This document shows, in pieces, positions 1 through 64,000 of a stretch of 64,000 bases of DNA. The stretch covers positions 186,001-250,000 of the forward strand of contig MEPU01000006.1 of assembly GCA_001771815.1 (NCBI GenBank). Reading direction: 5' to 3'. The position numbers and the translations under genes are program-made. Below the pieces are notes generated by a model. It was given only the letters and a program-made list of their open reading frames with translations. It made no database searches and was not told the DNA's origin. Each line of letters opens with the position of its first letter. Within the stretch, counting starts at the first letter, position 1. The DNA is from Bdellovibrionales bacterium RIFCSPHIGHO2_01_FULL_40_29. Its GTDB lineage: Bacteria > Bdellovibrionota > Bdellovibrionia > Bdellovibrionales > Bdellovibrionaceae.

Positions 1-420
1 GACTCTCAGGTGGTCTTTGAGTTCACACCATCTTCCGTCGTCAAAATAGATTCTGCAACGACTGAAGTGCTGGTGGGCATGATGCAAGAAACTCTCAAAT
101 CGGGAACGGCCAAATCTGCCAAAGCCTACGGCTGGAATCAACCCTCTGCTGGAAAAACAGGAACGACATCGGACAATAAGGATGCGTGGTTTGCGGGTTT
201 TACACCACACCAAACTTCTGTGGTCTGGTTGGGATACGATCAAAGTTTGTCAAGCCAATTAACCGGCGGCAGCGGAGCTGTACCTGTTTGGATCGGTCTG
301 ATGAAATCCTATAATGAAATCTGGCCCGCAGATGATTTCAAATGGAGTGATTCCGTTGAAAAAAGAACCATCACACTTTTTAGATCTGAAACTGAAACAG
401 AACTGATTTTTAAAAAATAA
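1..420 (+). CDS. Penicillin-binding protein 1A-type transpeptidase, C-terminal fragment
   Basis: This is the 3' end of a gene that begins before the window; frame 1 is open from base 1. The translated 139 residues carry the KTGTT box (SAGKTGTTSDNKDAWFAG), which is the third conserved motif of penicillin-binding transpeptidases, followed by the DAWFAGFTP and VVWLGYD segments typical of class A enzymes (PBP1a family). Such enzymes polymerise and cross-link peptidoglycan in the periplasm from an inner-membrane anchor. The glycosyltransferase domain and the SxxK and SxN motifs must lie upstream of the window, so whether the gene is intact cannot be judged here. The convergent hydrolase gene ends 2 bp beyond its stop. 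Confidence 0.85.
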   Translation, partial: DSQVVFEFTPSSVVKIDSATTEVLVGMMQETLKSGTAKSAKAYGWNQPSAGKTGTTSDNKDAWFAGFTPHQTSVVWLGYDQSLSSQLTGGSGAVPVWIGLMKSYNEIWPADDFKWSDSVEKRTITLFRSETETELIFKK

Positions 421-421
421 T

Positions 422-1384
422 TTATATTTCGACAACTTGCCCTTCGAAGGCATAATCCCATTTAAACTGGGAATTCTCAGACAATTCAGAAAAACGTTCG
501 TGCAGAATCATTTTCGCTTTTTTCTTATACTCGCAAAGAGTCTGAAGATCGCTAGAAGGATCATGATGAGCAAAAAGTATTTGTTGAACACCAAAATTGG
601 CAGCAACTTGAAAACCTCGATCACAAGTTCCATGCCCCCAACCCTCTTTCGTTTTCATTTCAGACTCCATGTACTGGGCATCAAAATAAAGTAAGTTCGC
701 ATTTTTAAAAAGCCCACCATCCAATCCCAAATCGCTTTGAGAAATACGAACAGCTTCGTGATCAATGGCATGCGCATAAACTTTTGAAGCGGCCTCAACT
801 CGAAATCCATAACAAGGATCTGGATGATCCAAGCGATAAGCGGTCACTTCCATTCCTTGAACATGATGTTTTTCATAAGGTCGAATAGAATGAAAATAAA
901 TCTCAGCTTGTAGACTTTCGTATGTGACTGGAAATGTTGGCTTTGTAAACAAATTGCGGACAATTTTTTCTGTATCTTTTTGCACGGAATAGTAATGAAT
1001 TTTTTTGCCTTTTAAAAAATGAGGCACAAAAAAAGGAATTCCCATAATATGATCAAAGTGAAAATGGGACATAAAAATATGATACTCATCCTGCGCTAAA
1101 ATTTGACCCGATTTGACCAAGTGATCACTCAAGTTTTTAATACCACTTCCGCAGTCGATAATGAGAGATTTATTTTGACGAATGACTTCAACACAGGTTG
1201 TGCCAGATCCAAATCCGCCGATTTCTGGTAATGATTTTTGACTCATGAACAATTCAATTTGATCTGCCGAACGGTACCCACTGGCAAAAAAATCACGCAT
1301 TAAATTTTCAAAATGCTGAGCCCAGTTCTGTGTCATCAAGTTGCTGGGAATCGAGCCTCGCACTCCCCAAAATTTAATATTCAT
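422..1384 (-). CDS. Metallo-beta-lactamase-fold hydrolase
   Basis: A 320-residue protein with the MBL-fold metal motif HFHFDH at residues 107-112, a glycine-rich segment before it (GGFGSGTTCVEV), the IIDCGSG strand at about 75-81, and later metal-ligand candidates (AIDHEA near 206, HHDP near 274). The opening residues MNIKFWGVRGSIPS are typical of a bacterial MBL subfamily of cytosolic phosphodiesterase-like or RNase Z-like hydrolases. No signal peptide is visible. The substrate cannot be read from the sequence; cyclic nucleotide or RNA phosphodiesters are the family precedents. It starts at ATG 1384 and points away from the radical SAM gene. Confidence 0.8.
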   Translation of the reverse strand: MNIKFWGVRGSIPSNLMTQNWAQHFENLMRDFFASGYRSADQIELFMSQKSLPEIGGFGSGTTCVEVIRQNKSLIIDCGSGIKNLSDHLVKSGQILAQDEYHIFMSHFHFDHIMGIPFFVPHFLKGKKIHYYSVQKDTEKIVRNLFTKPTFPVTYESLQAEIYFHSIRPYEKHHVQGMEVTAYRLDHPDPCYGFRVEAASKVYAHAIDHEAVRISQSDLGLDGGLFKNANLLYFDAQYMESEMKTKEGWGHGTCDRGFQVAANFGVQQILFAHHDPSSDLQTLCEYKKKAKMILHERFSELSENSQFKWDYAFEGQVVEI

Positions 1385-1483
1385 AGATTTATTTTTTCTT
1401 ATATGACTACAAGGGTCACCTAACAGCGATTAAATTTGGACTAGACCTAAGTAACAGAATCAAAAAGGGTGGTGCAAAAGAGT

Positions 1484-1499
1484 TGGCTTTTAACTTGCT
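1484..1499 (+). promoter_or_regulatory. Predicted sigma-54 (-24/-12) promoter of the radical SAM-peptide locus
   Basis: The sequence TGGCTTTTAACTTGCT has GG and GC separated by exactly 10 bases and matches TGGC and TTGCT of the sigma-54 consensus TGGCACG-N4-TTGCW. Transcription would start near 1510, giving a leader of about 50 bases before the GTG at 1561. The locus itself encodes a sigma-54 activator (5088-6644), which makes autoregulation plausible. The match was found by eye; no genome-wide scoring was done. Confidence 0.6.
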
Positions 1500-1560
1500 G
1501 GTTCACGGATGAACACTAAAATTTCAGTAGTAACGAATTCAATCGATTAGGCAGGACAAA

Positions 1561-2865
1561 GTGAACCTACGGCGCTACGAAGACATTATAGCTATCCAAA
1601 CTCCTGACGGCATTGTTGCGTATAATGCTCATAACATGGAAGTTGCTGAACTCAGCCCTGAAGCTTTTGCTCAAATGAGCAAAATCACTCTAAAAACAAA
1701 TGCTGCCCCTGTTCAAATTCTATCTGGTGATGATGCCGCAGAATCTCTCAAATTATGGCAATCTGAACAAAATTTAGACGTCAAATCAGGTTATGTTGGA
1801 TTCGGTATTAAATCGCTAACTCTGAATGTCACCCAAATTTGTAATCTGAAATGCACCTACTGCGCAGCCGGTGGTGATGGCACTTATGGCGATCCTGTGA
1901 CTCGTATTAATGTCGAAAAAACCTTGCCTCAATTGAAATATTTTTTAGACAAACTGCCTGATAATAGTTCCTTTAATTTGTCATTTGTTGGTGGCGAACC
2001 CTTCTTGTACCCCGAAGCTATGAAAGTTATTTATGACTATATTCAGCACAAAAGTGCTGATCGAAATATAAACTGTAAATATATGGTCACGACGAACGGC
2101 ACGCTCATGACCGAAAAGGCTTTGGAACTTCTTCAAACTATGAAAATTCACGTCACTGTTAGTTTGGACGGGACGGATTCAATCAATGATCAAGTCCGCC
2201 CAACTAAGAATGGCGAATCTTCAACTGCACAAACTCTGCGAGGAATTGAAAAACTTGTCGGCATCCGCTCGTCACTGGCTTCAATTGGAATCAGTGGAGT
2301 CTATTCAGCAGAAAATCTGACTGTAAAAGATAGTTATTTATTCTTTAAAACCTTAGGTGTGGATTGGTTTGAATTCAATTTCTCATACACTGAAAAAAGT
2401 AAGGATGCCCAGCAAGAGTATCTTCGTCAAATGGGTGAAATCGCAGAACTGGCGTGGAAAACTGGCGGAGAAACAGAGCTTCGCCGCATCAAAGCTTTTA
2501 ACGCCTATTTCAATACTTTGGATTCTCAGCAACGTGTCGAAAACTTTTGCGGTGCGGGTAAAAGTTACCTCATGATTGATGCTAAAAACCAACTTTACAC
2601 CTGCCCCTGGGTAGTTGGCGAAGCTAATGAAATTGTTGGCAGAGGATCTGATTTAGACCATGCCAAGTTAGAAAAGTATCAGAAACCCTTGATAGAACTT
2701 AATAATTGTCAAACCTGCTGGGCCAAATACATCTGCGGAGGCGGCTGTATGTTCATCAACCGAGCCCACACGGGGGATAAACATTTAAAAGATGAAATGT
2801 TCTGTGAACGCACAAGGGGCTTGATTCTTCTAGGGATTATGTATTATAAAAGATGTAGAGCCTAA
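1561..2865 (+). CDS. Radical SAM/SPASM peptide maturase
   Basis: A 434-residue radical SAM enzyme. The [4Fe-4S]-SAM motif is CNLKCTYC (Cys94, Cys98, Cys101), followed by the SAM-binding GGEP segment near 145. The C-terminal SPASM region has seven cysteines at 330, 348, 383, 386, 392, 396 and 415, the spacing used to bind two auxiliary iron-sulfur clusters, plus one more at 432. Residues 1-85 form a separate N-terminal segment that could be a leader-binding domain, but I cannot assign it to PqqD/RRE by eye. SPASM enzymes of this size usually modify ribosomal peptides (sactipeptide, ranthipeptide, PqqE or mycofactocin types) or act as anaerobic sulfatase-maturing enzymes; no sulfatase is nearby but a 39-codon peptide gene follows by 22 bp. 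The start is GTG, preceded by AGGA five bases upstream. Confidence 0.88.
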   Translation: MNLRRYEDIIAIQTPDGIVAYNAHNMEVAELSPEAFAQMSKITLKTNAAPVQILSGDDAAESLKLWQSEQNLDVKSGYVGFGIKSLTLNVTQICNLKCTYCAAGGDGTYGDPVTRINVEKTLPQLKYFLDKLPDNSSFNLSFVGGEPFLYPEAMKVIYDYIQHKSADRNINCKYMVTTNGTLMTEKALELLQTMKIHVTVSLDGTDSINDQVRPTKNGESSTAQTLRGIEKLVGIRSSLASIGISGVYSAENLTVKDSYLFFKTLGVDWFEFNFSYTEKSKDAQQEYLRQMGEIAELAWKTGGETELRRIKAFNAYFNTLDSQQRVENFCGAGKSYLMIDAKNQLYTCPWVVGEANEIVGRGSDLDHAKLEKYQKPLIELNNCQTCWAKYICGGGCMFINRAHTGDKHLKDEMFCERTRGLILLGIMYYKRCRA

Positions 2866-2887
2866 TATAAAGGCAAGGGATAAAAAT

Positions 2888-3007
2888 ATGAAAACGACCA
2901 TTCAAAATCATATTAAAAAAGTAAAGCCTGCGAAGCGTGTTCAAATGAGCTCTACCGGTCTTGCTTGTATTCCCTCTGGCAATCCACCACCAGACGCCGC
3001 TAATTAA
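2888..3007 (+). CDS. Putative RiPP precursor peptide (39 aa)
   Basis: A small gene just downstream of the radical SAM maturase (22 bp gap), preceded by the purine-rich AGGCAAGGG. It encodes 39 residues: a basic N-terminal part (MKTTIQNHIKKVKPAKR) that looks like a leader, and a C-terminal part (TGLACIPSGNPPPDAAN) with one Cys, several small residues and a PPP run that looks like a core. It has no signal peptide and no membrane segment. The short length, leader/core asymmetry and position next to a SPASM enzyme are typical of precursors of ribosomally made, post-translationally modified peptides. It does not match the motifs I know for PqqA (Glu-x3-Tyr), mycofactocin (terminal Val-Tyr) or SCIFF (six Cys). 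Function and modification are inferred. Confidence 0.68.
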   Translation: MKTTIQNHIKKVKPAKRVQMSSTGLACIPSGNPPPDAAN

Positions 3008-3061
3008 TTTAACAGTTGACGTGCTCACTCTCGGTATCCCTAACGTATTTAAATTTTTAAT

Positions 3062-4957
3062 ATGAAACAGACATCATCCTCTCATCCAGAAGAGAAATCT
3101 GGTTTAAGTTCTTTGTCTTGGCGCCAATTAGCAATACGGATTGTATTTGCTGTGATTGCGTCGTCCTTGATCTCATTTTTAAAACTCGATTATATCGAAA
3201 GCTATTTTTATGATTTGCGAGTCAGTTTAAAGGCAGTAGTCGGTCTATCCCATCTGAATACCCCCCCAATTGTTTTGATAAAAATTGACACGAAAACAGT
3301 TGAGAGCTTTCAAGGGTTTCCCAATTACCAACAGCACAGTGATTTTTTAAATCAACTAACCAAGGGACAACCCCGCTTCGTGATCTATGATTTCCGCCCC
3401 AAAGATGGCGAGCTAAAAGACATCGAAGGTGATGAGTTGCAAAGAAAAACATTCGCACTTGTCGCCGGTCAGATTCCGAATTTTTATATTCCCACAGATG
3501 ACCTCGAGATGAAGGGCGAAGCTGGAAAACTCAAACTCAATTCTCCACTTGAGCAACTTAAAATTTATCCTGGAATCAAAACATCAGATACAATTTTATT
3601 TGCTAAAGATGGTGTTTATCGCCGGATGATGGTGCGCTATCAAGAGCAAAAATTGCTTCATCCCATCGTGGCTGAAAGCTTTAACCCCAAGATTCAAAAC
3701 ACCAGTGCCATTCGCGGGTTATTTAGTTTTTTTGATTCTGATCAGGCCTATATAAACTATCACCCCAACGGCTCATTTCCATCGTATTCTTTTGAAGATA
3801 TTTTAAAAGGCAATATAGATAACAATACATTCCGAGACAAAATTGTCATCGTTGGAACAGATACCGGAAAATCTGCAAAAGAATACGCCCTGACACCTTA
3901 CTCGCGCGAGATCAATGCGATGACTTCCATCGAAGTGCACGCCAACATGATTCAAACTCTTATTGATAACAACGCACCGATTCGCTTACCCAATTGGGTT
4001 AATATTCTATTTACATGTTTGATTTCAGTACTGACAGTTCACGTTGTATTGAGTCTAAAACCATCGCGTGGTCTTTTGCTGTTGGGTTCGACACTGCTTG
4101 GATTTATCACATTAGCATTTCTTTTATTTATTATTGCGGGAATTTGGATTGATATTGCTCATCCGTTTTTGACTATATTTTTGTGCTATTACTTTTTTAT
4201 CCCTTACAGGTTAATCATCGAAAACAGACGCAGCTGGGAGTATTTTCAAAAGAACAAGCTTCTGAAGCAAGTTGAGGAATTAAAAACTAATTTCATCTCG
4301 ATGATGTCTCATGATTTAAAAACTCCGATCGCCCGCATCTTAGGAATGGCCGACGTGATTTTAAAAGAAGATGTGGTTCTGAGCTCAATGCAACGCGAGG
4401 CTGTTGATACAATCAAGGTCAGCTCGAATGACCTGTTGAAGTTTATCAATGCTATCCTTCAATATGGCAGCATCGAAAGCCAGGGCGTTGAGCTGCACCG
4501 GCAATCCAAAGACATCAATCAATTGATTTTGGATGTTATCAAAAAACATGAATTTTTAGCTCAAGTTAAAAAAATCAAAATTGTCCAAGAACTAGAACCT
4601 CTATTTCCAATCCTGGTGGATCCCGAATTGATCAAGCAGGTTTTTTCTAACTTGATTGAAAATTCCATTAAGTACTCTCCTGAGGGTTCCTCTGTGGTCG
4701 TGAGAACCCGTGAATCCGGCAATGAAGTTCAAGTGGATATTATTGATCAAGGGATGGGTATTCCAACCGCCGATTTGCCAAATATCTTTATGAAATTTTT
4801 TCGCACCCATAGCGTGAAAACTTCGACGATCAAAGGCTCTGGCCTGGGGCTGTATTTGGCCTCTTATTTCGTCGAGCTGCATAAGGGCCAAATAACAGTT
4901 GTGAGTGAACCTAATCAAGGCTCTCAGTTCACTGTCAGCCTGCCATTACAGAATTAA
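3062..4957 (+). CDS. CHASE2-domain sensor histidine kinase
   Basis: A 631-residue membrane sensor kinase. One transmembrane helix lies near residues 22-40, then a large extracytoplasmic CHASE2-type domain (about 45-310, with the IDTKTVESFQGFP and KIVIVGTDTGKSAKEY segments), then three closely spaced helices (about 315-390), a short coiled coil, a HisKA domain with phospho-acceptor His417 in MMSHDLKTPIAR, and a complete HATPase domain (N box NLIENSIKYS, G1 box DQGMGIP, G2 box GSGLGL). It probably signals to the response regulator encoded 130 bp downstream. The ATG is 54 bp after the small peptide gene, with no strong ribosome binding site; a TTGACG at 3016-3021 could be part of an internal promoter. 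What CHASE2 domains bind is generally unknown; the neighbouring modified peptide is a candidate ligand. Confidence 0.88.
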   Translation: MKQTSSSHPEEKSGLSSLSWRQLAIRIVFAVIASSLISFLKLDYIESYFYDLRVSLKAVVGLSHLNTPPIVLIKIDTKTVESFQGFPNYQQHSDFLNQLTKGQPRFVIYDFRPKDGELKDIEGDELQRKTFALVAGQIPNFYIPTDDLEMKGEAGKLKLNSPLEQLKIYPGIKTSDTILFAKDGVYRRMMVRYQEQKLLHPIVAESFNPKIQNTSAIRGLFSFFDSDQAYINYHPNGSFPSYSFEDILKGNIDNNTFRDKIVIVGTDTGKSAKEYALTPYSREINAMTSIEVHANMIQTLIDNNAPIRLPNWVNILFTCLISVLTVHVVLSLKPSRGLLLLGSTLLGFITLAFLLFIIAGIWIDIAHPFLTIFLCYYFFIPYRLIIENRRSWEYFQKNKLLKQVEELKTNFISMMSHDLKTPIARILGMADVILKEDVVLSSMQREAVDTIKVSSNDLLKFINAILQYGSIESQGVELHRQSKDINQLILDVIKKHEFLAQVKKIKIVQELEPLFPILVDPELIKQVFSNLIENSIKYSPEGSSVVVRTRESGNEVQVDIIDQGMGIPTADLPNIFMKFFRTHSVKTSTIKGSGLGLYLASYFVELHKGQITVVSEPNQGSQFTVSLPLQN

Positions 4958-5087
4958 ACCTGTTCTCGATGAATAAATTCTACATGGAAAAAATTTAGTC
5001 AGTTCACAGCTTGAAGAATTTTTAAGCAAATCACTTGAGTCTATGGTATACCAATGCGGTATCGTGATTTAAACGGGGGAGTTTTTT

Positions 5088-6644
5088 ATGCTAAACGTTC
5101 TAGTTGTTGACGATGATCAGGCTCAGCGCCTTGCCGTTCGCTCAGCTCTTGAGGGCTGCAAACGCTTTAGTGTGGAAGAGGCATTTGATGGTATCAATGC
5201 TATGGAGAAGATTAAAAATTCTGATCCGACACAGCGCCATTATGACATTGTCATTCTTGATGTGGATATGCCTCGGCTCAATGGCCTGGGAACTCTGAAA
5301 CAAATCAAAGAATTTGATCCTGGTATTATTGTTTTGATGCTGACAGCTCATGCCACCGTTGAAGTTGCCGTTCAAGCCGTTCGCGATGGGGCTTATAACT
5401 TTTTATCAAAACCCATTTCCAGCGAAGACTTAATTCAATTGATTGATAAATCCATCAATGCACACACGTTGATTTCAACATTGGCAGTCTCTTCACCAGT
5501 ATTTGTTGATGAGGGTCGCAAGATCATTGGAAATACCTCTCAGATGCAAAAAGTTTTTAATGTCATTCATAAATTAGCCAAGGTGGACACTCCCGTATTG
5601 ATTCGCGGCGCCTCAGGTACAGGTAAAGAGCTTGTGGCCAAAGCAGTGCATTTCAATTCAGCTCGTAAAGATGAAAAATTCATGGCTATCAATTGCTCTG
5701 CAATTCCTGAAAACTTATTTGAATCCGAATTATTTGGGCATGAAAAAGGCTCGTTCACTGGCGCCAACGAGCGCAAAATTGGTAAATTTCAATTTGCCGA
5801 AGGCGGAACTCTCTTTTTAGATGAAATTGGCGATATGCCACAGTTGATGCAAGTTAAAATATTGCGAGTGCTTCAGGAAAAATTATTTACTCCGGTTGGA
5901 TCTAATCGTGAGATCACCTCCAATGTTCGCATCATTGCGGCGACGAATCGCCCGCTTGAAGAGATGATGAAAGACGGACGTTTTCGGGAAGATTTATTCT
6001 ATCGCTTGAATGTTGTTCCCATCTTTTTACCGCAACTTGCGGATCGAAAAGACGACTTAGAAGTTTTGATCAATATTTTTGTTAAAAAGTTCAATCAGGT
6101 TCACAATAAGAAAATGTCTGGTGTTACAAAAGACGCGCTTTCTGTTTTAAAAAAGTACAGCTGGCCCGGAAATATACGAGAACTTGAAAATGTAATCGAA
6201 CATGCGTTTGTTTTAGAATCTGAAAATAGGATCGGTCTGTCCAGCTTACCTGAAGCTGTTTTGGAAGCTGTTGGTGTGAATTTAGTCGAATCAATGGAGC
6301 AGATTCAGAGTCAATCTGAATCTCTGAAAAAATCTGCACAGGTTCTGAGCGGTGATGAATTTGATTCGGAAGATGGTTTAGATGTTGACTCAGATTCTGA
6401 TTACGATTTTACCGAAGATGGTGATGCAGATGATGTGAGCATTGCTATACCTACAAATGGGGCACTTGATTTTAACGCTCAAAAAGAAGAGTTCGAAAAA
6501 CAGTTTATTATCAAGGCCTTAAAGACTTTTAAAGGACGCATCAATCAAACAGCGTTGCATGCGAATATTCCAAAGAAAACTCTATTACGGAAAATTGAAA
6601 AGTACGGAATCGTGGCTAAAGAATATGCAGAACAAAAAAATTAA
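5088..6644 (+). CDS. Sigma-54-dependent response regulator (NtrC family)
   Basis: A 518-residue regulator with three domains: receiver (residues 1-125, phospho-acceptor Asp58 in VILDVDMP, Lys108 in FLSKP), AAA+ sigma-54 activator (about 145-385, Walker A GASGTGKE at 174-181, GSFTGA loop at 221-226, Walker B TLFLDEIGD at 241-249, arginine-finger region FREDLFYRLNV), and a C-terminal Fis-type helix-turn-helix (about 475-510). It should use ATP hydrolysis to open sigma-54 promoters after phosphorylation, probably by the CHASE2 kinase upstream. Oddly, a very acidic low-complexity insert (residues 421-449) separates the AAA+ domain from the HTH. The start ATG has GGGGGAG seven bases upstream. A -24/-12 promoter at 1484-1499 is a likely target. 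Confidence 0.92.
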   Translation: MLNVLVVDDDQAQRLAVRSALEGCKRFSVEEAFDGINAMEKIKNSDPTQRHYDIVILDVDMPRLNGLGTLKQIKEFDPGIIVLMLTAHATVEVAVQAVRDGAYNFLSKPISSEDLIQLIDKSINAHTLISTLAVSSPVFVDEGRKIIGNTSQMQKVFNVIHKLAKVDTPVLIRGASGTGKELVAKAVHFNSARKDEKFMAINCSAIPENLFESELFGHEKGSFTGANERKIGKFQFAEGGTLFLDEIGDMPQLMQVKILRVLQEKLFTPVGSNREITSNVRIIAATNRPLEEMMKDGRFREDLFYRLNVVPIFLPQLADRKDDLEVLINIFVKKFNQVHNKKMSGVTKDALSVLKKYSWPGNIRELENVIEHAFVLESENRIGLSSLPEAVLEAVGVNLVESMEQIQSQSESLKKSAQVLSGDEFDSEDGLDVDSDSDYDFTEDGDADDVSIAIPTNGALDFNAQKEEFEKQFIIKALKTFKGRINQTALHANIPKKTLLRKIEKYGIVAKEYAEQKN

Positions 6645-6690
6645 ACTCTGACCGTCCTTTTTTTTTGCGCGCCGTTTTTTTTATATTTGG

Positions 6691-7215
6691 ATGGTGTTGA
6701 CTGATTTTTCCAAGATGGATAGCGTTGACACCCTTATGTCAGTTAATCCGTTACCACCTCAAGCCTACACGAAAGAAACTTTGCAAAAGGCCTACTCATG
6801 GCTTCTTACGCAAAGTCCGGCGATCAAAGAAATCGCCTCTTCGCAGGATATGCTGATCAGTCTTTATTTGAAAGCTCAGCGTAATGGCGAAGCCTCGTTG
6901 GAAACACCGAGCATTCAAAATTTTAAGCAAGAATTAAAATCTTTGGCTGGTATTTTGGGGGACTTGCAACCCACAAAACCTGCGCAACCCCAAGGCCAGA
7001 CTTATCCGACACCCACATCATCCCCTACAGTCCCACAGAGCTCGACGGCTGCTTTCCAACACTCTCCGGCGTCTTTGACTGCGGGATTGGATTCTGTCTC
7101 GTTACAGGCCATTGCTGATGTCAGACAAACGCTCAATCTGAGTTCGGATACAGAAGCGTTACGCGCTTTGATTGCGCTTGGACACAAGCAGTTCAAAAAA
7201 GCCAATTTCGCCTAG
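6691..7215 (+). CDS. Hypothetical protein with Pro/Ser/Thr-rich linker
   Basis: A 174-residue protein I do not recognise. Residues 1-95 are predicted mostly helical (KETLQKAYSWLLTQSPAIKE, FKQELKSLAGILGDL), followed by a Pro/Gln/Ser/Thr-rich linker (about 97-128) and a C-terminal segment (SLQAIADVRQTLNLSSDTEA) that looks like a short helical DNA- or protein-binding tail, similar in feel to ribbon-helix-helix ends. No signal peptide or membrane helix is seen. ATG 6691 is used; ATG 6715 is an alternative, and neither has a strong Shine-Dalgarno. It sits alone between the response regulator and ileS on the same strand. Confidence 0.6.
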   Translation: MVLTDFSKMDSVDTLMSVNPLPPQAYTKETLQKAYSWLLTQSPAIKEIASSQDMLISLYLKAQRNGEASLETPSIQNFKQELKSLAGILGDLQPTKPAQPQGQTYPTPTSSPTVPQSSTAAFQHSPASLTAGLDSVSLQAIADVRQTLNLSSDTEALRALIALGHKQFKKANFA

Positions 7216-7303
7216 CGCAAAACTCGCTGGTCATAGTTAAAGCACTGCCCAAGGGCTCATCTTTTTGATATTTTAATACATTATCTATTTGAAGGAGCCT
7301 TGA

Positions 7304-10087
7304 GTGTCTGCACCAGTTGTCCCGGACTATAAGAATACTATTCGTTTACCACAAACTGATTTTCCGATGAAAGGCGATTTGCCGATCAACGAACCAAAAA
7401 TTATTGCCAAGTGGGATAGCGAAAAAATATATCAACAGCTTCAGGAAAAAAATAAAAATAACCCCGGCTTTACATTACCGGACGGTCCTCCGTATGCGAA
7501 CGGCTCCATTCATATTGGCCACGCATTGAATAAATCTCTTAAAGATTTTGTAATTAAATACAAATCCATGAAAGGCTTTGCGGCTCCGTTTGTTCCGGGT
7601 TGGGATTGTCATGGCTTACCCATTGAACACAAAGTCATGAAAGACCTTGCTGACAAAAAACTTGTGAAAACAGATCAGGAAGTTTTGGCTCTATGCCGTG
7701 AAGAGGCCACCAAATGGGTCAACCATCAGCGTGAGCAATTTAAACGCCTTGGTGTATTAGCCGACTGGGAAAATCCCTATTTAACCATGTCCAAAAAATA
7801 TGAAGCCGAAGAAGTTCGTGAATTTGCAAGGGCCTTCAAGCGTGGCGTGATCTATCAAGGTGTTAAACCTGTTTATTGGAATTGGACTTTGAAAACAGCC
7901 TTAGCGGATGCCGAAGTTGAATATCATGATCACAAGTCTCCATCCATCTATGTGAAATTTAATGTCACTGATGCGACCACACTCAAAAAATTAGGCAATC
8001 CTACTGGAAAAACATCTTTTGTTATTTGGACAACAACTCCATGGACATTGCCTGCCAATGTGGGCATTTGTTTGCACCCTGATTTTGAATATGGAGTTTA
8101 TAAAACTGAAAATGAAAATTTAATCGTCGCAAAAAAATTAAAAGAAGCCTTTGAAAAAGAAGTCTCATTATCTTTAACGGAGATCAGTTCATTCAAAGGT
8201 TCCGACGTTGAATTAGGACAAGCTCGCCATCCCTTCATTGATCGCGAATCCACATTAGTTTTGGGCCTACATGTCACTGCCGAAACCGGAACAGGCTGCG
8301 TGCACACAGCCCCTGGTCATGGAGCCGACGATTTTAAAGTCGGTCAAAAGTATGGACTTCAGGTTTTATGCCCCGTGAATGATGCGGGACAATTCACCGA
8401 AGAATATCCTGAAATGCAGGGAATGAATATTTTCAAAGCCAACCCTTTGATTATTGAAAAACTCAAAACCAGCGGGCATCTGATTAAATTTTCAGAATTT
8501 GTTCATAGTTATCCGCATTGTTGGCGTTCGAAAACTCCACTCATTTTTCGAACGACGGCTCAGTGGTTTATTGGGATTGATCAAGAAGAAACTCAAATTC
8601 GCAAAAAAACTTTGAAAGTCATTGAAGATATTCAATTTTTTCCTGATTGGGGACGGGCTCGATTTCAATCGATGATGGAAAATCGTCCGGATTGGTGTTT
8701 ATCACGTCAACGCATCTGGGGCGTTCCTATTCCTATTTTAACTTGTATAGCAACTGGTGAACCGCTGGCAGATATCGAAATCATGATGCGCGCGGCAGAC
8801 ATTATCGCGGAAGGCGGGATTGAAGCTTATTACAAGACAGATATCAATGCATTAGCTGGCACCACATGGAAAAAACCAGCGAATGCAAAACCTGATTTTG
8901 GATCACAAGGATTTAAAATTGGTCGCGACATCCTGGATGTCTGGTTTGATTCTGGGGTCTGTCATGCGGCAGTTCATTCGCCAGAAGCTGGTCATGGTTA
9001 CAAAAATAAAATCGCTGATATTTATCTAGAAGGCTCAGATCAACACCGTGGTTGGTTCAACACCTCGATGTTGTCATCGATGGCCACGACTGAAAAACCT
9101 CCGTTCAAAGCCTTATTGACTCATGGATTTGTCATGGATTCTCAAGGGCGCAAAATGAGCAAATCCCTGGGAAATGTTGTTGATCCCAATGAAGTTTCAT
9201 CAAAAAGTGGATCTGAAATTATCAGACTATGGGCGGCTTATGGGGACTATGGTGGAGACATCGGTTGCGGAAAAGAAGAATTAACCCGTGTGACCGAAAC
9301 GTATCGTAAAATCAGAAATACAATGCGTTTTTTATTGGGATCAACATCAGATTTTGATATTTCAAAAGATGCGGTTTCATTTGAAAAAATGACCCAGATC
9401 GATCAGTGGATGATGCATCAGTTGAATCAATTAATAACGGATGTAACAGCAGCCTATGATAAATATGAATTTTACCGCGTCTATCATTTGCTGAACCATT
9501 TCTTTACGGTGACACTATCAGCAACTTACATGGATATTTTAAAAGACCGACTTTACACATGGAAACCAGATGGTTTACCGCGCCGAAGTTCACAAACGGC
9601 ATTATTTCATATCACGACCAACATGATTCGCATGATGGCGCCGATTCTGTCTTTTCTGGCAGAGGAAACATATTCCTATTTGAAAAGTAAAAAACAGACT
9701 TCGGTCTTTTTAGAAGATTTTCCAGTTTCAAATCCTGCCTGGGCCAATGCGGATTTAGCAACCTTGTTTGAAAAAGTCTTAGCAGTCCGAACGGATGTTC
9801 AAAAGAAACTCGAAGAACTTCGCGCGACCAAAACAATAGGCTCTAGCCTGGAAGCAAAAGTTGAAATCAGTGGAGATGCCGAGCTGTTAGCGGCACTTCA
9901 AAAAATTTCTGATCTACGTGAAGTTTTAATTGTTTCTGCTGTGAGTCTGAAAACAGGTTCTTATGCGGTGGTGGCAACTAAAGCGGATGGTGAAAAATGT
10001 GTCCGTTGCTGGGTGTATTCAGATCAAATTTCAACTGCTGAAAAAACCCCTGGGGTTTGTCCAAAATGCGTCGAGGCCCTAACGTGA
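7304..10087 (+). CDS. ileS: Isoleucyl-tRNA synthetase
   Basis: A 927-residue class I aminoacyl-tRNA synthetase that charges tRNA-Ile. The ATP-binding HIGH motif is at residues 70-73 (PYANGSIHIGHAL), KMSKS at 617-621, the editing (CP1) domain has the TTTPWTLPAN segment and the HTAPGHGADDF motif, and the C-terminus has a four-Cys zinc site (CVRCW and CPKC) as in bacterial IleRS. Length is normal for the bacterial form. The start is GTG 7304 with GAAGGAG nine bases upstream. The stop overlaps the GTG start of lspA, the common ileS-lspA arrangement of Gram-negative bacteria. No T-box leader is visible. Confidence 0.97.
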   Translation: MSAPVVPDYKNTIRLPQTDFPMKGDLPINEPKIIAKWDSEKIYQQLQEKNKNNPGFTLPDGPPYANGSIHIGHALNKSLKDFVIKYKSMKGFAAPFVPGWDCHGLPIEHKVMKDLADKKLVKTDQEVLALCREEATKWVNHQREQFKRLGVLADWENPYLTMSKKYEAEEVREFARAFKRGVIYQGVKPVYWNWTLKTALADAEVEYHDHKSPSIYVKFNVTDATTLKKLGNPTGKTSFVIWTTTPWTLPANVGICLHPDFEYGVYKTENENLIVAKKLKEAFEKEVSLSLTEISSFKGSDVELGQARHPFIDRESTLVLGLHVTAETGTGCVHTAPGHGADDFKVGQKYGLQVLCPVNDAGQFTEEYPEMQGMNIFKANPLIIEKLKTSGHLIKFSEFVHSYPHCWRSKTPLIFRTTAQWFIGIDQEETQIRKKTLKVIEDIQFFPDWGRARFQSMMENRPDWCLSRQRIWGVPIPILTCIATGEPLADIEIMMRAADIIAEGGIEAYYKTDINALAGTTWKKPANAKPDFGSQGFKIGRDILDVWFDSGVCHAAVHSPEAGHGYKNKIADIYLEGSDQHRGWFNTSMLSSMATTEKPPFKALLTHGFVMDSQGRKMSKSLGNVVDPNEVSSKSGSEIIRLWAAYGDYGGDIGCGKEELTRVTETYRKIRNTMRFLLGSTSDFDISKDAVSFEKMTQIDQWMMHQLNQLITDVTAAYDKYEFYRVYHLLNHFFTVTLSATYMDILKDRLYTWKPDGLPRRSSQTALFHITTNMIRMMAPILSFLAEETYSYLKSKKQTSVFLEDFPVSNPAWANADLATLFEKVLAVRTDVQKKLEELRATKTIGSSLEAKVEISGDAELLAALQKISDLREVLIVSAVSLKTGSYAVVATKADGEKCVRCWVYSDQISTAEKTPGVCPKCVEALT

Positions 10088-10575
10088 GTCGCAAGTACAT
10101 TTTATTGGCTTGCTTCTCGGGGTTCATAATTGCGATTGATCAGCTGACAAAAATCTATGTCCACACCCAGTTTCAGCTTCACGAATCGATTGTTGTTATC
10201 CAAAATTTTTTCAGCCTGACTTATATTCGTAATTTTGGAGCAGCTTTTGGTTTTTTAGCGCAAGCCCCTTCAGTTTTTAGAGAAGCTTTCTTTTTGATAA
10301 TGCCTCCCCTGGCTTGTGGAATTATTATTTATATTCTGCATGGCACAGATGAGCGCGATCGAAAACAGACTCTTGCATTATCGGCAATTTTTGGCGGAGC
10401 CCTTGGAAATTATCTTGATCGCCTGCAGTTTAGATACGTGATCGATTTTTTAGATTTTCATTATTTTGGAAAGTACTCTTGGCCGGCCTTTAATATTGCA
10501 GACTCAGCTATAGTTTGCGGAGTTTTTTATCTGTTGTTTCTGATGTTAACTGAAAAGAAACCTCAAAACACATGA
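10084..10575 (+). CDS. lspA: Lipoprotein signal peptidase II
   Basis: A 163-residue inner-membrane aspartyl peptidase that removes signal peptides from diacylglyceryl-modified prolipoproteins. The four-helix layout and family motifs are present: DQLTK (19-23), RNFGAAFGF (49-57), GNYLDR (108-113), and the catalytic aspartates Asp121 (VIDFLDF) and Asp140 (FNIADS), 19 residues apart as in the family. The GTG at 10084 is chosen because it overlaps the ileS stop (GTGA) and gives the usual N-terminus. It is translationally coupled to ileS upstream and to lgt downstream (ATGA overlap). The window encodes many lipoprotein clients. Confidence 0.95.
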   Translation: MSRKYILLACFSGFIIAIDQLTKIYVHTQFQLHESIVVIQNFFSLTYIRNFGAAFGFLAQAPSVFREAFFLIMPPLACGIIIYILHGTDERDRKQTLALSAIFGGALGNYLDRLQFRYVIDFLDFHYFGKYSWPAFNIADSAIVCGVFYLLFLMLTEKKPQNT

Positions 10576-11327
10576 TTCCCATACTTCGAATAGGTTCGTT
10601 GCAAATTCCGACATTCTTTTTAGTTATTAGCCTTTCGCTATCAGCACTTTTAGTTTTTTTATCTTACCGAGTGGATCAGTTTCGACGCGATCGACAGATA
10701 GCCTTTAATTTGGCTTTGATTCTGATGATTGGCGGATTTATTGGCGGAAGGCTTTTACATGTTTTTTACGAAGAGTGGCTCTATTATGCTGCTGACCCAA
10801 AACTGATTCTTTATTTCTGGAATGGTGGCTTTGTTTATTATGGTGGATTTCTTGTCGCCTGGCCGACCGCATGGATTTATTGCCGAATAAAAAAGATTTC
10901 TTTTTCAGATTGGGCCAATTTTTTTACTCCGCTGATTTCGCTATCACATGCTCTAGGACGCATTGGCTGCATCCTGACTGGCTGTTGCTTTGGTCAATTC
11001 TGCGAACTGCCCTGGAGCGTTGCCGGACGACATCCGACGGCTTGGTATTTGGCTATTGGAGAGCTGATTATTTTTGCGGTCTTAATGTTTTTAGAAAAGA
11101 AATCTCGCGAACATAAAAAAGTAGCTATTCCAGAGTTACTTTTCTTTAAATGGCTTTTTCTGCACGCCTTGCTCCGGTACATCGTTGAATTTTACCGCGA
11201 TGATTTTCGCGGAAGATCCGTTCCCATTTTTGGACTGGGCTCGATATCCATATCTCAAGCCCTATGTTTATTGCTGATGCTTATTTCCTTAGGCGCTTTT
11301 TTTAGAAAGAAGCTTCCGCGCCGATAG
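10572..11327 (+). CDS. lgt: Prolipoprotein diacylglyceryl transferase
   Basis: A 251-residue multi-pass inner-membrane enzyme that transfers diacylglycerol from phosphatidylglycerol to the lipobox cysteine of prolipoproteins, the step before LspA. Family motifs are present: GGFIGGRLLHVFYE, the GGFVYYGGFL strand, the signature HALGRIGCILTGCCFG (containing the essential Arg of GRIG), and the late RYIVEFYRDD. The start overlaps lspA by four bases (ATGA), giving an ileS-lspA-lgt operon. Its 3' end overlaps the convergent TonB-dependent receptor gene by 26 bp. Confidence 0.95.
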   Translation: MIPILRIGSLQIPTFFLVISLSLSALLVFLSYRVDQFRRDRQIAFNLALILMIGGFIGGRLLHVFYEEWLYYAADPKLILYFWNGGFVYYGGFLVAWPTAWIYCRIKKISFSDWANFFTPLISLSHALGRIGCILTGCCFGQFCELPWSVAGRHPTAWYLAIGELIIFAVLMFLEKKSREHKKVAIPELLFFKWLFLHALLRYIVEFYRDDFRGRSVPIFGLGSISISQALCLLLMLISLGAFFRKKLPRR

Positions 11328-13107
11328 CATAGCTTTGGCCTTCGTCATAGAAACCATGACTGGTTTCATAGATTGAGTTGGTGATGTTTTGACCACGCAG
11401 GTACAGGGCGACGTTTTCAGAGACTTGGGTCTCGGCTGTGGCATTCACATAAGTATAACCGTCAACTGCTCCATAGGATGTCGGGCCAGTTTGATCACGG
11501 CGGTCACCATTATGAACAACATCAACACTGAAATCCCATGTCTGGAATTCTTTACGCACTTTGAAGCTGGCCGTGCGAAGTGGCCGCCGCACCAACCACG
11601 TTGCGGCATCAATATCACGAGGCTCTTGATATCCCAACGAGACTGTAAAATTTAATTTTTGATCTTCGAATCTGAGGCCCGTCGACATTTCAGCCCCCGT
11701 AGTGATCGTTTTCGTAATATTCTGGTACTTACGCGGACTACCCGTGGACACAATCAGATTGGTGAACTGATTCTGAAACCCTGTTATTGAAAAAAATAAA
11801 TCCGGTGTCAGATTTGTTTCATAAGATAATGATGTACTGGTTGATCTCTCGGATTGCAGATCTAAATTTCCTGAATCCGAGTACAACTGATACAAGCTGG
11901 GACGTTTAAAACCTGTTGAATACTCGGCCTTAATGGATTTATCAAAGACGACCCCGAACTGATAGGTTCCAATCGGATCTTTGCCTTCTTGAATATCTGA
12001 TCGAACTCCCATTTCTATATCTACGCGCTCTGAAGCGATCCAGTCGGTTTTTATAAAAATCCCAAGGTAATTGGAATCTCCGCTAATATCACTAAATGAG
12101 GGCGCTGGATAGTAATTAATCATATGAGTCTTTTCGTTATTATAACTCAGTCCTGTTATTACCGTCACATCCTGGGTTGTAAAAGCAATAACTTCAGCGC
12201 GCGCTAAAAAAAGATCGCCGATGTAATCTTGTTTAGTGACGTCTTCTTGTTCAAAAAGGCGCACCCCTTTTTGATAAGCAATTGCTAATTGCGGCTTGTA
12301 GCTTGAAGTGATCTGTTTGATTTGGCCCATTGTTGAAAATTGATAGGTCGAAAATTCAAAATTGTCGGCGTCTGCCGCCTTCCAAGTCACATTATCCGAT
12401 GTTGCAATAAAAGTTTTATCAAACGATGTTTGAACTTTGAAAATGCTCTCGATGTCGGAACCCTTTTGTACATAGGAAGCTTCCACACTATTGTTGCGGC
12501 TGGGATATATTTTTGTAGAATCGAGTACTGGAGATTCATTATTTCGATCCGCCACACTGGCGCGCAAAACAAGGGCCTGAGATTCAGAGAAAGCATACGT
12601 TCCAACCGCTGAAGCCATTCGACTATCCTGAGTGCCCGCTTGCAAAACTACAGAACCTGAATTTTTAAGCTCTTGCGGAATGGTTGTGATTTTAATAACT
12701 CCACTTAATGCCTGACCACCAAACAAAACAGATTGGCTGCCTTTGATGACTTCAATTTTTTGGATGGATTTCAAATTCAATGTGTTCAGATTCACAGTTC
12801 TTTGGATAGAGGACGCATCATAAAAAGGGACACCATCGACCAAAATCAAAACATGACTGGAATCCCCACCCCGCAAGTAAATAGAATTGGGTTGAAAGTT
12901 CGATTGAGTGATTGAAATATTGGCCTGAGTGGCTAATAAAGTTGTTAAATTTTTTGCCCGGGATTTTTTTATTTCTGCTTCATCGATAACGACAGTGCTG
13001 GATGAGTTGAATTTTTTGTCCGTGACGACGGCCTCGAATTCTTGAATGGCAAAGGCATAAATTGAAAAAAATAACAGAACAAAAAAGGTCACAAAAAGAG
13101 ATTTCAT
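11302..13107 (-). CDS. TonB-dependent outer-membrane receptor (BtuB-like)
   Basis: About 601 residues: a signal peptide (MKSLFVTFFVLLFFSIYAFA), a plug domain (about 30-150; VVIDEAEIKKSRAKNLTTLL, then SIYLRGGDSSHVLILVDGVP, IEVIKGSQSVLFGGQALSGVI), and a 22-strand-type beta barrel ending in an aromatic-rich strand and terminal Phe (YAIGAEASF). This architecture imports cobalamin, siderophores or similar ligands using TonB energy. It is somewhat short for the family but complete. ATG 13107 is preferred because GGAG lies six bases upstream; TTG 13119 and ATG 13110 are alternatives. No cobalamin riboswitch is visible upstream, so the ligand stays open. A 13-bp palindrome in the upstream region could be an operator. 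Confidence 0.85.
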   Translation of the reverse strand: MKSLFVTFFVLLFFSIYAFAIQEFEAVVTDKKFNSSSTVVIDEAEIKKSRAKNLTTLLATQANISITQSNFQPNSIYLRGGDSSHVLILVDGVPFYDASSIQRTVNLNTLNLKSIQKIEVIKGSQSVLFGGQALSGVIKITTIPQELKNSGSVVLQAGTQDSRMASAVGTYAFSESQALVLRASVADRNNESPVLDSTKIYPSRNNSVEASYVQKGSDIESIFKVQTSFDKTFIATSDNVTWKAADADNFEFSTYQFSTMGQIKQITSSYKPQLAIAYQKGVRLFEQEDVTKQDYIGDLFLARAEVIAFTTQDVTVITGLSYNNEKTHMINYYPAPSFSDISGDSNYLGIFIKTDWIASERVDIEMGVRSDIQEGKDPIGTYQFGVVFDKSIKAEYSTGFKRPSLYQLYSDSGNLDLQSERSTSTSLSYETNLTPDLFFSITGFQNQFTNLIVSTGSPRKYQNITKTITTGAEMSTGLRFEDQKLNFTVSLGYQEPRDIDAATWLVRRPLRTASFKVRKEFQTWDFSVDVVHNGDRRDQTGPTSYGAVDGYTYVNATAETQVSENVALYLRGQNITNSIYETSHGFYDEGQSYAIGAEASF

Positions 13108-13223
13108 CATGGGCTCCAAACTCAGTGAATTCGAAAATGAAACTGCGCCTGTTCGCAGTGAAAATCAATGTTCAATTCATAAAGACATGATGCGCCTGAA
13201 AAGCCGTTTTACCGCAAAACAAA

Positions 13224-13236
13224 TCTCAATTTGAGA
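13224..13236. promoter_or_regulatory. Palindrome TCTCAA-T-TTGAGA, possible operator
   Basis: A perfect 6-bp inverted repeat with a 1-bp centre lies in the 269-bp divergent region between the TonB-dependent receptor (start 13107) and a lipoprotein gene (start 13377). Position and symmetry suit a repressor site for either gene. It does not resemble the classical Fur box, so the regulator is unknown. Confidence 0.3.
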
Positions 13237-13376
13237 CAACTTATAATTTGAGCTTCGCACAAAATGAGCTAAGCCTTTTATGTCGCTGTCAAATTTATAA
13301 ACAGCTCAACTTCGACTGAATCTTGATGGAGCTGGTACTGGGATTGTATATCCCTTCTGTATAGCGAGGAGTTTTT

Positions 13377-14141
13377 ATGAAAAACTTGATGTTGATATCA
13401 GGCCTATTGCTGGTCAGCTTGGTTTTTGTTGGTTGCGGTGATAAAAAAGATGACAATGTTCCGCAAGTGATTGCGTGTCCAACTGGTCAATATTACTCGA
13501 ACGGAGTTTGTTATAACAACACCGGAATCGTTGGGCCGTCGCAAGTCTCATTTAACCAAGGATTCTATGCGGACAACTACTCGGGCTATACCAGAATAAC
13601 TGTTGTTAATGCACAAAAAATGAAAGATCTGTTCAAATTTGGAATGGGTGTTTGCGATCGCGCTGGCGGAAATATAGGCCTTGCGAATTGTGATTCTTAT
13701 TTAGCTGGAACTTTAGACATCGTTATTCAGTTCCCACCAACGGGTGCTGCAAATACATTAATGGCCACATTTATTGCTCGTCCAAAAGTGAACCCCTATG
13801 TGAACTATGCCGCCCAATATCCAACCAGCTGGGAAGGCTGGTTAGGGGCTGCTGTTGGAGTGACCACCGGAATTTGGCTACCAGATCCTCAGTATTATAC
13901 AGGTGCTTACCGCAATCCATTGCAATTGCAAATGGTTGTCTCTGCCATCAATAATTCAGCAGGTTTTGAAGCTCGCGGTTATGGTGATTATTGGACAGGA
14001 TTAAATACAACTGTTGTCGCCATCCAAGTTCCTAACGGAAAAATTGAAGATGCTGGATTCAATTTCAATTTACAAGTTCAAGGGACCACTGCGGCCCAAG
14101 GGGTCATGAGTCGTTGTCAAACACAGAATTGTGGTCTTTAA
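13377..14141 (+). CDS. Secreted lipoprotein of unknown function
   Basis: A 254-residue protein with a lipoprotein signal peptide: basic start, hydrophobic stretch and lipobox LVFVGC with Cys near residue 20, followed by a polar DKKDDN segment. The mature part is rich in Tyr, Gly, Asn and aromatic residues and has paired cysteines near 90-105 (GMGVCDRAGGN, LANCDSYLAG) and at the C-terminus (CQTQNC). I recognise no domain. It should be lipid-anchored in the periplasm or outer membrane. GAGGAG precedes the ATG. A weak TGGTAC-N5-TTGTA (13333-13348) resembles a -24/-12 element but lacks the GC. Confidence 0.7.
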   Translation: MKNLMLISGLLLVSLVFVGCGDKKDDNVPQVIACPTGQYYSNGVCYNNTGIVGPSQVSFNQGFYADNYSGYTRITVVNAQKMKDLFKFGMGVCDRAGGNIGLANCDSYLAGTLDIVIQFPPTGAANTLMATFIARPKVNPYVNYAAQYPTSWEGWLGAAVGVTTGIWLPDPQYYTGAYRNPLQLQMVVSAINNSAGFEARGYGDYWTGLNTTVVAIQVPNGKIEDAGFNFNLQVQGTTAAQGVMSRCQTQNCGL

Positions 14142-14148
14142 TTGACTG

Positions 14149-14373
14149 GTGAGTGAAAACGAAAATTCAAATCAAAATTCAAGAAAAGTTAAATGCCCGC
14201 AGTGCGGGCTTTTGACGTTTTATTCTCTGGAAAATCCATTTCGTCCATTCTGTAGCGACCGCTGCCGTTTGATTGATCTTGGACAGTGGGCTGACCAATC
14301 GTATACGATTCCGGTTCCTATTGAAACTTTAGATCTTTTGGATGATGCTGAACCCACTGAAACTGAGGACTAA
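14149..14373 (+). CDS. yacG: DNA gyrase inhibitor YacG-type zinc protein
   Basis: A 74-residue protein whose four cysteines (Cys16, Cys19, Cys35, Cys39; CPQCG and CSDRC) form the YacG zinc finger, followed by the conserved RLIDLGQWADQSYTIP segment. E. coli YacG binds GyrB and inhibits gyrase. The C-terminal tail is acidic, as usual. The GTG start at 14149 follows the lipoprotein stop by 7 bp; an extra Asn/Ser-rich N-terminus of about 12 residues precedes the finger. The permease gene follows after 5 bp. Confidence 0.88.
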   Translation: MSENENSNQNSRKVKCPQCGLLTFYSLENPFRPFCSDRCRLIDLGQWADQSYTIPVPIETLDLLDDAEPTETED

Positions 14374-14378
14374 ATAAT

Positions 14379-16208
14379 ATGCAAGCTTCGAAGATTCGCA
14401 AATTCCTTATTGGGTCCCCCTTAGCCTCTGAACATCAACATCATCAATTAATTCCTAAATGGAAAGCCCTTGCGCTGCTTTCTGCTGATGCCTTGTCATC
14501 AACGGCCTACGCGACAGAAGAAATTATTATTCCGTTGGCTTTAGCAGGCGTCGCATTGATGACCATGTGGTCCATGCCGATTGCACTGATTATTTTGGGC
14601 TTGATGGTTATTGTGGTCTTGTCATATCGACAAACAATCGCTGCCTATCCAAAGGGTGGTGGCGCCTATATTGTTGCCAAAGATAATTTAGGAAATGGTG
14701 CCGCACTGGTTGCCGCCGCGTCCTTGATGATCGACTACACATTGACTGTAGCCGTTTCTGTTTCTGCTGGAGTTGAAAATTTAGTGTCTGCTTTTCCGCA
14801 GCTGCAAAGCCTTCAAATTTTTACCTGTGTTTGGATTATCCTTCTGCTGATGATTTTAAGTCTTCGCGGTGTGAGTGAATCAGCAACGATTTTTGCTTTG
14901 CCCACGTATTTTTTTGTTTTTTCAATTGCCGCTATGATCATAACCGGATTCTTTAAAGATCCTATTCCAGGAGTTGTTCCCCACACGATTTTTACCGATA
15001 ATTTACCCGAAATTGGTTTGATACTGTTTTTACGCGCATTTTCATCCGGATGCGCAGCCTTGACTGGAATCGAAGCCGTTTCCGATGGTATTCCTTTGTT
15101 TCGTCACCCCCAAGCCAAAAATGCCAATCAGACTTTGATGATGATGGTGGCTATTTTAATTGGACTCTTTTGGGGTCTTACCTATTTAGTAAATAAGTTT
15201 GGCCTCAGTCACGTAGAGGGTCGCACGCTCATTTCATCGATTGCTCTGACTGTTTTCAGTGATAGCGTCATGTATTATGTTGTTCAATTCGCAACGATGC
15301 TTATTTTATTTTTGGCAGCCTCAACCGCATATGCTGATTTTCCGCGTTTGGTTTCATTTTTGGCTCGTGATCGCTATGCACCTCGGCAATTCTCAAGCGT
15401 CGGCGATCGATTGGTCTTTTCAAATGGTATTATTGGACTTTCCTTTTTTGCAATTTTACTCATATTTTTGTTTCGCGCGCGCACTCACTTTTTAATCCCA
15501 CTTTACGCCGTTGGTGTTTTTCTATCTTTCACAATCTCGCAGGCCGGAATGGTTGTTCGTCATTACCGATTGCGTGAAAAGCGCTGGATCCCGTCCTTGA
15601 TTATGAATGCCACGGGGATGGTGACGACAGGGATTGTCTTGATTGTTATTGCCATTTTTAAGTTTACTCATGGTGCCTGGATGGTGATCGCCTTAATTCC
15701 AATGCTGGTTTATATGTTTCACCGCATTCATGTGCATTACACCATGTTTGCTCGTGAGCTTTCGCAATCACACTACGATATGGTTATTGGCGAAAAAGTG
15801 ACGGAGCATATCGTGGTGATTCCTATCTCAGGGATCCACCGCGGCGTTATGAATGCCATCCGCTATGGGCAAAGTATCAGCCAAGATTTGCGGATTTGTT
15901 TTGTCCAAACCGATGAAGAGTCCGGTCAAAGAATGAAGGCCGCCTGGGATGCCAAATTTCCGGATCGCAAGTTGTTTATTTTAGAATCACCGTATCGCTC
16001 TATCTCAGAGCCTATTCTGAAGTTTATTGATGATGTTTCAAAAGAAAACCCAGCCGAATTTATAACTGTTATTTTTCCTGAATTCATGACGGCAAAGTGG
16101 TACCATCAATTGCTTCACAATCAGACGGCCTGGGCAATCAAGCTGAGCTTGATTTACAAGAAACGAATTATTGTGACCAGCGTCAAGTATCACTTAACTA
16201 CGACCTAA
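14379..16208 (+). CDS. APC-superfamily amino acid permease
   Basis: A 609-residue inner-membrane transporter with about twelve hydrophobic helices between residues 25 and 450 and a cytosolic C-terminal domain of about 150 residues (HIVVIPISGIHRGVMNAIRY onward) resembling a universal-stress-protein fold. The motif ADALSSTAYATEEIIIPLALAG near residues 35-55, followed by PKGGGAYIVAKDNLG, is typical of APC permeases of the KUP/amino-acid type seen in many bacteria. Substrate is not evident; amino acids or K+ are family precedents. It follows yacG by 5 bp, probably in one transcript. Confidence 0.82.
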   Translation: MQASKIRKFLIGSPLASEHQHHQLIPKWKALALLSADALSSTAYATEEIIIPLALAGVALMTMWSMPIALIILGLMVIVVLSYRQTIAAYPKGGGAYIVAKDNLGNGAALVAAASLMIDYTLTVAVSVSAGVENLVSAFPQLQSLQIFTCVWIILLLMILSLRGVSESATIFALPTYFFVFSIAAMIITGFFKDPIPGVVPHTIFTDNLPEIGLILFLRAFSSGCAALTGIEAVSDGIPLFRHPQAKNANQTLMMMVAILIGLFWGLTYLVNKFGLSHVEGRTLISSIALTVFSDSVMYYVVQFATMLILFLAASTAYADFPRLVSFLARDRYAPRQFSSVGDRLVFSNGIIGLSFFAILLIFLFRARTHFLIPLYAVGVFLSFTISQAGMVVRHYRLREKRWIPSLIMNATGMVTTGIVLIVIAIFKFTHGAWMVIALIPMLVYMFHRIHVHYTMFARELSQSHYDMVIGEKVTEHIVVIPISGIHRGVMNAIRYGQSISQDLRICFVQTDEESGQRMKAAWDAKFPDRKLFILESPYRSISEPILKFIDDVSKENPAEFITVIFPEFMTAKWYHQLLHNQTAWAIKLSLIYKKRIIVTSVKYHLTTT

Positions 16209-16221
16209 CATAAAATTTTGT

Positions 16222-16250
16222 TTGACCCTTGGCACAACTTGAATTCTGAT
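16222..16250 (+). promoter_or_regulatory. Possible sigma-70-type promoter for HU
   Basis: TTGACC (16222-16227) and TCTGAT (16245-16250) are separated by 17 bp, about 100 bp upstream of the HU start codon. The -35 is good and the -10 is weak, so this is tentative. Confidence 0.35.
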
Positions 16251-16351
16251 TTGAATATCAAGGAAGATGATTTAACAACAGGACGTCACAACAACCCAAC
16301 GCTTCTTCCCCGGAGAAATCCACGAGAAGCAAGTCTCACGAAGGAGATAAC

Positions 16352-16624
16352 ATGAACAAGGCACAATTGATCGAAAAAATCGCGGCGCAAACTAAAATGC
16401 CTAAAGCACAATGTGAAAATATCGTTGATTGCTTTATGACAAACGTAAAAGCGACTGTAAAAAAAGGCGATGACGTTAAATTGGTAGGCTTCGGCACTTT
16501 TACAAAAGCTAAGCGTAAGGCTCGTATGGGACGCAATCCACAAACTGGAAAAGCGATCAAAATCCCTGCAGCTTGGGCTCCAAAATTCCGCGCTGGCGCT
16601 GAATTTAAGCACCTTGTTAAGTAA
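16352..16624 (+). CDS. HU-family DNA-binding protein
   Basis: A 90-residue nucleoid protein with the classical HU/IHF fold: two N-terminal helices (MNKAQLIEKIAAQT), the GFGTFTKAKRKARMGRNPQT beta-arm with the conserved RxGRNP-Gly-Thr-Gly region, and the C-terminal strand and helix (PAAWAPKFRAGAEFKHLVK). It binds and bends DNA without strong sequence specificity. GAAGGAG lies upstream of the ATG. It is a single gene with its own promoter region and a strong terminator immediately downstream, as expected for an abundant protein. Confidence 0.95.
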   Translation: MNKAQLIEKIAAQTKMPKAQCENIVDCFMTNVKATVKKGDDVKLVGFGTFTKAKRKARMGRNPQTGKAIKIPAAWAPKFRAGAEFKHLVK

Positions 16625-16646
16625 TTTTAATTAATACTTAATTTGC

Positions 16647-16682
16647 AAAGCCATCTCTTTAAAATAGAGATGGCTTTTTTCA
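16647..16682 (+). terminator. Rho-independent terminator after HU
   Basis: A 12-bp perfect stem (AAAGCCATCTCT pairing with AGAGATGGCTTT, 7-base loop) followed by a T run. It begins 23 bp after the HU stop codon and ends before the pfkA start. Confidence 0.9.
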
Positions 16683-16704
16683 TTTATGAACCTATGATTA
16701 TTTT

Positions 16705-17691
16705 ATGTCGACAACATCTCAAATCAAAAAAATTGGTGTTTTTACAAGTGGTGGTGATGCTCCCGGAATGAATGCAGCTATCCGGGCTGTTGTTCGAACG
16801 GCTATTTCCAGTGGCGTTGAAGTCACAGGAATTCTGCAGGGTTATGTGGGCATGATCGAAAATAAAATGACTGCTTTGCAAATGCGAGACATGGCCAATA
16901 TCATTCAGCGTGGTGGAACGATTCTAAAAACGGGGCGCTCAGCCGAATTCTTAAAACCAGAGTATCGAAAAAAAGCAGCTGATAATTTAAAATCTCATAG
17001 TATTGATGGACTGATTTGTATTGGTGGCGATGGTTCATTTCGAGGAGCCCAAGCGCTGTGGGCCGAATATCAAATTCCCATTATTGGCATTGCCGGCACC
17101 ATTGATAATGATGTTTATGGCTGTGACGACACCATTGGCTTTGATACAGCGGTCAATACGGCCCTTAGTGCGATTGATAAAATACGTGACACCGCCGATA
17201 GCCACGATCGTATTTTTATTGTCGAAGTCATGGGGCGTGATTCCGGATATATCGCCTCAGCCGTTGGAGTTGCCGGAGGAGCCGAAGAAATTCTGACTCC
17301 GGAAAATATTATCCCTGTTGACAAAATTGTTGAAAAACTTAAAGAGTCCCGCGCGCGTGGAAAAACCAGCAGTATCTTAATCACAGCTGAGGGGCAAAAA
17401 CCAGGGCGCGCTTATGACCTGGCAGATTCTATTCGAAAAAAATCTGGCTTAGATGCTAAAGTTTGTATTCTGGGTCATCAGCAACGCGGCGGAAGCCCCA
17501 CAGCCAATGATCGCATTTTAGCTTCACGACTTGGACATGCTGCCGTTCTGGCTTTATTGGCTGGAAAGAAAAATTTAATGATCGGATCTCAAGGTAAAAT
17601 CTTAACAGAAATTTCATTAGCTGAAGCCACGACAAAATCGAAAACAGCTGATAAAACCTTGATTCATCTTGCCAGAGCATTATCTGTTTAG
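16705..17691 (+). CDS. pfkA: ATP-dependent 6-phosphofructokinase
   Basis: A 328-residue glycolytic kinase that phosphorylates fructose 6-phosphate. ATP-site motif GVFTSGGDAPGMNAAIRA at the start, GGDGSFRGA near 110, catalytic TIDNDVYGCDDTIGFDTA near 133-150 (with Asp as base), and the substrate-binding EVMGRDSGYIA and GHQQRGGSPTANDR segments. The GGDGS form (Gly, not Asp/Lys at the discriminating position) favours ATP over pyrophosphate as donor. Length is the normal bacterial short form. The transporter operon follows after 46 bp. Confidence 0.95.
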   Translation: MSTTSQIKKIGVFTSGGDAPGMNAAIRAVVRTAISSGVEVTGILQGYVGMIENKMTALQMRDMANIIQRGGTILKTGRSAEFLKPEYRKKAADNLKSHSIDGLICIGGDGSFRGAQALWAEYQIPIIGIAGTIDNDVYGCDDTIGFDTAVNTALSAIDKIRDTADSHDRIFIVEVMGRDSGYIASAVGVAGGAEEILTPENIIPVDKIVEKLKESRARGKTSSILITAEGQKPGRAYDLADSIRKKSGLDAKVCILGHQQRGGSPTANDRILASRLGHAAVLALLAGKKNLMIGSQGKILTEISLAEATTKSKTADKTLIHLARALSV

Positions 17692-17737
17692 TTCAATAAG
17701 TTTGATAAACTAAATATTCAACCCGGAGATTTTTCAA

Positions 17738-18865
17738 ATGAAAAAAATAGCGCTTTTATTCGCGGCGACGATACTGATATTTTCTTGCACTAAAAAGACA
17801 AATGAAAATGAAATTTTAATTGGCTCCTACAGTTCAAATACCGGGGCCACCGCCACTTTTGGAGTTTACCAGCTTCGTGGAATTGAAATGGCGGTTGCCG
17901 AAATCAATGCGGCCGGCGGCATCAATGGAAAAAAAATCAAGCTGATCAATTACGATAATAAATCTGACAGCGATGAAACGCTTGCCGTTGTTAATCGACT
18001 GATCACTCAAGATAATGTCGTCGCCATCCTGGGTGAAGCCACTTCTGGTCGTTCGAAAATTGGAGCCCAGGTAGCTCAGCAAAATAAAGTTCCCATGCTG
18101 ACGTCATCTGCAACAAATCCAGATGTTACAAAAGTTGGAAACTATATTTTTCGCGCCTGCTTCATCGATCCCTTTCAAGGTCTTGTGATGGCCAAGTTCA
18201 TGACAGAAACTTTGAAAGTTAAAAAAGCAGCTATCATGCGAGATATTAAAAGCGATTACTCCGTCGGTTTATCGGATAACTTTGCAACAAAATTAAAAGA
18301 GCTTGGTGGAGAAATTGTGGCTGATGTGTCGTATCAGGAAGGCGACATTGATTTTAAATCCCAGTTAACATCTATCAAAGGTAAAAATCCGGATGTTATT
18401 TTCATCCCAGGATACTATGGCGAAGTGGCTTTGGTCGCAAAGCAGTTAAAAGAACTTGGCATGAAGCAGCCGATGTTGGGTGGAGATGGTTGGTCGTCTC
18501 CTGATTTATTTAAAATTGCTAAGGAATCCATTAATGGCCATTACTTCTCAAATCATTACACAACAGAATCAAAAGATCCTAAAACAATTAAGTTTGTTCA
18601 AGACTTCAAAGCAAAATTCAATGAAACACCAGATGTGATGGCGGCATTGGCTTACGATGCAACATACATGATGGCAGAAGCCATCAAAAATACCAAAGAA
18701 ATTACTCCTGAAAATATTCGCAACGAATTGGCTAAGATCAAAGATTTTCATGGTGTCACTGGAAAAATGTCGATGGATGAAAACCGCGACGCTATAAAAA
18801 GTGCGGTTGTGGTTCAAGTTCAAGGCGAAGAATATAAGTTAGTCACTGAAATTTCTCCGAACTAA
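17738..18865 (+). CDS. livK: Branched-chain amino acid-type ABC substrate-binding lipoprotein
   Basis: A 375-residue periplasmic binding protein of the LivJ/LivK family (Peripla_BP_6). It has a lipoprotein signal (MKKIALLFAATILIFSC, Cys17), then the type I fold: GSYSSNTGATATFG, GIEMAVAEINAAGGINGKKI, ILGEATSGRSKIGAQVAQ, PMLTSSATNP and DVIFIPGYYGEVALVAKQLK. It should capture Leu/Ile/Val or a related ligand and deliver it to the LivHM channel encoded next. Gram-negative LivK is usually free in the periplasm; a lipidated form is a variation. GGAG lies upstream of the ATG. Confidence 0.9.
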   Translation: MKKIALLFAATILIFSCTKKTNENEILIGSYSSNTGATATFGVYQLRGIEMAVAEINAAGGINGKKIKLINYDNKSDSDETLAVVNRLITQDNVVAILGEATSGRSKIGAQVAQQNKVPMLTSSATNPDVTKVGNYIFRACFIDPFQGLVMAKFMTETLKVKKAAIMRDIKSDYSVGLSDNFATKLKELGGEIVADVSYQEGDIDFKSQLTSIKGKNPDVIFIPGYYGEVALVAKQLKELGMKQPMLGGDGWSSPDLFKIAKESINGHYFSNHYTTESKDPKTIKFVQDFKAKFNETPDVMAALAYDATYMMAEAIKNTKEITPENIRNELAKIKDFHGVTGKMSMDENRDAIKSAVVVQVQGEEYKLVTEISPN

Positions 18866-18871
18866 TTGGTG

Positions 18872-19771
18872 ATGGAAGAGTTCTTACAACACTCGTTAAA
18901 TGGGCTGAGCTTCGGAAGCATTTATGCTTTAGTCGCCTTAGGCTACACGATGGTTTATGGAATTCTTGGGATGATTAATTTTGCCCATTCTGAAATCTAT
19001 ATGATGGGCGCTTTTATGTGCTACTACTTTGCCCTGTGGATGGGGTTTCAAACTCCGTCACCTATCAATTTTACGCTTGGACTATTATTTGCCGGACTGA
19101 TGGCCGGAGCCATTGGATTTTTAGTCGAAAAATTTGCCTACAAGCCCCTGCGCAAGTCTCCAAAAATGAATTCTTTGATCACCGCAATCGGCGTCAGTAT
19201 TCTTTTTCAATACGGTGGCCAAATTATTTTTGGAGCCAATCCAAAATCATTTCCAACTTTAATTGAAGATCAGAATCTATTTGAAATCGCTGGCAGTCAG
19301 ATTCATTTGATTGATTTGCTTATCTATGGCGTCAGTGCGCTGGCGCTGCTGGGATTGCATTTTATAATTTATAAAACACAAACTGGTCGTGCTATGCGCG
19401 CTGTGAGCTCGCGTCCAGATATGAGTCCGCTGATGGGTATCGATAATAATAAAATCATCTCGATGACATTTATCATTGGATCTGTCCTTGCGGGAATAGC
19501 TGCAGTCTTAGTCTCGATAAAATATCCAAAAATTGATCCAATGATGGGAAGCAAAATCGGCATGAGTGCATTTGTAGCTGCTGTCTTTGGCGGGATTGGT
19601 AGCCTTCATGGGGCCATTATTGGCGGCCTGATGCTGGGCGTGGGCGAGTACTATCTGATTGGCTATGGGGCTTCGACTTATCGGGATGCACTGTCTTTTA
19701 CAGTGCTTATTTTAATTTTACTTTATAAACCAACAGGTTTATTTGGATCGCAACTGAAGGAAAAAATTTAA
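18872..19771 (+). CDS. livH: Branched-chain amino acid-type ABC permease LivH
   Basis: A roughly 299-residue inner-membrane permease with about eight helices. The opening LNGLSFGSIYALVALGYTMV and MINFAHSEIYMMGA are characteristic of LivH, as is the FVAAVFGGIGSLHGAIIGG segment near the C-terminus. It pairs with LivM to form the channel. ATG 18872 is used; GTG 18869 and TTG 18866 are in frame directly upstream and cannot be excluded. The stop overlaps the livM ATG. Confidence 0.92.
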   Translation: MEEFLQHSLNGLSFGSIYALVALGYTMVYGILGMINFAHSEIYMMGAFMCYYFALWMGFQTPSPINFTLGLLFAGLMAGAIGFLVEKFAYKPLRKSPKMNSLITAIGVSILFQYGGQIIFGANPKSFPTLIEDQNLFEIAGSQIHLIDLLIYGVSALALLGLHFIIYKTQTGRAMRAVSSRPDMSPLMGIDNNKIISMTFIIGSVLAGIAAVLVSIKYPKIDPMMGSKIGMSAFVAAVFGGIGSLHGAIIGGLMLGVGEYYLIGYGASTYRDALSFTVLILILLYKPTGLFGSQLKEKI

Positions 19772-20745
19772 TGATCCGAATGATTCAAATATCTCGATGG
19801 ACTCAGGCATTGATTTTTTTAATTGGTTTTTTGATCCTGGGTATTGCACTTCATTTTTTTCTGAACTCTTATATTCACGCCATTCTTATTAGCTTCATGA
19901 TCAATGCAATCATGGCTTTGTCCTTAAATTTCATTACTGGATTAGCAGATCAATTCTCGCTGGGACATGCTGGCCTGATGGCTGTGGGTGCTTACACATC
20001 CGCCCTACTGTCCAAAGAACTGCTTTCTGATCATTGGTTTTTTATTCCCTTAACTGTTCTTGCTGCTGGTTTAGTGACTTCATTTGTTGGATATCTTGTA
20101 TCGCTGCCCTCATTCAAATTAAAAGGTGACTATTTAGCGATTGTCACACTGGGGATGGCTGAAATTGTTCGTGTGTTGATATTGAATTGGAATAGTGTTG
20201 GTGGTCCGCGAGGTTACAATGCCATTATTAAATTTCCAAATTTTTTGTTGTCTTATTCTTTTAGCGTCTTTGTTTTAGTTGTTACTTTTGTTGTTTTATT
20301 CCGCTTGAAAAAATCCTGGTATGGTCGAAATCTTTGGGCCTTAAATGAAGATGACATTGCCGCAGAAGTGATGGGACTAGATCTTGTTCAATCAAAACGA
20401 AATGCTTTTATTATTTCCAGTTTTTTTGCGGGTATTGGAGGTGGCGTCTATGCCCACCACTTGGGTTATATCAGTCCTGGATCATTTAGCTTTCTGATTT
20501 CAGTTCAAATTCTGATTATGGCTGTCCTGGGTGGCCTTGGATCAATGTCAGGATCTGTGATTGCCGCCTTTATTTTAACTATCTTGCCAGAAGTTCTGCG
20601 AAGCTTACCTACGGGATCCGTTGATGTGCGAATGATTGTTTATCCAATCATTTTAATTTTAATGATGATCTTGCGTCCTCAGGGTCTTCTCGGGCGTATG
20701 GAATTACTTGAATTTTTACGCTCTAAAAATTGGATAAGATCATGA
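19771..20745 (+). CDS. livM: Branched-chain amino acid-type ABC permease LivM
   Basis: A 324-residue inner-membrane permease with about eight to nine helices. Family signatures: MALSLNFITGLADQFSLGHA near residue 50, KGDYLAIVTLGMAEIVRVL, and AVLGGLGSMSGSVIAAFILT. It is the partner of LivH. Start and stop overlap its neighbours (TAATG with livH, ATGA with livG), so the five genes are translationally coupled. Confidence 0.93.
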   Translation: MIRMIQISRWTQALIFLIGFLILGIALHFFLNSYIHAILISFMINAIMALSLNFITGLADQFSLGHAGLMAVGAYTSALLSKELLSDHWFFIPLTVLAAGLVTSFVGYLVSLPSFKLKGDYLAIVTLGMAEIVRVLILNWNSVGGPRGYNAIIKFPNFLLSYSFSVFVLVVTFVVLFRLKKSWYGRNLWALNEDDIAAEVMGLDLVQSKRNAFIISSFFAGIGGGVYAHHLGYISPGSFSFLISVQILIMAVLGGLGSMSGSVIAAFILTILPEVLRSLPTGSVDVRMIVYPIILILMMILRPQGLLGRMELLEFLRSKNWIRS

Positions 20746-21509
20746 ACTTAATTGAAGTTAAAAACTTATCCATTCAATTTGGTGGCTTGACCGCAGTTGA
20801 TAATGTCTCGTTCGCTATCAAGCCCAATGAAATTTTTGGTTTAATTGGACCCAACGGAGCTGGAAAAACAACAGTTTTTAATATGCTTTCGGGATTTTAC
20901 CAGGCTGATCACGGAGAAATTATTTTCAATGGCAACACGATAACTGACCTTAAACCTCACACGATCAATCGTTTGGGAATTGCCCGCACGTTCCAGAATA
21001 TACGCCTTTTCAAAGGCCTGAGCGTTGTTGAGAATGTCATTGTTGCTCTTCAGCAACGAGAAAAACACACCTGGCTTGATTCATTGCTCGAAACTAAAAA
21101 GTTTTATCAAACAGAAAAAATCCTTTTTGAGCATTCCATTGCTTTGTTGAAAATTTTTGAATTGGATCGATATAAAAACCATTTGGCCAATGCACTTCCC
21201 TACGGAGCGCAAAGAAAACTTGAAATTGTTCGGGCACTTGCCACTCAGCCCAAACTGCTGATGCTGGATGAACCTGCCGCTGGCATGAATCACAGCGAAA
21301 AGGCCGAACTGAACGATTTGGTTCGATTTATTAAAAATAAATTTCAACTCACTATTCTTATTATTGAACACGATATGAAAGTTATCATGAATATTTGTGA
21401 TCGTATTGTGGTTCTTCATCGAGGTCAAAAAATTGCAGAGGGAGTTCCCCTTGATATCAAAGCCTCGCCACCAGTAATCGAAGCCTATCTGGGAAAGCGT
21501 ATCACATGA
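20742..21509 (+). CDS. livG: ABC transporter ATPase LivG
   Basis: A 255-residue ATP-binding subunit. Walker A GPNGAGKT, a Q loop in the FQNIRLFKGLSVVENV segment, a modified signature (LPYGAQRKLEI in place of LSGGQ, as normal for LivG), Walker B LLMLDEPAAGMN and the switch His in LIIEHDMKV. ATG 20742 overlapping the livM stop gives MNLIEVKNLSIQFGG, the usual N-terminus. It energises uptake with LivF. Confidence 0.95.
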   Translation: MNLIEVKNLSIQFGGLTAVDNVSFAIKPNEIFGLIGPNGAGKTTVFNMLSGFYQADHGEIIFNGNTITDLKPHTINRLGIARTFQNIRLFKGLSVVENVIVALQQREKHTWLDSLLETKKFYQTEKILFEHSIALLKIFELDRYKNHLANALPYGAQRKLEIVRALATQPKLLMLDEPAAGMNHSEKAELNDLVRFIKNKFQLTILIIEHDMKVIMNICDRIVVLHRGQKIAEGVPLDIKASPPVIEAYLGKRIT

Positions 21510-22207
21510 AATCGTCCATCATCGTTAAAGATCTTCATGTCAACTATGGCCTCATAACAGCTGTTCGGGGAATTTCATTTTCTTTTTCCTCTGGTGAAAT
21601 CACTTGTCTCATTGGCTGCAATGGCGCGGGTAAATCCACCACCCTTAAGGCTTTGGCTGGATTATTACCTCATTCTGGTCAAATTATTTTTGATTCAAAA
21701 AATATGCAGGTCTTGTCAACACCCGAACGGCTCAAACAAGGCATAGCACTTTGCCCAGAAGGCCGCGGCATATTTCCCAATTTAACAGTTACTGAAAATC
21801 TTCAATTAGGTGCCTATTCTAAAAAAACAAAACTTTCAGATTTATTAGACCGTCAATTCGATATGTTTCCCCGACTGGCAGAACGACGGCAGCAACAGGG
21901 CGGAACACTTTCAGGTGGCGAGCAACAAATGCTGGCCATCGCCCGCGCCCTGATGTCCGAGCCAAAGATGCTGATGCTGGACGAGCCTTCTCTTGGTCTT
22001 GCACCTATTATCATTGAACAAATTTTTCAAAAATTTGAAGATCTTCGAAAAACAGGTTTGGGGATTTTACTGATTGAGCAGAATGCTTCACTAGCACTCG
22101 AAATTTCATCTTCGGCCTATGTTCTGGAAACCGGTGAAATCATTTTGCATGGTACTGGTGCTGAGTTGCTTAAAGACAGTCGCGTGCAACAATCCTATCT
22201 CAGTTAA
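21506..22207 (+). CDS. livF: ABC transporter ATPase LivF
   Basis: A 233-residue ATP-binding subunit: Walker A GCNGAGKST, ALCPEGRGIFPNLTVTENL (a typical LivF segment), signature LSGGEQQM, Walker B MLMLDEPSLGL and LLIEQNASLAL. It overlaps livG by four bases and ends the livKHMGF operon. Its stop codon lies 8 bp inside the convergent kinase-like gene. Confidence 0.95.
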   Translation: MKSSIIVKDLHVNYGLITAVRGISFSFSSGEITCLIGCNGAGKSTTLKALAGLLPHSGQIIFDSKNMQVLSTPERLKQGIALCPEGRGIFPNLTVTENLQLGAYSKKTKLSDLLDRQFDMFPRLAERRQQQGGTLSGGEQQMLAIARALMSEPKMLMLDEPSLGLAPIIIEQIFQKFEDLRKTGLGILLIEQNASLALEISSSAYVLETGEIILHGTGAELLKDSRVQQSYLS

Positions 22208-23963
22208 AAATCTGATGACACTTCATTCCGGCGTGCGCCATCACCTTCCGGTAAGATTCAAGCAACTGATTGGCATGCTGAGAACGTCCAATGATCTCGC
22301 GAACATAGTCCTGATGAATTCCATCCTTCATTGCTTCCAGTTGAATTTCAAAAAGTCGAACTTTTTCAACAGTTAACTTCTGAGAATCTAATATAGGAGT
22401 CAATATTGCAGGAACAAGGAAAACTTTCATTTGCACGGGATCCTGCAAGTAGGTTTTCCAAAAATAATTCGCGATACGCGAATTGAACCTCATTTTTGTT
22501 TGAATAAACTGCAACTGATGAAGAGATTTTGTTTTGTATAAAAATTCGATCAGCACACTGATTTCGTGTTCTGATTTTTCGGGCGTAATCACTTTTCTAT
22601 TGAAAACATGAAGAACATACTCAGAAATCACTGTTTGCTTGAATGAGTCTTGAGGCATTTGTTCTATAAACTGTCTGACTGCCGAATCCACATCGGCATT
22701 TAGTAAAGACATCATAAAGAGCGGCCCTCGATGATTGGTCAACTTTGGGATATGTGATCTATGAGTCAATAAATTCGTCTCTAATAGTCTGAAAATTTCC
22801 GGAACTTTAGCAAGCAGTTTAAAATTTGAAAGTAAGGCGTTCGTCACATTGCACTTGGCATCATCATTTTCATTGGCGTAAAGCCTCTGAATTTCTGAGT
22901 GCTGATTCTTTTTTAAAAGCTCTGCCATACTCTCTGCAGAAATCAAAAAATCTTTTAGATTTTCACCTTCGATGTTTAAATAATCGGACGGTATTTTTGT
23001 ATTCTGATTCTTAAATAGAGAAAGATCAAATTCTTCATTTGATCTCGATTGACTTTGAATGCGTCCGTCAGCGGAATAGGGACGATCCGCTTTTGTGTTC
23101 GACAAATGAGGAAATGTTAGCCGCATATTCTCCAATTGAACTTTGATAAAATTAAAATCCAATTCAAAATTTTCACATAATTTTTTAAATTTTTCATCCA
23201 GGGGTAATGCCAAAAGACGTTTTACAATTTGCTCTGACGGTTTTATATTTGAATTAAAAAAGCCACCAACAACAGAAGCATCATTCAATCGACCATGATC
23301 AATGGCAAAAAGTCGTCTTCCTTTGGTGAACATTGAGTTTCCACCATGTCGATCTGAATTTCCAAGAATGAAATCTAAAAGATAAATATCTGGATACTCT
23401 GTACGATAGGAGGTGCGCATATTTATTCGTGTCATTTCAGAATTTTCGATAAAAATATGAACTGAATATTCTGTGTTGTAAATACGACGCAAGACTGCTG
23501 TCGGCACTAAGTTAAAGCCCAAAATACGATCTACTTGGTAGGCGCCAACTTCTGATTTTAATGAACCCAGACTGTCTTTGGGTTTGATAATGACTTTCAT
23601 TCCGTTGCTTAAAATGGCCACTTTTGATCCAGCGACACCGATTCCTAAATTTTTAATGCCTCTTATTTCTGCCGTCTTTAATTCATTTTCCAATTGCTGC
23701 GCAAGCTTTTCCGCTTCAGAGTAATGACCACTTCGATCCAGTGTCCAGATGGCCTCTTGAATATCACGATTTTGAAAGTAGATTTTTGCCAAAGCCATTC
23801 CGGCCTGGGAAACTTTACTTTGAAGACCTGAATCCGCTTTAATAGTCTCTTGAAGGTGATGCTCCATTCTGATGGCACCTTGGGCGCTAATTGCAAAGAC
23901 ATCGAAGGCGACCGATACCCCCAAAAAGAAAATACATAGAGCTTTTGAAATGAAGTTAACCAT
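22200..23963 (-). CDS. Exported kinase-like protein (HipA/PI3K/FAM20-type motifs)
   Basis: About 587 residues. From ATG 23963 the protein begins with a probable signal peptide (MVNFISKALCIFFLGVSVAF). After a helical segment comes a kinase-like core at about 115-230: VIIKPK (a Lys suited to ATP binding), a Glu in KSEVGAYQVDRILG, then LLDFILGNSDRHGGN and LFAIDHG. The pattern DRHxxN plus a D[FHN]G-like metal motif is shared by HipA, phosphatidylinositol 3/4-kinases and the secreted FAM20-type kinases. Residues beyond about 260 are helical and unrecognised. Export of a kinase is unusual in bacteria; substrate and ATP source are unknown. Other in-frame ATGs at 23975 and 24002 lengthen the N-terminus. 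The 3' end overlaps livF by 8 bp. Confidence 0.65.
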   Translation of the reverse strand: MVNFISKALCIFFLGVSVAFDVFAISAQGAIRMEHHLQETIKADSGLQSKVSQAGMALAKIYFQNRDIQEAIWTLDRSGHYSEAEKLAQQLENELKTAEIRGIKNLGIGVAGSKVAILSNGMKVIIKPKDSLGSLKSEVGAYQVDRILGFNLVPTAVLRRIYNTEYSVHIFIENSEMTRINMRTSYRTEYPDIYLLDFILGNSDRHGGNSMFTKGRRLFAIDHGRLNDASVVGGFFNSNIKPSEQIVKRLLALPLDEKFKKLCENFELDFNFIKVQLENMRLTFPHLSNTKADRPYSADGRIQSQSRSNEEFDLSLFKNQNTKIPSDYLNIEGENLKDFLISAESMAELLKKNQHSEIQRLYANENDDAKCNVTNALLSNFKLLAKVPEIFRLLETNLLTHRSHIPKLTNHRGPLFMMSLLNADVDSAVRQFIEQMPQDSFKQTVISEYVLHVFNRKVITPEKSEHEISVLIEFLYKTKSLHQLQFIQTKMRFNSRIANYFWKTYLQDPVQMKVFLVPAILTPILDSQKLTVEKVRLFEIQLEAMKDGIHQDYVREIIGRSQHANQLLESYRKVMAHAGMKCHQIFN

Positions 23964-24154
23964 ATGAAAATACATAGCTATTTTAAAGCCATCCAAATCC
24001 ATTGTAGATGGCTTTAGAGTGAGTTTTGACCATTTTGAAGGCTCTCGACTGGATTCGGATCAACAGGTGTCAATAACTTCTACATCGTCCCATCTATTCA
24101 CTTGAAACCAACCCCTCTTTGTTCTACCAATGACGCATTCAATAGGGGAATTTT

Positions 24155-25750
24155 ATGATTCGAATTTATGCCTTACTTTTTGTAGTGCTCTTTTGCTTTA
24201 CAGCGCTTGCTGCGCAGCTCACGGTTGAAGAAAAAACTTTGGATTTTCAACAGCTTATTGGTCGAATCAAAGCCTCATACGGGCCCCTTGAGTACAAAAA
24301 AGAAAGTTTAGGAATTGATATCGATGTCCTACAGGCCCATTACTTACGCCAAATTCAAGAATCAAAATCGAATACAGAATTTTACTATTTAATTGCTCAG
24401 TTTGTTGCCGAATTTCAAGATTCCCATTTTGCGGCGATCTTGCCATCAAACAAATCCTCGGTGTTGCCATTTACTGTGGAATGGATTCAAGGAAAAGTTT
24501 ATATCGATGAGGTAACAAAAAGCTTAATGGATTCTGAAAAATTTCCTTTTAAAAAAGGTGACGAGTTGATTTCAATTGGTGGAATCGCAACGGCAGATCT
24601 TTTAAAAGAAATTATGCCTTATATTGGTGAAGGCAATGATAAAACATTAAAACATCTTGCAACATGGATGCTGACGTCTCGCAGCTCAGCTCGATTACCA
24701 ACACTCTCCGGCGCAACCACTGTTGAGGTGCAGCCTACTGGTAAAACTGAAATCTTGTCTCATCAATTTGAATGGATTATCAAAGGTGAAGACCCGATTG
24801 AAATGGGTCATCCATCTGTTTCATTTTTTAATAAAATTTCGATTCATGACAAAATAGCCACGATGATCGGTAATGAAATAAATACGGAGCGAAAATTTAT
24901 TTGTTCCGGTGATTCCCGCATCACAATCCCCGAAAATGCTACTGTGATCTCGAAAACACCATTTGTATCCTATTATTATCCAACGACAAAAGGACCTATT
25001 GGTTATGTTCGTATTCCGCACTATGCCCCGCGAGGCACTGATGCACGTTTAGGAATTGAACAGTATATTTCTCAATACACTAAAGTGATCAGCATTATGG
25101 AACAAAATACCGTTGGACTGGTTATCGACCAGGATCATAATTGTGGTGGCTATGTTGAACTGGTCAACCGTATGGTTGGTCTATTTATGGATAAACCTTA
25201 TCATCCCATGTACTTTAAACTTGTCGCCAATAAAGAAAATTACTTGGACTATCAAAAATTTACAAATGAAACAGACAAGCTCACAACATGGTACGACAAC
25301 GCTATGAAAGTGTTAACCTTACTGAAAGATTTTTGGCAACGAGGCGAAAGAACCACTTCATTTACAACCCTAGATGGTGAAGAGTGGGCTCAACCCAACT
25401 TAGTTCGGTACACCAAGCCCGTTGTTATGCTTATTGATGAGATGTCCGGATCTGGCGGCGATGCATTTCCGTCATTAATGCAAGGTTATGGTCGTGCCAA
25501 GTTGATTGGATCTCGCACGATGGGAGCCGGTGGTCATGTGACTCAAAATTCGCCATTAAACTACTCTCAAATTACTGTCAGCATGACTCGCTCTTTATTT
25601 TTTAGACCTGATGGTGTTCCCGTTGAAAATAATGGCGCGGCTCCTGATTATCCCTATGAAATCACGCTTGAGGATTTTATGGGTGGATATAAAAACTATC
25701 GAGCCTTCTATGAAGCTAAGCTTTTAGAGATGGTGCAAGTCGCCAAATAA
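24155..25750 (+). CDS. Exported S41-family peptidase
   Basis: A 531-residue protein with a signal peptide (MIRIYALLFVVLFCFTALAA), a PDZ-like segment (PFKKGDELISIGGIATADLL near 130-150) and a C-terminal S41 (tail-specific/tricorn-type) protease domain. The nucleophile region is VMLIDEMSGSGGDAFPSLMQ (Ser431/Ser433), followed by LIGSRTMGAGGHV, with the IGYVRIPHY strand and GLVIDQDHNCGG ahead of it. It probably cleaves peptides or proteins in the periplasm or outside the cell. Exported S41 peptidases are common in predatory bacteria, which fits but does not prove a role in prey digestion. AGGGG lies upstream of the ATG. Confidence 0.82.
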   Translation: MIRIYALLFVVLFCFTALAAQLTVEEKTLDFQQLIGRIKASYGPLEYKKESLGIDIDVLQAHYLRQIQESKSNTEFYYLIAQFVAEFQDSHFAAILPSNKSSVLPFTVEWIQGKVYIDEVTKSLMDSEKFPFKKGDELISIGGIATADLLKEIMPYIGEGNDKTLKHLATWMLTSRSSARLPTLSGATTVEVQPTGKTEILSHQFEWIIKGEDPIEMGHPSVSFFNKISIHDKIATMIGNEINTERKFICSGDSRITIPENATVISKTPFVSYYYPTTKGPIGYVRIPHYAPRGTDARLGIEQYISQYTKVISIMEQNTVGLVIDQDHNCGGYVELVNRMVGLFMDKPYHPMYFKLVANKENYLDYQKFTNETDKLTTWYDNAMKVLTLLKDFWQRGERTTSFTTLDGEEWAQPNLVRYTKPVVMLIDEMSGSGGDAFPSLMQGYGRAKLIGSRTMGAGGHVTQNSPLNYSQITVSMTRSLFFRPDGVPVENNGAAPDYPYEITLEDFMGGYKNYRAFYEAKLLEMVQVAK

Positions 25751-25774
25751 AAAAGCCCTGACATAGATCAGAGC
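25748..25774 (-). terminator. Minus-strand hairpin with T tract
   Basis: On the minus strand, GCTCTGA pairs with TCAGGGC (one mismatch) and is followed by TTTTTT. It lies at the 3' end of the S41 gene and would act as a second terminator for the flagellar operon arriving from the right. Confidence 0.45.
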
Positions 25775-25815
25775 TTCTCGACATAAAATAGAGTTCACTT
25801 ATTGTTTACTTATTT

Positions 25816-25846
25816 AAAGGCTCATCCATTCCGATGAGCCTTTTTT
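25816..25846. terminator. Bidirectional terminator between S41 peptidase and flgE
   Basis: A perfect 11-bp stem (AAAGGCTCATC / GATGAGCCTTT) with a 6-base loop, followed by T on the plus strand and a short A/T run on the other. It lies between two convergent genes and can serve both, ending the 15-kb flagellar operon. Confidence 0.85.
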
Positions 25847-25847
25847 A

Positions 25848-27140
25848 TTATCGTTTCATTTGAATAACTTCGCTCAATAATTCATCCGAAGTTGAAATTG
25901 TTTTTGCATTGGCCTGAAAGGCACGCTGATCCGTAATCATTGTCACAAACTCCGCAGCCAAATCCACTGTTGATCGCTCTAATGATTTAGCCATAATTGA
26001 CCCTCGACCAGACATCCGAGCGGCGCCCAGTGAAGCCTCACCAGAATCACGAGACTGTTTAAACAAGTTTCCGCCTTGCTTAAATAAGGCTTCTGGATTT
26101 TCAAACTTAGCCAATAGAACTTGCCCTAAATCCAAAACTTGCCCGTTGCTGTAAGATGCAGTCAAAACGCCTTCATCATTGAATGATAAACCTGTCACCG
26201 TACCCGCTGCGTATCCATCCTGTCTCCAGCTCACAACATCAGAATCACTTCCGTATTGTCGCGTTCCTTCGCCAGTGCCACCTGAAGCCAAATCACTTCC
26301 GAAGTTGAACTTGAGCTCTTGACCTAACTTTGCACCACCTGTGAAGTTAAACTCTGAAGTTGTTAATTCTTGAGATTGCAGAATACCGTCTTCTGTAAAT
26401 TGTAACTTTCCTTCACAAACTTGTGCCAATTGTGATTTTAATTCCGGAGCCACACCGTCAACTTCTTTGCCATCGACCAAACCACGGAATGTCCATGTGC
26501 GATCTTCACCGCGATTGAAAAATACATTCAACATGTGCTTATTACCCTGAGAATCATACATCTCAACAGCTGTTGCATAGTCTGATGTTTTGAACGGATC
26601 TTTTGCATCAAAAGTTTTTGCATTAGGAACTGCACGTGAATCTAAATTAAGATCCATTTTAATTTCTTTCGTGCCCGAAGCTCCAACCAGCGCGCGTGGG
26701 AATTTCATATCACTAACTTTATTTTCAATTTCGCCTTTATCATTGGCTTGATATCCTTGAATTTTTTGACCACTTGTTGTTACTAAGTATCCTTGTTTAT
26801 CAAAATGAAATGCGCCATCACGGGTGTAGCTCACACCTTCGGAACCTTTAACTTGAAAATAACCATCGCCATTTACAGCAAGGTCAGTTGTGCGATCTGT
26901 GTGATCAAGATTACCTTGTGAAAGAATGGGATTCACCGCTCCAATACGAACACCACGGCCCATTTGATTGCCACCGTCGATACCTTTTAAATTTCGAGAC
27001 ATGATATCTTGAAATTCTGCGCGAGATGCTTTGAAACCAGTTGTGTTTGAGTTGGCGATATTATCCGCAACGACGCTAAGACCTTCACCTTGTGCTTGTA
27101 GACCGGATACACCTGTCCATAATGAAGAAAGAATTGCCAT
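25848..27140 (-). CDS. flgE: Flagellar hook protein FlgE
   Basis: About 430 residues. The N-terminal FlgE/F/G rod-hook motif is clear (SLWTGVSGLQAQGEGLSVVADNIANSNTTGFK written in part: ADNIANSNTTGFKASRAEFQ), with the DLAVNGDGYFQV beta segment and a C-terminal D0 helix ending FVTMITDQRAFQANAKTIS. It polymerises into the hook joining rod and filament. ATG 27140 is chosen because GGAGG lies seven bases upstream; an in-frame GTG/ATG further up lacks this. The upstream 144 bp contain a striking nested palindrome. Confidence 0.95.
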   Translation of the reverse strand: MAILSSLWTGVSGLQAQGEGLSVVADNIANSNTTGFKASRAEFQDIMSRNLKGIDGGNQMGRGVRIGAVNPILSQGNLDHTDRTTDLAVNGDGYFQVKGSEGVSYTRDGAFHFDKQGYLVTTSGQKIQGYQANDKGEIENKVSDMKFPRALVGASGTKEIKMDLNLDSRAVPNAKTFDAKDPFKTSDYATAVEMYDSQGNKHMLNVFFNRGEDRTWTFRGLVDGKEVDGVAPELKSQLAQVCEGKLQFTEDGILQSQELTTSEFNFTGGAKLGQELKFNFGSDLASGGTGEGTRQYGSDSDVVSWRQDGYAAGTVTGLSFNDEGVLTASYSNGQVLDLGQVLLAKFENPEALFKQGGNLFKQSRDSGEASLGAARMSGRGSIMAKSLERSTVDLAAEFVTMITDQRAFQANAKTISTSDELLSEVIQMKR

Positions 27141-27242
27141 AAATGACCTCCATGTCATATGAAATCAACCTGTCGAAGTTGATTTCTGTGTTTGAAGGGC
27201 CCCCTCTACGAGGACCAGCCCTAATTAATTACTCATCTCAAG

Positions 27243-27280
27243 AATTCATGTATACAAGTTAACAAGTATACCCGAATTCA
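27243..27280. repeat. Array of five palindromic hexamers at 8-bp spacing
   Basis: GAATTC, GTATAC, GTTAAC, GTATAC and GAATTC follow each other with 2-bp linkers (at, aa, aa, cc), forming a 38-bp element symmetrical about GTTAAC except for the linkers. It starts 5 bp after the stop codon of the TIGR02530-type gene and lies upstream of flgE. It could be a hairpin that processes or attenuates the transcript, or a multi-site operator. Confidence 0.6.
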
Positions 27281-27284
27281 GTAT

Positions 27285-27725
27285 TTACATAACAATGGTG
27301 CTGTCGATATTGGTGAACACATTTTCTTTCAATGCATTCTTATCCATGACCGTAACAACCGTGTTATTCTTTACGCTCACGATCAGGGCCGATTGATCCA
27401 TCAGAATTAATGTATCTTTCGAACCTTTCGCTGCCGCTTTCGAAACTGCTTCATTGAGCTTTGTTAAGTCTTGTGGAGAATAACTTATTCCCCGAGACTG
27501 CATGCGCTCAATCGCATGATTCGAAAACTTGATGTGACCTAGTTCAGCCTGAGCTACCGGTTTCGCAGTTAAACCCGCGGGAGCCTCGGTCTTGCCAAGT
27601 ACATCTTTGAAGGACACTTGTCCCGAATCACCTTCAGATTTTTTAATCTCTGTTGGCTTCGTCGGTATCAGATTCTCGATGCGACTCAACCCGTTGGCTA
27701 AGTGTGCCGATTTCATCTGTGACAT
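27285..27725 (-). CDS. Flagellar operon protein, TIGR02530-type
   Basis: A 146-residue cytosolic protein. Its C-terminal half (KFSNHAIERMQSRGISYSPQ, LNEAVSKAAAKGSKDTLILM, then ALIVSVKNNTVVTVMDK) matches the small conserved protein found between flgD and flgE in many flagellar operons (TIGR02530). Its molecular role is unknown; the position suggests a function in hook assembly. It starts 2 bp after the flgD stop. Confidence 0.82.
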   Translation of the reverse strand: MSQMKSAHLANGLSRIENLIPTKPTEIKKSEGDSGQVSFKDVLGKTEAPAGLTAKPVAQAELGHIKFSNHAIERMQSRGISYSPQDLTKLNEAVSKAAAKGSKDTLILMDQSALIVSVKNNTVVTVMDKNALKENVFTNIDSTIVM

Positions 27726-27726
27726 A

Positions 27727-28749
27727 CTACTTCTGCGCTTTCTGTAACGTGCTCATCAAGTCTCGTGACATCGCTACATCAGACATCACGTTATTGACCG
27801 TCGAGGCTTTACCCGACTCTGGTATTTTCGTGATTGAAGTATTCGTTCCTTCGCTTTGCTTACTACTATCTTGCTGCACGTCATCTGCCTTTTTCAAGTC
27901 AAGGCTAGTAACATCTTTCACATTCTGGTCGTTGCTCTTAAGGCTTCCGTCTGTAATTTGACGAACGTCCCGCATTTTTATCGACTGATTCCCCACCTGA
28001 AGTACTGGTCCTTCTTTAGAAAAACTCAATCCCGAGATAACGCCCTGAAAATCGGTCTTTACTTGCATTTTCTTTCCACCACTATCAGTGGCTTCAATTT
28101 GAAATTGATATTCGCCGGCAGGTTTTTTATTCCCCTCAGCATCAACACCATTCCAAGAAATTTTATTTGCACCCGCTTTTAAATTTGCCAATTTGTAGTC
28201 CCGAACAACTTCACCTTTTTCATTGATCACTTTAATTTTTGCCTCTTGCGTATCTTGAGGAAGATTAAAATTGAAATCGTGTGATGTATCAAACTGTGTT
28301 CGAACAACTTTTGATGAATCTCCTGCGACTGTTTTTCCGATCAAATTCAATGCCTGAAAATCTTCTGGCTTTGAATTTTTTCCTTCAATTTTTGTCAGAG
28401 TTGAATTCATATTCGACATTTGCTCTAAAGTGGAAAATTGTGCCAGCTGTGCGGCCATCTCATGGTTTTTCAGTGGATTGGTCGGATCTTGATTTTTCAA
28501 TTGCGTGAGCATGAGTTTGAAAAACGCATCTTTATCCAAATTGTTGTTACCAACACCTTGGACTTTTTTTGAATCATCAACCCAATTTGGATCAGACACT
28601 TTATTCAATAAGGCGCCCATATCCTCTTCACCGATTTTATTTTTCTGATCTGGCGTTAAACTAGAAACTTGATTTGTATCCTGAAGCGATTTTGCAGGCT
28701 TTTCAGACCAAGTCTTTGTTCCTAGTTTCGTTGTCATATTCGTTGCCAT
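27727..28749 (-). CDS. flgD: Flagellar hook-capping scaffold FlgD
   Basis: A 340-residue protein. The N-terminal FlgD domain has the signature KDAFFKLMLTQLKNQDPTNP followed by MAAQLAQFSTLEQMSNMN; the middle holds the FlgD Ig-like/tudor domain (NKISWNGVDAEGNKKPAGEY). It caps the growing hook and is discarded at completion. The C-terminal 60 residues are Ser/Asp/Lys-rich and probably disordered; the protein is longer than the ~230 residues of enteric FlgD. AAAAGGAG precedes the ATG. Confidence 0.93.
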   Translation of the reverse strand: MATNMTTKLGTKTWSEKPAKSLQDTNQVSSLTPDQKNKIGEEDMGALLNKVSDPNWVDDSKKVQGVGNNNLDKDAFFKLMLTQLKNQDPTNPLKNHEMAAQLAQFSTLEQMSNMNSTLTKIEGKNSKPEDFQALNLIGKTVAGDSSKVVRTQFDTSHDFNFNLPQDTQEAKIKVINEKGEVVRDYKLANLKAGANKISWNGVDAEGNKKPAGEYQFQIEATDSGGKKMQVKTDFQGVISGLSFSKEGPVLQVGNQSIKMRDVRQITDGSLKSNDQNVKDVTSLDLKKADDVQQDSSKQSEGTNTSITKIPESGKASTVNNVMSDVAMSRDLMSTLQKAQK

Positions 28750-28781
28750 CTAAACTCCTTTTATCCGGCGGCCATTTCCAC

Positions 28782-30338
28782 TTAGGCGACTTTGTTCAGC
28801 GTTGAACCCGTACGACCTGCTGCCCGCGCGGCTCCCGACTTCATCGGTTGCATAGCGTTGGGTTCAGCTGATGCTCGAGAACCAACGGCTTGAACATCTC
28901 CATAAGATCCACGTCGTGCTTGATTGCCAAAATTATTTTGGAACTGTTTCCAAAATTCTTTCTGCTGATCTTGCGCTTGACCAAAATTTTGGCCATGACC
29001 CTGATTATTCTGGAACTGCGCCGTGTTGTCAGTATTCGTTCCATTTACAGTACTGATTCTAACATGATCTACACTGAGCTGTTGAGCAGCCAGACCAGAC
29101 TTAAGTTCAGTTAAACTGTCTTCGATTAACTTTTTTACCGATTTATCCTGCGTCTGCATTTCAATATTCAATCGCCCGTCATTCATCAAGACTTTCAATT
29201 GAATTTCGCCCATGCCATCAGGACTCATCTTCACAGTCATCTCACCGCCACCTTTAGTCGCTAAAAACTGAGCCTGCCGCATCACTTCTTGAACATTCTC
29301 TTCGCGATTTTCAAGAAGCTGTGACATCGGAGTGGGCGATCCCACTTTGTCCAATGGCGACGCTAAATGCGCTCTAAAGTCAGTATGTGACTGCCCAACA
29401 TAGAGCTGTGATTCGTTTTTAAAACCATCTGCTTTAAATTCTTGAACAGTGTCCTTCATCGTATCAGATTGCTGCTCTGACGACGACTGTTGGCTCAATT
29501 CAGAACTTGGCACTGTAAAGGCTTTGTCCTGACTTAACTGCTCTAGAACTTTTTGTTCAAAGCTTTGCGCCGTCTCTTGAGACATTCCTTTGATGGATTC
29601 AAAATCTTTCATTTTCTGAACAAGTCCCGCTTGCGCTATATGCTGATTCAAATCAGATTGAAATCCAACATCTTGGCTGAGCTGTTCTTGAGCGGATAAA
29701 ATCTTAGGATTTATCGCAGAAACTTCATTTTCAGATGCGACGGATGGAATCGCTTGAGATGTTTCACCAGAAATAGCTGAATCAACTGGCGCCATCTGCT
29801 GCTGCTCTAAAGCCAGCATCAAATCAGACATCTCCGATTGAATCGTTTGTTCGGAAATTCGTGATTTATCCATCAACTGACCATCAGAGATGGCCGTCGA
29901 ATCTGTTGAAGCAGCTGCAGAGAAAACATCCTGTCCCACTGCTGTCGATTTGTTTTCTTCAGATATTCCGTCGGTTTCGATCATCGCCAGATCTATTTTT
30001 TGATCTGGAACTTCAAATTCACTCTTCGGTAAGGCCATGACATTTGAAATCATCTTATCTTCGGACTCTGTCACCATCTTCTTTTTTGTTCCCCCAGATG
30101 GTTTCTTTTCATTTCGCTCAGCTCTTAACTCGTCTTCAGTTTTTTTAGCACGAAGTGCCTTTGGATCTTGTTTTATATCCTTCGAAGTATTCGTGGATTT
30201 TTTATCATCCATTTTCCTTTGAAGTTGACGTTCAAAATCCTTTTTGAAGTCTGGCTGCAATTGGTCTTTCGTTGCTGCCTTCAAGTCTTGAGCCAATCCC
30301 TTTTGCGGGGGGCTGACACCAAGAATTTTATCTAACAC
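28782..30338 (-). CDS. fliK: Flagellar hook-length control protein FliK
   Basis: A 518-residue protein: a long polar Gln/Ser/Glu-rich N-terminal region (residues 1-340, disordered ruler-like) and a compact C-terminal Flg_hook domain (about 345-430; GGGEMTVKMSPDGMGEIQLK, LTELKSGLAAQQLSVDHVRI). The C-terminal domain switches the export gate from hook to filament substrates when the hook reaches its length. The GTG start at 30338 has a near-perfect AAGGAGG. Position between the motE-like gene and flgD agrees. Confidence 0.9.
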   Translation of the reverse strand: MLDKILGVSPPQKGLAQDLKAATKDQLQPDFKKDFERQLQRKMDDKKSTNTSKDIKQDPKALRAKKTEDELRAERNEKKPSGGTKKKMVTESEDKMISNVMALPKSEFEVPDQKIDLAMIETDGISEENKSTAVGQDVFSAAASTDSTAISDGQLMDKSRISEQTIQSEMSDLMLALEQQQMAPVDSAISGETSQAIPSVASENEVSAINPKILSAQEQLSQDVGFQSDLNQHIAQAGLVQKMKDFESIKGMSQETAQSFEQKVLEQLSQDKAFTVPSSELSQQSSSEQQSDTMKDTVQEFKADGFKNESQLYVGQSHTDFRAHLASPLDKVGSPTPMSQLLENREENVQEVMRQAQFLATKGGGEMTVKMSPDGMGEIQLKVLMNDGRLNIEMQTQDKSVKKLIEDSLTELKSGLAAQQLSVDHVRISTVNGTNTDNTAQFQNNQGHGQNFGQAQDQQKEFWKQFQNNFGNQARRGSYGDVQAVGSRASAEPNAMQPMKSGAARAAGRTGSTLNKVA

Positions 30339-30359
30339 TCGCCTCCTTTGGTTATAGTT

Positions 30360-31079
30360 CTACTGACTTGCTGGGGTTCTATATCCAGTAAATCGTTCTG
30401 CAAAAACTTGTGCCTTTTCAGGCTTAACTAAATTTAAAATATCTCCTGCAACTTTTTTCTTCATACGGCTCAGTATATCAATCACCAAATCCTCATCCAG
30501 GGTTTCGAAAACTTTAGCCACTTGTTGCGGCTTCATATTCGAATACATTTGCACTAAAGTATCGACCTTGGCATCGTCTGTTTTAATTTTCTCTTCCAGC
30601 ACTGATGAGATTTTTGAACGCGTCTCTTCAATTTTTTTAATTTTTTCTTCAATTTCATTTTTTTGTTTTTCAATTTCCGCAGCTAATCGATTCAAATCTT
30701 CTTCGCGCTGATCAAGAACTTTTTTTCGTTCTGCCAGCTTAAACAAGTAATCTGAATCATCAGCAGTTTTTTTGGCTTCTGTTACAGCCGGAACAGTCTC
30801 AGCAGTGGGAGCCGGCTTCGCATCAACTGGAGGAGTGTCTTGAGCATAGGCGCTTGACATAGAAATATCAATTTTCTTCCATTGATTTTCAATTTCATCA
30901 ATATTTTCAAGAGCAATAAACCCAGCTACACCGAACATTAAAAATAATGCGAACTGAAAAAGTGGAAATCGACTTTTTTCTTTTGTTTTTCGACGAAGGG
31001 ACCTAACTTTCTCTGTACGTGATTGTGCAGTCGCAGTTTGCTTCGCTTTTTTAAAGAACTGATCGTAACCTGTCTTCAT
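30360..31079 (-). CDS. MotE-like flagellar protein with MgtE N-terminal domain
   Basis: About 239 residues: a short cytoplasmic N-terminus, one transmembrane helix (FPLFQFALFLMFGVAGFIAL), a long periplasmic coiled coil (KVLDQREEDLNRLAAEIEKQ and on), and a C-terminal MgtE_N-type domain (VQMYSNMKPQQVAKVFETLD). This matches MotE, the chaperone that stabilises MotC in epsilonproteobacteria and is found next to fliJ in many operons. ATG 31079 is preferred because AAGGA lies at a good distance upstream; ATG 31103 adds eight residues. Confidence 0.8.
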   Translation of the reverse strand: MKTGYDQFFKKAKQTATAQSRTEKVRSLRRKTKEKSRFPLFQFALFLMFGVAGFIALENIDEIENQWKKIDISMSSAYAQDTPPVDAKPAPTAETVPAVTEAKKTADDSDYLFKLAERKKVLDQREEDLNRLAAEIEKQKNEIEEKIKKIEETRSKISSVLEEKIKTDDAKVDTLVQMYSNMKPQQVAKVFETLDEDLVIDILSRMKKKVAGDILNLVKPEKAQVFAERFTGYRTPASQ

Positions 31080-31117
31080 GACATCCTTAATTATTCTTTC
31101 CATCCTGGAAAAAATTT

Positions 31118-31570
31118 TTATTTATTATCCACTCGGCCAAATCGTATAACTGTTAGTTCATCAATCTCTTGTTGTTCTTTCAGTGAAACTTCCTTGAAAT
31201 AAGCTCTTTTTTTATTTTCACGAAGTCTCTCAATCATTTTAGCCTCAGTTTGCGCTTGCTGCAAAATTTCACGTCTGGACTCGACTACTTTTATGGCTTC
31301 AAGCAGACGTTCGTTCTGTTTTTTAATGCGAAGGTCTTGCCCTTGAAGGAAATTATTAATCTGCTCTACGGAACTTGTCCAAGACGTAGATCCCTGGACG
31401 ATCTCTTGACGCTGTAAAAAGGCTGCTTCTTTTTGGCTTTTCATCTCTTCCAATTTTTTTTCTTCTTGATCAAATATTCGCCCAGCTTCGGCAAATTCTT
31501 TTTGCGCAAGATCCACTTGAATCTCACGTTGAAGCAGAACTTTATCTAAAGAAAATTTGAATTTTTTCAC
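31118..31570 (-). CDS. fliJ: Flagellar export protein FliJ
   Basis: A 150-residue, almost wholly coiled-coil protein rich in Glu, Lys and Gln (KKFKFSLDKVLLQREIQVDL, then regular heptads), following fliI. FliJ is the central stalk-like subunit of the FliH-FliI-FliJ export ATPase and a chaperone escort. FliJ sequences vary, so the call rests on the fold, length and operon position. The start is GTG with GGGAA upstream. Confidence 0.85.
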   Translation of the reverse strand: MKKFKFSLDKVLLQREIQVDLAQKEFAEAGRIFDQEEKKLEEMKSQKEAAFLQRQEIVQGSTSWTSSVEQINNFLQGQDLRIKKQNERLLEAIKVVESRREILQQAQTEAKMIERLRENKKRAYFKEVSLKEQQEIDELTVIRFGRVDNK

Positions 31571-31597
31571 TATTCCCCATGAATTTTTTTATGAACG

Positions 31598-32917
31598 TTA
31601 CAATCCGGCCGTAATTTGCATGAGCTGTTTTAAACACTGGTTCATATTGCTGCGATCATCTGTGCGTTGTTTTAAAAAATCATTGATCGCATCAATAGAT
31701 TTAATTGCCTTATCAATTTTTGGATTAGCACCGGCCTTATAAGCACCAATGTTAATAAGATCTTCAGATTCTTTATAAATTGCCAGAATTTCACGGAGCT
31801 TCATCGCATTCCGCGCATGCTCTGGTGCACTGACAGCCTTCATAACCCGACTGGCACTTTGTAAAATATCAATTGCTGGAAAATGTCCTTTATGAGCAAG
31901 ATCTCGCGATAAAACGATGTGCCCATCCACAATAGAACGCACAGCATCTCCAATGGGATCGTTCATATCATCACTTTCAACAAGAGTTGTATAAAAACCA
32001 GTGATCGATCCCGAGTTTTCAAAATTTCCCGCTCGTTCTAAAAGTTTTGGAAGAGTTGAAAATACAGAGGGCGTATAGCCACGTGTACTTGGCGGTTCTC
32101 CGATACTTAAACCAATTTCTCGTAGTGCCATTGCGAATCGAGTCACTGAATCCATAACCAAAAGAACATTCTTTCCTTGACCAGAAAAATACTCAGCAAT
32201 AGCCGTAGCCACATAAGCTCCACGCATCCTCAGCAATGGACTTTGATCACTGGTCACACAAACCACGACAGTCTTCTTCATGCCTTCTGGGCCTAATTCA
32301 TTTTCGATAAACTCACGAACTTCTCGACCACGTTCGCCAATAAGTGCAATCACATTAACATCAGCTTCAGTTTGTTGAGCCATCATTCCCATCAATACTG
32401 ATTTTCCAACACCTGAACCTGCCATAATCGCAACTCGCTGCCCACGCCCCACCGTTAGAGTAGAATTAATCGCTCGAACACCCACATCAAGGCTTTGTCG
32501 AATAGGTTTTCGATTTAAAGGGTTCACAATTTCTGCATATAACGGGACTTCTTTGATCATTTCGAGCTCGGGTTTACCATCCAAAGGCTGCGCCAAACCA
32601 TCCACAACTCGCCCCAGCAACTCCTCGCTGACCCTGACCGTGGCGACTGATTTTGAAAGTGTAATTTTTGATCCCATTGAAATTCCACGCATATCAGATA
32701 AGCTCATCATCAAAACTTGCTTATCTTTAAATCCAACCACTTCAGCAAGAATTGATTTATTCATCTGTGAACCTTGTATTTCACAGATACTACCAACACT
32801 CACACCAGGAATATAACCCTTGATCAGCAATCCAGTCACATCCGTGACTTTGCCACTATCTTTCGTCAAGTGAGTATTATTCAGAATATTATAGTACTTG
32901 CTGAGATCTAATTCCAT
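31598..32917 (-). CDS. fliI: Flagellum-specific export ATPase FliI
   Basis: A 439-residue F1-beta-like ATPase. Walker A GSGVGKSVLMGMM near residue 170, the family segment GLSIGEPPSTRGYTPSVFST, Walker B VLLVMDSVTRFAMALRE and DIDGHIVLSR-like VDGHIVLSRDLA are present. It forms a hexamer at the base of the flagellar export apparatus and helps feed substrates. It lies between fliH and fliJ as usual. Confidence 0.96.
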   Translation of the reverse strand: MELDLSKYYNILNNTHLTKDSGKVTDVTGLLIKGYIPGVSVGSICEIQGSQMNKSILAEVVGFKDKQVLMMSLSDMRGISMGSKITLSKSVATVRVSEELLGRVVDGLAQPLDGKPELEMIKEVPLYAEIVNPLNRKPIRQSLDVGVRAINSTLTVGRGQRVAIMAGSGVGKSVLMGMMAQQTEADVNVIALIGERGREVREFIENELGPEGMKKTVVVCVTSDQSPLLRMRGAYVATAIAEYFSGQGKNVLLVMDSVTRFAMALREIGLSIGEPPSTRGYTPSVFSTLPKLLERAGNFENSGSITGFYTTLVESDDMNDPIGDAVRSIVDGHIVLSRDLAHKGHFPAIDILQSASRVMKAVSAPEHARNAMKLREILAIYKESEDLINIGAYKAGANPKIDKAIKSIDAINDFLKQRTDDRSNMNQCLKQLMQITAGL

Positions 32918-32932
32918 GGAGACATTCTTTCG

Positions 32933-33742
32933 TTACGTGATCGGTGATTTAACTCGTGGCAAGGCTTGCTTCATCTCAGACCACAGTTTATTAACGCGCT
33001 CTTCAATTCGTGCATCAACAACTCCGTAATTTGTTTCAACAATACAACCACCAGACGTCACTTGATCAGAAACTTGAAATCGAACTTTCTTTAAAAATTC
33101 AAATTCCCGTCCCATTTGATTTTTCATACGCTCAAGAAAATCCACCTGAGTCGCGCAAATTAAAACATTCACTTCTTCATCGGCCTGAGCCATTTCAATG
33201 GCATGCTTTATGACCGAAATAACCACTTCTGGCTTTTCTTCAATATGATCAAATGCAATCCGACGTGCAATATCGTATACCAATTGAATAATATGGCTTT
33301 CGTTCTGTTGAACCATTTCCTCTTTTAAAAGAGTCAAATGATTCATCATCTCTTCTAATTGAGATAGATTAAAATTAATATCATTTGTTCTCTCGGTATA
33401 AGCTTTTTCTCGGCCTTCTTCCAAACCCAGTTCATAAGCTTTTTGATAAGCCTCTTCTTGCACCAATGCTAATTTTTCTAAAACTTTATTCTCAATTTTT
33501 GTTTCTTCAGAAATTTTTTCGATTGAATCCACGCCTGTTGTTTGACGAAGGACATCACTCATTACAAAATCAGATCCTTTTTCTTTTTCTCGGAGATACT
33601 CTAAGGCGGCTTCCGGAGTACCAAACTGAATTTGCTTTGGCACATAGTTCAATACGGATATATCCGAACCCAACGAATTTTCGTTGCTTTTTTTCAGCAC
33701 ATTAGACTTATCGGTCGCATGAGATTTACTAGACCATGGCAT
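32933..33742 (-). CDS. fliH: Flagellar assembly protein FliH
   Basis: About 269 residues. The N-terminus (to ~60) is polar; the centre is a long helix with AYQKAYELGLEEGREKAYTE (small-xxx-small repeats typical of FliH), and the C-terminal domain is V-ATPase-E-like (LVYDIARRIAFDHIEEKPEV, CIVETNYGVVDARIEERVNK). It holds FliI at the export gate. ATG 33742 overlaps the fliG stop by 14 bp; an upstream GTG-type start at 33757 is possible. Confidence 0.9.
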   Translation of the reverse strand: MPWSSKSHATDKSNVLKKSNENSLGSDISVLNYVPKQIQFGTPEAALEYLREKEKGSDFVMSDVLRQTTGVDSIEKISEETKIENKVLEKLALVQEEAYQKAYELGLEEGREKAYTERTNDINFNLSQLEEMMNHLTLLKEEMVQQNESHIIQLVYDIARRIAFDHIEEKPEVVISVIKHAIEMAQADEEVNVLICATQVDFLERMKNQMGREFEFLKKVRFQVSDQVTSGGCIVETNYGVVDARIEERVNKLWSEMKQALPRVKSPIT

Positions 33743-34763
33743 CTTCTGTACCACCACGAGCTATAATAATTTTTCCCTCGCCCTCTAAACGACGTGCGAC
33801 ATTGACGATCTCCTGTTGTGCTGTCTCAACGTCAGACAATCTCGCTGGTCCCATATTCGAAAGATCCTCTCGCAGCATTTCCGCTGCACGCGCTGAAATA
33901 TTTTTGAATATTTTTGCTCGAATTTCTTCATTTGCTGTTTTCAATGCCAATAACAAACGGTCATTTGGAATTTCTTTAAGTAAAATCTGAATGCCGCGAT
34001 CATCAATTTTAGTAACATCTTCAAAGACAAACATCAGTTTGCGAATTTCTTCAGCCAATAATGGATCTTTCTCTTCTAAACGAGACATAATTGATTGTTC
34101 TGTATTTTTATCCATAACGTTCAGCATCTCTGCGACTGGCTGCACACCACCAAGAGACGCTTGTTCGATTGTATGAGTGTTGGAAAGCTGATTCTTCAAT
34201 ACTTTATCGATATCCGCAATCAACTCAGGATCTACGTTCTCTAAATTTGCCATACGTAAAACAACTTCAGCTTGCAAAGATTCAGGTAACCGACGTAAAA
34301 CTTCGCCCTTTTTCTCTGGCTCGAGATGGGCCAGAATCACGGCAACAGTCTGAGGATGTTCATTCACTAAGAAAGTTGATAATGCTTTTGCATCCACCAT
34401 TTCAAGTGATTCTAAAGTACGGCCAGAGCCCGATGAAATATTTAGACCACCCATAATTCCGCGGGCGCGCTCTTCACCCAGGGCTTCAATAATCGTATCC
34501 TTGTTGGCCATTTGATCTGAAAAAATAAAATCTTCCGCTTCACTGATCATTTCGTAATAATCTTCAAGCACACGCTTTGTAATATGAACAGGAACAACTT
34601 TAAACTTGGACATCAAATGGATCAGTTTACGAATGTCGCCATCATCCATTTTTGTAAATAAAACTTTGATCGCTTCTTTTCCAAGATAATTGATTAAAAT
34701 GGCGGCCTTATCTATTCCGCGCAGGGTATCATAATCTAAATTCTCGATTTTCATTGCTCGCAC
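33729..34763 (-). CDS. fliG: Flagellar motor switch protein FliG
   Basis: A 344-residue C-ring protein: FliG_N (GIDKAAILINYLG onward), the middle domain with EHPQTVAVILAHLEPEKKGE (the EHPQT motif), and the torque helix region FVFEDVTKIDDRGIQILLKE with charged residues that meet the stator. The GTG at 34763 is preferred over ATG 34754 because AAGGA is seven bases upstream of the GTG but seventeen from the ATG. It starts 3 bp after the fliF stop. Confidence 0.96.
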   Translation of the reverse strand: MRAMKIENLDYDTLRGIDKAAILINYLGKEAIKVLFTKMDDGDIRKLIHLMSKFKVVPVHITKRVLEDYYEMISEAEDFIFSDQMANKDTIIEALGEERARGIMGGLNISSGSGRTLESLEMVDAKALSTFLVNEHPQTVAVILAHLEPEKKGEVLRRLPESLQAEVVLRMANLENVDPELIADIDKVLKNQLSNTHTIEQASLGGVQPVAEMLNVMDKNTEQSIMSRLEEKDPLLAEEIRKLMFVFEDVTKIDDRGIQILLKEIPNDRLLLALKTANEEIRAKIFKNISARAAEMLREDLSNMGPARLSDVETAQQEIVNVARRLEGEGKIIIARGGTEDAMV

Positions 34764-34766
34764 AGG

Positions 34767-36422
34767 TTATTCCTTCCGTGAAACCCACATGTTGATTGCA
34801 CTGGACGCTTTTTCTTCATCACGATCGATAAGATTCATAATACGATCTTTCAATAATTCACTTTCAGCTTTTTCTGGATCCACTGATTCATGAAGAATCG
34901 GAAGCACTCCATTCATACCAGGCAATGAATTATCAACAGATTGTAACTCTTCAAGTTCTTCAATCGTGCGAGGCAACATGTCCTCCACAGAATCTGTGAA
35001 TGAATCTGTAATCCATTGCATAAATGGACGAACCACCATAAAGAAAAATAAAAGCAACGCAAAACCCAACAAGCCCCATTTAAATAAAGACTGAACAAGT
35101 TTTTTCTTTTCAAGAACAGTAAGGATTTTTTCGCTTTCGGTAAAATCTTCTGGTTGAAATTGAATTGATTCAATTTTGACATTGTCTCCGCGAGCAGCAA
35201 CAAATCCGATGGCATTTTTGACAAGAGATTCATACTTTGCAATCTCTTCTGCCGTTCGTGGGTTCCATTTTGTTTCTGTTTTTCCATCAGCACCTGTCAC
35301 TGTGGTCGGAACGCTATCAATCAATACGGCCACACTGATTTTTTCAATATTACCAGCAGCTTCTTTAATATTTCGAATAGTCTTCGGAACTTGATAGTTC
35401 ACCGTTTTGAGTTCTTTTTTGACGTCTTGCTTGAAACCAACCTGACCATTATTGTCTTCAGCACCCGGAATATTTGATCTTGAACCCGGCACTCCGGTTG
35501 GATTTGACCGTGACCCATCTAAAGATTCTTCCTGAGTTTGTTGCGACAAAACCGCTGTTTTATCGGGATCTACTGATTCTTCTACTGCAGAAACGACCTT
35601 ATGATTAATCGTGGCATCCACTCGAGCCACGATTTTACCATGGCCAACAACTTTTGAAAGAATCGATTCAATTCGTGATTCTAAATCTTTTTCAACTTTT
35701 TGCTTAAGCTCCATGATATCACTTGAAGCACCGGTTGATCCGTCTGATTGACGAGAAATCATTTTTCCGCGCTCATCCAATACCGTTACATGATCAACGT
35801 CCATTCCTTCAACGGCATTGGCAACCAAAAATCGAATGCCTCGCACCTGCTCACTGGAGAGTTCTTTCCCGGGATGCAACTCAACCACAACCGAAGCTGA
35901 AGGAGGAGAGGATTCTTCCATAATTGTTTTCTTTGCCGGAAGCGCAAGAATGACTTTTGATTGCTTCACAGCATTTAAGGTATTAATGGCGCGAATCAAT
36001 TCACCTTGCAAGGCGCGTTGGTAATTAATTTTCTGCGCATAGGAATTAATTCCAAACTCTTGCTTATCAAAAATCTCTAATCCTATTGATCCCATTTTTG
36101 AAGATCCAACTTCAGACGACAATTGCATCAAAGTTGCACTTAAAAAATCTTTTGGAACCAAAATGGTTACAGATGATCCATTTTCTCGGATTTGATAAGG
36201 AATACTTTTTTCTCCAAGTTTACCAATAATCGTTGGCACCTGGTCAGACGGCAAATCCTTTAACAAAACTGCATAATCTTTACCTGAAGCCATAAAGACA
36301 ACGGAACCCACTGTCACCACAGCAACAAAAAATGATGCCAGTAATGCCAGGCGCTTGGTTGGACCTAGGGACTTATAGAATTCTTGAAACTGACCAACAA
36401 TACCGCCAAAAATCTTCTCCAC
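34767..36422 (-). CDS. fliF: Flagellar MS-ring protein FliF
   Basis: A 551-residue membrane protein with two transmembrane helices (about 25-45 and 435-460), YscJ/FliF ring-building motifs (YAVLLKDLPSDQVPTIIGKL, INYQRALQGELIRAINTLNA, VKQSKVILALPAKK), a variable loop with glycine/serine-rich sequence near 300-325, and a C-terminal FliG-binding tail. It forms the inner-membrane ring that nucleates the basal body. The start is GTG 36422, directly after the fliE stop. Confidence 0.95.
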   Translation of the reverse strand: MEKIFGGIVGQFQEFYKSLGPTKRLALLASFFVAVVTVGSVVFMASGKDYAVLLKDLPSDQVPTIIGKLGEKSIPYQIRENGSSVTILVPKDFLSATLMQLSSEVGSSKMGSIGLEIFDKQEFGINSYAQKINYQRALQGELIRAINTLNAVKQSKVILALPAKKTIMEESSPPSASVVVELHPGKELSSEQVRGIRFLVANAVEGMDVDHVTVLDERGKMISRQSDGSTGASSDIMELKQKVEKDLESRIESILSKVVGHGKIVARVDATINHKVVSAVEESVDPDKTAVLSQQTQEESLDGSRSNPTGVPGSRSNIPGAEDNNGQVGFKQDVKKELKTVNYQVPKTIRNIKEAAGNIEKISVAVLIDSVPTTVTGADGKTETKWNPRTAEEIAKYESLVKNAIGFVAARGDNVKIESIQFQPEDFTESEKILTVLEKKKLVQSLFKWGLLGFALLLFFFMVVRPFMQWITDSFTDSVEDMLPRTIEELEELQSVDNSLPGMNGVLPILHESVDPEKAESELLKDRIMNLIDRDEEKASSAINMWVSRKE

Positions 36423-36423
36423 A

Positions 36424-36753
36424 TCACACCTGCATCTTCATGATTTCTTGATAAGCATCGATAATTTTATTACGAACTTGCACCATAGTACGAAGTGCGA
36501 TGTCTGCTTTTTCGCTGGCCAACATCACTCCGGCAATATCATCCGTTTTACCGGTTGCCAGTTCTTGCGCTTTTTTATCTGCATCGAGATGAATCTGATT
36601 TACATTGTTGACAGCTTCTTTAAGCGTATCCGCAAAAGAAGGACCCGCAGTTCCTGATGAAGAAATTGAATTTAAATCAACTTTAGAATTTTTACCTTCT
36701 AAATTTGCCGTTTCTAAAAAACGATTTGCATTTGATATTGTTAAACCATCCAT
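36424..36753 (-). CDS. fliE: Flagellar hook-basal body protein FliE
   Basis: A 109-residue rod-adaptor protein with FliE features: SFADTLKEAVNNVNQIHLDA, the AQELATGKTDDIAGVMLASE segment and the C-terminal MVQVRNKIIDAYQEIMKMQV. It links the MS ring to the rod. GGAG lies nine bases upstream of the ATG. Confidence 0.95.
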   Translation of the reverse strand: MDGLTISNANRFLETANLEGKNSKVDLNSISSSGTAGPSFADTLKEAVNNVNQIHLDADKKAQELATGKTDDIAGVMLASEKADIALRTMVQVRNKIIDAYQEIMKMQV

Positions 36754-36792
36754 GGTCTATACTCCTTCAATCAAAGGTGCGTCACCTTCTCA

Positions 36793-37236
36793 TTATCTAC
36801 CAATTTCTAGTGCACTTAAAGCCATATCTTTACTCGCTTGAATAGCCTGTACGTTAGCCTCGTACGAACGAGTCGCCTGTATCATATTGGTCATCTCTTC
36901 CATCAAATTCACATTGGGATATGCCACATATCCATCTTCGTTCGCATCTGCGTGGGATGGATCATATTTTAAAATCGGAGCTTTCTTATCATAAACTACA
37001 TCTGTCACTTGAACCCGCTGAAAATCAGACTTGGGATCGTTCACACCCATCACATCTCCAAATGATGCTGCGTCTGGCATGGACTCAAAAACAACATCCT
37101 TCCGTCGATACGGTCCCCCTTCGGGAGTCCTTGTGGTATTGATGTTTGCAATGTTCGAAGATATTGTATTCATTCGCGCCCGCTGGGCCGAAAGGCCACT
37201 TCCGCTGATTCGAAGTCCTGACATAAAATCTGACAT
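36793..37236 (-). CDS. flgC: Flagellar basal-body rod protein FlgC
   Basis: A 147-residue proximal rod protein. The N-terminal rod motif (GLSAQRARMNTISSNIANIN), the TPEGGPYRRKDVVFE segment and the C-terminal NVNLMEEMTNMIQATRSYEA are diagnostic. It follows flgB in the usual flgB-flgC-fliE order. Confidence 0.96.
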   Translation of the reverse strand: MSDFMSGLRISGSGLSAQRARMNTISSNIANINTTRTPEGGPYRRKDVVFESMPDAASFGDVMGVNDPKSDFQRVQVTDVVYDKKAPILKYDPSHADANEDGYVAYPNVNLMEEMTNMIQATRSYEANVQAIQASKDMALSALEIGR

Positions 37237-37297
37237 GGTCTAGCTCACTTTCTGACGACGACTATTTTTAAATTATTATTTAACTATTATTATTCAA

Positions 37298-37702
37298 CTA
37301 TCGACTTTCGCTAATGGCGTATTTTAGTGCCGCCATTTTTTTATTGATCAATTGCAACGCCGTCTTGTACATAATTGAATTTTCTTGAAGAGCAGACATT
37401 TCTTTTTCCATGTCTACTGTGTTGCCATCATTATTCATGGCCACATCCGGATTTTCGTAAATATCTGGACTAACGGCAGGCTTTGTACCAACTGCAAAGT
37501 GTTGAGAATCCGCCGTGGCTAAGCTATTCATGCCATCCATATCTAATGCGGCAGCTAGCGCATTTTCAAAATCTAATTTCTTAGCATGATAATGAGGCGT
37601 TTCCGCATTAGCAATATTAGACGAGGTAACGTTATGGCGCATCTGGCGCATTTTTATCGCGGTGGCTAATGCGTCCGTTGTTTTGTCAAAAATGCTACTC
37701 AT
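37298..37702 (-). CDS. flgB: Flagellar basal-body rod protein FlgB
   Basis: A 134-residue proximal rod protein: rod motif (MRHNVTSSNIANAETPHYHA), DFENALAAAL and C-terminal EMSALQENSIMYKTALQLIN. Its ATG overlaps the stop of the preceding regulator gene (ATGA), with GGGG just upstream. Confidence 0.95.
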   Translation of the reverse strand: MSSIFDKTTDALATAIKMRQMRHNVTSSNIANAETPHYHAKKLDFENALAAALDMDGMNSLATADSQHFAVGTKPAVSPDIYENPDVAMNNDGNTVDMEKEMSALQENSIMYKTALQLINKKMAALKYAISESR

Positions 37703-38403
37703 AAATACCCCTCAGTTCGATATTGGTTTATTTTATTTCGTAACGTGCGAATCGATATTCCAAGAATTTCAGCGGCTTTGGTGCGATTCTGGTGAACAAA
37801 GTAAAGAGTTTGTAAAATATATTTTCTCTCTAATTCTTCGAGTTTCATTCCCGTCGGCACACCCACTTCAATAGTGGCTGGACCCATTTGTAAAAACTGA
37901 GGCTCGATCAGATTACTATTCTCAGCCAGCAACAGAGCCTCTTCAAGAACAGATTCGAATTCATAGAACTGACCTGGCCAACCATACTGTAAGATTTTTT
38001 CCAAAGCCTTTTCGGTTAGCTTCACCTTTGGTTTATTATTCATAAGACTCAGTACCTGCAAAAAAAACTCAGCCAATAAGGCCAAATCTGCTTTTCGATC
38101 ACATAAACTAGGCATTTTTATTAACCGGTATGAAACTTTGATTTTTGCACTCACTTCATTCCATTCGTTTGTAGTCAGTGTAAAGATGCCATTCAAACTT
38201 CGAGTCTGATAAGAATCCGAAACTATTAAGTTTGGATTCTTAAGAACATGATTCTGAATATGATTTGCTAAAAATGTTTTGCCAGTGCCTTTTTCTCCAA
38301 CGATAAAAATCAACTCAGATTCTGAAATATCGTGAAGGCTTTTTAAAATATTGAGCATCGAGAATGACTTCACTTGAATGGATCCATATTCGATTGAATT
38401 CAT
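37699..38403 (-). CDS. Shortened NtrC-like regulator lacking the sigma-54 loop
   Basis: A 234-residue protein that looks like a reduced AAA+ enhancer-binding protein. Walker A is present (FIVGEKGTGKTFLANH), the C-terminal part of the AAA+ module is present (YRLIKMPSLCDRKADLALLA, ILQYGWPGQFYEFESVLEEA), and a Fis-type HTH ends the protein (RTKAAEILGISIRTLRNKIN). The GAFTGA loop and a normal Walker B/catalytic glutamate region are missing, replaced by a short stretch after Walker A. It therefore probably cannot remodel sigma-54 itself and may act as a DNA-binding co-regulator of flagellar genes. It overlaps flgB downstream and the TPR gene upstream by four bases each. Confidence 0.75.
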   Translation of the reverse strand: MNSIEYGSIQVKSFSMLNILKSLHDISESELIFIVGEKGTGKTFLANHIQNHVLKNPNLIVSDSYQTRSLNGIFTLTTNEWNEVSAKIKVSYRLIKMPSLCDRKADLALLAEFFLQVLSLMNNKPKVKLTEKALEKILQYGWPGQFYEFESVLEEALLLAENSNLIEPQFLQMGPATIEVGVPTGMKLEELERKYILQTLYFVHQNRTKAAEILGISIRTLRNKINQYRTEGYL

Positions 38404-41162
38404 TGCTGAGCCTCCATTTGTGACATAGCTGGAATTCGCTTCAAGTATTTTTTGTAATCATCATTCCATTGAGCTTCTTGTAGTTTATTACGAGAAATCC
38501 GAGTCCAAACCGCAGCATTCTCGCCACGAAGCTTACTCCAAATGGTTTCAGCTCGTTTCAACTCGCCTTTTTTAAAATAAATTTCTCCGAGCTTAAAACG
38601 CTCTTCAGCCAAATTGAGCTGATCATCATATTTTTCTAAAATAAAACTGTAGCGTTTTGCAGCCTCGTCCTGTTGATTTTCTTTTAAATAAATATTTGCT
38701 GAAAAATTAGCGGCACGAACGATCTGACGCGGGTTAACTTTCTTATTTTCCACCGCAATATCCACTACTTTTTTCAGACTTTCCTGAGCATCCGCAATAG
38801 AATTTTTCTTGTACTGCATATCCGCCAGCTCCATCAATGCATCAACAGTTAATTCAGGTTTTCCGTTCCAAACGCGAATAAGCTCTGATAAGTATCTCAT
38901 TGCAGTATCTAAATCACCTTTTTGCTCATAAAGGTGTGATGCCAATTGAACGCGCTGAACCTGTTCGACTTCACCCAGCAAATGTGGATTTTTTATTTTT
39001 TCAAGTTGTGTGTAAGCACTTTGAAAATCCTTAGCTTGAAAATAACAATCCGCAATTCTTAGACTTAATTCATCTTCTGATGGTAAACTTTCCGTAACAG
39101 AAATCCACTTCTCGCGTTCTGTTCCTTTTACAGCCTGCATGTTTTGATATGTTTTTTTATACTTTTCAAGAGCCACTTCGAAATCTCCGGCTTTTTCGTA
39201 GGCAAGTCCAAGATAAAAATCCGTATCAATACGATCTTGATGCTTCAACCACGTGTCCGCGTATTTTTGATATGTTTTAAGGACGTCACGGTATTTTCCA
39301 TTGTCTGAAAAATATTTAATTTGGTCAAAAATGTTTCGAACTATTCGTCGGGTTACTTGTTTTGAATCTGGACGATTCGGATTTTTTTGAAAGAAATCCG
39401 AAAGAATTTGAATCGCTTTCTCGTACTCCATTCGACGAGTAAAACCATCAGAAATCATAGTTGTTTTAAACTGATCAACATTGATAAGTTCGCTTTTTTT
39501 ACTAAGCGCTTCCATTTTTACTAATGTTTGTTGAAGCTCTTCTTCTTTCATACCCTTCATGCGAGTACTCAGTAAATGCAACTGAGCCACAATGGTTTTA
39601 GGACTATCGCCATAGCGAAAGTACGTTTCCAAAAATGAACCGATCGCTCGTGATTGCTCGGCGCCTAAAATTTCTAAGAGCTCACCGACACGAGTCAGTG
39701 CATACGGTGCAAATGGATGTGATGGAAATTTTTGAGCAAACTCGAGACCTGATTGATGGGCTTCTTTGTATTTCTTTTTCCAAAAAAAGCTTTCCATTTT
39801 ATTAAATGGTGTGTTGGGGAAAAAACCGGCATGCTTTTCGTATTTGAGCAATGCCGCATTGTAATTTGAAATAGCACCATCAAATTGATTGGCATCAAAA
39901 TAAAAATCAGCTCGTCGAAATGCAGCCTCAGCCTGAACCAATTCATTTTTGCTGTCCTTCTCGAGATTATCCATTTCTTTAACCGCATCGCTGAGTTTAT
40001 TGATTTTAGAATAGCTATAACCCAACCCCAGCCTTGCGTATTCATTTGAAATTCTATCTTTGAAATGATTATTCTCAATATGACTCGCAAAACGACGAAT
40101 AGCTGTCATAAAATCCAACTTATCAACAGCCAATAATCCCAACATCAATGATGTTCGTTCTGCTAACGCTGATGTTGGGTACTTAGAAAGTGCTTGAGTA
40201 TATGCAAACTGCGCCAGTTCATAAAATTTATCATTGTTCTCTTGGCGCCAAAGCGCTTGAAGGGCATCACCCTTCATATAGGCAATTGATTCCAGATATT
40301 TTGATTTTGGAAATTTGTTCTCGAACCAATCGGCAGTTTGTTTAAATACCAAATAGCGCTTTTTATCGAAAAGCAGTTTTAATAGCTTAACTTGCTTATT
40401 CTCTTCTGATTTTTCATCTTGAAACTGATATATTGGTGGATTTTTCTTCATGGTGTTCCAAAAAAGAAACTCCATCTCAAGCATCGGAAACTTTAAGTAA
40501 TAATTATTATCACTTTTTAAAATAGAACGTTCATTGATTTCAACATCGCGAACAACAAATCTGCTAAAAAAAGAATCGGCACCATCACTTAGTCCTGCTT
40601 TAAGTAAAGTCGATGTTTCAATACCTCCGGGTTCATCAATTTTCAAGTAATCCGCCTGGGCTGGCTTGCGCTCTGGCTGATCGGATCGATTTGCACTGAG
40701 AATCTGAGGTTTTTTCTTTTTTTCAGTTGTCTTTGGTTTTTCCTGACCACGCGCAATCAATGCGTCTCTTTTACTTTCATTAACATAAAAATCAACAATA
40801 AGCTTAGATGGTTGATCAGTAAGATAATCAAAAGTATCAATTGTGTCGTCTTTTAACACAAATTCAATCAGCCATTTGCTTTCTTGGGGCATCTGTTTAA
40901 CCTGCACAGAACGAACAAAAGGATTTTCGATATTAGAAATTTTTGAAATTGAACTTTCATCAGTGGTTTTAACAATCAAAAGAATCTTGGTGTTCTCTTT
41001 GCCTTTAACTCGCTTGAGGTCATAGTCCCAGTTCTTTTGTCCAGCTAGTTCAAAGTTATATGTTTCACCTTGATTTTTAACTAGACCTTGAAGTTCACGC
41101 GACTGGACTAATTGCAGAGTCAGCATACAAATTACAATCAAAAGTATTTTTATGGTTTTCAT
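38400..41162 (-). CDS. Exported tetratricopeptide-repeat protein, first gene of the flagellar operon
   Basis: A 920-residue protein with a signal peptide (MKTIKILLIVICMLTLQLVQS), an N-terminal beta-rich region (about 25-135) resembling an AMIN-type domain, a Lys/Pro-rich linker, and from about 240 to the end a long series of TPR-like helical repeats (for example ERTSLMLGLLAVDKLDFMTA, AEAAFRRADFYFDANQFDGA, DFYLGLAYEKAGDFEVALEK). It is probably periplasmic and a scaffold. Similar large TPR proteins head flagellar operons in related bacteria, but the role is unknown. It is directly downstream of a -24/-12 promoter with a predicted 5' leader of only about five bases. Confidence 0.75.
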   Translation of the reverse strand: MKTIKILLIVICMLTLQLVQSRELQGLVKNQGETYNFELAGQKNWDYDLKRVKGKENTKILLIVKTTDESSISKISNIENPFVRSVQVKQMPQESKWLIEFVLKDDTIDTFDYLTDQPSKLIVDFYVNESKRDALIARGQEKPKTTEKKKKPQILSANRSDQPERKPAQADYLKIDEPGGIETSTLLKAGLSDGADSFFSRFVVRDVEINERSILKSDNNYYLKFPMLEMEFLFWNTMKKNPPIYQFQDEKSEENKQVKLLKLLFDKKRYLVFKQTADWFENKFPKSKYLESIAYMKGDALQALWRQENNDKFYELAQFAYTQALSKYPTSALAERTSLMLGLLAVDKLDFMTAIRRFASHIENNHFKDRISNEYARLGLGYSYSKINKLSDAVKEMDNLEKDSKNELVQAEAAFRRADFYFDANQFDGAISNYNAALLKYEKHAGFFPNTPFNKMESFFWKKKYKEAHQSGLEFAQKFPSHPFAPYALTRVGELLEILGAEQSRAIGSFLETYFRYGDSPKTIVAQLHLLSTRMKGMKEEELQQTLVKMEALSKKSELINVDQFKTTMISDGFTRRMEYEKAIQILSDFFQKNPNRPDSKQVTRRIVRNIFDQIKYFSDNGKYRDVLKTYQKYADTWLKHQDRIDTDFYLGLAYEKAGDFEVALEKYKKTYQNMQAVKGTEREKWISVTESLPSEDELSLRIADCYFQAKDFQSAYTQLEKIKNPHLLGEVEQVQRVQLASHLYEQKGDLDTAMRYLSELIRVWNGKPELTVDALMELADMQYKKNSIADAQESLKKVVDIAVENKKVNPRQIVRAANFSANIYLKENQQDEAAKRYSFILEKYDDQLNLAEERFKLGEIYFKKGELKRAETIWSKLRGENAAVWTRISRNKLQEAQWNDDYKKYLKRIPAMSQMEAQQ

Positions 41163-41177
41163 CTATTCATTACAAAA

Positions 41178-41193
41178 AGCATTTCAAGTGCCA
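41178..41193 (-). promoter_or_regulatory. Predicted sigma-54 (-24/-12) promoter of the flagellar operon
   Basis: On the minus strand TGGCACTTGAAATGCT has TGGCAC and TGCT with GG and GC exactly 10 bases apart, a very good sigma-54 match. The predicted start site near 41167 lies about five bases before the ATG of the TPR gene. Flagellar class II operons are often sigma-54 dependent, and a Fis-HTH regulator is the second gene. Confidence 0.75.
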
Positions 41194-41246
41194 CTAATGA
41201 GTAAGCCCATTGACGGTTATTTTCGAGGCTAGGAAAAATTGTCCGT

Positions 41247-41275
41247 ATTATTTTGGCATCAGGTGACAAAATAAT
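41247..41275. promoter_or_regulatory. 9-bp inverted repeat, candidate enhancer site
   Basis: ATTATTTTG and CAAAATAAT form a perfect inverted repeat with an 11-base centre. Its midpoint is about 94 bp upstream of the predicted sigma-54 start site, the distance where enhancer-binding proteins bind. It also lies upstream of the divergent lipoprotein-mla genes. Confidence 0.45.
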
Positions 41276-41353
41276 GACAGTTTATTTTGAATGATAGCAA
41301 GTAGATTTAGACTAGACGTCAATGCAATCTATGAACATACTTATGGAATCATC

Positions 41354-41851
41354 ATGAAAAAACAACTCGTTGCCACACTTTTTATTATCACTATTCCATT
41401 TCTACTTGTTTCTTGCGTCTCTTCATTATTAAAAGAGAAGCCGCCAACATTTTCTAAAGAAGTCAGCTTTCTGGCACCCGCAGATCCTTTTGTTGACTTA
41501 AAACGTTCGGTTTATCCGTCATGGAAAAATCGAGTCACTGGCAATGTGATCTCTATATTCTCGGATTGCCAACCGGGGAATCCGCTTTCATTAACTGATT
41601 TGCAACGTTATATGGAAGAATCCATCGACAATGCGACTCGTCTCAACGAGAAAACAACTCCCTATCAAAATAAACCGGCTCTTTTTCGCACAATCGATGG
41701 CCAGGTTGAAGGCAATCAAATTCAAATCAGATCGCTTGCTTTTAAACGCTTAAACTGTGGATATCTTGTTTCTTTGTCTGGAAAACCCGAACAACTGCAA
41801 CAAGATCAAACTTCATTTGATACATTTCTAAAGAGTTTAAAGTTCAAATGA
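41354..41851 (+). CDS. Small lipoprotein upstream of mlaEFD
   Basis: A 165-residue protein with a clear lipoprotein signal peptide (MKKQLVATLFIITIPFLLVSC, Cys21). The mature part (SFLAPADPFVDLKRSVYPSW, SLTDLQRYMEESIDNATRLN) has no domain I recognise. The stop overlaps the mlaE ATG (ATGA), so it is coupled to the lipid-transport genes and may be their periplasmic or outer-membrane partner. ATG 41354 is chosen because it gives the lipobox; upstream in-frame starts would bury it. Confidence 0.78.
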   Translation: MKKQLVATLFIITIPFLLVSCVSSLLKEKPPTFSKEVSFLAPADPFVDLKRSVYPSWKNRVTGNVISIFSDCQPGNPLSLTDLQRYMEESIDNATRLNEKTTPYQNKPALFRTIDGQVEGNQIQIRSLAFKRLNCGYLVSLSGKPEQLQQDQTSFDTFLKSLKFK

Positions 41852-42639
41852 TAACGACACCCTCTTCGACTTTCAAAGACTGGGCTGAAGAGCAACTTTA
41901 TTTTTTAGGTGGAATCGTTTACTTAATTAGAGATTGTCTTCGCGAAGGTTTTCATCGCCCTTTTTATTGGGGATTACTTGCTGATCAAATTTACCTTGTT
42001 GGCGTGCGCTCAATGCCTTTGGTATTAATCACCGCAGGATCTACTGGTATGGTGATGGCCCTTCAGTATGGTTTGGGCCTTGAAAAATTTGGTGGAAAAC
42101 CATATGTCCCTCGCTTGGTGGCTTCGACTATCTTACGAGAAATGGGACCTGTTTTTACCAGCTTAATGCTTGCCGCTCGAGTTGGAGCTGGAATTGCCAG
42201 TGAAATTGGCTCGATGATGGTGACTCAGCAAATTGATGCCATTCGTGCTCTGGGAACATCTCCAATTAAAAGAATTGTTATCCCGCGTATTTTAGCCTGT
42301 TTAATTGTCTTACCAATACTAGCGGCATTTGCAAACTTGGTTGGAAATATTGGTGGTATGCTTATTGGAGCCTACGAGTTAAATATTGATTTTCAATTTT
42401 ACTATCAACGTGTCATTGAAACCTCAAATATTATGGATTACCTGGCTGGATTTGGAAAAACGTTTTTCTTTGCTCTTTTTATTGCTGTTCCGTCGTGTTT
42501 TTACGGTCTGCAAGTTAAGAATGGAACTCAAGAGGTTGGTATTGCAACTCGCAAAGCGGTTGTGGCCTCATCATTGCTGATTTTAGTCGGAGATTTTTTC
42601 CTTTCAAAAGTATTTTGGATAATTGAAAAATGGCTGTAA
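41848..42639 (+). CDS. mlaE: MlaE-type lipid transporter permease
   Basis: A 263-residue inner-membrane permease of the MlaE family with about five to six helices. Typical segments: VGVRSMPLVLITAGSTGMVM, REMGPVFTSLMLAARVGAGI, ASEIGSMMVTQQIDAIRALG and the C-terminal KAVVASSLLILVGDFFLSK. With MlaF and MlaD it moves phospholipids between inner and outer membrane. It overlaps mlaF by 10 bp. Confidence 0.94.
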   Translation: MITTPSSTFKDWAEEQLYFLGGIVYLIRDCLREGFHRPFYWGLLADQIYLVGVRSMPLVLITAGSTGMVMALQYGLGLEKFGGKPYVPRLVASTILREMGPVFTSLMLAARVGAGIASEIGSMMVTQQIDAIRALGTSPIKRIVIPRILACLIVLPILAAFANLVGNIGGMLIGAYELNIDFQFYYQRVIETSNIMDYLAGFGKTFFFALFIAVPSCFYGLQVKNGTQEVGIATRKAVVASSLLILVGDFFLSKVFWIIEKWL

Positions 42640-43361
42640 TCGAAGTCCGCAATTTCAAAAAGAATTTTGGTACTAAAACCATCCACGAAGATGTTTCTTT
42701 CTACGTTCGAAAAGGGGAATGTCTTGGTTTGGTTGGAGGCTCTGGAACGGGAAAATCAGTTCTGCTGAGAAGTTTGATTGGACTTGAAAAATCTGATGGT
42801 GGATCCATCCAAATTAATGATCAAGAAATTGTTGGGTTCTCTGAAATTCAATGGCTTCAAATTCGTAAAAAAGTTGGTTATGCTTTTCAAGGTGGTGCTT
42901 TATTTGATTCGATGACGGTTTTTGAGAATTTGGCTTACCCCCTTCTTGAACACACTGAATTGAACAAACAGCAGATTAAAGATAAAATCACTCAGCAACT
43001 CAATGATTTTGGATTGAATGATACCGAAAGTCTTTTCCCAGGAGAACTTTCTGGTGGTATGCAAAAGCGCGTCGGATTGGCGCGTGCGATGATGCTTGAA
43101 CCTGAAATTATTTTGTATGATGAACCCACTGCCGGACTTGATCCCTACAATACAAAAAAGATTCAAGATCTCATTCTTCGTCTGAAAGCAAAAGGCGTGA
43201 CTTCGATACTTGTAACCCATGACATGCCCACAGCATTTGCTGTTTGCGATAAATTTGCCTTTTTAAAAGATAAACGAATCATCGAGCAGGGTACGTTAGC
43301 GCAACTCAAAGATTCTCCACAGAGCATGATCAATCAATTTATCGAGGGGATAATTATATGA
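42630..43361 (+). CDS. mlaF: MlaF-type ABC transporter ATPase
   Basis: A 243-residue ATPase: Walker A GGSGTGKSVLLRS, Q loop in YAFQGGALFDSMTVFENL (the GALF.SMTV motif typical of MlaF), signature LSGGMQKRVGLAR, Walker B IILYDEPTAGLDP and switch VTHDMPTAF. It energises MlaE. Start and stop overlap both neighbours. Confidence 0.95.
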   Translation: MAVIEVRNFKKNFGTKTIHEDVSFYVRKGECLGLVGGSGTGKSVLLRSLIGLEKSDGGSIQINDQEIVGFSEIQWLQIRKKVGYAFQGGALFDSMTVFENLAYPLLEHTELNKQQIKDKITQQLNDFGLNDTESLFPGELSGGMQKRVGLARAMMLEPEIILYDEPTAGLDPYNTKKIQDLILRLKAKGVTSILVTHDMPTAFAVCDKFAFLKDKRIIEQGTLAQLKDSPQSMINQFIEGIII

Positions 43362-44125
43362 CACAAACTAAAGTCGGCGCCTTTTTAGCTATTGGACTTT
43401 TTGTGCTGTTGGGCTCTATTTTCACACTTGGCTCTAATAAATCTTATTTTCAAGAGGTGTTTCTAGTTCGAGCTTACTTTGATTCCGTTCAAGGACTTAA
43501 CAAAGGCAGTTTGGTTTCTTTATCTGGTGTTAAAGTTGGTAATGTCGATGGAATTAGTTTTGATGGTGACCGAAATCTTGTTAAAGTTATTATCCGCATC
43601 GATGCTGTCTATAAAAATAAAATTCGAAAGGACAGTCGAATTGAACTAAGAACTCAAGGAGCCCTTGGAGATAAATTTTTATTTATTACTCCCGGCACGA
43701 ACATCAGTGAATTTGTTCAACATAATGACGAGATGTTAGCTGATTATGGCAATGATATTTTGTCTGTCCTGAGCAAACGGGGAAATGAGAGTGAAAAATT
43801 ATTCGATGCTATCGGTGATTTTCAAAAACTTTTACGCTCTGTGACTGATCAGAATAAAATTCCATCATTGATTGCCAAATTGGATTCAACCGCCGGCAAC
43901 TTATCCGAAGTATCACAACGTTTAAACAGCACGCTGAAAACCGGAAGCCTGGACCGTTCAATGACAAAGTTGGAACACGTCATCGATAAAATCGACAAAG
44001 GCGAAGGCACGCTGGGCGCCCTAATCAACGACAGATCCATCCACGAACGCATCAAAAACATGCTCGGAGCCGGTCAAAAAAACCAACAAATAAAACAAAT
44101 CCTAAAATCCTCCGTCGAAGACTAA
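43358..44125 (+). CDS. mlaD: MlaD-type MCE-domain protein
   Basis: A 255-residue protein with an N-terminal membrane helix (VGAFLAIGLFVLLGSIFTLG) and one MCE domain (about 40-120; VRAYFDSVQGLNKGSLVSLS, GVKVGNVDGI, RTQGALGDKFLFITPG), followed by a helical tail. It is the periplasmic lipid-binding ring subunit. No mlaC or mlaB follows; a REP-associated transposase gene abuts the 3' end, overlapping by four bases. Confidence 0.92.
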   Translation: MTQTKVGAFLAIGLFVLLGSIFTLGSNKSYFQEVFLVRAYFDSVQGLNKGSLVSLSGVKVGNVDGISFDGDRNLVKVIIRIDAVYKNKIRKDSRIELRTQGALGDKFLFITPGTNISEFVQHNDEMLADYGNDILSVLSKRGNESEKLFDAIGDFQKLLRSVTDQNKIPSLIAKLDSTAGNLSEVSQRLNSTLKTGSLDRSMTKLEHVIDKIDKGEGTLGALINDRSIHERIKNMLGAGQKNQQIKQILKSSVED

Positions 44126-44862
44126 TCGGAACTCTTACTCGAGCGTCCTTCGGCTCGCCGAGGGGTATCGGTCTCTCGGGGGTACGCGGAAGTGCAATCA
44201 CTCCAATTCTCTCCGAGGGGGTATCGGTCACCCCCCATCAACCACAGTCTTTCAAGTTGATCTCGAGACATATTCCGCGTGCGATTCTTTTGATAAGGAA
44301 TAACTCCGTTCACTTCTAGCTCATTCAACTGAATGTAATTTCGAAGAGTTAAATAGTTCTTCCACCCCCGAACAATCCGACTAAACGGACGCTGAGGCCA
44401 CAAAGCCGTAGCCATTTTAGCTCCACGCCGAGTACAACCTTGCTCCCGATCATTGGTTGGGGTATCGGTCACTCCTCTTGGTGTTTCCTTCGGAATATCA
44501 ATTTTCACTTTCAAATTTTGAGCAATCTGTCCTGCAAAAACTCGAAAAAAATGATGAAAGTTGGTTCGACGCGAGCAACGAGCCATAATATGAATATGGT
44601 TATGCTGATAACTAATCTGCTCAATCTTAACAAAAAATCTTTTGGCATATCGATTCAGCAAAAATTGCACAAACTTAAAATTTTTCGGATGTCGAAAGCT
44701 GCGGTTAAGTAAATTTTTTGGATTAATCTTAAAGACAATATGATGGGAGTGCTTTGTCGTCAGTGGCCGAGCACCTCGCCCTCGCCGATGTTTACGATAT
44801 TCTCCACCATGCACAAGACCAGAAGAGTTTTTTTGAATCAGATTTTGCTGTTTTGTTTTCAT
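44122..44862 (-). CDS. REP-associated tyrosine transposase (RAYT, Y1_Tnp family)
   Basis: A 246-residue protein of the IS200/IS605-like TnpA_REP family. The HUH metal motif is HNHIHIMARCS near residue 87-92, preceded by RYAKRFFVKIEQISYQ, and the C-terminal half carries WKNYLTLRNYIQLNELEVNG with the tyrosines expected for the nucleophile. RAYTs are single-copy, domesticated relatives of transposases that act on REP palindromes. The N-terminus (GGEYRKHRRGRGARPLTTKH) is typical of the delta-proteobacterial RAYTs. Three REP-type motifs fall within its own reading frame (GDRYPLGE, GVTDTPTN and ETDTPRRAEG are REP translations). Confidence 0.85.
   Translation of the reverse strand: MKTKQQNLIQKNSSGLVHGGEYRKHRRGRGARPLTTKHSHHIVFKINPKNLLNRSFRHPKNFKFVQFLLNRYAKRFFVKIEQISYQHNHIHIMARCSRRTNFHHFFRVFAGQIAQNLKVKIDIPKETPRGVTDTPTNDREQGCTRRGAKMATALWPQRPFSRIVRGWKNYLTLRNYIQLNELEVNGVIPYQKNRTRNMSRDQLERLWLMGGDRYPLGENWSDCTSAYPRETDTPRRAEGRSSKSSD
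44141..44180. repeat. REP-like element 1 (GGGGTATCGGTC with hairpin)
   Basis: Contains GGGGTATCGGTCTC (44162 onward) next to a hairpin in which CCTTCGG pairs with CCGAGG around CTCG (44147-44164). Same motif as the other elements listed here; it codes for the last residues of the RAYT protein. Confidence 0.6.
44211..44234. repeat. REP-like element 2 (GGGGTATCGGTCACC)
   Basis: GGGGTATCGGTCACC preceded by CTCCGAGG, in the same orientation as element 1 and inside the RAYT coding region. Confidence 0.6.
44459..44475. repeat. REP-like element 3 (GGGGTATCGGTCACTCC)
   Basis: A third copy in the same orientation, mid-gene in the RAYT. It reads as GVTDTPTN in the protein. Confidence 0.55.
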
Positions 44863-44886
44863 GAGCTATTAGAATGCAAGATCCGC

Positions 44887-44902
44887 GGGTGACCGATACC
44901 CG
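44887..44902. repeat. REP-like element 4, inverted copy
   Basis: GGGTGACCGATACCCG is the reverse complement of the other copies and lies 25 bp upstream of the RAYT start codon, so the gene is bracketed by inverted REPs, as in BIME units. Confidence 0.65.
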
Positions 44903-44988
44903 AAGAGACCGCGCAATAGCAAGAGCTTTGGATGAAATACGGATGTCGTGATAGTCGTGACATCCAAACCGAGTAGTAATTCGAGAAA

Positions 44989-45372
44989 CTATTTTAGGAA
45001 TTTTTTGACTTGGTCGCGGAAGACTTCGTTTTCGGCGTTGGGGACTTGGCGACGGTCTTGGGTGAAGCGGATTTCGCGAACGAAGCCTGGGCGGAATTTT
45101 TTATTGATTGCATCTTTGATCGATTCGGCCATAAACCCCATTTGTTGCATCCACACTGAGTTTTCAACCCACAGCCACAACAAGCCATTTCGATAGGACA
45201 CAGGTTCTGAGTGTGCGGAGACCGTAGGTCCTACAATATCTTTCCAATTGAGCCACAATTTCCATCTCAAATACTGATCCGATACGGGACCTGCCTGCGA
45301 CTCTAAAAGCTTTTGTAAAACTTCGGCACCGGTTTGGAATTTTGATTTGAAATCGTTCTGCGACATGTTCAT
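44989..45372 (-). CDS. DciA-like (DUF721) protein
   Basis: About 127 residues from ATG 45372 (M-N-M; ATG 45366 is also possible). The segment LRWKLWLNWKDIVGPTVSAH followed by YRNGLLWLWVENSVWMQQMG is the DUF721/DciA signature. DciA loads or opens the replicative helicase DnaB in bacteria lacking DnaC. A basic C-terminal tail follows (FVREIRFTQDRRQVPN). It is divergent from trmFO. Confidence 0.8.
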   Translation of the reverse strand: MNMSQNDFKSKFQTGAEVLQKLLESQAGPVSDQYLRWKLWLNWKDIVGPTVSAHSEPVSYRNGLLWLWVENSVWMQQMGFMAESIKDAINKKFRPGFVREIRFTQDRRQVPNAENEVFRDQVKKFLK

Positions 45373-45519
45373 TTTGTAGCACAAAGGGTTGCATTTTTCG
45401 AATGAAAAGTCTAAACCCACCAGATACCTTTGATATCGCGGATGTCTTGGGATTCCTGGGAATATTAAAAGACTCCACAGACAGGATTGTCAGATAACCA
45501 GACTGGAAAACAGCTCAAT

Positions 45520-46860
45520 ATGGAAACACAGAAGCCTTTAAATTTACAAAATATCGCTGTTGTCGGCGCAGGCCTAGCTGGCAGCGAATGTGCGCTTCAA
45601 TTGGCCAATATGGGCTTTAATGTCGCGCTTTACGAAATGCGTGCTGTTAAACAAACGCCCGCACATAAAACAACAAATTTTGCTGAGCTTGTATGCTCTA
45701 ATTCCTTTGGCAGCCTGGGCGAGCATTCTGCAACTGGTCAGCTGAAATGGGAAGCTGAGCAATTAAATTGCCAGATTTTGAAAACAGCAAAAGAGCATGC
45801 CGTCCCTGCAGGCCAAGCCCTGGGAATAGATCGCGACGTATTTGCAGAAAAAGTTACGGCATTAATTAAAGCTCATCCTAAAATTGAAATTAAAAATGAA
45901 ATTATCAAATCGTTAGACGATCTTCCGCGACCAGCGGTCATCGCAACAGGTCCACTAACCGATGAGGATTTAGCACTGAGTTTACAGAAACATTTTGGAG
46001 ATGATTTTCTTTATTTCTTCGATGCCATCGCCCCTATTATTGATACGGATTCCATCAATAAGGATATTGCCTGGAAAGCGGATCGCTACGATAAAGGCAC
46101 TCCGGATTATTACAACTGCCCGTTTGATAAAGAGCAGTATTTTAAGTTTATCGAAGAAATTCAAAACGCGCGAAAAATTGAACCCAAGCATTTCGAAACC
46201 ACTGATTTTTTCGAAGGCTGCATGCCTATTGAAACAATGGTCGAGCGCGGAATTCAGACTCCCCGATTTGGACCGATGAAACCCGTTGGCTTAACAAATC
46301 CAAAGACCGGGCGCTATCCCTTTGCCGTCGTGCAATTGCGCCAAGATAACAAAGAGGCAACCGCTTACAACATGGTCGGATTTCAAACCCGCATGGCTTA
46401 CGGCGAACAAACTCGCGTGTTTCGTATGATTCCAGGTTTAGAAAATGCAGAGTTTTTAAAATTAGGAAGCATCCATAGAAATCTATATATCAATTCACCA
46501 AAAAGATTGAATAAAGACCTTAGTAGCAAAAATGATCCGTGGTTATTCTTTGCCGGACAAATTACAGGAGTAGAGGGTTATTTTGAATCCACTTGTATTG
46601 GATTATTAGTGGCTCATTTTATTCAACAAAAAACACAAGACCATTCCTTTAATCCACCGCCACGGGATTCTGCCCTTGGATCTTTGCTTGAGGCAATAAC
46701 AGATCCCTTTCGCGCGAACCATTTTCAACCAACAAACATCAACTTTTCATTGATTCCACCATGGCCCGAAGATCTGAAAGACAAAAAAGAAAAAAAACAA
46801 AAACAAATTGAACGTGCTCGAGCAGCTTTACAAAACTGGAAATCCAACGAGCTAAAATAA
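45520..46860 (+). CDS. trmFO: Folate/FAD-dependent tRNA m5U54 methyltransferase TrmFO
   Basis: About 446 residues. Rossmann motif NIAVVGAGLAGSECALQLAN, the HKTTNFAELVCSNSFGSLGE segment, GCMPIETMVERGIQTPRFGP, and ITGVEGYFESTCIGLLVAHF are diagnostic of TrmFO (formerly GidA small form). It uses methylenetetrahydrofolate and FADH2 to methylate U54 in the T loop of tRNA. ATG 45520 gives the usual N-terminus; TTG 45487 is in frame upstream. TrmFO replaces TrmA in many Gram-positive and delta-proteobacterial lineages. Confidence 0.95.
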   Translation: METQKPLNLQNIAVVGAGLAGSECALQLANMGFNVALYEMRAVKQTPAHKTTNFAELVCSNSFGSLGEHSATGQLKWEAEQLNCQILKTAKEHAVPAGQALGIDRDVFAEKVTALIKAHPKIEIKNEIIKSLDDLPRPAVIATGPLTDEDLALSLQKHFGDDFLYFFDAIAPIIDTDSINKDIAWKADRYDKGTPDYYNCPFDKEQYFKFIEEIQNARKIEPKHFETTDFFEGCMPIETMVERGIQTPRFGPMKPVGLTNPKTGRYPFAVVQLRQDNKEATAYNMVGFQTRMAYGEQTRVFRMIPGLENAEFLKLGSIHRNLYINSPKRLNKDLSSKNDPWLFFAGQITGVEGYFESTCIGLLVAHFIQQKTQDHSFNPPPRDSALGSLLEAITDPFRANHFQPTNINFSLIPPWPEDLKDKKEKKQKQIERARAALQNWKSNELK

Positions 46861-46894
46861 AATCGCTGGATTTTAGTCTAGGGTGTGTGATGAA

Positions 46895-46924
46895 AAAAAA
46901 TCGGATCTTTCGATCCGATTTTTT
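46895..46924 (+). terminator. Rho-independent terminator after trmFO
   Basis: TCGGATC pairs perfectly with GATCCGA around a 4-base loop, flanked by A and T runs that extend the stem; it begins 34 bp after the trmFO stop and can also act for the gene arriving from the right. Confidence 0.85.
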
Positions 46925-46951
46925 AAAACCCGAAATGCTCTTATTTTATGA

Positions 46952-46986
46952 AGTACTTATTGTTAGTACTTATTGTTAGTACTTAT
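46952..46986. repeat. 13-bp tandem repeat (AGTACTTATTGTT), 2.7 copies
   Basis: Two exact copies of AGTACTTATTGTT and a third partial copy (AGTACTTAT) sit between the terminator and the stop of the phospholipase D-like gene. Probably replication-slippage DNA. Confidence 0.7.
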
Positions 46987-46993
46987 AAAAAGT

Positions 46994-49474
46994 TTAAAGC
47001 ACTTTGAACATATCATCAAAGCCATTCGCCAGATTGTTGAGCTCGCGCTCGACTTCTGATAATGAACCTTGATTGTCTTGGAACTTAAGTTCTTCGAAAT
47101 CGCCACGGAAATTAAGCATACGCTTTGTCGTGTATGTTATTTTTCCACCCAAACCATCGATATAACCTAAAATTTGAGCTTGGCGCTCCGGAGTAAGCTT
47201 ATTCTTCTTGTCCCAACGCTGCTTCATGAATCCCAGCAATGCTTTGTTCTCAGCCTTCATATGATCAGCTGTCATCTCTGTGTACTTGTGAACCAAGCTT
47301 GTCGATTTTGATTTATCATTCAAGATGCTATCAACGTAATTAATATAGTCTTGATTAAAATCTTTCGCGCCACGGATCAGCACACCATTGTTGGTATCCA
47401 TATAGTAAGAACGAACATCCGCATTTGCTGATCCGATAATAATATCATCACCCAGAACAGATAATTTCGTGTGTAATGAAATTCCAGTTCCTACACTTGA
47501 AGCGTTGTATTCATAGAAATCCAAAGCTGGGAAGAAGCGTTTGTACTTAGAGACACCCGCATTATCTTTATTGAATGAACTTTCATAACGAACAAGACTT
47601 GAATGATGCTTAATCAACTCTTCCATTTGATATCGAGAGAAAATATTGATCACATTTAGATCAGTTGTTTCAATAGAGTTTGTCAAAAAAGTAATGCGAA
47701 CGCGCGAACAGTCTCCGTAGTCGCCGTTCATCATCTTTGCTAATCGATGCACCATGCCTGATGGCATGAATAAGTAAGCAGAGTGAATGATCACGCGCTG
47801 TTCACGCTTTTCATCACGACTTACTTTACACGCATTTTCTAAACCACGGTACCAAGCTGCGTGGATATTCTTGCTGTATTTTGCTTCTGCTCCAATACGA
47901 GATCCAGCCCGACGCTTCACTTCACCATTTTTACTATAAGAAACATTTTCTAAATAATAGACTTCAGCGTTTGCTAAATCTGAAGGTGAAAATTTATCTA
48001 CATTTTCTGAGTAAGGTTTATTTCTAAAATTGTCTCGTAATGCTTTTACTTTTCCAGCATACTCTGTCGAATAGCGAGCCACAGAGGCCTCGAGCTCGGT
48101 TTTTGATTCAGCAATACGAGCTGCCTGATTCTTAAAGTTTGGCAATTTTGGCGCAGTCGCTTCAATACAGCTTCCAATAGCCATCATTTGAACTTTACCC
48201 TCTTGGGCTTGCTGAACACAGGCACCAGTTGCCATCATCAATGATTCTGGATTCTTAATCAGATCATTTGGAACCACTCGCTGAACAGTCGAAATATCAG
48301 CAACCGGAGAGTATTTAATCATCTTATCAAATGATGCTTCGATTTCTCGCGCGCCACCTGGTGAAGTGCGTCCGTAGAAATCCGTATCCATGAAAATATA
48401 CTTTCCTTTTTCTCCAAGACGAGATTTCATGTGATAAGAATCTTCGATATTACGCCCACCCAATTGAAATTCATTTCCATCAATAACAACCAATTTGTGA
48501 TGGACATAATCAGTTAAATGATCCCATTGGGCAGCATGTGAAATTTCGCCTTTTGGTGACGTCGTACCCAAAGTTGGAAGTCGACCTGTCATTTCATTTA
48601 AAACGGGATTAAGTGTGGCACCATTGGATGCTAAAGCCGATGACATTTTTAACTTTGCAAAAATATTTCCGCTGGCAGCATCTTTTGCTGTTTCAAAAAA
48701 ATCAAAAATAACAGCCATCTCTTCTGTATCGGTTTCGTCTTTCATGGCTTTCATTTTCGCGGGATCAATACCCGCACCGTAGCCCATTGCTACTTTTAAT
48801 GCTGTTCCATTCTTACCGTACAATCCCGCCAAAAATAGTTTCGACATAGGAGTCGTTTCTTGTTTTGCAGTTGCTTTCATTAATGGAGATTTAAAATCTG
48901 CACATTGGCTTGCCGTTGGCGCTTTGACATCGGGGCAAGGAAAAGTCATGTACTTGGCGTCAGTCTGAATTTGTTTCGATGGAAAGTTGTAAAAATAAAC
49001 ATTCAAGTTTCCTTTTCCTTCAGAGGCCATCATTTTAAAATGATCAAGGCGCGCATAATTTGTAATAAAATCAGTAATCAATGTCACTTTAACGCCAGAT
49101 TTCGCCTTGTTAATAAGTTCCTGAGTAATCAACGAAGAACTGTCATCGTCAGCATAGATAAAATAAACCATGCGGATACTTTTTTTAGCCCGCTTGATCA
49201 TATCAAGTTTAGAATCAAAAGACGCATCATTATCAAGAATAAGTCGAGCATCCACTAGATCCAACTTAGATGACGATGCAATTTTTTTAATATCCTGTGT
49301 TGTGAATAAACGAGCCGGTCGCTGATCAGAAAACTGAGTCGAGAACTCTTCCATATTTTTCTGAAAAATTTCTGCAATACCCGCAACATTTCGATCTGAA
49401 TATTTTTGTTGCGACACACAGGCCGTAACCATCAGCGCTGCAACTCCGACAGCTAGGATTAGCTTCTTCTTCAT
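46994..49474 (-). CDS. Phospholipase D-like lipoprotein
   Basis: About 826 residues. The lipoprotein signal is MKKKLILAVGVAALMVTAC (Cys19). Two PLD-type HKD motifs are seen: YVHHKLVVIDGNEFQLGGRN and ISLHTKLSVLGDDIIIGSAN; the first half also has the RMVYFIYADDDSSSLIT segment typical of PLD/cardiolipin-synthase folds. The length is well above the ~500 residues of usual PLD synthases, with a long insert (about 190-340). It may cleave or transfer phospholipids in the periplasm or outer membrane. ATG 49474 has AGAGG upstream; a longer reading frame begins at 49708 but would lose the signal peptide. Confidence 0.85.
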   Translation of the reverse strand: MKKKLILAVGVAALMVTACVSQQKYSDRNVAGIAEIFQKNMEEFSTQFSDQRPARLFTTQDIKKIASSSKLDLVDARLILDNDASFDSKLDMIKRAKKSIRMVYFIYADDDSSSLITQELINKAKSGVKVTLITDFITNYARLDHFKMMASEGKGNLNVYFYNFPSKQIQTDAKYMTFPCPDVKAPTASQCADFKSPLMKATAKQETTPMSKLFLAGLYGKNGTALKVAMGYGAGIDPAKMKAMKDETDTEEMAVIFDFFETAKDAASGNIFAKLKMSSALASNGATLNPVLNEMTGRLPTLGTTSPKGEISHAAQWDHLTDYVHHKLVVIDGNEFQLGGRNIEDSYHMKSRLGEKGKYIFMDTDFYGRTSPGGAREIEASFDKMIKYSPVADISTVQRVVPNDLIKNPESLMMATGACVQQAQEGKVQMMAIGSCIEATAPKLPNFKNQAARIAESKTELEASVARYSTEYAGKVKALRDNFRNKPYSENVDKFSPSDLANAEVYYLENVSYSKNGEVKRRAGSRIGAEAKYSKNIHAAWYRGLENACKVSRDEKREQRVIIHSAYLFMPSGMVHRLAKMMNGDYGDCSRVRITFLTNSIETTDLNVINIFSRYQMEELIKHHSSLVRYESSFNKDNAGVSKYKRFFPALDFYEYNASSVGTGISLHTKLSVLGDDIIIGSANADVRSYYMDTNNGVLIRGAKDFNQDYINYVDSILNDKSKSTSLVHKYTEMTADHMKAENKALLGFMKQRWDKKNKLTPERQAQILGYIDGLGGKITYTTKRMLNFRGDFEELKFQDNQGSLSEVERELNNLANGFDDMFKVL

Positions 49475-49753
49475 GAAAAACCTCTTTCTTATGTTTCTTA
49501 ATTCAACGTCTTCAGCATAAATGAGATTTTCGAGATGAAAACAAAGTCTCGATGAAATTGGACATATGTCGGGGTCAGCTACGAAATTTTTGCACAGGGC
49601 GCAATGAGACCAAAATGACACCAAACTGTGATGACCGTCTAATTTGATACTCAAAAGCAATGAATCCATCCTCTTGAAATCTGGAAATACTTTCATAACA
49701 AGGCGCAAAAAAAGTGACCTCTGACTGGGTCTATACTATGTAGATTCCCTTGC

Positions 49754-51094
49754 ATGAAACGACTCTGGACTAGACCTATCGCCATTACGATTCTGGCATT
49801 ATCGACTTTGCTCGCTGAGAGTGGCTGCTATGGATTTTTCACATCTGCAAAAGCCGCTGCGATTACATTTCGGGGTCCACTTAAAGTGGCGATTCACCAG
49901 GATCTGATCACGCGAAGCCTTGAAAAAGATTTGATAACAGAGTTTGCAAGAAATCACTCGATCAAAATTAAGTTGATATCATTTGAATCTTTAGAACAGG
50001 CTGAGAATCTTTTGAATCATGACCGCGTTGATCTTATTTTTCCACGAACACCTTCTATCAATTCTGATTTCGAAGGCCATCATCAGTTTGTATACGATGA
50101 TCTAAAGCTTTCAATGGTTTGCGGAAGTCCCACCAATAACAGCCAGTTGTGGGTGCCCACCCAGTATTCTTATATTCTGCAAAACAAACGGTTTCTTAAA
50201 AAATTTAAGACCTTATCTACAGTTGCAACAAAAACAGAATTGTCCGCGCAAGAGCTGTTGACCAAAACTTTGAAGTATCCTGAAACCTGCTACATCTCAG
50301 ATTCTCGTATTGCATTGAAACAAAGTCAGAACTACCCCCAAATCCATATCCTTTGGATTGCAAAAAAATCCGATTCTGTTTTTTGGGTTAGCAGAAACGA
50401 TCTGCAAGAAATAAATCAAATGATTCACACCTGGTTTCAAAATTTAGCGCGAAAAAAACAGCTTCGAAAATTTTGGGATCGCTACGAATCTGTTGAGTTT
50501 AAAATGTCACTGTTAGAACATCGACGTTTTCAAAGCGATATTATAAAAAAATTGCCGCGCTGGAAAAAGCAATTCGAAAAAAATGCTCGAAAAAATCAAA
50601 TCCCATGGACTTTGCTTGCCGCTGTCGCCTATCAGGAATCCAAATGGAATGAGGATGCCACCAGCCATACAGGAGTTAAAGGCCTGATGCAGTTAACAAA
50701 AGACACGGCAAAATATGTGGGTGTTGATGACCGCGAAGATCCCAGCGAAAGCATACGCGGCGGCGCTTTCTATTTAAAGTATCTTTACGACAAGACATCG
50801 ATAAAGCTCTCACCTTACGAACGCTGGGCTCAGGCACTGAGCGCTTACAATATGGGTTGGGCTCATTTACGCGACGCCCGTCTTCTAGCCAAAAGACTGA
50901 ATACTGATGCCACCAGATGGTCGCGATTTAAAAAAATCCTGCCCCTACTGCGAGATAAGAAATACCACTCGCAACTGCAGTTTGGCTTTGCCCGCGGTGA
51001 CGAAACTGTTGATTTCGTCGACCAGGTTTTTGGTTATACAGATTTACTCAATTCGACATTTACTCGACGGTCACAGACTTCGCAAGATTTCTAG
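49754..51094 (+). CDS. MltF-like membrane-bound lytic transglycosylase
   Basis: A 446-residue exported protein: signal peptide or lipoprotein signal (MKRLWTRPIAITILALSTLL, Cys26 in ESGCYG), a periplasmic solute-binding-like domain (about 40-240), and a C-terminal SLT domain with the catalytic Glu in AAVAYQESKWNEDATS followed by GVKGLMQLTKDTAKYVGV and the ALSAYNMGWAHLRDA motif. This order defines MltF. It cuts peptidoglycan glycan strands. The 3' end overlaps glmS by 35 bp, convergent. Confidence 0.92.
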   Translation: MKRLWTRPIAITILALSTLLAESGCYGFFTSAKAAAITFRGPLKVAIHQDLITRSLEKDLITEFARNHSIKIKLISFESLEQAENLLNHDRVDLIFPRTPSINSDFEGHHQFVYDDLKLSMVCGSPTNNSQLWVPTQYSYILQNKRFLKKFKTLSTVATKTELSAQELLTKTLKYPETCYISDSRIALKQSQNYPQIHILWIAKKSDSVFWVSRNDLQEINQMIHTWFQNLARKKQLRKFWDRYESVEFKMSLLEHRRFQSDIIKKLPRWKKQFEKNARKNQIPWTLLAAVAYQESKWNEDATSHTGVKGLMQLTKDTAKYVGVDDREDPSESIRGGAFYLKYLYDKTSIKLSPYERWAQALSAYNMGWAHLRDARLLAKRLNTDATRWSRFKKILPLLRDKKYHSQLQFGFARGDETVDFVDQVFGYTDLLNSTFTRRSQTSQDF

Positions 51095-52898
51095 GTTGAT
51101 CCACATCAAGACCCAAACTATCTGCCAAGTGGTAAGCCATCAATTGTAAAGGCACTGTCGCTATTAATGGATTGGTCATCCAATCCGCAACAGGTAACGA
51201 TAAGTAATATTCACTCATTGATTTCAAGGCTTCGTTCTCGCCGGTACCGATTGATATAATCTTACCACCTCGTGCTTTGGCCTCTTGAAGATTGCTCACG
51301 GTTTTTTCGATCAAATCATCTGTTGGAGCAACAACGACAATAGCCATGCGACTATCAATCAAAGCCAACGGACCATGTTTCATTTCTCCGGCAGCATAGC
51401 CCTCTGCATGCAGATAGGCTAATTCCTTTAATTTTAAAGCACCTTCCATTGCTATGGGGTAGCTCACCCCACGGCCCAGATATAAAAATCCTTTAAACTC
51501 TTTTAATTTTTCAGCAGCTTCAGAAAAGTACTTATCAAAAGCCAAAACAGTTTCAAGCTGGCTTGGAACTGCAAGCAAATTTTTAACAGCTTGATTCTCA
51601 GCAGCCACTGTTAAATGGCCGCGCGCCTTTGCGATTTCTAAAGCTAATAAATTCAATAGTGCCAAAGTGCTAGTAAAAGCTTTTGTGCTGGCCACGCCAA
51701 CTTCGACTCCTGAATTCATATACAAATGACCCTCGGCCTCACGATCAATTGAAGACTGAGGAACATTGGTGATACTGAGAGTATGAGTGTTCAGATCTTT
51801 GGCCAAGCGAAGCGCCGCCAAAGTATCCGCTGTTTCACCACTTTGCGAAATGGTAACAACCAAAGTATTTTTTTGAATAATTGGTTGTCGATATCGAAAC
51901 TCACTGGCGACATCAACATCCACCGGAACGCGACTGGTTTTTTCGATCAAGTATTTGCCAACCAGGGCCGCATAATAACTGGTTCCGCAAGCCACAAATA
52001 AAATGCGTTCAATTTTATTAAAAACTTCTTTTGAAGAACTTTTAAAGTTTAAATTTTTAATTTCAATTTGGTGAGTCTCTGGATTCAAATGAGGCTGAAT
52101 GGCTGCAGCAACAGCACGAGGTTGTTCGTAAATTTCTTTCAACATAAAATGCTTGAAACCCATTTTTTCAATCTGCTCAGTGCCCCAATTTAAATGGTTT
52201 ACTTTTTTTTCTATGGGCTTAGCATCTGCAGAAAAATAGCGTACTTCTTTATTTTGAATATGAACAATTTCACGATCTTCTAAATAAACGTAATTTTTCG
52301 TGTACTGAAGTGCCGCTTGAACATCACTGATGATAAAATTTTCTTTGTCGCCTAAACCAACAATCAAAGGTGGGCCGTCTTTAAAGGCTACCAACTCGTC
52401 TGGTGATTTTTCCCAAATCACCACAATCGAAAAAGCACCCACAAGTCGTCCTAATGTTTTTTGTACGGCTTGAAATAAATTTTGAGTTTTTAAAACTTCT
52501 TCATTGATTAAATGCGCCACCAATTCGGAATCCGTATCTGAATTGATCTTTGCACCACGATCTAACAACTCACGTTTAATATCTAAATAATTTTCAATGA
52601 TACCATTGTGCACTATACTGATTTCGCCAACGCGGTGGGGATGAGCATTTTTTTCTACTGGAGCGCCATGTGTGGCCCAGCGCGTGTGCCCAATGCCCAG
52701 ATGGCCGTTAAAATTTTCTGTGGCCAGTTTGTCTTCAAGAGCTTTGAGCTTGCCCTCGGCACGAACTGTTTTAATTTTATTGTCATGGATAACGGCAATA
52801 CCAGCACTGTCATAACCTCGATACTCCAGACGCTTCAACCCTTCAACGATTACTTTTTTAGGATCTTGAAAACCTAAATAACCAACGATTCCGCACAT
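51060..52898 (-). CDS. glmS: Glutamine-fructose-6-phosphate aminotransferase
   Basis: A 612-residue enzyme making glucosamine 6-phosphate from fructose 6-phosphate and glutamine, the entry to peptidoglycan and LPS precursor synthesis. N-terminal glutaminase with nucleophile Cys2 (MCGIVGYLG), GHTRWATHGAP and NSDTDSELVAH; two SIS domains (LFVACGTSYYAALVGKYLIE, TISQSGETADTLAALRLAKD, GVASTKAFTSTLA) and the C-terminal LAKSVTVE. It lies 24 bp downstream of glmU on the same strand. No glmS ribozyme is present in the short gap. Confidence 0.97.
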   Translation of the reverse strand: MCGIVGYLGFQDPKKVIVEGLKRLEYRGYDSAGIAVIHDNKIKTVRAEGKLKALEDKLATENFNGHLGIGHTRWATHGAPVEKNAHPHRVGEISIVHNGIIENYLDIKRELLDRGAKINSDTDSELVAHLINEEVLKTQNLFQAVQKTLGRLVGAFSIVVIWEKSPDELVAFKDGPPLIVGLGDKENFIISDVQAALQYTKNYVYLEDREIVHIQNKEVRYFSADAKPIEKKVNHLNWGTEQIEKMGFKHFMLKEIYEQPRAVAAAIQPHLNPETHQIEIKNLNFKSSSKEVFNKIERILFVACGTSYYAALVGKYLIEKTSRVPVDVDVASEFRYRQPIIQKNTLVVTISQSGETADTLAALRLAKDLNTHTLSITNVPQSSIDREAEGHLYMNSGVEVGVASTKAFTSTLALLNLLALEIAKARGHLTVAAENQAVKNLLAVPSQLETVLAFDKYFSEAAEKLKEFKGFLYLGRGVSYPIAMEGALKLKELAYLHAEGYAAGEMKHGPLALIDSRMAIVVVAPTDDLIEKTVSNLQEAKARGGKIISIGTGENEALKSMSEYYLSLPVADWMTNPLIATVPLQLMAYHLADSLGLDVDQPRNLAKSVTVE

Positions 52899-52922
52899 GA
52901 TGAATCTCCAATTCTTAAATAA

Positions 52923-54317
52923 TTACTTATTGCCGTCTTCTGGCTTTTTAAATTTTTTCGCGTAACCCTCTTTGTTAACTTGGGCTGTCCGCGAAAGGGC
53001 CAATGCCCCGGCTGGAACATCTTTTGTTACGGTTGTTCCGGATGCTATAATCGAATCACTCTCAACAGTCACCGGTGCGACCAACTGAGTGTCGCTGCCA
53101 ACAAAAACGCGATCTTTAATAATTGTTTTATACTTCTTTTTATCTGCTGCATAATTGCAAGTGATCGTCCCGCAGCCAATATTCACATCTTCACCAATAT
53201 CAGCATCACCCAAATAAGTCAGATGTCCCGCTTTGGATTTGGCTCCAAAATTGACTTTCTTCATTTCCACAAAGTTACCCACGTGAGCGCCCTGCCCAAT
53301 CGTGGTATCAGGCCGTAATCTCGCATATGGCCCCACTGAAGCCTGGCTATGGATAATTGTTTTTTCAATATAACTGCCAGCCTTAATTTGAACGCCATCA
53401 TTAATCACTGAGTCTGAAATAAAACAGTTTGGTTCAACAACAGAAAAAGCACCGATGGCGGTTTTTCCCCGAAGAAAAACTCCGGGATACAGAACAGCTC
53501 CGGCACCGACGATGACAGTGTCTTCGATATAAGTTGTTTTGGGATCTAAAATGATCACTCCATTATTTAATAACTTCTCACAATTCGAGGCGTACACTTT
53601 TGCTGTCGCTGCAGCCAATTCCATCTGACTATTCACTCCATGCGCAATATCACCATTTTCAGATAAAATGGCATCCACTTTCAGAGCTTTGTCTCGAGCT
53701 AACGTAATAATATCCGTTAAATAAAATTCTTTTTTAGCATTTTCATTCTTAACCTGCGGAATTAACTTTTGTAGGACTTCCGCTTTGACGACATAAATGC
53801 CGGTGTTGATCTCTTTGATTTTTAGAACTTCAGCAGAGGCCTCTTTGACTTCGACAATACTTTGCAATTTTCCATTCGCACGCACAATCCGACCAAAATC
53901 ATTTTTCTCTGAAACTTCAACTGTGAATACAGCCAGATCTAAGTTTAATTTTTGGAAAGAAGCGAAAAAGTTTTTGATGTCAGCCGTTTTAATTAATGGA
54001 TGATCGCCATTCATAATCAGCACATCACCTTGCAACGAACCCAAGTCCGCCGCTTTCACAGCATCGGCGGTTCCAAGCTGCTGGTCCTGTACATATATTT
54101 TGACTTGTAGCATCTCCTGGATGGGGTCTAAAACAGACTTCACAAGATTCTGACCATGTCCAACAACAAGTCGCAAATTCTGAACCCCGGCCTGTTGGCA
54201 ACCTTCCAAGGTTCGGATGATCATCGGTTTTCCTGCTACAGGATGTAAAACTTTTGGCAACGGACTTTTCATTCGAGTGCCCTGGCCACCGGCTAATATA
54301 ATTGCTGTCATTGTCAT
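52923..54317 (-). CDS. glmU: Bifunctional N-acetylglucosamine-1-phosphate uridyltransferase GlmU
   Basis: A 464-residue enzyme: nucleotidyltransferase domain (LAGGQGTRMKSPLPKVLHPV, DQQLGTADAVKA, MNGDHPLI) and a left-handed beta-helix acetyltransferase domain (PNCFISDSVINDGVQIKAGS; HLTYLGDADIGEDVNIGCGT with the catalytic His; GSDTQLVAPVTV). It converts glucosamine-1-phosphate to UDP-GlcNAc. ATG 54311 would remove two residues. It is upstream of glmS in one transcript. Confidence 0.96.
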   Translation of the reverse strand: MTMTAIILAGGQGTRMKSPLPKVLHPVAGKPMIIRTLEGCQQAGVQNLRLVVGHGQNLVKSVLDPIQEMLQVKIYVQDQQLGTADAVKAADLGSLQGDVLIMNGDHPLIKTADIKNFFASFQKLNLDLAVFTVEVSEKNDFGRIVRANGKLQSIVEVKEASAEVLKIKEINTGIYVVKAEVLQKLIPQVKNENAKKEFYLTDIITLARDKALKVDAILSENGDIAHGVNSQMELAAATAKVYASNCEKLLNNGVIILDPKTTYIEDTVIVGAGAVLYPGVFLRGKTAIGAFSVVEPNCFISDSVINDGVQIKAGSYIEKTIIHSQASVGPYARLRPDTTIGQGAHVGNFVEMKKVNFGAKSKAGHLTYLGDADIGEDVNIGCGTITCNYAADKKKYKTIIKDRVFVGSDTQLVAPVTVESDSIIASGTTVTKDVPAGALALSRTAQVNKEGYAKKFKKPEDGNK

Positions 54318-54406
54318 GCGATTAATTTAACCATAGCAATGCTCTCAGTCAGTAGGTTTTTTTTTATGTCTAGGCAAATTGTGACTTTAGCGGCACACTA
54401 AAAGCA

Positions 54407-55084
54407 ATGGTTCGAGCTATTGCTTTTGATCTTGATGACACCTTGCTGGACACTTCGGGTATTTTAGTCCCGCAAGCCTCATCACTATCATTTCAAATTC
54501 TGATTGATGCTGGTTTAAATATGACCTTGGAAGAGTGTCAAAACCGTCGCGTGAAACTGATCAAATCCATTTCACACAAAGATGTTTTTTTAAAGCTCGC
54601 TACAGAGCACGGCACCTCCGAAACACTGAATGCACTAAACAAGGCAATTGCAGCCTTCTATGAACCGCATATTCCGAATGCACTGCCACTTTTACCAGGT
54701 GCTCGAGAAAATTTAGACTATCTCAAGAGTAAGTATAAACTGTATCTCGTAACTGCTGGAGCCGAAAAAACCCAACGTAGCAAAGCTAAAGCCCTTGGAG
54801 TTGAAAATTATTTTGATCAAATATTTGTGACCAATAGTCTGATCAAACAACGCAAAGCCGATACCTTCCGAGAAATTATTCACATCAATCAAATTCAAAC
54901 CACTGAATTACTTTGTATTGGGAACTCCCTGCTTTCTGAGATTCACGATGCTTTAGAGATCGGCGCAAAAGCCTGTTATTTTGAATTTGGTGAGGAGCGC
55001 GGATTGATTTCTACTGAAAAAAATAAACAACCTCATTATCATATTCGTAGCCATCACGAGCTGATCTCGACATGTCACTTGTAA
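54407..55084 (+). CDS. HAD-superfamily hydrolase
   Basis: A 225-residue protein with HAD motif I (FDLDDTLLDTSG, nucleophile Asp then acid Asp), motif II (LYLVTAGAEK, Thr), motif III Lys (QRSKAKALG) and a motif IV region (LLCIGNSLLSEIHDALEIGA). It has a helical cap after motif I, like phosphoglycolate-phosphatase-type enzymes. Motif IV carries Asn-Ser instead of the usual GD, a minor variant. Substrate unknown. It overlaps the next gene by 13 bp and may be in its operon. Confidence 0.8.
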   Translation: MVRAIAFDLDDTLLDTSGILVPQASSLSFQILIDAGLNMTLEECQNRRVKLIKSISHKDVFLKLATEHGTSETLNALNKAIAAFYEPHIPNALPLLPGARENLDYLKSKYKLYLVTAGAEKTQRSKAKALGVENYFDQIFVTNSLIKQRKADTFREIIHINQIQTTELLCIGNSLLSEIHDALEIGAKACYFEFGEERGLISTEKNKQPHYHIRSHHELISTCHL

Positions 55085-56892
55085 AAACGCGCTTGGCATT
55101 AATGAGCACCAATCCTGTCGTGCTGACGAAGTTCGCCGCATTTGAACCCCTGCATTTAAATATTGCTAGCGAAGATTTCGATGGATTAGAAGTTGAAATC
55201 CTCATACTTGATATCGATACCATTGAAAAAATGAGTCACTTTAAAAATTTAGCTTTAGCTCGTATGGCAAATCGAATTCAAAAAATTGTACTTGTTGCCA
55301 CTCATACTCAGGGATCTTTCTCGACTTTTATTTACAACTCACTAAGCCCCGACATGGTTTCAATGATTGAAGCTTTGACTGAAGACGATTTGTTTCAACT
55401 TTCAAGCCAGATCCAGCAAGCCGCCCAAAACAATGTTTACTTAAATTTATCTCATGAACTTAATGTTGAGTATGAAAAAATCAAACACGAATTGGAAGAT
55501 AAACTTAACATCAAAGCTAAAAACTTAGTCGAAAGCCGGCAAAAGGTTTTTGAGATCAATTCCCGCATCGAATTTTTACGCAAAACGCTTTACACGATTT
55601 CTGAAATTCACTCGATTGATACCGCAGAAGAAAAACTCAATGAGTTGCTCACATCCTATAATAAGGTCACATGGTTTAAAATTGTATCTTCTCTTCACAG
55701 TGTGGATTTTGAAAAAGATTTGCAACAACAATTTGATTCAGCCATTTTCAAGACTGATCTTCAACTTGAAGATCAGTCTTGGAATTTATATTTTTTTAAG
55801 GGTGATAAAAAACCCTATAAAAAAAACGATGTTTTATTATTTAAAAAACTCAGCGAGACCTTGCAAATCAATCTGAGTCGCATCAATAATCTTTCGAACC
55901 TTAAAAAGAATGAAAACTTTTTTGACTTGGCCTTTCATTCTTCGAAAAACCCCATCCTTGTAATTGACCAAAACTATCAGGTGCATCAAGCCAATAATGC
56001 GGCCTTAGTGGGGCAATCCACAAAGCAAGGTCATTGTTATGAATTGCTTTTTGGACGGAATTCTGTTTGCGTTGGATGTCAGCTAGGTAAAAATTTTCAA
56101 ATTCAAGAAAAAAACTCCTTTTTCAATGTGCATTCGCAGCCATTAAACCTGATGGAGAATGAAGATGGACATTTTTGGGTGCATGTCTACGAAGACTCGA
56201 CAGAGCAAAATCTTTACGAAAAGAAACTCAGCCAGTTTGCTCGCCTCGAAGAGCTTGGCCTGATTTCAAGTTCGATCGCTCATGAGTTGAATAACCCTCT
56301 GGGTGGAATTCTTTCTTTTATTCAAATTATGAAAATGGAATTGCAACCGAATCATCCCCTGTTACAGGATTTGAATTTGATGCATGAAACAGCACTTCGA
56401 ATGAAGAAGATCATCGAGGATCTTTTGATTTTTTCCAGATCAAACCAATCCATCGTGCGTGAAGATTCCGATATTTATCAACTTACGGAATCCGTACTGG
56501 GTCAGTTTGACTTGCAATTTAAAGTTGAAAAAGTGAAAATTTCATTTTTACCTACAACGGAATCGATAAAGTATAAACTTTCCAGAACGCTTTTTCAAAA
56601 TACGGTTAACTTAGTTCTTCAATTTTTCTTAGCTCGAGCAGCTGTAAAGCGCACCCATAAACAGAACTTTATTAGTCTAGTCGAGGTTAAAATTACCCAG
56701 GATCAAATGAACTACTATTTAAATTTTAGCTCTAACCTTGGTCCATTTGAAAATGAATTTAAAACAAAAGACCTTAACCTTTTAGCAATAGAAAAAGCTC
56801 TTACGGATCAGGGGTTTCAGCTATTTATCAATGAACCTGCTCAAGACTGGATTCAACTTTCAATCCTCTTTCCAAAAGAATTAGGAATTTAA
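55072..56892 (+). CDS. Histidine kinase-like protein with degenerate ATPase domain
   Basis: A 606-residue cytosolic protein: an N-terminal region (1-110) unlike a receiver domain, a coiled coil (about 125-190), a GAF-like segment (190-285), a PAS-like domain with a Cys cluster (NPILVIDQNYQVHQANNAAL; CYELLFGRNSVCVGCQLG), a HisKA domain with H box LISSSIAHELNNPLGGILSF, and a final ~130 residues where an HATPase should be. The N box is only partly kept (LFQNTVNLVLQFF) and no DxGxG or GxGLGL box is seen. It probably cannot autophosphorylate, although it keeps the His. It lies 103 bp upstream of an NtrC-type regulator, its likely partner. Confidence 0.75.
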   Translation: MSLVKTRLALMSTNPVVLTKFAAFEPLHLNIASEDFDGLEVEILILDIDTIEKMSHFKNLALARMANRIQKIVLVATHTQGSFSTFIYNSLSPDMVSMIEALTEDDLFQLSSQIQQAAQNNVYLNLSHELNVEYEKIKHELEDKLNIKAKNLVESRQKVFEINSRIEFLRKTLYTISEIHSIDTAEEKLNELLTSYNKVTWFKIVSSLHSVDFEKDLQQQFDSAIFKTDLQLEDQSWNLYFFKGDKKPYKKNDVLLFKKLSETLQINLSRINNLSNLKKNENFFDLAFHSSKNPILVIDQNYQVHQANNAALVGQSTKQGHCYELLFGRNSVCVGCQLGKNFQIQEKNSFFNVHSQPLNLMENEDGHFWVHVYEDSTEQNLYEKKLSQFARLEELGLISSSIAHELNNPLGGILSFIQIMKMELQPNHPLLQDLNLMHETALRMKKIIEDLLIFSRSNQSIVREDSDIYQLTESVLGQFDLQFKVEKVKISFLPTTESIKYKLSRTLFQNTVNLVLQFFLARAAVKRTHKQNFISLVEVKITQDQMNYYLNFSSNLGPFENEFKTKDLNLLAIEKALTDQGFQLFINEPAQDWIQLSILFPKELGI

Positions 56893-56994
56893 TCTAAAGT
56901 CCTGAAAATGGCTGCCACCGCAGATTTTTTGACACCTCCGTCAAAATTTGAATTACTCTTTAAAGGTACCGGACCCACCACGGAAGGAAGGTTC

Positions 56995-58398
56995 ATGAAG
57001 TTACCGCGCGTATTGATCTTGGATGATGAGTCCACACTTCGCACAGCATTATTTCGACTTTTAGATCGCAAAGGATTCCAAGTCATTACGGCTCAACGAA
57101 TTGATGAAGCTCGAACTTTTTTAACCGCAGACAAACCCTTCGACCTGGCTATTATTGATATGAATTTACCTGACGGTAATGGCCTCGAGTTCATGACTGA
57201 ATTTAAAAAAGCGTATCCACAGACTCAAGTTATTATTCTGACAGGGTTTGCCACCATCGATTCCGCCGTCCAAGCCACTCAAAAGGGCGCCTATCACTTT
57301 TTAACAAAGCCCTTCAATGTAGAAGAACTAATGAGTTTAGTGGATAAAGCTTTAGCGCACAAAAATTTAGAGCAAGAAAATCGCCAACTACGAACAGAAC
57401 TAGGCACTCGTTATCAGTTTGAACAAATCATCGGCGAAAGCGATCCCATCAAACAATGTCTTTCCTTAGTAGAGCGCGTGGCCCACACAGATTCCACCGT
57501 CCTTGTTACAGGTGAATCTGGAACAGGAAAAGAACTGATTGCTCGGGCTATCCATTACAATTCACCGCGTGCAAAGAATCCATTTATAGCCATCAACTGC
57601 GGCGCGATTCCATCTGAATTGCTCGAGAGCGAACTATTTGGTCACGTCAAAGGATCTTTTACCGGAGCTATTTCAAACCGCATCGGACGTTTTGAGTTGG
57701 CCGACGAAGGAACATTATTTTTAGATGAAATTGGAGATCTTGAGCCCAACCTGCAGGTGAAAATTCTACGCGCCCTGCAAGAGCGTGTCTTTGAACCTGT
57801 TGGCGGAACAAAATCTGTACAAGTGAATGTTCGCGTTATTGCCGCCACAAACTTAGATCTTGATAAAGCGGTCAAAGATGGACGTTTTCGCGAGGATCTT
57901 TACTACCGCTTGAATGTGATTCCTATTCATCTTCCGGCTCTGCGCGAAAGAAAATCAGATATCCCACTTTTACTGAATCACTTTATGAATCAGTTTAATA
58001 AAAATAAAACTCGAATACTCAATGGTTTTACTGCTGAAGCCTTAAATTGCTTAACTCATTATGCTTGGCCAGGAAATATCCGCGAACTTGAAAATTTAAT
58101 CGAGCGCTTAAGCATTTTAAAAGGACAAGGCACTGTCGAGATCAATGATCTACCACCTAAATACAAATCCAATGTGGCCAGCTATACAGAATCTGGAATT
58201 GTCGAAATTCCCGATGCCGGTTTAGATTTTAATTCCGCTGTTGATCAATTTGAAAATGCCTTGATTATGAAGGCGCTTGAAAAAACCGGTTGGAATAAAA
58301 ATCAAGCGGCTATTCTCTTGCGGTTAAATCGCACAACTCTGGTTGAAAAAATGAAGAAAAAAGGATTACGATCCGGTGATTCAGACGCCGAAATGTAG
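56995..58398 (+). CDS. Sigma-54-dependent response regulator (NtrC family)
   Basis: A 467-residue regulator: receiver domain (phospho-acceptor Asp in LAIIDMNLPDGNG), AAA+ domain with Walker A TGESGTGKELI, GSFTGA loop, Walker B TLFLDEIGDLEP and R-finger FREDLYYRLNV, and a Fis-type HTH (GWNKNQAAILLRLNRTTLVE). It should activate sigma-54 promoters. ATG 56995 is chosen because GGAAGGAAGG lies immediately upstream; an earlier in-frame start at 56908 would add 29 unrelated residues. The upstream kinase-like gene is probably its partner. Confidence 0.93.
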   Translation: MKLPRVLILDDESTLRTALFRLLDRKGFQVITAQRIDEARTFLTADKPFDLAIIDMNLPDGNGLEFMTEFKKAYPQTQVIILTGFATIDSAVQATQKGAYHFLTKPFNVEELMSLVDKALAHKNLEQENRQLRTELGTRYQFEQIIGESDPIKQCLSLVERVAHTDSTVLVTGESGTGKELIARAIHYNSPRAKNPFIAINCGAIPSELLESELFGHVKGSFTGAISNRIGRFELADEGTLFLDEIGDLEPNLQVKILRALQERVFEPVGGTKSVQVNVRVIAATNLDLDKAVKDGRFREDLYYRLNVIPIHLPALRERKSDIPLLLNHFMNQFNKNKTRILNGFTAEALNCLTHYAWPGNIRELENLIERLSILKGQGTVEINDLPPKYKSNVASYTESGIVEIPDAGLDFNSAVDQFENALIMKALEKTGWNKNQAAILLRLNRTTLVEKMKKKGLRSGDSDAEM

Positions 58399-58400
58399 AA

Positions 58401-59540
58401 TCACTTCATTTCTGCGTTTTGATATTTTTTTAAAATTTCAACCAATTCAGAAGCCTGCTCATCTGTATTAAAAGCATGTGGTGTGATGCGAACTCCAGGT
58501 CCACGAATAGGGACTCGCACACCTTTGTCATGCAAATACTTTTGCAATTGACGATTATCACCTCTCGCCGGCGAGATACTGATAAATTGAGACGTTACAA
58601 ATGGAGAGTGCAATTTATAATTTAGCTTTTTAATTTCATTCCGAATAAGTTCTGCAATACGAAAAGCTTCATCACGCAACACTTCGGGTCCAACTTGATG
58701 GATAATTTCGACAGCTTTTCCCAGAGCGCAAATTTCTAATGTTTGCTTAGAACCGGCCTCAAATTTAAAAGCGTTTTGTTTAAAAAGACACTCCAAATCA
58801 CTGGCATCATCACACTCGCCATACGTTGATGATCCAATGGCGATAGGTTCAAATTGAATAGCCAGATCTTTTTGAATTGCCAGAAAACCCACGCCCACTG
58901 GCGCATTCAACCATTTATGACTTCCACAAGCCAATCCAGCAATTCCCAATTTCTTCATTGAAATCGGATGAATCCCCAAACTTTGACTGGCATCCACAAA
59001 AAGTAAAATATTATGATCTTTGCAGAGTTGAGATAAAGTTTCTAAATCTACAGGCATGCCCGTTTGAAATTGCACGGATGAAATCGCAATGACCCGCGTA
59101 TTTTTTGTGATACGTTTTTGAATATTTTCCAAAGAAATTTCATTTTCAGGACCTGATTTCAATAAAACCAGCTTCGCCTGAGCACGCTGGCAGGCCGATT
59201 GCCACGGATACAAGTTCGAGGCAAACTCCTGATCATACAGAATAACCTCGTCTTGGCTTTTAAGCTTCAGGCCAAAAGCAAATTGACTGATCGCCCATGC
59301 ACAACTTTGAAATAAAGCAATTTCATCAGATGCACAGTCAACCAATTGAGAAATCTGTCCCCGTGACCACGCAATTCTATTTTTATAATCATGATCCGAA
59401 TGAAATCCATCTTCATGGAAACGTTTCGACCAGTACATGATTTCCTCATGAACAGGTCGAGTGATAGGCGATAAGCCTCCGTTATTGAATTGCAAAATTC
59501 CAGAATCAAAAAATAGCTTTTTATACTCAGTTAACTTCAT
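58401..59540 (-). CDS. Class V PLP-dependent enzyme (possible sulfoxide C-S lyase)
   Basis: A 379-residue fold-type I enzyme of the aminotransferase class V family (NifS/isopenicillin-N-epimerase/EgtE relatives). PLP Asp183 in VDASQS, PLP Lys209 in GSHKWLNAPVG, and the NNGGLSPITRPV opening are visible. It overlaps the OvoA-like fusion gene by 14 bp on the same strand, downstream of it. Mycobacterial EgtE, the PLP C-S lyase of ergothioneine synthesis, belongs to this family, so this protein is a good candidate for cleaving the cysteine sulfoxide adduct made by the fusion protein. A general cysteine desulfurase or epimerase role cannot be excluded. Confidence 0.75.
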   Translation of the reverse strand: MKLTEYKKLFFDSGILQFNNGGLSPITRPVHEEIMYWSKRFHEDGFHSDHDYKNRIAWSRGQISQLVDCASDEIALFQSCAWAISQFAFGLKLKSQDEVILYDQEFASNLYPWQSACQRAQAKLVLLKSGPENEISLENIQKRITKNTRVIAISSVQFQTGMPVDLETLSQLCKDHNILLFVDASQSLGIHPISMKKLGIAGLACGSHKWLNAPVGVGFLAIQKDLAIQFEPIAIGSSTYGECDDASDLECLFKQNAFKFEAGSKQTLEICALGKAVEIIHQVGPEVLRDEAFRIAELIRNEIKKLNYKLHSPFVTSQFISISPARGDNRQLQKYLHDKGVRVPIRGPGVRITPHAFNTDEQASELVEILKKYQNAEMK

Positions 59541-62500
59541 GCATGAACTCTTTCAATTGCTGAACAAATTGCTCAATACGTTCAAAGTGTAATCGATGGC
59601 CCAACAAACAAACACGAATAATCTTTTGACCATTCACTTCACACGCTGACAAAAATAATCGATCACTATTATTGATTTTCTCAAGCAAATTTTGGGTTTT
59701 TTGATTGGAATCAAACTGACTACTGCCCGCGACAAAAAAGGACAATACCGTCAGCTGCGCCGATTGAAAAACTTGCAGCTGTGGAATTTCAGAAATTCGC
59801 TGCTGCAACCACAATGTCAGTTGAAGTTTTTCTTCAAGATTTAAAATAAAAGGCTCTATCCCCAATGTTTTAATCGGAAGCCACACACGCAGACCACGCC
59901 AGTCACGCGACAATTCAACACTGAGATCGGCATAATCCACTTGAATTCCAAACTCATCCGCTTGTGGTGGAGGCGGCATATACGAAGTCGCACTTAAAAA
60001 ATCATAAAATATATTCTTGCGGTCGCGAATCAAAAGTCCACCGGTACCATAGGGTAAACACAATGTTTTATGGGGATCAAATACCACAGAATCGGCACGC
60101 TCAATTCCACTCAGAATTTCTTTTCCTGCATCCGTCAACATAAACAATGCACCGTAGGCTCCATCCACATGAAACCATAAATTATATTTTTGAGCAATAC
60201 GGGCTAGCTCGGACAGTTCATCAACGGCTCCAGTATTGGTTGTCCCGGCGGTACCAACAACTGCAAATGGTTTTAATCCTGCTGCTAAGTCCGCGTTGAT
60301 TTGAGATTCTAATTGTGACAAATCCATCTTCAAAAGTGACGTGGTCGGAACTTTGCGAAGACTTTCTTTTGGAAATCCTAAGAAATCTAAAGCTTTTCCG
60401 ATACAGTGATGAGCCTGATCCGAACAATACACACGTCCTGAAGATAAATCATAACTCTGTAAGCGATTCTTTCGGGCCAAGGAGATTGCAGCCAGATTGG
60501 CTTGACTGCCACCACTAGTAAAATACCCAATCGCTGTTTTCTCTGGAAACTGGAACAAATTCAAAAACCAATTCACTGCCTCGGCCTCTAAGGTCACGCA
60601 TCCTGGAGCCATCATAAAATGGCCCGTGAATGGATTCAGAGTCTGTGAAATAAGTTGTGCAATATTGCTGTAGACATTCGCAGAACCCGAAGCATAGGCC
60701 GCATAACCCGGATGACCTGGCAATTGGGACAGCGGTGCCAGTTCTTCAAATATAAGCTTGAGTTGATCGGAAAGATGCTGTGGTTGGCGTGGAAAATTTT
60801 TAACTACTTGATATGGAACCTTGAAATCATCACGCACAAAGTTTTTTTGCGGATCATGAGCCGTTCCAGAAGCTTTCATATCCCCATAGTGAGAATAAAA
60901 ATCAAGAATTCTGTCTTGTGTGGCTTGAAATAAATTCTTCAAAATTTCTGGAGAAGGCTCGAGAGGTTGATCTATTTTTTTAAACCACTCGGGGCCTTTA
61001 TTCATCTGATCCAAAGCACTGGCTCGCTTAGCATGAACATAAGTCTCTGAAGAATTCAGTTTAAAAGAACCATTGTCTGCAGAACCATCCAAAGTGGCTG
61101 CTATTCGAAATCCAGAGTGTTGATAAAAATGGGGCCGAAAATGAAATCGAGCCCAGCGACTGGCCTCGTGACCACAACTGATGAACGAACCACCTGCAAT
61201 CATGTTGTGTTTGCCATCAAAACAGGGTGTTGAAAAATCGTCATACAGAGAATGAACTTTAAAATGGGTTAATGGATTAAATTGATCTTCAAGTAAATGC
61301 CAGACATTTCCACAGGGAGTCTCATCAACAGGTGTCGGCGATGACCAATGAAAATTAAAATTTATTTCTGAAATCGATTGCGGTGCTGAATACGAGGTTT
61401 GTTGCAGAACAGGATCACCGTTGTATTTTTGCTGCGAAGCGAATTCGCCCTCGGTGAGTAGTCGATACTTTAGTTTTGAATTGTCTTTTTTTTGCTTCCA
61501 CTGACAGTATGCCTTGGCTTCATGATGATTGACCTCGACAGGCCAATCCCAAGGCATGGCTATGACTTCGAAAACAGTCCGCAATTTATATTCATGCAAT
61601 CCTTCGGGACCCGAAGCCATCCAAAAAGTGGGACGCTTCGTATTTCTAAATTTTCTCCACTGCATGCCTTCGGCTGTCCAGAATTCATCCAGACAGTAGT
61701 CGCCAGATTTAACGAACTCGAAATATTCGCCGTTGGTCACCATCGTTTTTGAAACTTGAAACTCTTTGAGCTCAATTTTACGAAATCCATATTCATTATC
61801 CCAACCAAATGATTTTTCAGTTTCAGATTTACCCAGCACAACTGTCTGAGCCTTATTCTGAATCCAGGTCAATTCTGAAAAATCATCTCCCATTTTAGGA
61901 AATAAATTTTTCTGGGACTGACTGCTGGAATGCAAAGGCGCCCAGTAGCGAGGAGTTTCAACCAATTCAACAGGCAGCTCCCGAATCAATACGGACGATG
62001 TTTCAAAATGAATTTTTTCATGTTCGAAGCCCATCCACAAAGCCCAAAGTGGATGATCCATTTGATTTTTTGAAATCGAATCCAAATCAGCATGAGACAA
62101 AATTAAGTTGCGAACTAAATTGTAAACTTTTTTACGATAGGCATGCACTTCTGCGACGGTGGGCCAAATCATTTCATTTTTAGAAAGGTCGTCCCAACTC
62201 ATTTCATCGACGCCCGTTTCTAAAACTTTTTCCAAGTACAAATCAATTGGTTTTTCGACCAATCCAGCAAGTCGCAACTTATTCACAAAAAGCACAGCCG
62301 TATGCCCATAATAAAAAATCAAGGGATGCCGCAATTGATGATACGGAGGTCGAATGTACGTGTCTTCCGATTTAAGGCTTTGAAAAAGAAGCTCAGTCAG
62401 CGTCCAGGTATTATTAAAATAATCCAAAACATCTTGCCGTGAAGCCACTTGAAAATTTAATAGGGGAAGCGCCCGCAAACATTGATAGTCGCGGTCAAAT

Positions 62501-62628
62501 CCACAACACGCTTCCGGAGACAATCCGGTCCACCAGGACTGTCCAAATTTCTGCTGAACACTGTTCTTCAAATTATTCTCTCTAAGAGGAGCTGTAAGAT
62601 TTGGATTTCGAGTAATTGTAACTGTCAT
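59527..62628 (-). CDS. OvoA-like sulfoxide synthase fused to a PLP decarboxylase
   Basis: A 1033-residue two-part protein. Residues 30-515 match the 5-histidylcysteine sulfoxide synthase part of OvoA: WWTG near 32, a DinB-like helical domain with iron-ligand His109 (FYYGHTAVLF) and the HEKIH pair His203/His207, then a formylglycine-enzyme-like domain (about 270-510; NGEYFEFVKSGDY, NVWHLLEDQF, AGGSFISCGHEASRWARFHF, HSGFRIA). Residues 560-1033 are a group II PLP decarboxylase: FTSGGSQANLAA near 705, HVDGAYG (Asp822) and the PLP Lys854 in DPHKTLCLPYGTGG. In known OvoA the second part is a methyltransferase. Start is ATG 62628; promoter hexamers suggest a leaderless transcript. Followed in operon by the class V PLP enzyme. 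Confidence 0.85.
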   Translation of the reverse strand: MTVTITRNPNLTAPLRENNLKNSVQQKFGQSWWTGLSPEACCGFDRDYQCLRALPLLNFQVASRQDVLDYFNNTWTLTELLFQSLKSEDTYIRPPYHQLRHPLIFYYGHTAVLFVNKLRLAGLVEKPIDLYLEKVLETGVDEMSWDDLSKNEMIWPTVAEVHAYRKKVYNLVRNLILSHADLDSISKNQMDHPLWALWMGFEHEKIHFETSSVLIRELPVELVETPRYWAPLHSSSQSQKNLFPKMGDDFSELTWIQNKAQTVVLGKSETEKSFGWDNEYGFRKIELKEFQVSKTMVTNGEYFEFVKSGDYCLDEFWTAEGMQWRKFRNTKRPTFWMASGPEGLHEYKLRTVFEVIAMPWDWPVEVNHHEAKAYCQWKQKKDNSKLKYRLLTEGEFASQQKYNGDPVLQQTSYSAPQSISEINFNFHWSSPTPVDETPCGNVWHLLEDQFNPLTHFKVHSLYDDFSTPCFDGKHNMIAGGSFISCGHEASRWARFHFRPHFYQHSGFRIAATLDGSADNGSFKLNSSETYVHAKRASALDQMNKGPEWFKKIDQPLEPSPEILKNLFQATQDRILDFYSHYGDMKASGTAHDPQKNFVRDDFKVPYQVVKNFPRQPQHLSDQLKLIFEELAPLSQLPGHPGYAAYASGSANVYSNIAQLISQTLNPFTGHFMMAPGCVTLEAEAVNWFLNLFQFPEKTAIGYFTSGGSQANLAAISLARKNRLQSYDLSSGRVYCSDQAHHCIGKALDFLGFPKESLRKVPTTSLLKMDLSQLESQINADLAAGLKPFAVVGTAGTTNTGAVDELSELARIAQKYNLWFHVDGAYGALFMLTDAGKEILSGIERADSVVFDPHKTLCLPYGTGGLLIRDRKNIFYDFLSATSYMPPPPQADEFGIQVDYADLSVELSRDWRGLRVWLPIKTLGIEPFILNLEEKLQLTLWLQQRISEIPQLQVFQSAQLTVLSFFVAGSSQFDSNQKTQNLLEKINNSDRLFLSACEVNGQKIIRVCLLGHRLHFERIEQFVQQLKEFMHEVN

Positions 62629-62635
62629 AGTGACA

Positions 62636-62663
62636 AGTATACTGAGGATCTCAATCGGAACAA
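62636..62663 (-). promoter_or_regulatory. Predicted promoter of the OvoA-decarboxylase gene
   Basis: On the minus strand, TTGTTC (62658-62663) and TATACT (62636-62641) are 16 bp apart, and the ATG starts only 7 bases after the -10. A start site at or next to the A of the ATG is predicted, so the message may be leaderless; no Shine-Dalgarno is seen. Confidence 0.5.
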
Positions 62664-62800
62664 TCTCATCTGCAAAAAATTGATGGGGCTATAGATGCCC
62701 AAACATAATGCAATAACCTCTGCTTTGAACCAGTTTTAAAAAACACAAAGATATACACCTTGATTTCATTTAATTTACATATTATCTACATATATAAGTC

Positions 62801-62832
62801 ATATGTAAGTGCGGAGGGGTTCGCACATACAT
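62801..62832 (+). promoter_or_regulatory. Hairpin in the 5' region of the small membrane ORF
   Basis: GTGCG and CGCAC pair around GAGGGGTT, with flanking ATGT/ACAT extension interrupted by a small bulge. It lies 26-57 bp upstream of the small ORF and downstream of a weak promoter candidate (TTGATT at 62760, TATCTA at 62783). It sits within the transcript leader if that promoter is used. Confidence 0.4.
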
Positions 62833-62857
62833 TTAAAACAATTCCAAAGGAGATCTT

Positions 62858-62965
62858 ATGAGTTCGAGTGGGTTTGTATATAAAAAGCGTAATTATTTCG
62901 ATAAGTTAAATATCACAATCTGGTTTGTGCAACTCCTGATTAGCTATATCGTGGCTTTAAGTTAA
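62858..62965 (+). CDS. Small membrane peptide (35 aa)
   Basis: ATG 62858 has a textbook AAAGGAGA seven bases upstream, a much stronger site than most genes in the window. The 35 residues are a polar start (MSSSGFVYKKRNYFDK) and a hydrophobic segment (LNITIWFVQLLISYIVAL), predicting a single-pass membrane peptide with a cytosolic basic head. Nothing in the sequence tells whether it is a toxin, a regulator or a subunit of something else. The gene otherwise fills a 397-bp gap between the OvoA-like gene and pabA, and a GC-rich hairpin without a T run follows (62970-62996). Confidence 0.6.
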   Translation: MSSSGFVYKKRNYFDKLNITIWFVQLLISYIVALS

Positions 62966-63025
62966 GCCTGAGGGCTGGCAAATTGCGCTAGCCCCTTCCC
63001 CTAAGCCATGACATCTTAACAGCGC

Positions 63026-63568
63026 ATGAAAGCTTTGCTGATAGATCATGATGATTCATTTACTCATAATTTGCGCCACTGGCTTTCAGCATTCACTGAC
63101 CATGTCGAAATCATCAATCACCGCGCCGTTCACAATCAGGATTTTTCAAATTATTCATTTATTGTTTTATCTCCTGGGCCAAAATCTCCACGGGATTATC
63201 CACACATGATCGAGTGGCTCCAAAAACAAAATCCAGCTCAGCCCTTATTTGGAGTCTGCTTAGGAATGCAATTAATGGCCATCTCGGAAGGCGCAGAGGT
63301 GATCCCTTACTCGCCCCCACTGCATGGCAAAAAATCAAAACTGAAATCTGATATTTTGCCCTTTGATAATATTGGAGTGGCACGCTATCACTCGCTTTGC
63401 TGTGCTCACTTAAACGAATTTATAACTCTAGCAACCAGTGATCAAATTCCGATGTGGATCCAACACAAAAGCAAGAAATGGATGGCTGTTCAATTTCATC
63501 CAGAATCTTTTTTAACAGAGCAGACATTTGAATTTCAGAATTATTTAAAAAAATGGATAAGCCCGTGA
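63026..63568 (+). CDS. pabA: Glutamine amidotransferase of aminodeoxychorismate/anthranilate synthase
   Basis: A 180-residue class I amidotransferase: LIDHDDSFTHNLRHWL, oxyanion segment SPGPKSPRDYP, nucleophile Cys in FGVCLGMQLM, and the His/Glu pair in QFHPESFLTEQ. It supplies ammonia to its partner, whose gene overlaps the 3' end. It is slightly short for the family. PabA (p-aminobenzoate for folate) and TrpG (tryptophan) cannot be fully separated by eye; the partner's N-terminus, lacking a typical TrpE start, favours pabA. Confidence 0.85.
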   Translation: MKALLIDHDDSFTHNLRHWLSAFTDHVEIINHRAVHNQDFSNYSFIVLSPGPKSPRDYPHMIEWLQKQNPAQPLFGVCLGMQLMAISEGAEVIPYSPPLHGKKSKLKSDILPFDNIGVARYHSLCCAHLNEFITLATSDQIPMWIQHKSKKWMAVQFHPESFLTEQTFEFQNYLKKWISP

Positions 63569-64000
63569 AGCCAGTCATTTGTTTTTTTGAAAATGACATG
63601 TTTATCTATTCGACTGAGTACGCCTTGCTGACCTGTTCTCAAGATCAGGAAATCACCGATTTTTTAAATGATATTGAAATAAAATACGAAAATGCAATGA
63701 AGATCATTCAGTTGAACTTTGATGCTTATGCAACCACGCCACCAACTGGACAAAAACTGTACCCCTCGTTCAAAGCCTGCGTGTATATTTTAAAACATTT
63801 TTCCGAATGCACGTTGCGCGAAATCATGATGAAACACACAAATCTTTTACGAGATAGCTCTAATGTTTTGAATGAAACTCAGTTTCAACTGATGACGACA
63901 AAGAATGAATTTATTAAAAATGTCACCCGTGCCCAAGAAATGATTGCCGCCGGACGAGTGTATCAACTGAATTTAACAACATTTTTTCAGGCCTCTGTTA
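63553..64000 (+). CDS. pabB: Aminodeoxychorismate synthase component I, 5' part
   Basis: The gene runs off the right edge; 149 codons are visible. It starts at ATG 63553 (overlapping pabA by 16 bp) or GTG 63565 (GTGA overlap). The segment KNEFIKNVTRAQEMIAAGRV followed by YQLNLTTFF is the chorismate-binding enzyme signature (I..GDVYQVNL in PabB/TrpE). The N-terminal part has no recognisable motif. It would use ammonia from the upstream amidotransferase to aminate chorismate. Confidence 0.8.
   Translation, partial: MDKPVKPVICFFENDMFIYSTEYALLTCSQDQEITDFLNDIEIKYENAMKIIQLNFDAYATTPPTGQKLYPSFKACVYILKHFSECTLREIMMKHTNLLRDSSNVLNETQFQLMTTKNEFIKNVTRAQEMIAAGRVYQLNLTTFFQASV

Follow-up and report, generated by a model that had tools for sequence, protein, structure and literature searches.

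A one-cysteine peptide encoded between a CteB-like radical SAM/SPASM enzyme and a CHASE2/sigma-54 regulatory pair: a candidate signalling unit of Bdellovibrionales

The window analysed here is a stretch of 64,000 nucleotides from Bdellovibrionales bacterium RIFCSPHIGHO2_01_FULL_40_29 that carries, all on the forward strand, the genes of a radical SAM/SPASM peptide maturase (positions 1561-2865, 434 aa), a RiPP precursor peptide (2888-3007, 39 aa), a CHASE2 sensor histidine kinase (3062-4957, 631 aa) and an NtrC-type response regulator (5088-6644, 518 aa). The maturase was assigned from Pfam PF04055, NCBIfam, alignment, the AF2 model and the fold of CteB. In the same way, Pfam and hydropathy gave the kinase one N-terminal transmembrane segment, an extracytoplasmic CHASE2 domain, a hydrophobic transmembrane region (residues 311-386), HisKA and HATPase, and the regulator consists of a receiver, a sigma-54 AAA+ domain and a Fis HTH (PF00158, PF00072, PF02954). 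A putative sigma-54 type -24/-12 promoter element, TGGCTTTTAACTTGCT, lies at 1484-1499 on the same strand (GG at 1485-1486, GC at 1497-1498), 61 nt 5' of the GTG start of the maturase. The precursor ORF begins 22 nt after the maturase stop and is preceded by a Shine-Dalgarno-like AAGGGA. The original prediction dealt with the peptide, and the downstream kinase and regulator as well as the upstream promoter come in addition to it. Two neighbours were also observed, a 174-aa protein of unknown role at 6691-7215 that is found 3' of the regulator in 28/40 loci (cluster c3), and a metallo-beta-lactamase fold protein at 422-1384 on the reverse strand, divergent from the operon and found in 25/40 loci.

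The precursor product, MKTTIQNHIKKVKPAKRVQMSSTGLACIPSGNPPPDAAN, has one Cys and a PPP tail, as had been described, and is single-copy in the window's genome. Its leader contains a recognition motif, HIKKVKP (residues 8-14, positions 2909-2929, + strand), which is the majority consensus of 45 precursors and is common to a divergent family with CPE cores. It is followed by the conserved core GLACIPSG (2957-2980, + strand) with Cys27 at 2966-2968 and Pro29 at 2972-2974, and by the C-terminal extension NPPPDAAN (2981-3004, + strand), which is lineage-specific and missing from most homologues. Neither NCBIfam nor Pfam families matched the precursor. In that respect, the claim that it fits no known class held; for the maturase it was too strong, this enzyme being clearly CteB/PapB-like.

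A small ORF ending in Cys-x-Pro was found directly 3' of the maturase in 64 of the 70 non-redundant loci whose maturase gene has its end intact, a count in which the ORF flagged in locus L124 is not the precursor. The idea that the precursor is missing in six loci was rejected. Five of them keep the HIKK leader in front of a divergent Cys core and the remaining one, L113, stops at a contig edge; with a sixth divergent member, L056, added for core composition, the divergent set comprises L056, L118, L122, L124, L125 and L130. Moreover, the small ORF is present in all 40 loci with wide flanks, with an H-[IV]-K-K-[VI]-K-P leader and a single C-terminal Cys. Codon changes in ten orthologous pairs gave a pS of 0.53 and a pN of 0.12, which indicates purifying selection and points to an ORF that is translated and constrained. 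By its conservation and these codon changes, the 39-aa ORF (2888-3007) is genuine and is translated. Neither of the findings named beforehand as able to refute the original prediction, maturases in relatives lacking such a small ORF or an ORF that is not translated, was encountered, and its identification as a RiPP precursor gained support from a small ORF with leader and Cys core behind the maturase across the order. As individual variants, the precursor of G059 reads MTQQTHIKKIKPLKPKPSSTTKLAGPGGGTGEGCIPVR, and G010 (L002/L069) encodes two tandem precursors, MNTKTQHIKKVKPVKAIATSTTGLSCIPIG and MKTTTTKHVKKVKPSKKSSSSTTGLACIPSGLPNSSSN, behind one maturase, which suggests two related signals.

The alignment of homologues that had been proposed as a check was run. 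What stays constant in it is a leader of the form H-[IV]-K-K-x-K-P, a single C-terminal Cys and, at Cys+2, a Pro that Glu replaces in the divergent family. The core consensus of 61 Cys-x-Pro precursors is G-x-[GAS]-C-[IVLR]-P-[VITLS]-[GRK]. Pro stands at Cys+2 in 61/61 of them, a figure that is partly by construction as these precursors were chosen by the Cys-x-Pro motif, itself first noticed in unselected lists. The divergent family, also from this order, combines the shared leader with cores such as ACPERNYA or SCPEIH, in which the Cys is kept, the Pro is shifted to +1 and Glu occupies Cys+2 in 5/6 members, L130 having neither Pro nor Glu there. The lysine-rich N-terminus, the single Cys and the lack of Lys-Trp, Glu-Tyr or Val-Tyr motifs, first remarked in this peptide, proved true of the whole family, and an aromatic residue lies near the core in only 10/61 precursors. 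Both the Cys and the Pro-rich part had been put forward as sites of modification. The strongest candidate for bearing the chemistry is the Cys, kept in essentially every homologue and the only core residue that is constant. The PPP tail was rejected as a site: because 30/61 precursors end four residues after the Cys (for example CIPVR), NPPPDAAN is a local extension, and the conserved proline is Pro29 at Cys+2. No acceptor residue is invariant across all cores.

The maturase has an N-terminal RRE-like domain (about residues 1-70), a CX3CX2C motif at Cys 94/98/101 and SPASM-region Cys at 330/348/383/386/392/396/415. These ten Cys, three of the SAM cluster and seven of the SPASM region, are invariant in a 41-sequence alignment and give the pattern of a radical SAM/SPASM maturase, next to which a short precursor is encoded here whose leader and core are conserved. 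The AF2 model has a mean pLDDT of 93.9, and CteB was found to be its closest solved fold (VIA Z 36.9, rmsd 2.9, 398 residues aligned; Foldseek E 1e-21), in parallel with a profile search against CteB at E 1e-60. The N-terminal strands and helices of the model align with CteB from residue 7, and the alignment therefore takes in the leader-binding RRE, whose binding role here is predicted. TigE, SuiB and EpeE were other fold matches and PqqE a weaker one, in a VIA match list where absence of a family does not amount to its exclusion. None of the NCBIfam cutoffs was reached by the maturase: the PapB family NF047865 came best (177.8 bits against a cutoff of 340), then the nif11 maturase TIGR04064 (175.5 against 518.7), and the SCIFF family TIGR03974 scored 134.7 against 425. 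From the model and these matches, the enzyme is a radical SAM/SPASM protein that most resembles the thioether-forming CteB, and the tiny peptide is almost certainly modified by it. The SPASM region of anSME holds eight Cys, so that the seven found here mean one Aux I ligand fewer. This fits a substrate thiolate, given that auxiliary cluster I of CteB has an open site that is bound by the peptide Cys (PMC6231123).

Maturase orthologues were found in 48 of 59 relatives, some matches (E up to 0.001) being distant paralogues. The maturase is present in 60/66 genomes of the family (51/53 of the good-quality Bdellovibrionaceae genomes), 81/140 genomes of the order and 82/368 genomes of the phylum, where the one additional match has only 25% identity. 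When 84,980 species genomes were scanned, all matches of at least 35% identity fell in Bdellovibrionales-type records, and the next-best ones outside the order dropped to 28% identity, in Chlorobium; viral contigs had only distant radical SAM proteins. By these searches, the maturase is restricted to Bdellovibrionales. Named carriers include Bdellovibrio bacteriovorus kdesi and Bdellovibrio sp. qaytius, and peptide, radical enzyme and sensor/regulator pair form a nearly universal gene set of Bdellovibrio-type predators. Several records call for a remark. A Bdellovibrionales contig is titled Streptomyces griseus isolate HRS-HS12-bin-158 (G032, L101/L079), and in it no regulator follows the kinase. 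Loci L184 and L185 were scored without a maturase, but a contig edge precedes the kinase and leaves the absence unproven. In Chlorobium (L139, L140), nif11-like precursors, whose cores include WTCGTPCES, are encoded at a distance of about 0.9 kb from the maturases.

The kinase follows maturase and peptide in 40/40 loci and in 50/50 further loci with enough sequence, two sets that overlap in species. The regulator belongs to the same locus in 36/40 and is in place behind the kinase in 41/43; in G030 (L128/L052), an NtrC-type regulator is found upstream and reversed instead. A strict -24/-12 site was observed 5' of the maturase in 28/39 loci against 7/255 other genes of the same loci; it is lacking in the other 11/39 maturase loci and precedes the kinase itself in 2/40. 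In peptide-less relatives, such a site stands directly before the kinase in 7/18. An upstream -24/-12 element is thus combined with an NtrC-type activator inside the gene set, and transcription from it is predicted. Among the 81 maturase-bearing genomes, 80 have a kinase match, some of these being at paralogue level in fragmented genomes, and the exception is 57% complete; another 41 genomes have a kinase match without maturase. The peptide module therefore depends on the two-component system and not the reverse. Moreover, the kinase-regulator pair occurs without the peptide in many families, and the kinase therefore has another input. The kinase tree showed six changes of peptide label, clustered and mostly vertical. 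When peptide-bearing and peptide-less lineages were compared, no clear peptide-specific signature was seen in the kinase sensor; the candidates, Q194 and kinase-domain columns only, were rejected as largely tracking phylogeny. Kinase and regulator are ancestral neighbours, so that the linkage may partly reflect inherited synteny.

Several known systems resemble this one in part. CteA/CteB, the SCIFF ranthipeptide system of Clostridium thermocellum, shares the trimodular RRE, radical SAM and SPASM enzyme, which is the best PDB fold and sequence match, as well as a precursor adjoining the maturase. In CteA, a single thioether joins Cys32 to the C-gamma of Thr34, that is Cys to Cys+2, an earlier report having put the acceptor at Thr37, and SCIFF ranthipeptides have a reported role in quorum sensing (PMC8326336). 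By contrast, the present precursor carries a single Cys, against six in 45 residues, another leader and Pro at +2, and its enzyme belongs to Bdellovibrionales and not Clostridia, comes with its own two-component system and stays far under the SCIFF cutoff. PapB, the best NCBIfam match, links Cys to Asp or Glu in the ranthipeptide freyrasin precursor PapA and tolerates 0 to 6 spacers (PMC9413430), which may be compared with the Glu at Cys+2 of the divergent family; nevertheless, the score is below the cutoff, the precursor has one Cys and the Cys-X3-Asp/Glu motifs are absent from it. The nif11-type maturases are near through the second-best NCBIfam match and through Chlorobium, but here the identity is about 28% and there is no nif11 leader. 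Finally, nisin is a modified peptide encoded with the histidine kinase and regulator NisRK that control its operon. The present locus is similar in encoding a kinase and a regulator with the peptide, operon control being predicted, and differs in having no lantibiotic enzymes, exporter or immunity and a sigma-54 dependent regulator. In Bdellovibrionota, a survey reported RiPP clusters but not their type (PMC8067016), and the literature searched, mostly outside subscription papers, held no published description of this system. Provisionally, the precursor family and its regulatory setting are new and the enzyme architecture is known.

Altogether, the gene set has the look of a signalling unit that is built on a peptide and has not been described before. 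Genes 1561-6644 would form one sigma-54-driven operon, in which the phosphorylated regulator activates the promoter and maturase and precursor are made. The HIKKVKP leader would dock on the N-terminal RRE domain, and the CteB-like enzyme would join Cys27 through one thioether to a residue close by in GLACIPSG. A single link on Cys27 is favoured because of the Cys to Cys+2 link of CteA, the Cys-Asp/Glu links of PapB and the open site of CteB. By analogy with CteA, the leading candidate acceptor is the Cys+2 residue (Pro29 here, Glu in the divergent family), which we hold at roughly one chance in three; the alternative would be the alpha carbon of another core residue or neighbour. The matured peptide would then signal to the neighbouring CHASE2 kinase or modulate it and, with the regulator driving its own operon, close a feedback loop, like nisin autoinduction or the quorum role of SCIFF ranthipeptides. 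The loop could work as activator or brake and on either side of the membrane. CHASE2 is expected outside the cytoplasm, which is at odds with a precursor without secretion signal and an operon without exporter; no protease was found in the operon either. We infer the thioether, its acceptor, leader removal and export, and the kinase as target from gene order, conservation, translation-level selection, predicted enzyme fold and promoter motif. A ranthipeptide- or sactipeptide-like peptide with one thioether that signals to or modulates its own two-component system has, in our view, an even chance of being right. The most specific version, in which the sulfur of Cys27 is joined to a ring carbon of Pro29 and the peptide is a dedicated ligand of the CHASE2 kinase, near-universal in Bdellovibrio predators, is quite unlikely; it would be the first case of a signal peptide made by a radical SAM enzyme and tied firmly to a sigma-54 two-component system. 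To our knowledge, a cysteine-proline thioether is known in no RiPP.

The peptide could instead be an output. The two-component system would then respond to signals from envelope or prey, and the mature product would be secreted as an antimicrobial or predation aid. A sigma-54 operon behind its own activator, a kinase pair that also occurs without the peptide and hosts that are predators agree with this; however, exporter and immunity genes are absent, a near-universal, single-copy, vertical and slowly changing core is unlike bacteriocins, and the same locus is probably shared by epibiotic and invasive predators, so that we consider an effector unlikely. The same low probability is given to a chemistry other than a thioether, such as epimerisation, a C-C link or a Cys-dependent backbone change, or to a Cys that is a mere cluster-binding handle. 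SPASM enzymes with other chemistries (TigE, SuiB, EpeE) are indeed among the fold matches and a universal acceptor is absent, but the best matches in sequence and fold, CteB and PapB, make thioethers, the Cys is the sole constant core residue, and C-C cyclophanes would need an aromatic residue that most cores lack.

A peptide that gives rise to a small intracellular redox cofactor, in the manner of PQQ or mycofactocin, would suit the core-genome distribution and the weaker match to PqqE. Such a role is very improbable, as no dedicated oxidoreductase or protease was found in the operon in 40 loci and the linkage is to a signalling pair. Finally, a spurious ORF, with the maturase working on another substrate, would agree with the very short length and the lack of a database family; a chance ORF was nevertheless rejected on the leader and core kept across the order and on pS far above pN, and we regard it as extremely improbable.

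If the signalling reading is true, Bdellovibrio predators, for which the literature searched held no such RiPP, would gain a modified peptide in their core genome. It would come with a named enzyme, a minimal one-Cys substrate and its own sigma-54 promoter as read-out. With only one Cys in the core, the acceptor can be put to a direct test, and the alternation of Pro and Glu at Cys+2 provides naturally occurring variants in which to study radical thioether chemistry. Through the module, cell-state or population signalling of Bdellovibrio predators would also become accessible.

Follow-up and report, generated by a model that had tools for sequence, protein, structure and literature searches.

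In the OvoA/OvoB/OvoC pathway for ovothiol A (Erwinia tasmaniensis type), a sulfoxide synthase domain is fused to a C-terminal tailoring domain, the TIGR04345 methyltransferase, and a class I/II PLP protein is encoded directly downstream. In known OvoA enzymes, the fused methyltransferase has 5-thiohistidine as its substrate and so works downstream of the lyase (PMC12631010). 5-Thiohistidine was long held to lead only to ovothiol, until an N-acetyl derivative was reported in 2025; before this 5THNAT branch of Proteiniphilum, no enzymes were known for other 5-thiohistidine derivatives (PMC12631010). OvoA has also been found joined to a PLP enzyme in hydrozoans, as OvoA-OvoB fusions in which OvoB is the C-S lyase (PMC9103826). 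The C-S lyases of ergothioneine biosynthesis, EgtE and Egt2, have a class V PLP fold and are likewise partners of a sulfoxide synthase.

The window analyzed here, a stretch of 64,000 nucleotides from Bdellovibrionales bacterium RIFCSPHIGHO2_01_FULL_40_29 (contig MEPU01000006.1 of assembly GCA_001771815.1, positions 186,001 to 250,000 of the forward strand), contains a gene that resembles these systems in part. A single, uninterrupted open reading frame of 1033 codons on the minus strand (59527..62628) encodes an OvoA-type sulfoxide synthase fused to a group II PLP decarboxylase. Its layout matches that of the OvoA/OvoB/OvoC pathway, with a fused C-terminal tailoring domain and a PLP gene directly downstream; however, the C-terminus is PF00282, whereas bifunctional ovothiol synthases carry TIGR04345, and the downstream protein is of class V instead of class I/II. 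The 5THNAT branch similarly encodes diversification of 5-thiohistidine together with ovoA, but acetylation is carried out there by a separate GNAT enzyme and the methyltransferase is retained. Unlike the PLP enzyme of the hydrozoan fusions, the PLP domain found here belongs to the decarboxylases, and the candidate lyase is encoded separately. Between this candidate gene (58401..59540, minus strand) and the fusion gene there is a 14-nt overlap. No third conserved operon gene was found beside the pair, no RNA element was detected at the fusion locus with Rfam, and a promoter and terminator scan of the locus returned nothing worth naming.

The earlier note had read the locus as an OvoA-type synthase fused to a PLP decarboxylase with intact Asp and Lys residues and linked to a class V PLP gene, and this interpretation largely holds. 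The N-terminal part is an OvoA-type sulfoxide synthase by family and iron ligands, and would be expected to form the sulfoxide from histidine, cysteine, and O2. This domain (aa 62-509; 61102..62445, minus strand), composed of DinB_2 and FGE-sulfatase folds, matched TIGR04344 (ovoA_Nterm) in hmmscan with an E-value of 3.7e-168 and 560 bits, over the cut-off of 400, and OvoA 8khq matched aa 64-512 in phmmer (1e-99). The equivalog models for EgtB and SenA stayed below their cut-offs, at 119.9 against 360 bits and 122.4 against 420 bits, respectively. In an alignment of 96 sequences (19 fusions and 77 methyltransferase-type OvoA proteins), His109 (62302..62304, minus strand), the first of three histidine iron ligands, was invariant, as was the HX3HXE motif of the iron ligands His203, His207, and Glu209 (62002..62022, minus strand), present in 96/96. 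The latter residues correspond to His170, His174, and Glu176 of Erwinia OvoA, mutation of which lowers activity about 100-fold (PMC9103826). Also invariant was Tyr462 (61243..61245, minus strand), the equivalent of Tyr417 in E. tasmaniensis OvoA; in Erwinia psidii and in Pantoea, 241 positions separate the motif glutamate from this tyrosine, matching 417-176. The iron ligands and Tyr417 are thus identical to those of the described pathway.

A linker and N-terminal helices (aa 510-612; 60793..61101, minus strand), delimited in an alignment of the fusions, precede the C-terminal domain (aa 613-1030; 59539..60792, minus strand). By family, fold, and residues, this is a complete group II PLP decarboxylase, and release of CO2 would be its expected reaction. 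PF00282 (Pyridoxal_deC) matched aa 613-964 in hmmscan with an E-value of 8.7e-52 (176.5 bits; cut-off 27), and the Ruminococcus tryptophan decarboxylase 4obu matched aa 635-1030 in phmmer (1.5e-67). A structure model of the whole fusion was poor (mean pLDDT 63), and the fold comparison of the whole fusion covered the decarboxylase part only. The predicted fold of the decarboxylase was closest to the tryptophan decarboxylase structures 4obv/4obu (Z 40.6, rmsd 2.3, 342 residues). In 17/17 fusions, we found the PLP Schiff-base lysine Lys854 (60067..60069), Asp822 as partner of the PLP pyridine nitrogen (60163..60165), His740, which stacks on PLP (60409..60411), and the catalytic-loop tyrosine Tyr883 (59980..59982), all on the minus strand. 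These align to Lys303, Asp271, His192, and Tyr332 of human DDC, the last being Tyr334 in HDC; the equivalent of DDC Thr246 was invariant in the 17 fusions as well. Retention of the Tyr332 and His192 equivalents disfavors an aldehyde synthase, as histidine instead of asparagine at the His192 position points to a decarboxylase (PMC6494836).

The substrate of this decarboxylase is not fixed by its sequence, since identity to the nearest solved structure is about 32% and the model for bacterial PLP-type histidine decarboxylases (NF002748) scored 82.5 bits, far under its cut-off of 305. The domain shares its fold and all catalytic residues with the group II decarboxylases from R. gnavus (4obu) and human (HDC and DDC), but at 24-32% identity, and differs from them in being fused to OvoA. 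Position 354, serine in HDC and glycine in DDC, is the known specificity site that separates histidine from DOPA decarboxylases. Both human residues were confirmed in the PDB sequences, and the fusions have Ser907 there (59908..59910, minus strand; 17/17), the animal HDC-type residue, which as one residue is not proof of membership. Position 899, variable between Tyr and Phe among the fusions, aligns to DDC 346.

A search for the same fusion and gene pair elsewhere, which the earlier note had suggested, recovered both intact in 17 of 291 sampled Bdellovibrionota genomes, including the complete chromosome of Bdellovibrio sp. qaytius; one further genome carried a copy broken by a transposon. This recurrence rules out an artefact of assembly, annotation, or chance. 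Overall identity to the window protein was about 52-70%, with the catalytic residues invariant. In a tree of OvoA sequences, the fusions formed one clade (support 100/100), nested among methyltransferase-type OvoA: the methyltransferase domain was replaced once, in one Bdellovibrionota lineage. None of the 18 fusion genomes contained a TIGR04345 methyltransferase above cut-off (best score 40, against 170 bits), and orthologues of the decarboxylase domain with >50% identity were found in fusion genomes only. Outside the phylum, two exact peptide patterns revealed no fusion among the best 80 of 559 relatives, and no relatives were found in viral contigs.

In 18/18 genomes, the class V gene lies directly downstream of the fusion gene, either adjoining it or overlapping with it. 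Ordinary OvoA-methyltransferase genes of the same phylum have an OvoB-like class I/II PLP gene (PF00155 at loci L052-L055) at the same downstream spot or, in two genomes, another class V gene, which argues that this is the slot of the lyase. Assignment of the 379-aa protein to class V is firm on family grounds: PF00266 was its main match (1.9e-45), placing it apart from the PF00155 proteins of the OvoB type. Its predicted fold resembles SufS and the cystine lyase C-DES (Z 41-42). A role as cysteine desulfurase was ruled out, as the only invariant cysteines (C69, C243, and C251) leave no conserved Cys at the desulfurase position; the SufS loop with the catalytic Cys had no counterpart in a profile alignment, and the SufS model scored 127.7 bits against a cut-off of 475.1. 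EgtE and Egt2 share its fold and its partnership with a sulfoxide synthase, but it is not an EgtE orthologue (TIGR04343, 47 against 400 bits); no true EgtE above cut-off was found for residue alignment in the two genomes examined. While its closest orthologues (E <= 1e-166) were found in fusion genomes only, relatives of roughly 30-35% identity also occur in genomes without the fusion. Given these relatives and the low EgtE score, its candidate role as C-S lyase is drawn from the position of the gene.

We consider it somewhat better than an even bet that the pair is an operon for a decarboxylated 5-thiohistidine, most likely 5-thiohistamine in place of ovothiol. In the pathway that we propose, the OvoA domain would use non-haem iron and O2 to couple histidine with cysteine, forming 5-histidylcysteine sulfoxide. 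The class V protein, replacing OvoB as C-S lyase, would split the sulfoxide into pyruvate, ammonia, and a sulfenic acid, which once reduced would give 5-thiohistidine. The fused decarboxylase, in the place of the methyltransferase, would then convert 5-thiohistidine to 5-thiohistamine, the 5-thiol of histamine, and not to ovothiol A. All of this chemistry is inferred from the domains, residues, operon, and domain replacement: the reactions, the end product, and, least certain, the sequence of steps.

The place of the methyltransferase step, downstream of the lyase and on 5-thiohistidine, suggests the same for the decarboxylase that replaced it. The same enzymes could give the same product if decarboxylation instead took place on the histidyl moiety of the cysteine-bound sulfoxide, with the class V lyase acting last. 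With synthase and decarboxylase joined in one protein, channelling of the sulfoxide would be favored, and the constant arrangement is that of a fusion with a separate lyase gene. Nevertheless, the fused C-terminal domain of ordinary OvoA works after the lyase (PMC12631010), and the sulfoxide, with two amino-acid ends, is larger than the substrates known for group II enzymes, making this order unlikely, though worth weighing. Decarboxylation could also come first, because OvoA accepts histamine in vitro (PMC9103826): histidine would be converted to histamine, which the OvoA domain would join to cysteine before the lyase releases 5-thiohistamine. Ser907 fits this order, as its position is the one that confers specificity for histidine on human HDC. 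However, all 19 fusions retain 83 of the 89 positions that are near-invariant in methyltransferase-type OvoA and share only four fusion-specific residues, so the OvoA domain does not look clearly adapted to substrates lacking the carboxylate; a histidine decarboxylase acting freely would also deplete the histidine pool. We regard it as improbable.

Still less probable is that the fused PLP domain is itself the C-S lyase, a substitute for OvoB, with some other function for the class V gene and 5-thiohistidine or a derivative as product. Hydrozoan OvoA-OvoB fusions are on record (PMC9103826) and reaction types are easily switched in PLP folds, but OvoB-like proteins are class I/II (PF00155) and the fused domain is PF00282, which rules out an OvoA-OvoB fusion by family; moreover, the equivalents of Tyr332, His192, and Thr246, unneeded by a lyase, are invariant, and a separate gene of lyase type always adjoins. 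Finally, there is a very slim chance that the substrate of the decarboxylase is an amino acid unrelated to the pathway (Trp, Tyr, Dab, or the cysteine moiety) and that the fusion serves only to co-regulate two activities, as the closest solved structure is that of a tryptophan decarboxylase and sequence does not set the substrate. Against this, the domain replaced the tailoring domain of the pathway in one event and has been kept since with the lyase gene, and its >50% orthologues were found in fusion genomes only.

No description of an OvoA-decarboxylase fusion was found in the open-access literature searched, a body outside of which lie most subscription papers and all preprints; within it, the view that no pathway with this domain order has been described agrees with our findings. 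A limited search of the same literature for papers on the structure of OvoA or EgtB-IV also found none. In a lineage of Bdellovibrio-type predators, a decarboxylase has taken the place of the methylating half of the ovothiol enzyme, and these bacteria probably make a small thiol, so far undescribed, rather than ovothiol. Judged by analogy with ovothiol, this thiol is likely to be redox-active and cytoplasmic. Genes for the synthesis of glutathione or ergothioneine were not found in the window genome with the families tested. It is possible, though doubtful, that 5-thiohistamine is made by many Bdellovibrionota and serves as a main cytoplasmic thiol of predators without glutathione, bacillithiol, and ergothioneine. 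The low-molecular-weight thiols of predatory bacteria are little known. If the proposed pathway is true, this conserved branch with its decarboxylation step would yield a new kind of thiol amine there, and would predict a natural enzymatic route to thiohistamine, an analogue of histamine.

The fusion gene (59527-62628, minus strand) is uninterrupted over 1033 codons and, as the earlier note had claimed, joins an OvoA-type sulfoxide synthase and a PLP decarboxylase in one protein. In a profile search, TIGR04344 (OvoA-type sulfoxide synthase) matched residues 62-509 at 560 bits (cut-off 400), well ahead of the EgtB and SenA models, under whose own cut-offs the protein fell, and a complete PF00282 domain (group II PLP decarboxylase) was found at residues 613-964. 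This half is closest in sequence to the Ruminococcus gnavus tryptophan decarboxylase 4obu (1.5e-67), and 4obv is the nearest match to its predicted fold (342 residues aligned at rmsd 2.3, Z 40.6). Modelled as a whole, the chain scores poorly (mean pLDDT 63), although residues of the decarboxylase core mostly reach 80-95.

All 19 fusions retain 83 of 89 near-invariant positions defined on 77 methyltransferase-type OvoA proteins, and His109, His203, His207, Glu209, and Tyr462 are among those retained. The HX3HXE residues correspond to His170, His174, and Glu176 of Erwinia OvoA, whose mutation lowers activity about 100-fold (PMC9103826), and Tyr462 corresponds, by its 241-residue spacing, to Erwinia Tyr417 (PMC10903977). 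In the decarboxylase half, His740, Thr797, Asp822, Lys854, and Tyr883 align with His192, Thr246, Asp271, Lys303, and Tyr332 of human DOPA decarboxylase (DDC) and are unchanged in 17/17 fusions, so that the Asp and Lys reported earlier as intact are indeed so. The catalytic-loop tyrosine of this family is a mark of decarboxylation over aldehyde synthesis. Histidine at the DDC His192 position likewise favours decarboxylation (PMC6494836), and retention of both residues argues for true decarboxylation and against aldehyde synthesis. Ser907, also invariant, occupies the position of Ser354 in human histidine decarboxylase, which is Gly in human DDC; the residue at this position reportedly determines specificity for histidine (Komori 2012, as cited in PMC10570526), making Ser907 a suggestive hint of histidine-type specificity, though no proof.

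The fusion is a conserved family, not a single oddity. Among 291 sampled Bdellovibrionota genomes, 25 encode a TIGR04344 protein above cut-off, 17 with the PLP fusion and 8 with the ordinary methyltransferase; carriers of the fusion include Bdellovibrio sp. qaytius (complete chromosome), Pseudobdellovibrio, and Bacteriovoracaceae, among others. In an additional genome, G173, the fusion gene is split by a transposase ORF. This copy (L048:7818-12464, the same place as in locus L082) contains the transposase ORF at 8810-10126 (minus strand), with a short gene stretch repeated on both flanks, and has a second break near residues 603-630. The linked class V PLP gene of the earlier note (58401-59540, minus strand; PF00266) shares 14 nt with the 3' end of the fusion gene, and its counterparts directly follow the fusion in 18/18 fusion loci, by overlap or a gap within 8 nt; across the compared loci, conservation does not extend to any third gene next to the pair. 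Class V orthologues (E <= 1e-166) turned up in 17 genomes and no others; each of these is a fusion genome (16 have an intact fusion, and one is G173), and in the 18th, G208, the gene is cut by a contig end. Decarboxylase-domain orthologues above 50% identity are confined to fusion genomes, the closest stand-alone protein being 38% identical.

When 66 OvoA domains were placed in a maximum-likelihood tree, all 19 fusions formed one clade (support 100/100), whose sister is a methyltransferase-bearing OvoA from another bacterium of the same taxonomic family (L049; support 94/88). Both nest, within one larger clade, among OvoA proteins of cyanobacteria, Planctomycetota, Actinomycetota, and Gammaproteobacteria that have the methyltransferase. 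The simplest history is a single replacement of the methyltransferase by the decarboxylase. The L049 gene (L049:7977-10148, genome G154, Bdellovibrionaceae) has an intact methyltransferase and no adjoining PLP lyase gene. Outside Bdellovibrionota, truncated sequences aside, the relatives checked carry the methyltransferase; they come from a scan that retained the best 80 of 559 relatives matching two peptide patterns and could have overlooked fusions in other groups.

The predicted fold of the class V protein resembles SufS and the cystine lyase C-DES (Z 41-42). Its aligned sequences lack the desulfurase loop and catalytic Cys, which rules out a cysteine desulfurase and leaves a lyase-type class V enzyme; an EgtE orthologue is also ruled out (47 bits against a cut-off of 400). 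Downstream of ordinary OvoA genes in the Bdellovibrionota lies a gene for a class I/II PLP protein, the type to be expected of OvoB, or, in L056 and L057, a GNAT gene and one for a different class V protein. As PLP proteins occupy the same place there, we infer that the downstream slot is that of the C-S lyase. Genomes without the fusion encode class V relatives about 30-35% identical, whose gene surroundings are not widely shared; recruitment of the enzyme to the pathway is therefore probable. Two sister enzymes in genomes without an OvoA fusion (L162:6590-8968 and L172:420-2404) adjoin a CysQ/inositol-phosphatase-like gene. C243 and C251, invariant in all 17 aligned class V sequences (CDD...C), lie in a loop just ahead of the KFEAGS motif and might handle a sulfenic acid product. 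In L056:3324-7047 (G096) and L057:3735-7443 (G230), the OvoA methyltransferase domain is under cut-off (114 and 86 bits against 170), and the genes that follow, which overlap, encode a GNAT acetyltransferase and a class V PLP enzyme; these loci look like a 5-thiohistidine N-acetyl branch in which methylation is being lost.

Two further features were seen in the window. An unlisted 35-residue ORF (62858-62965, plus strand) lies between divergent genes behind a strong ribosome-binding site (AAAGGAG), is kept in locus L042 (MSS.GFV.KK.NYFDKLN..IWF.QLLISY..ALS), and probably encodes a small membrane protein. A REP-associated (Y1) transposase-like ORF (44122-44862, minus strand), so judged by eye, adjoins mce-type ABC transporter genes.

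The methyltransferase fused to OvoA in ovothiol biosynthesis works on 5-thiohistidine, after the lyase (PMC12631010). It is therefore parsimonious that the decarboxylase took over this intermediate, which would yield 5-thiohistamine. By analogy with EgtE, which forms a sulfenic acid intermediate and requires a thiol reductant (PMC4493562), the putative class V lyase is assumed to do the same. Histidine may instead be decarboxylated first, an order consistent with the use of histamine by OvoA in vitro (PMC9103826), or decarboxylation may occur at the sulfoxide stage. Ordinary ovothiol made by the known enzyme is not expected, since the ovothiol methyltransferase family (TIGR04345) is above cut-off in 0/18 fusion genomes, the best matches being generic (at most about 40 bits against 170).

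The earlier note knew of no described pathway with this domain order, and the open-access papers searched agree: they yielded no thiohistamine, 5-thiohistidine decarboxylation, or OvoA-decarboxylase pathway, the sole related compound being 2-mercaptohistamine, a chemical named in a reference title. With the search confined to open-access papers, "undescribed" is provisional. Because a review mentions OvoA-OvoB fusions in hydrozoans, along with bacterial OvoA lacking the methyltransferase (PMC9103826), joining OvoA to some PLP enzyme has a precedent; what appears new is fusion to a decarboxylase.

In the window genome, EgtD, GshB, and glutamate-cysteine ligase (two families) were not found, and BshA was not above cut-off. 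With none of these found, it is possible that the product of the pathway, putatively 5-thiohistamine, serves as a main cell thiol of this organism.
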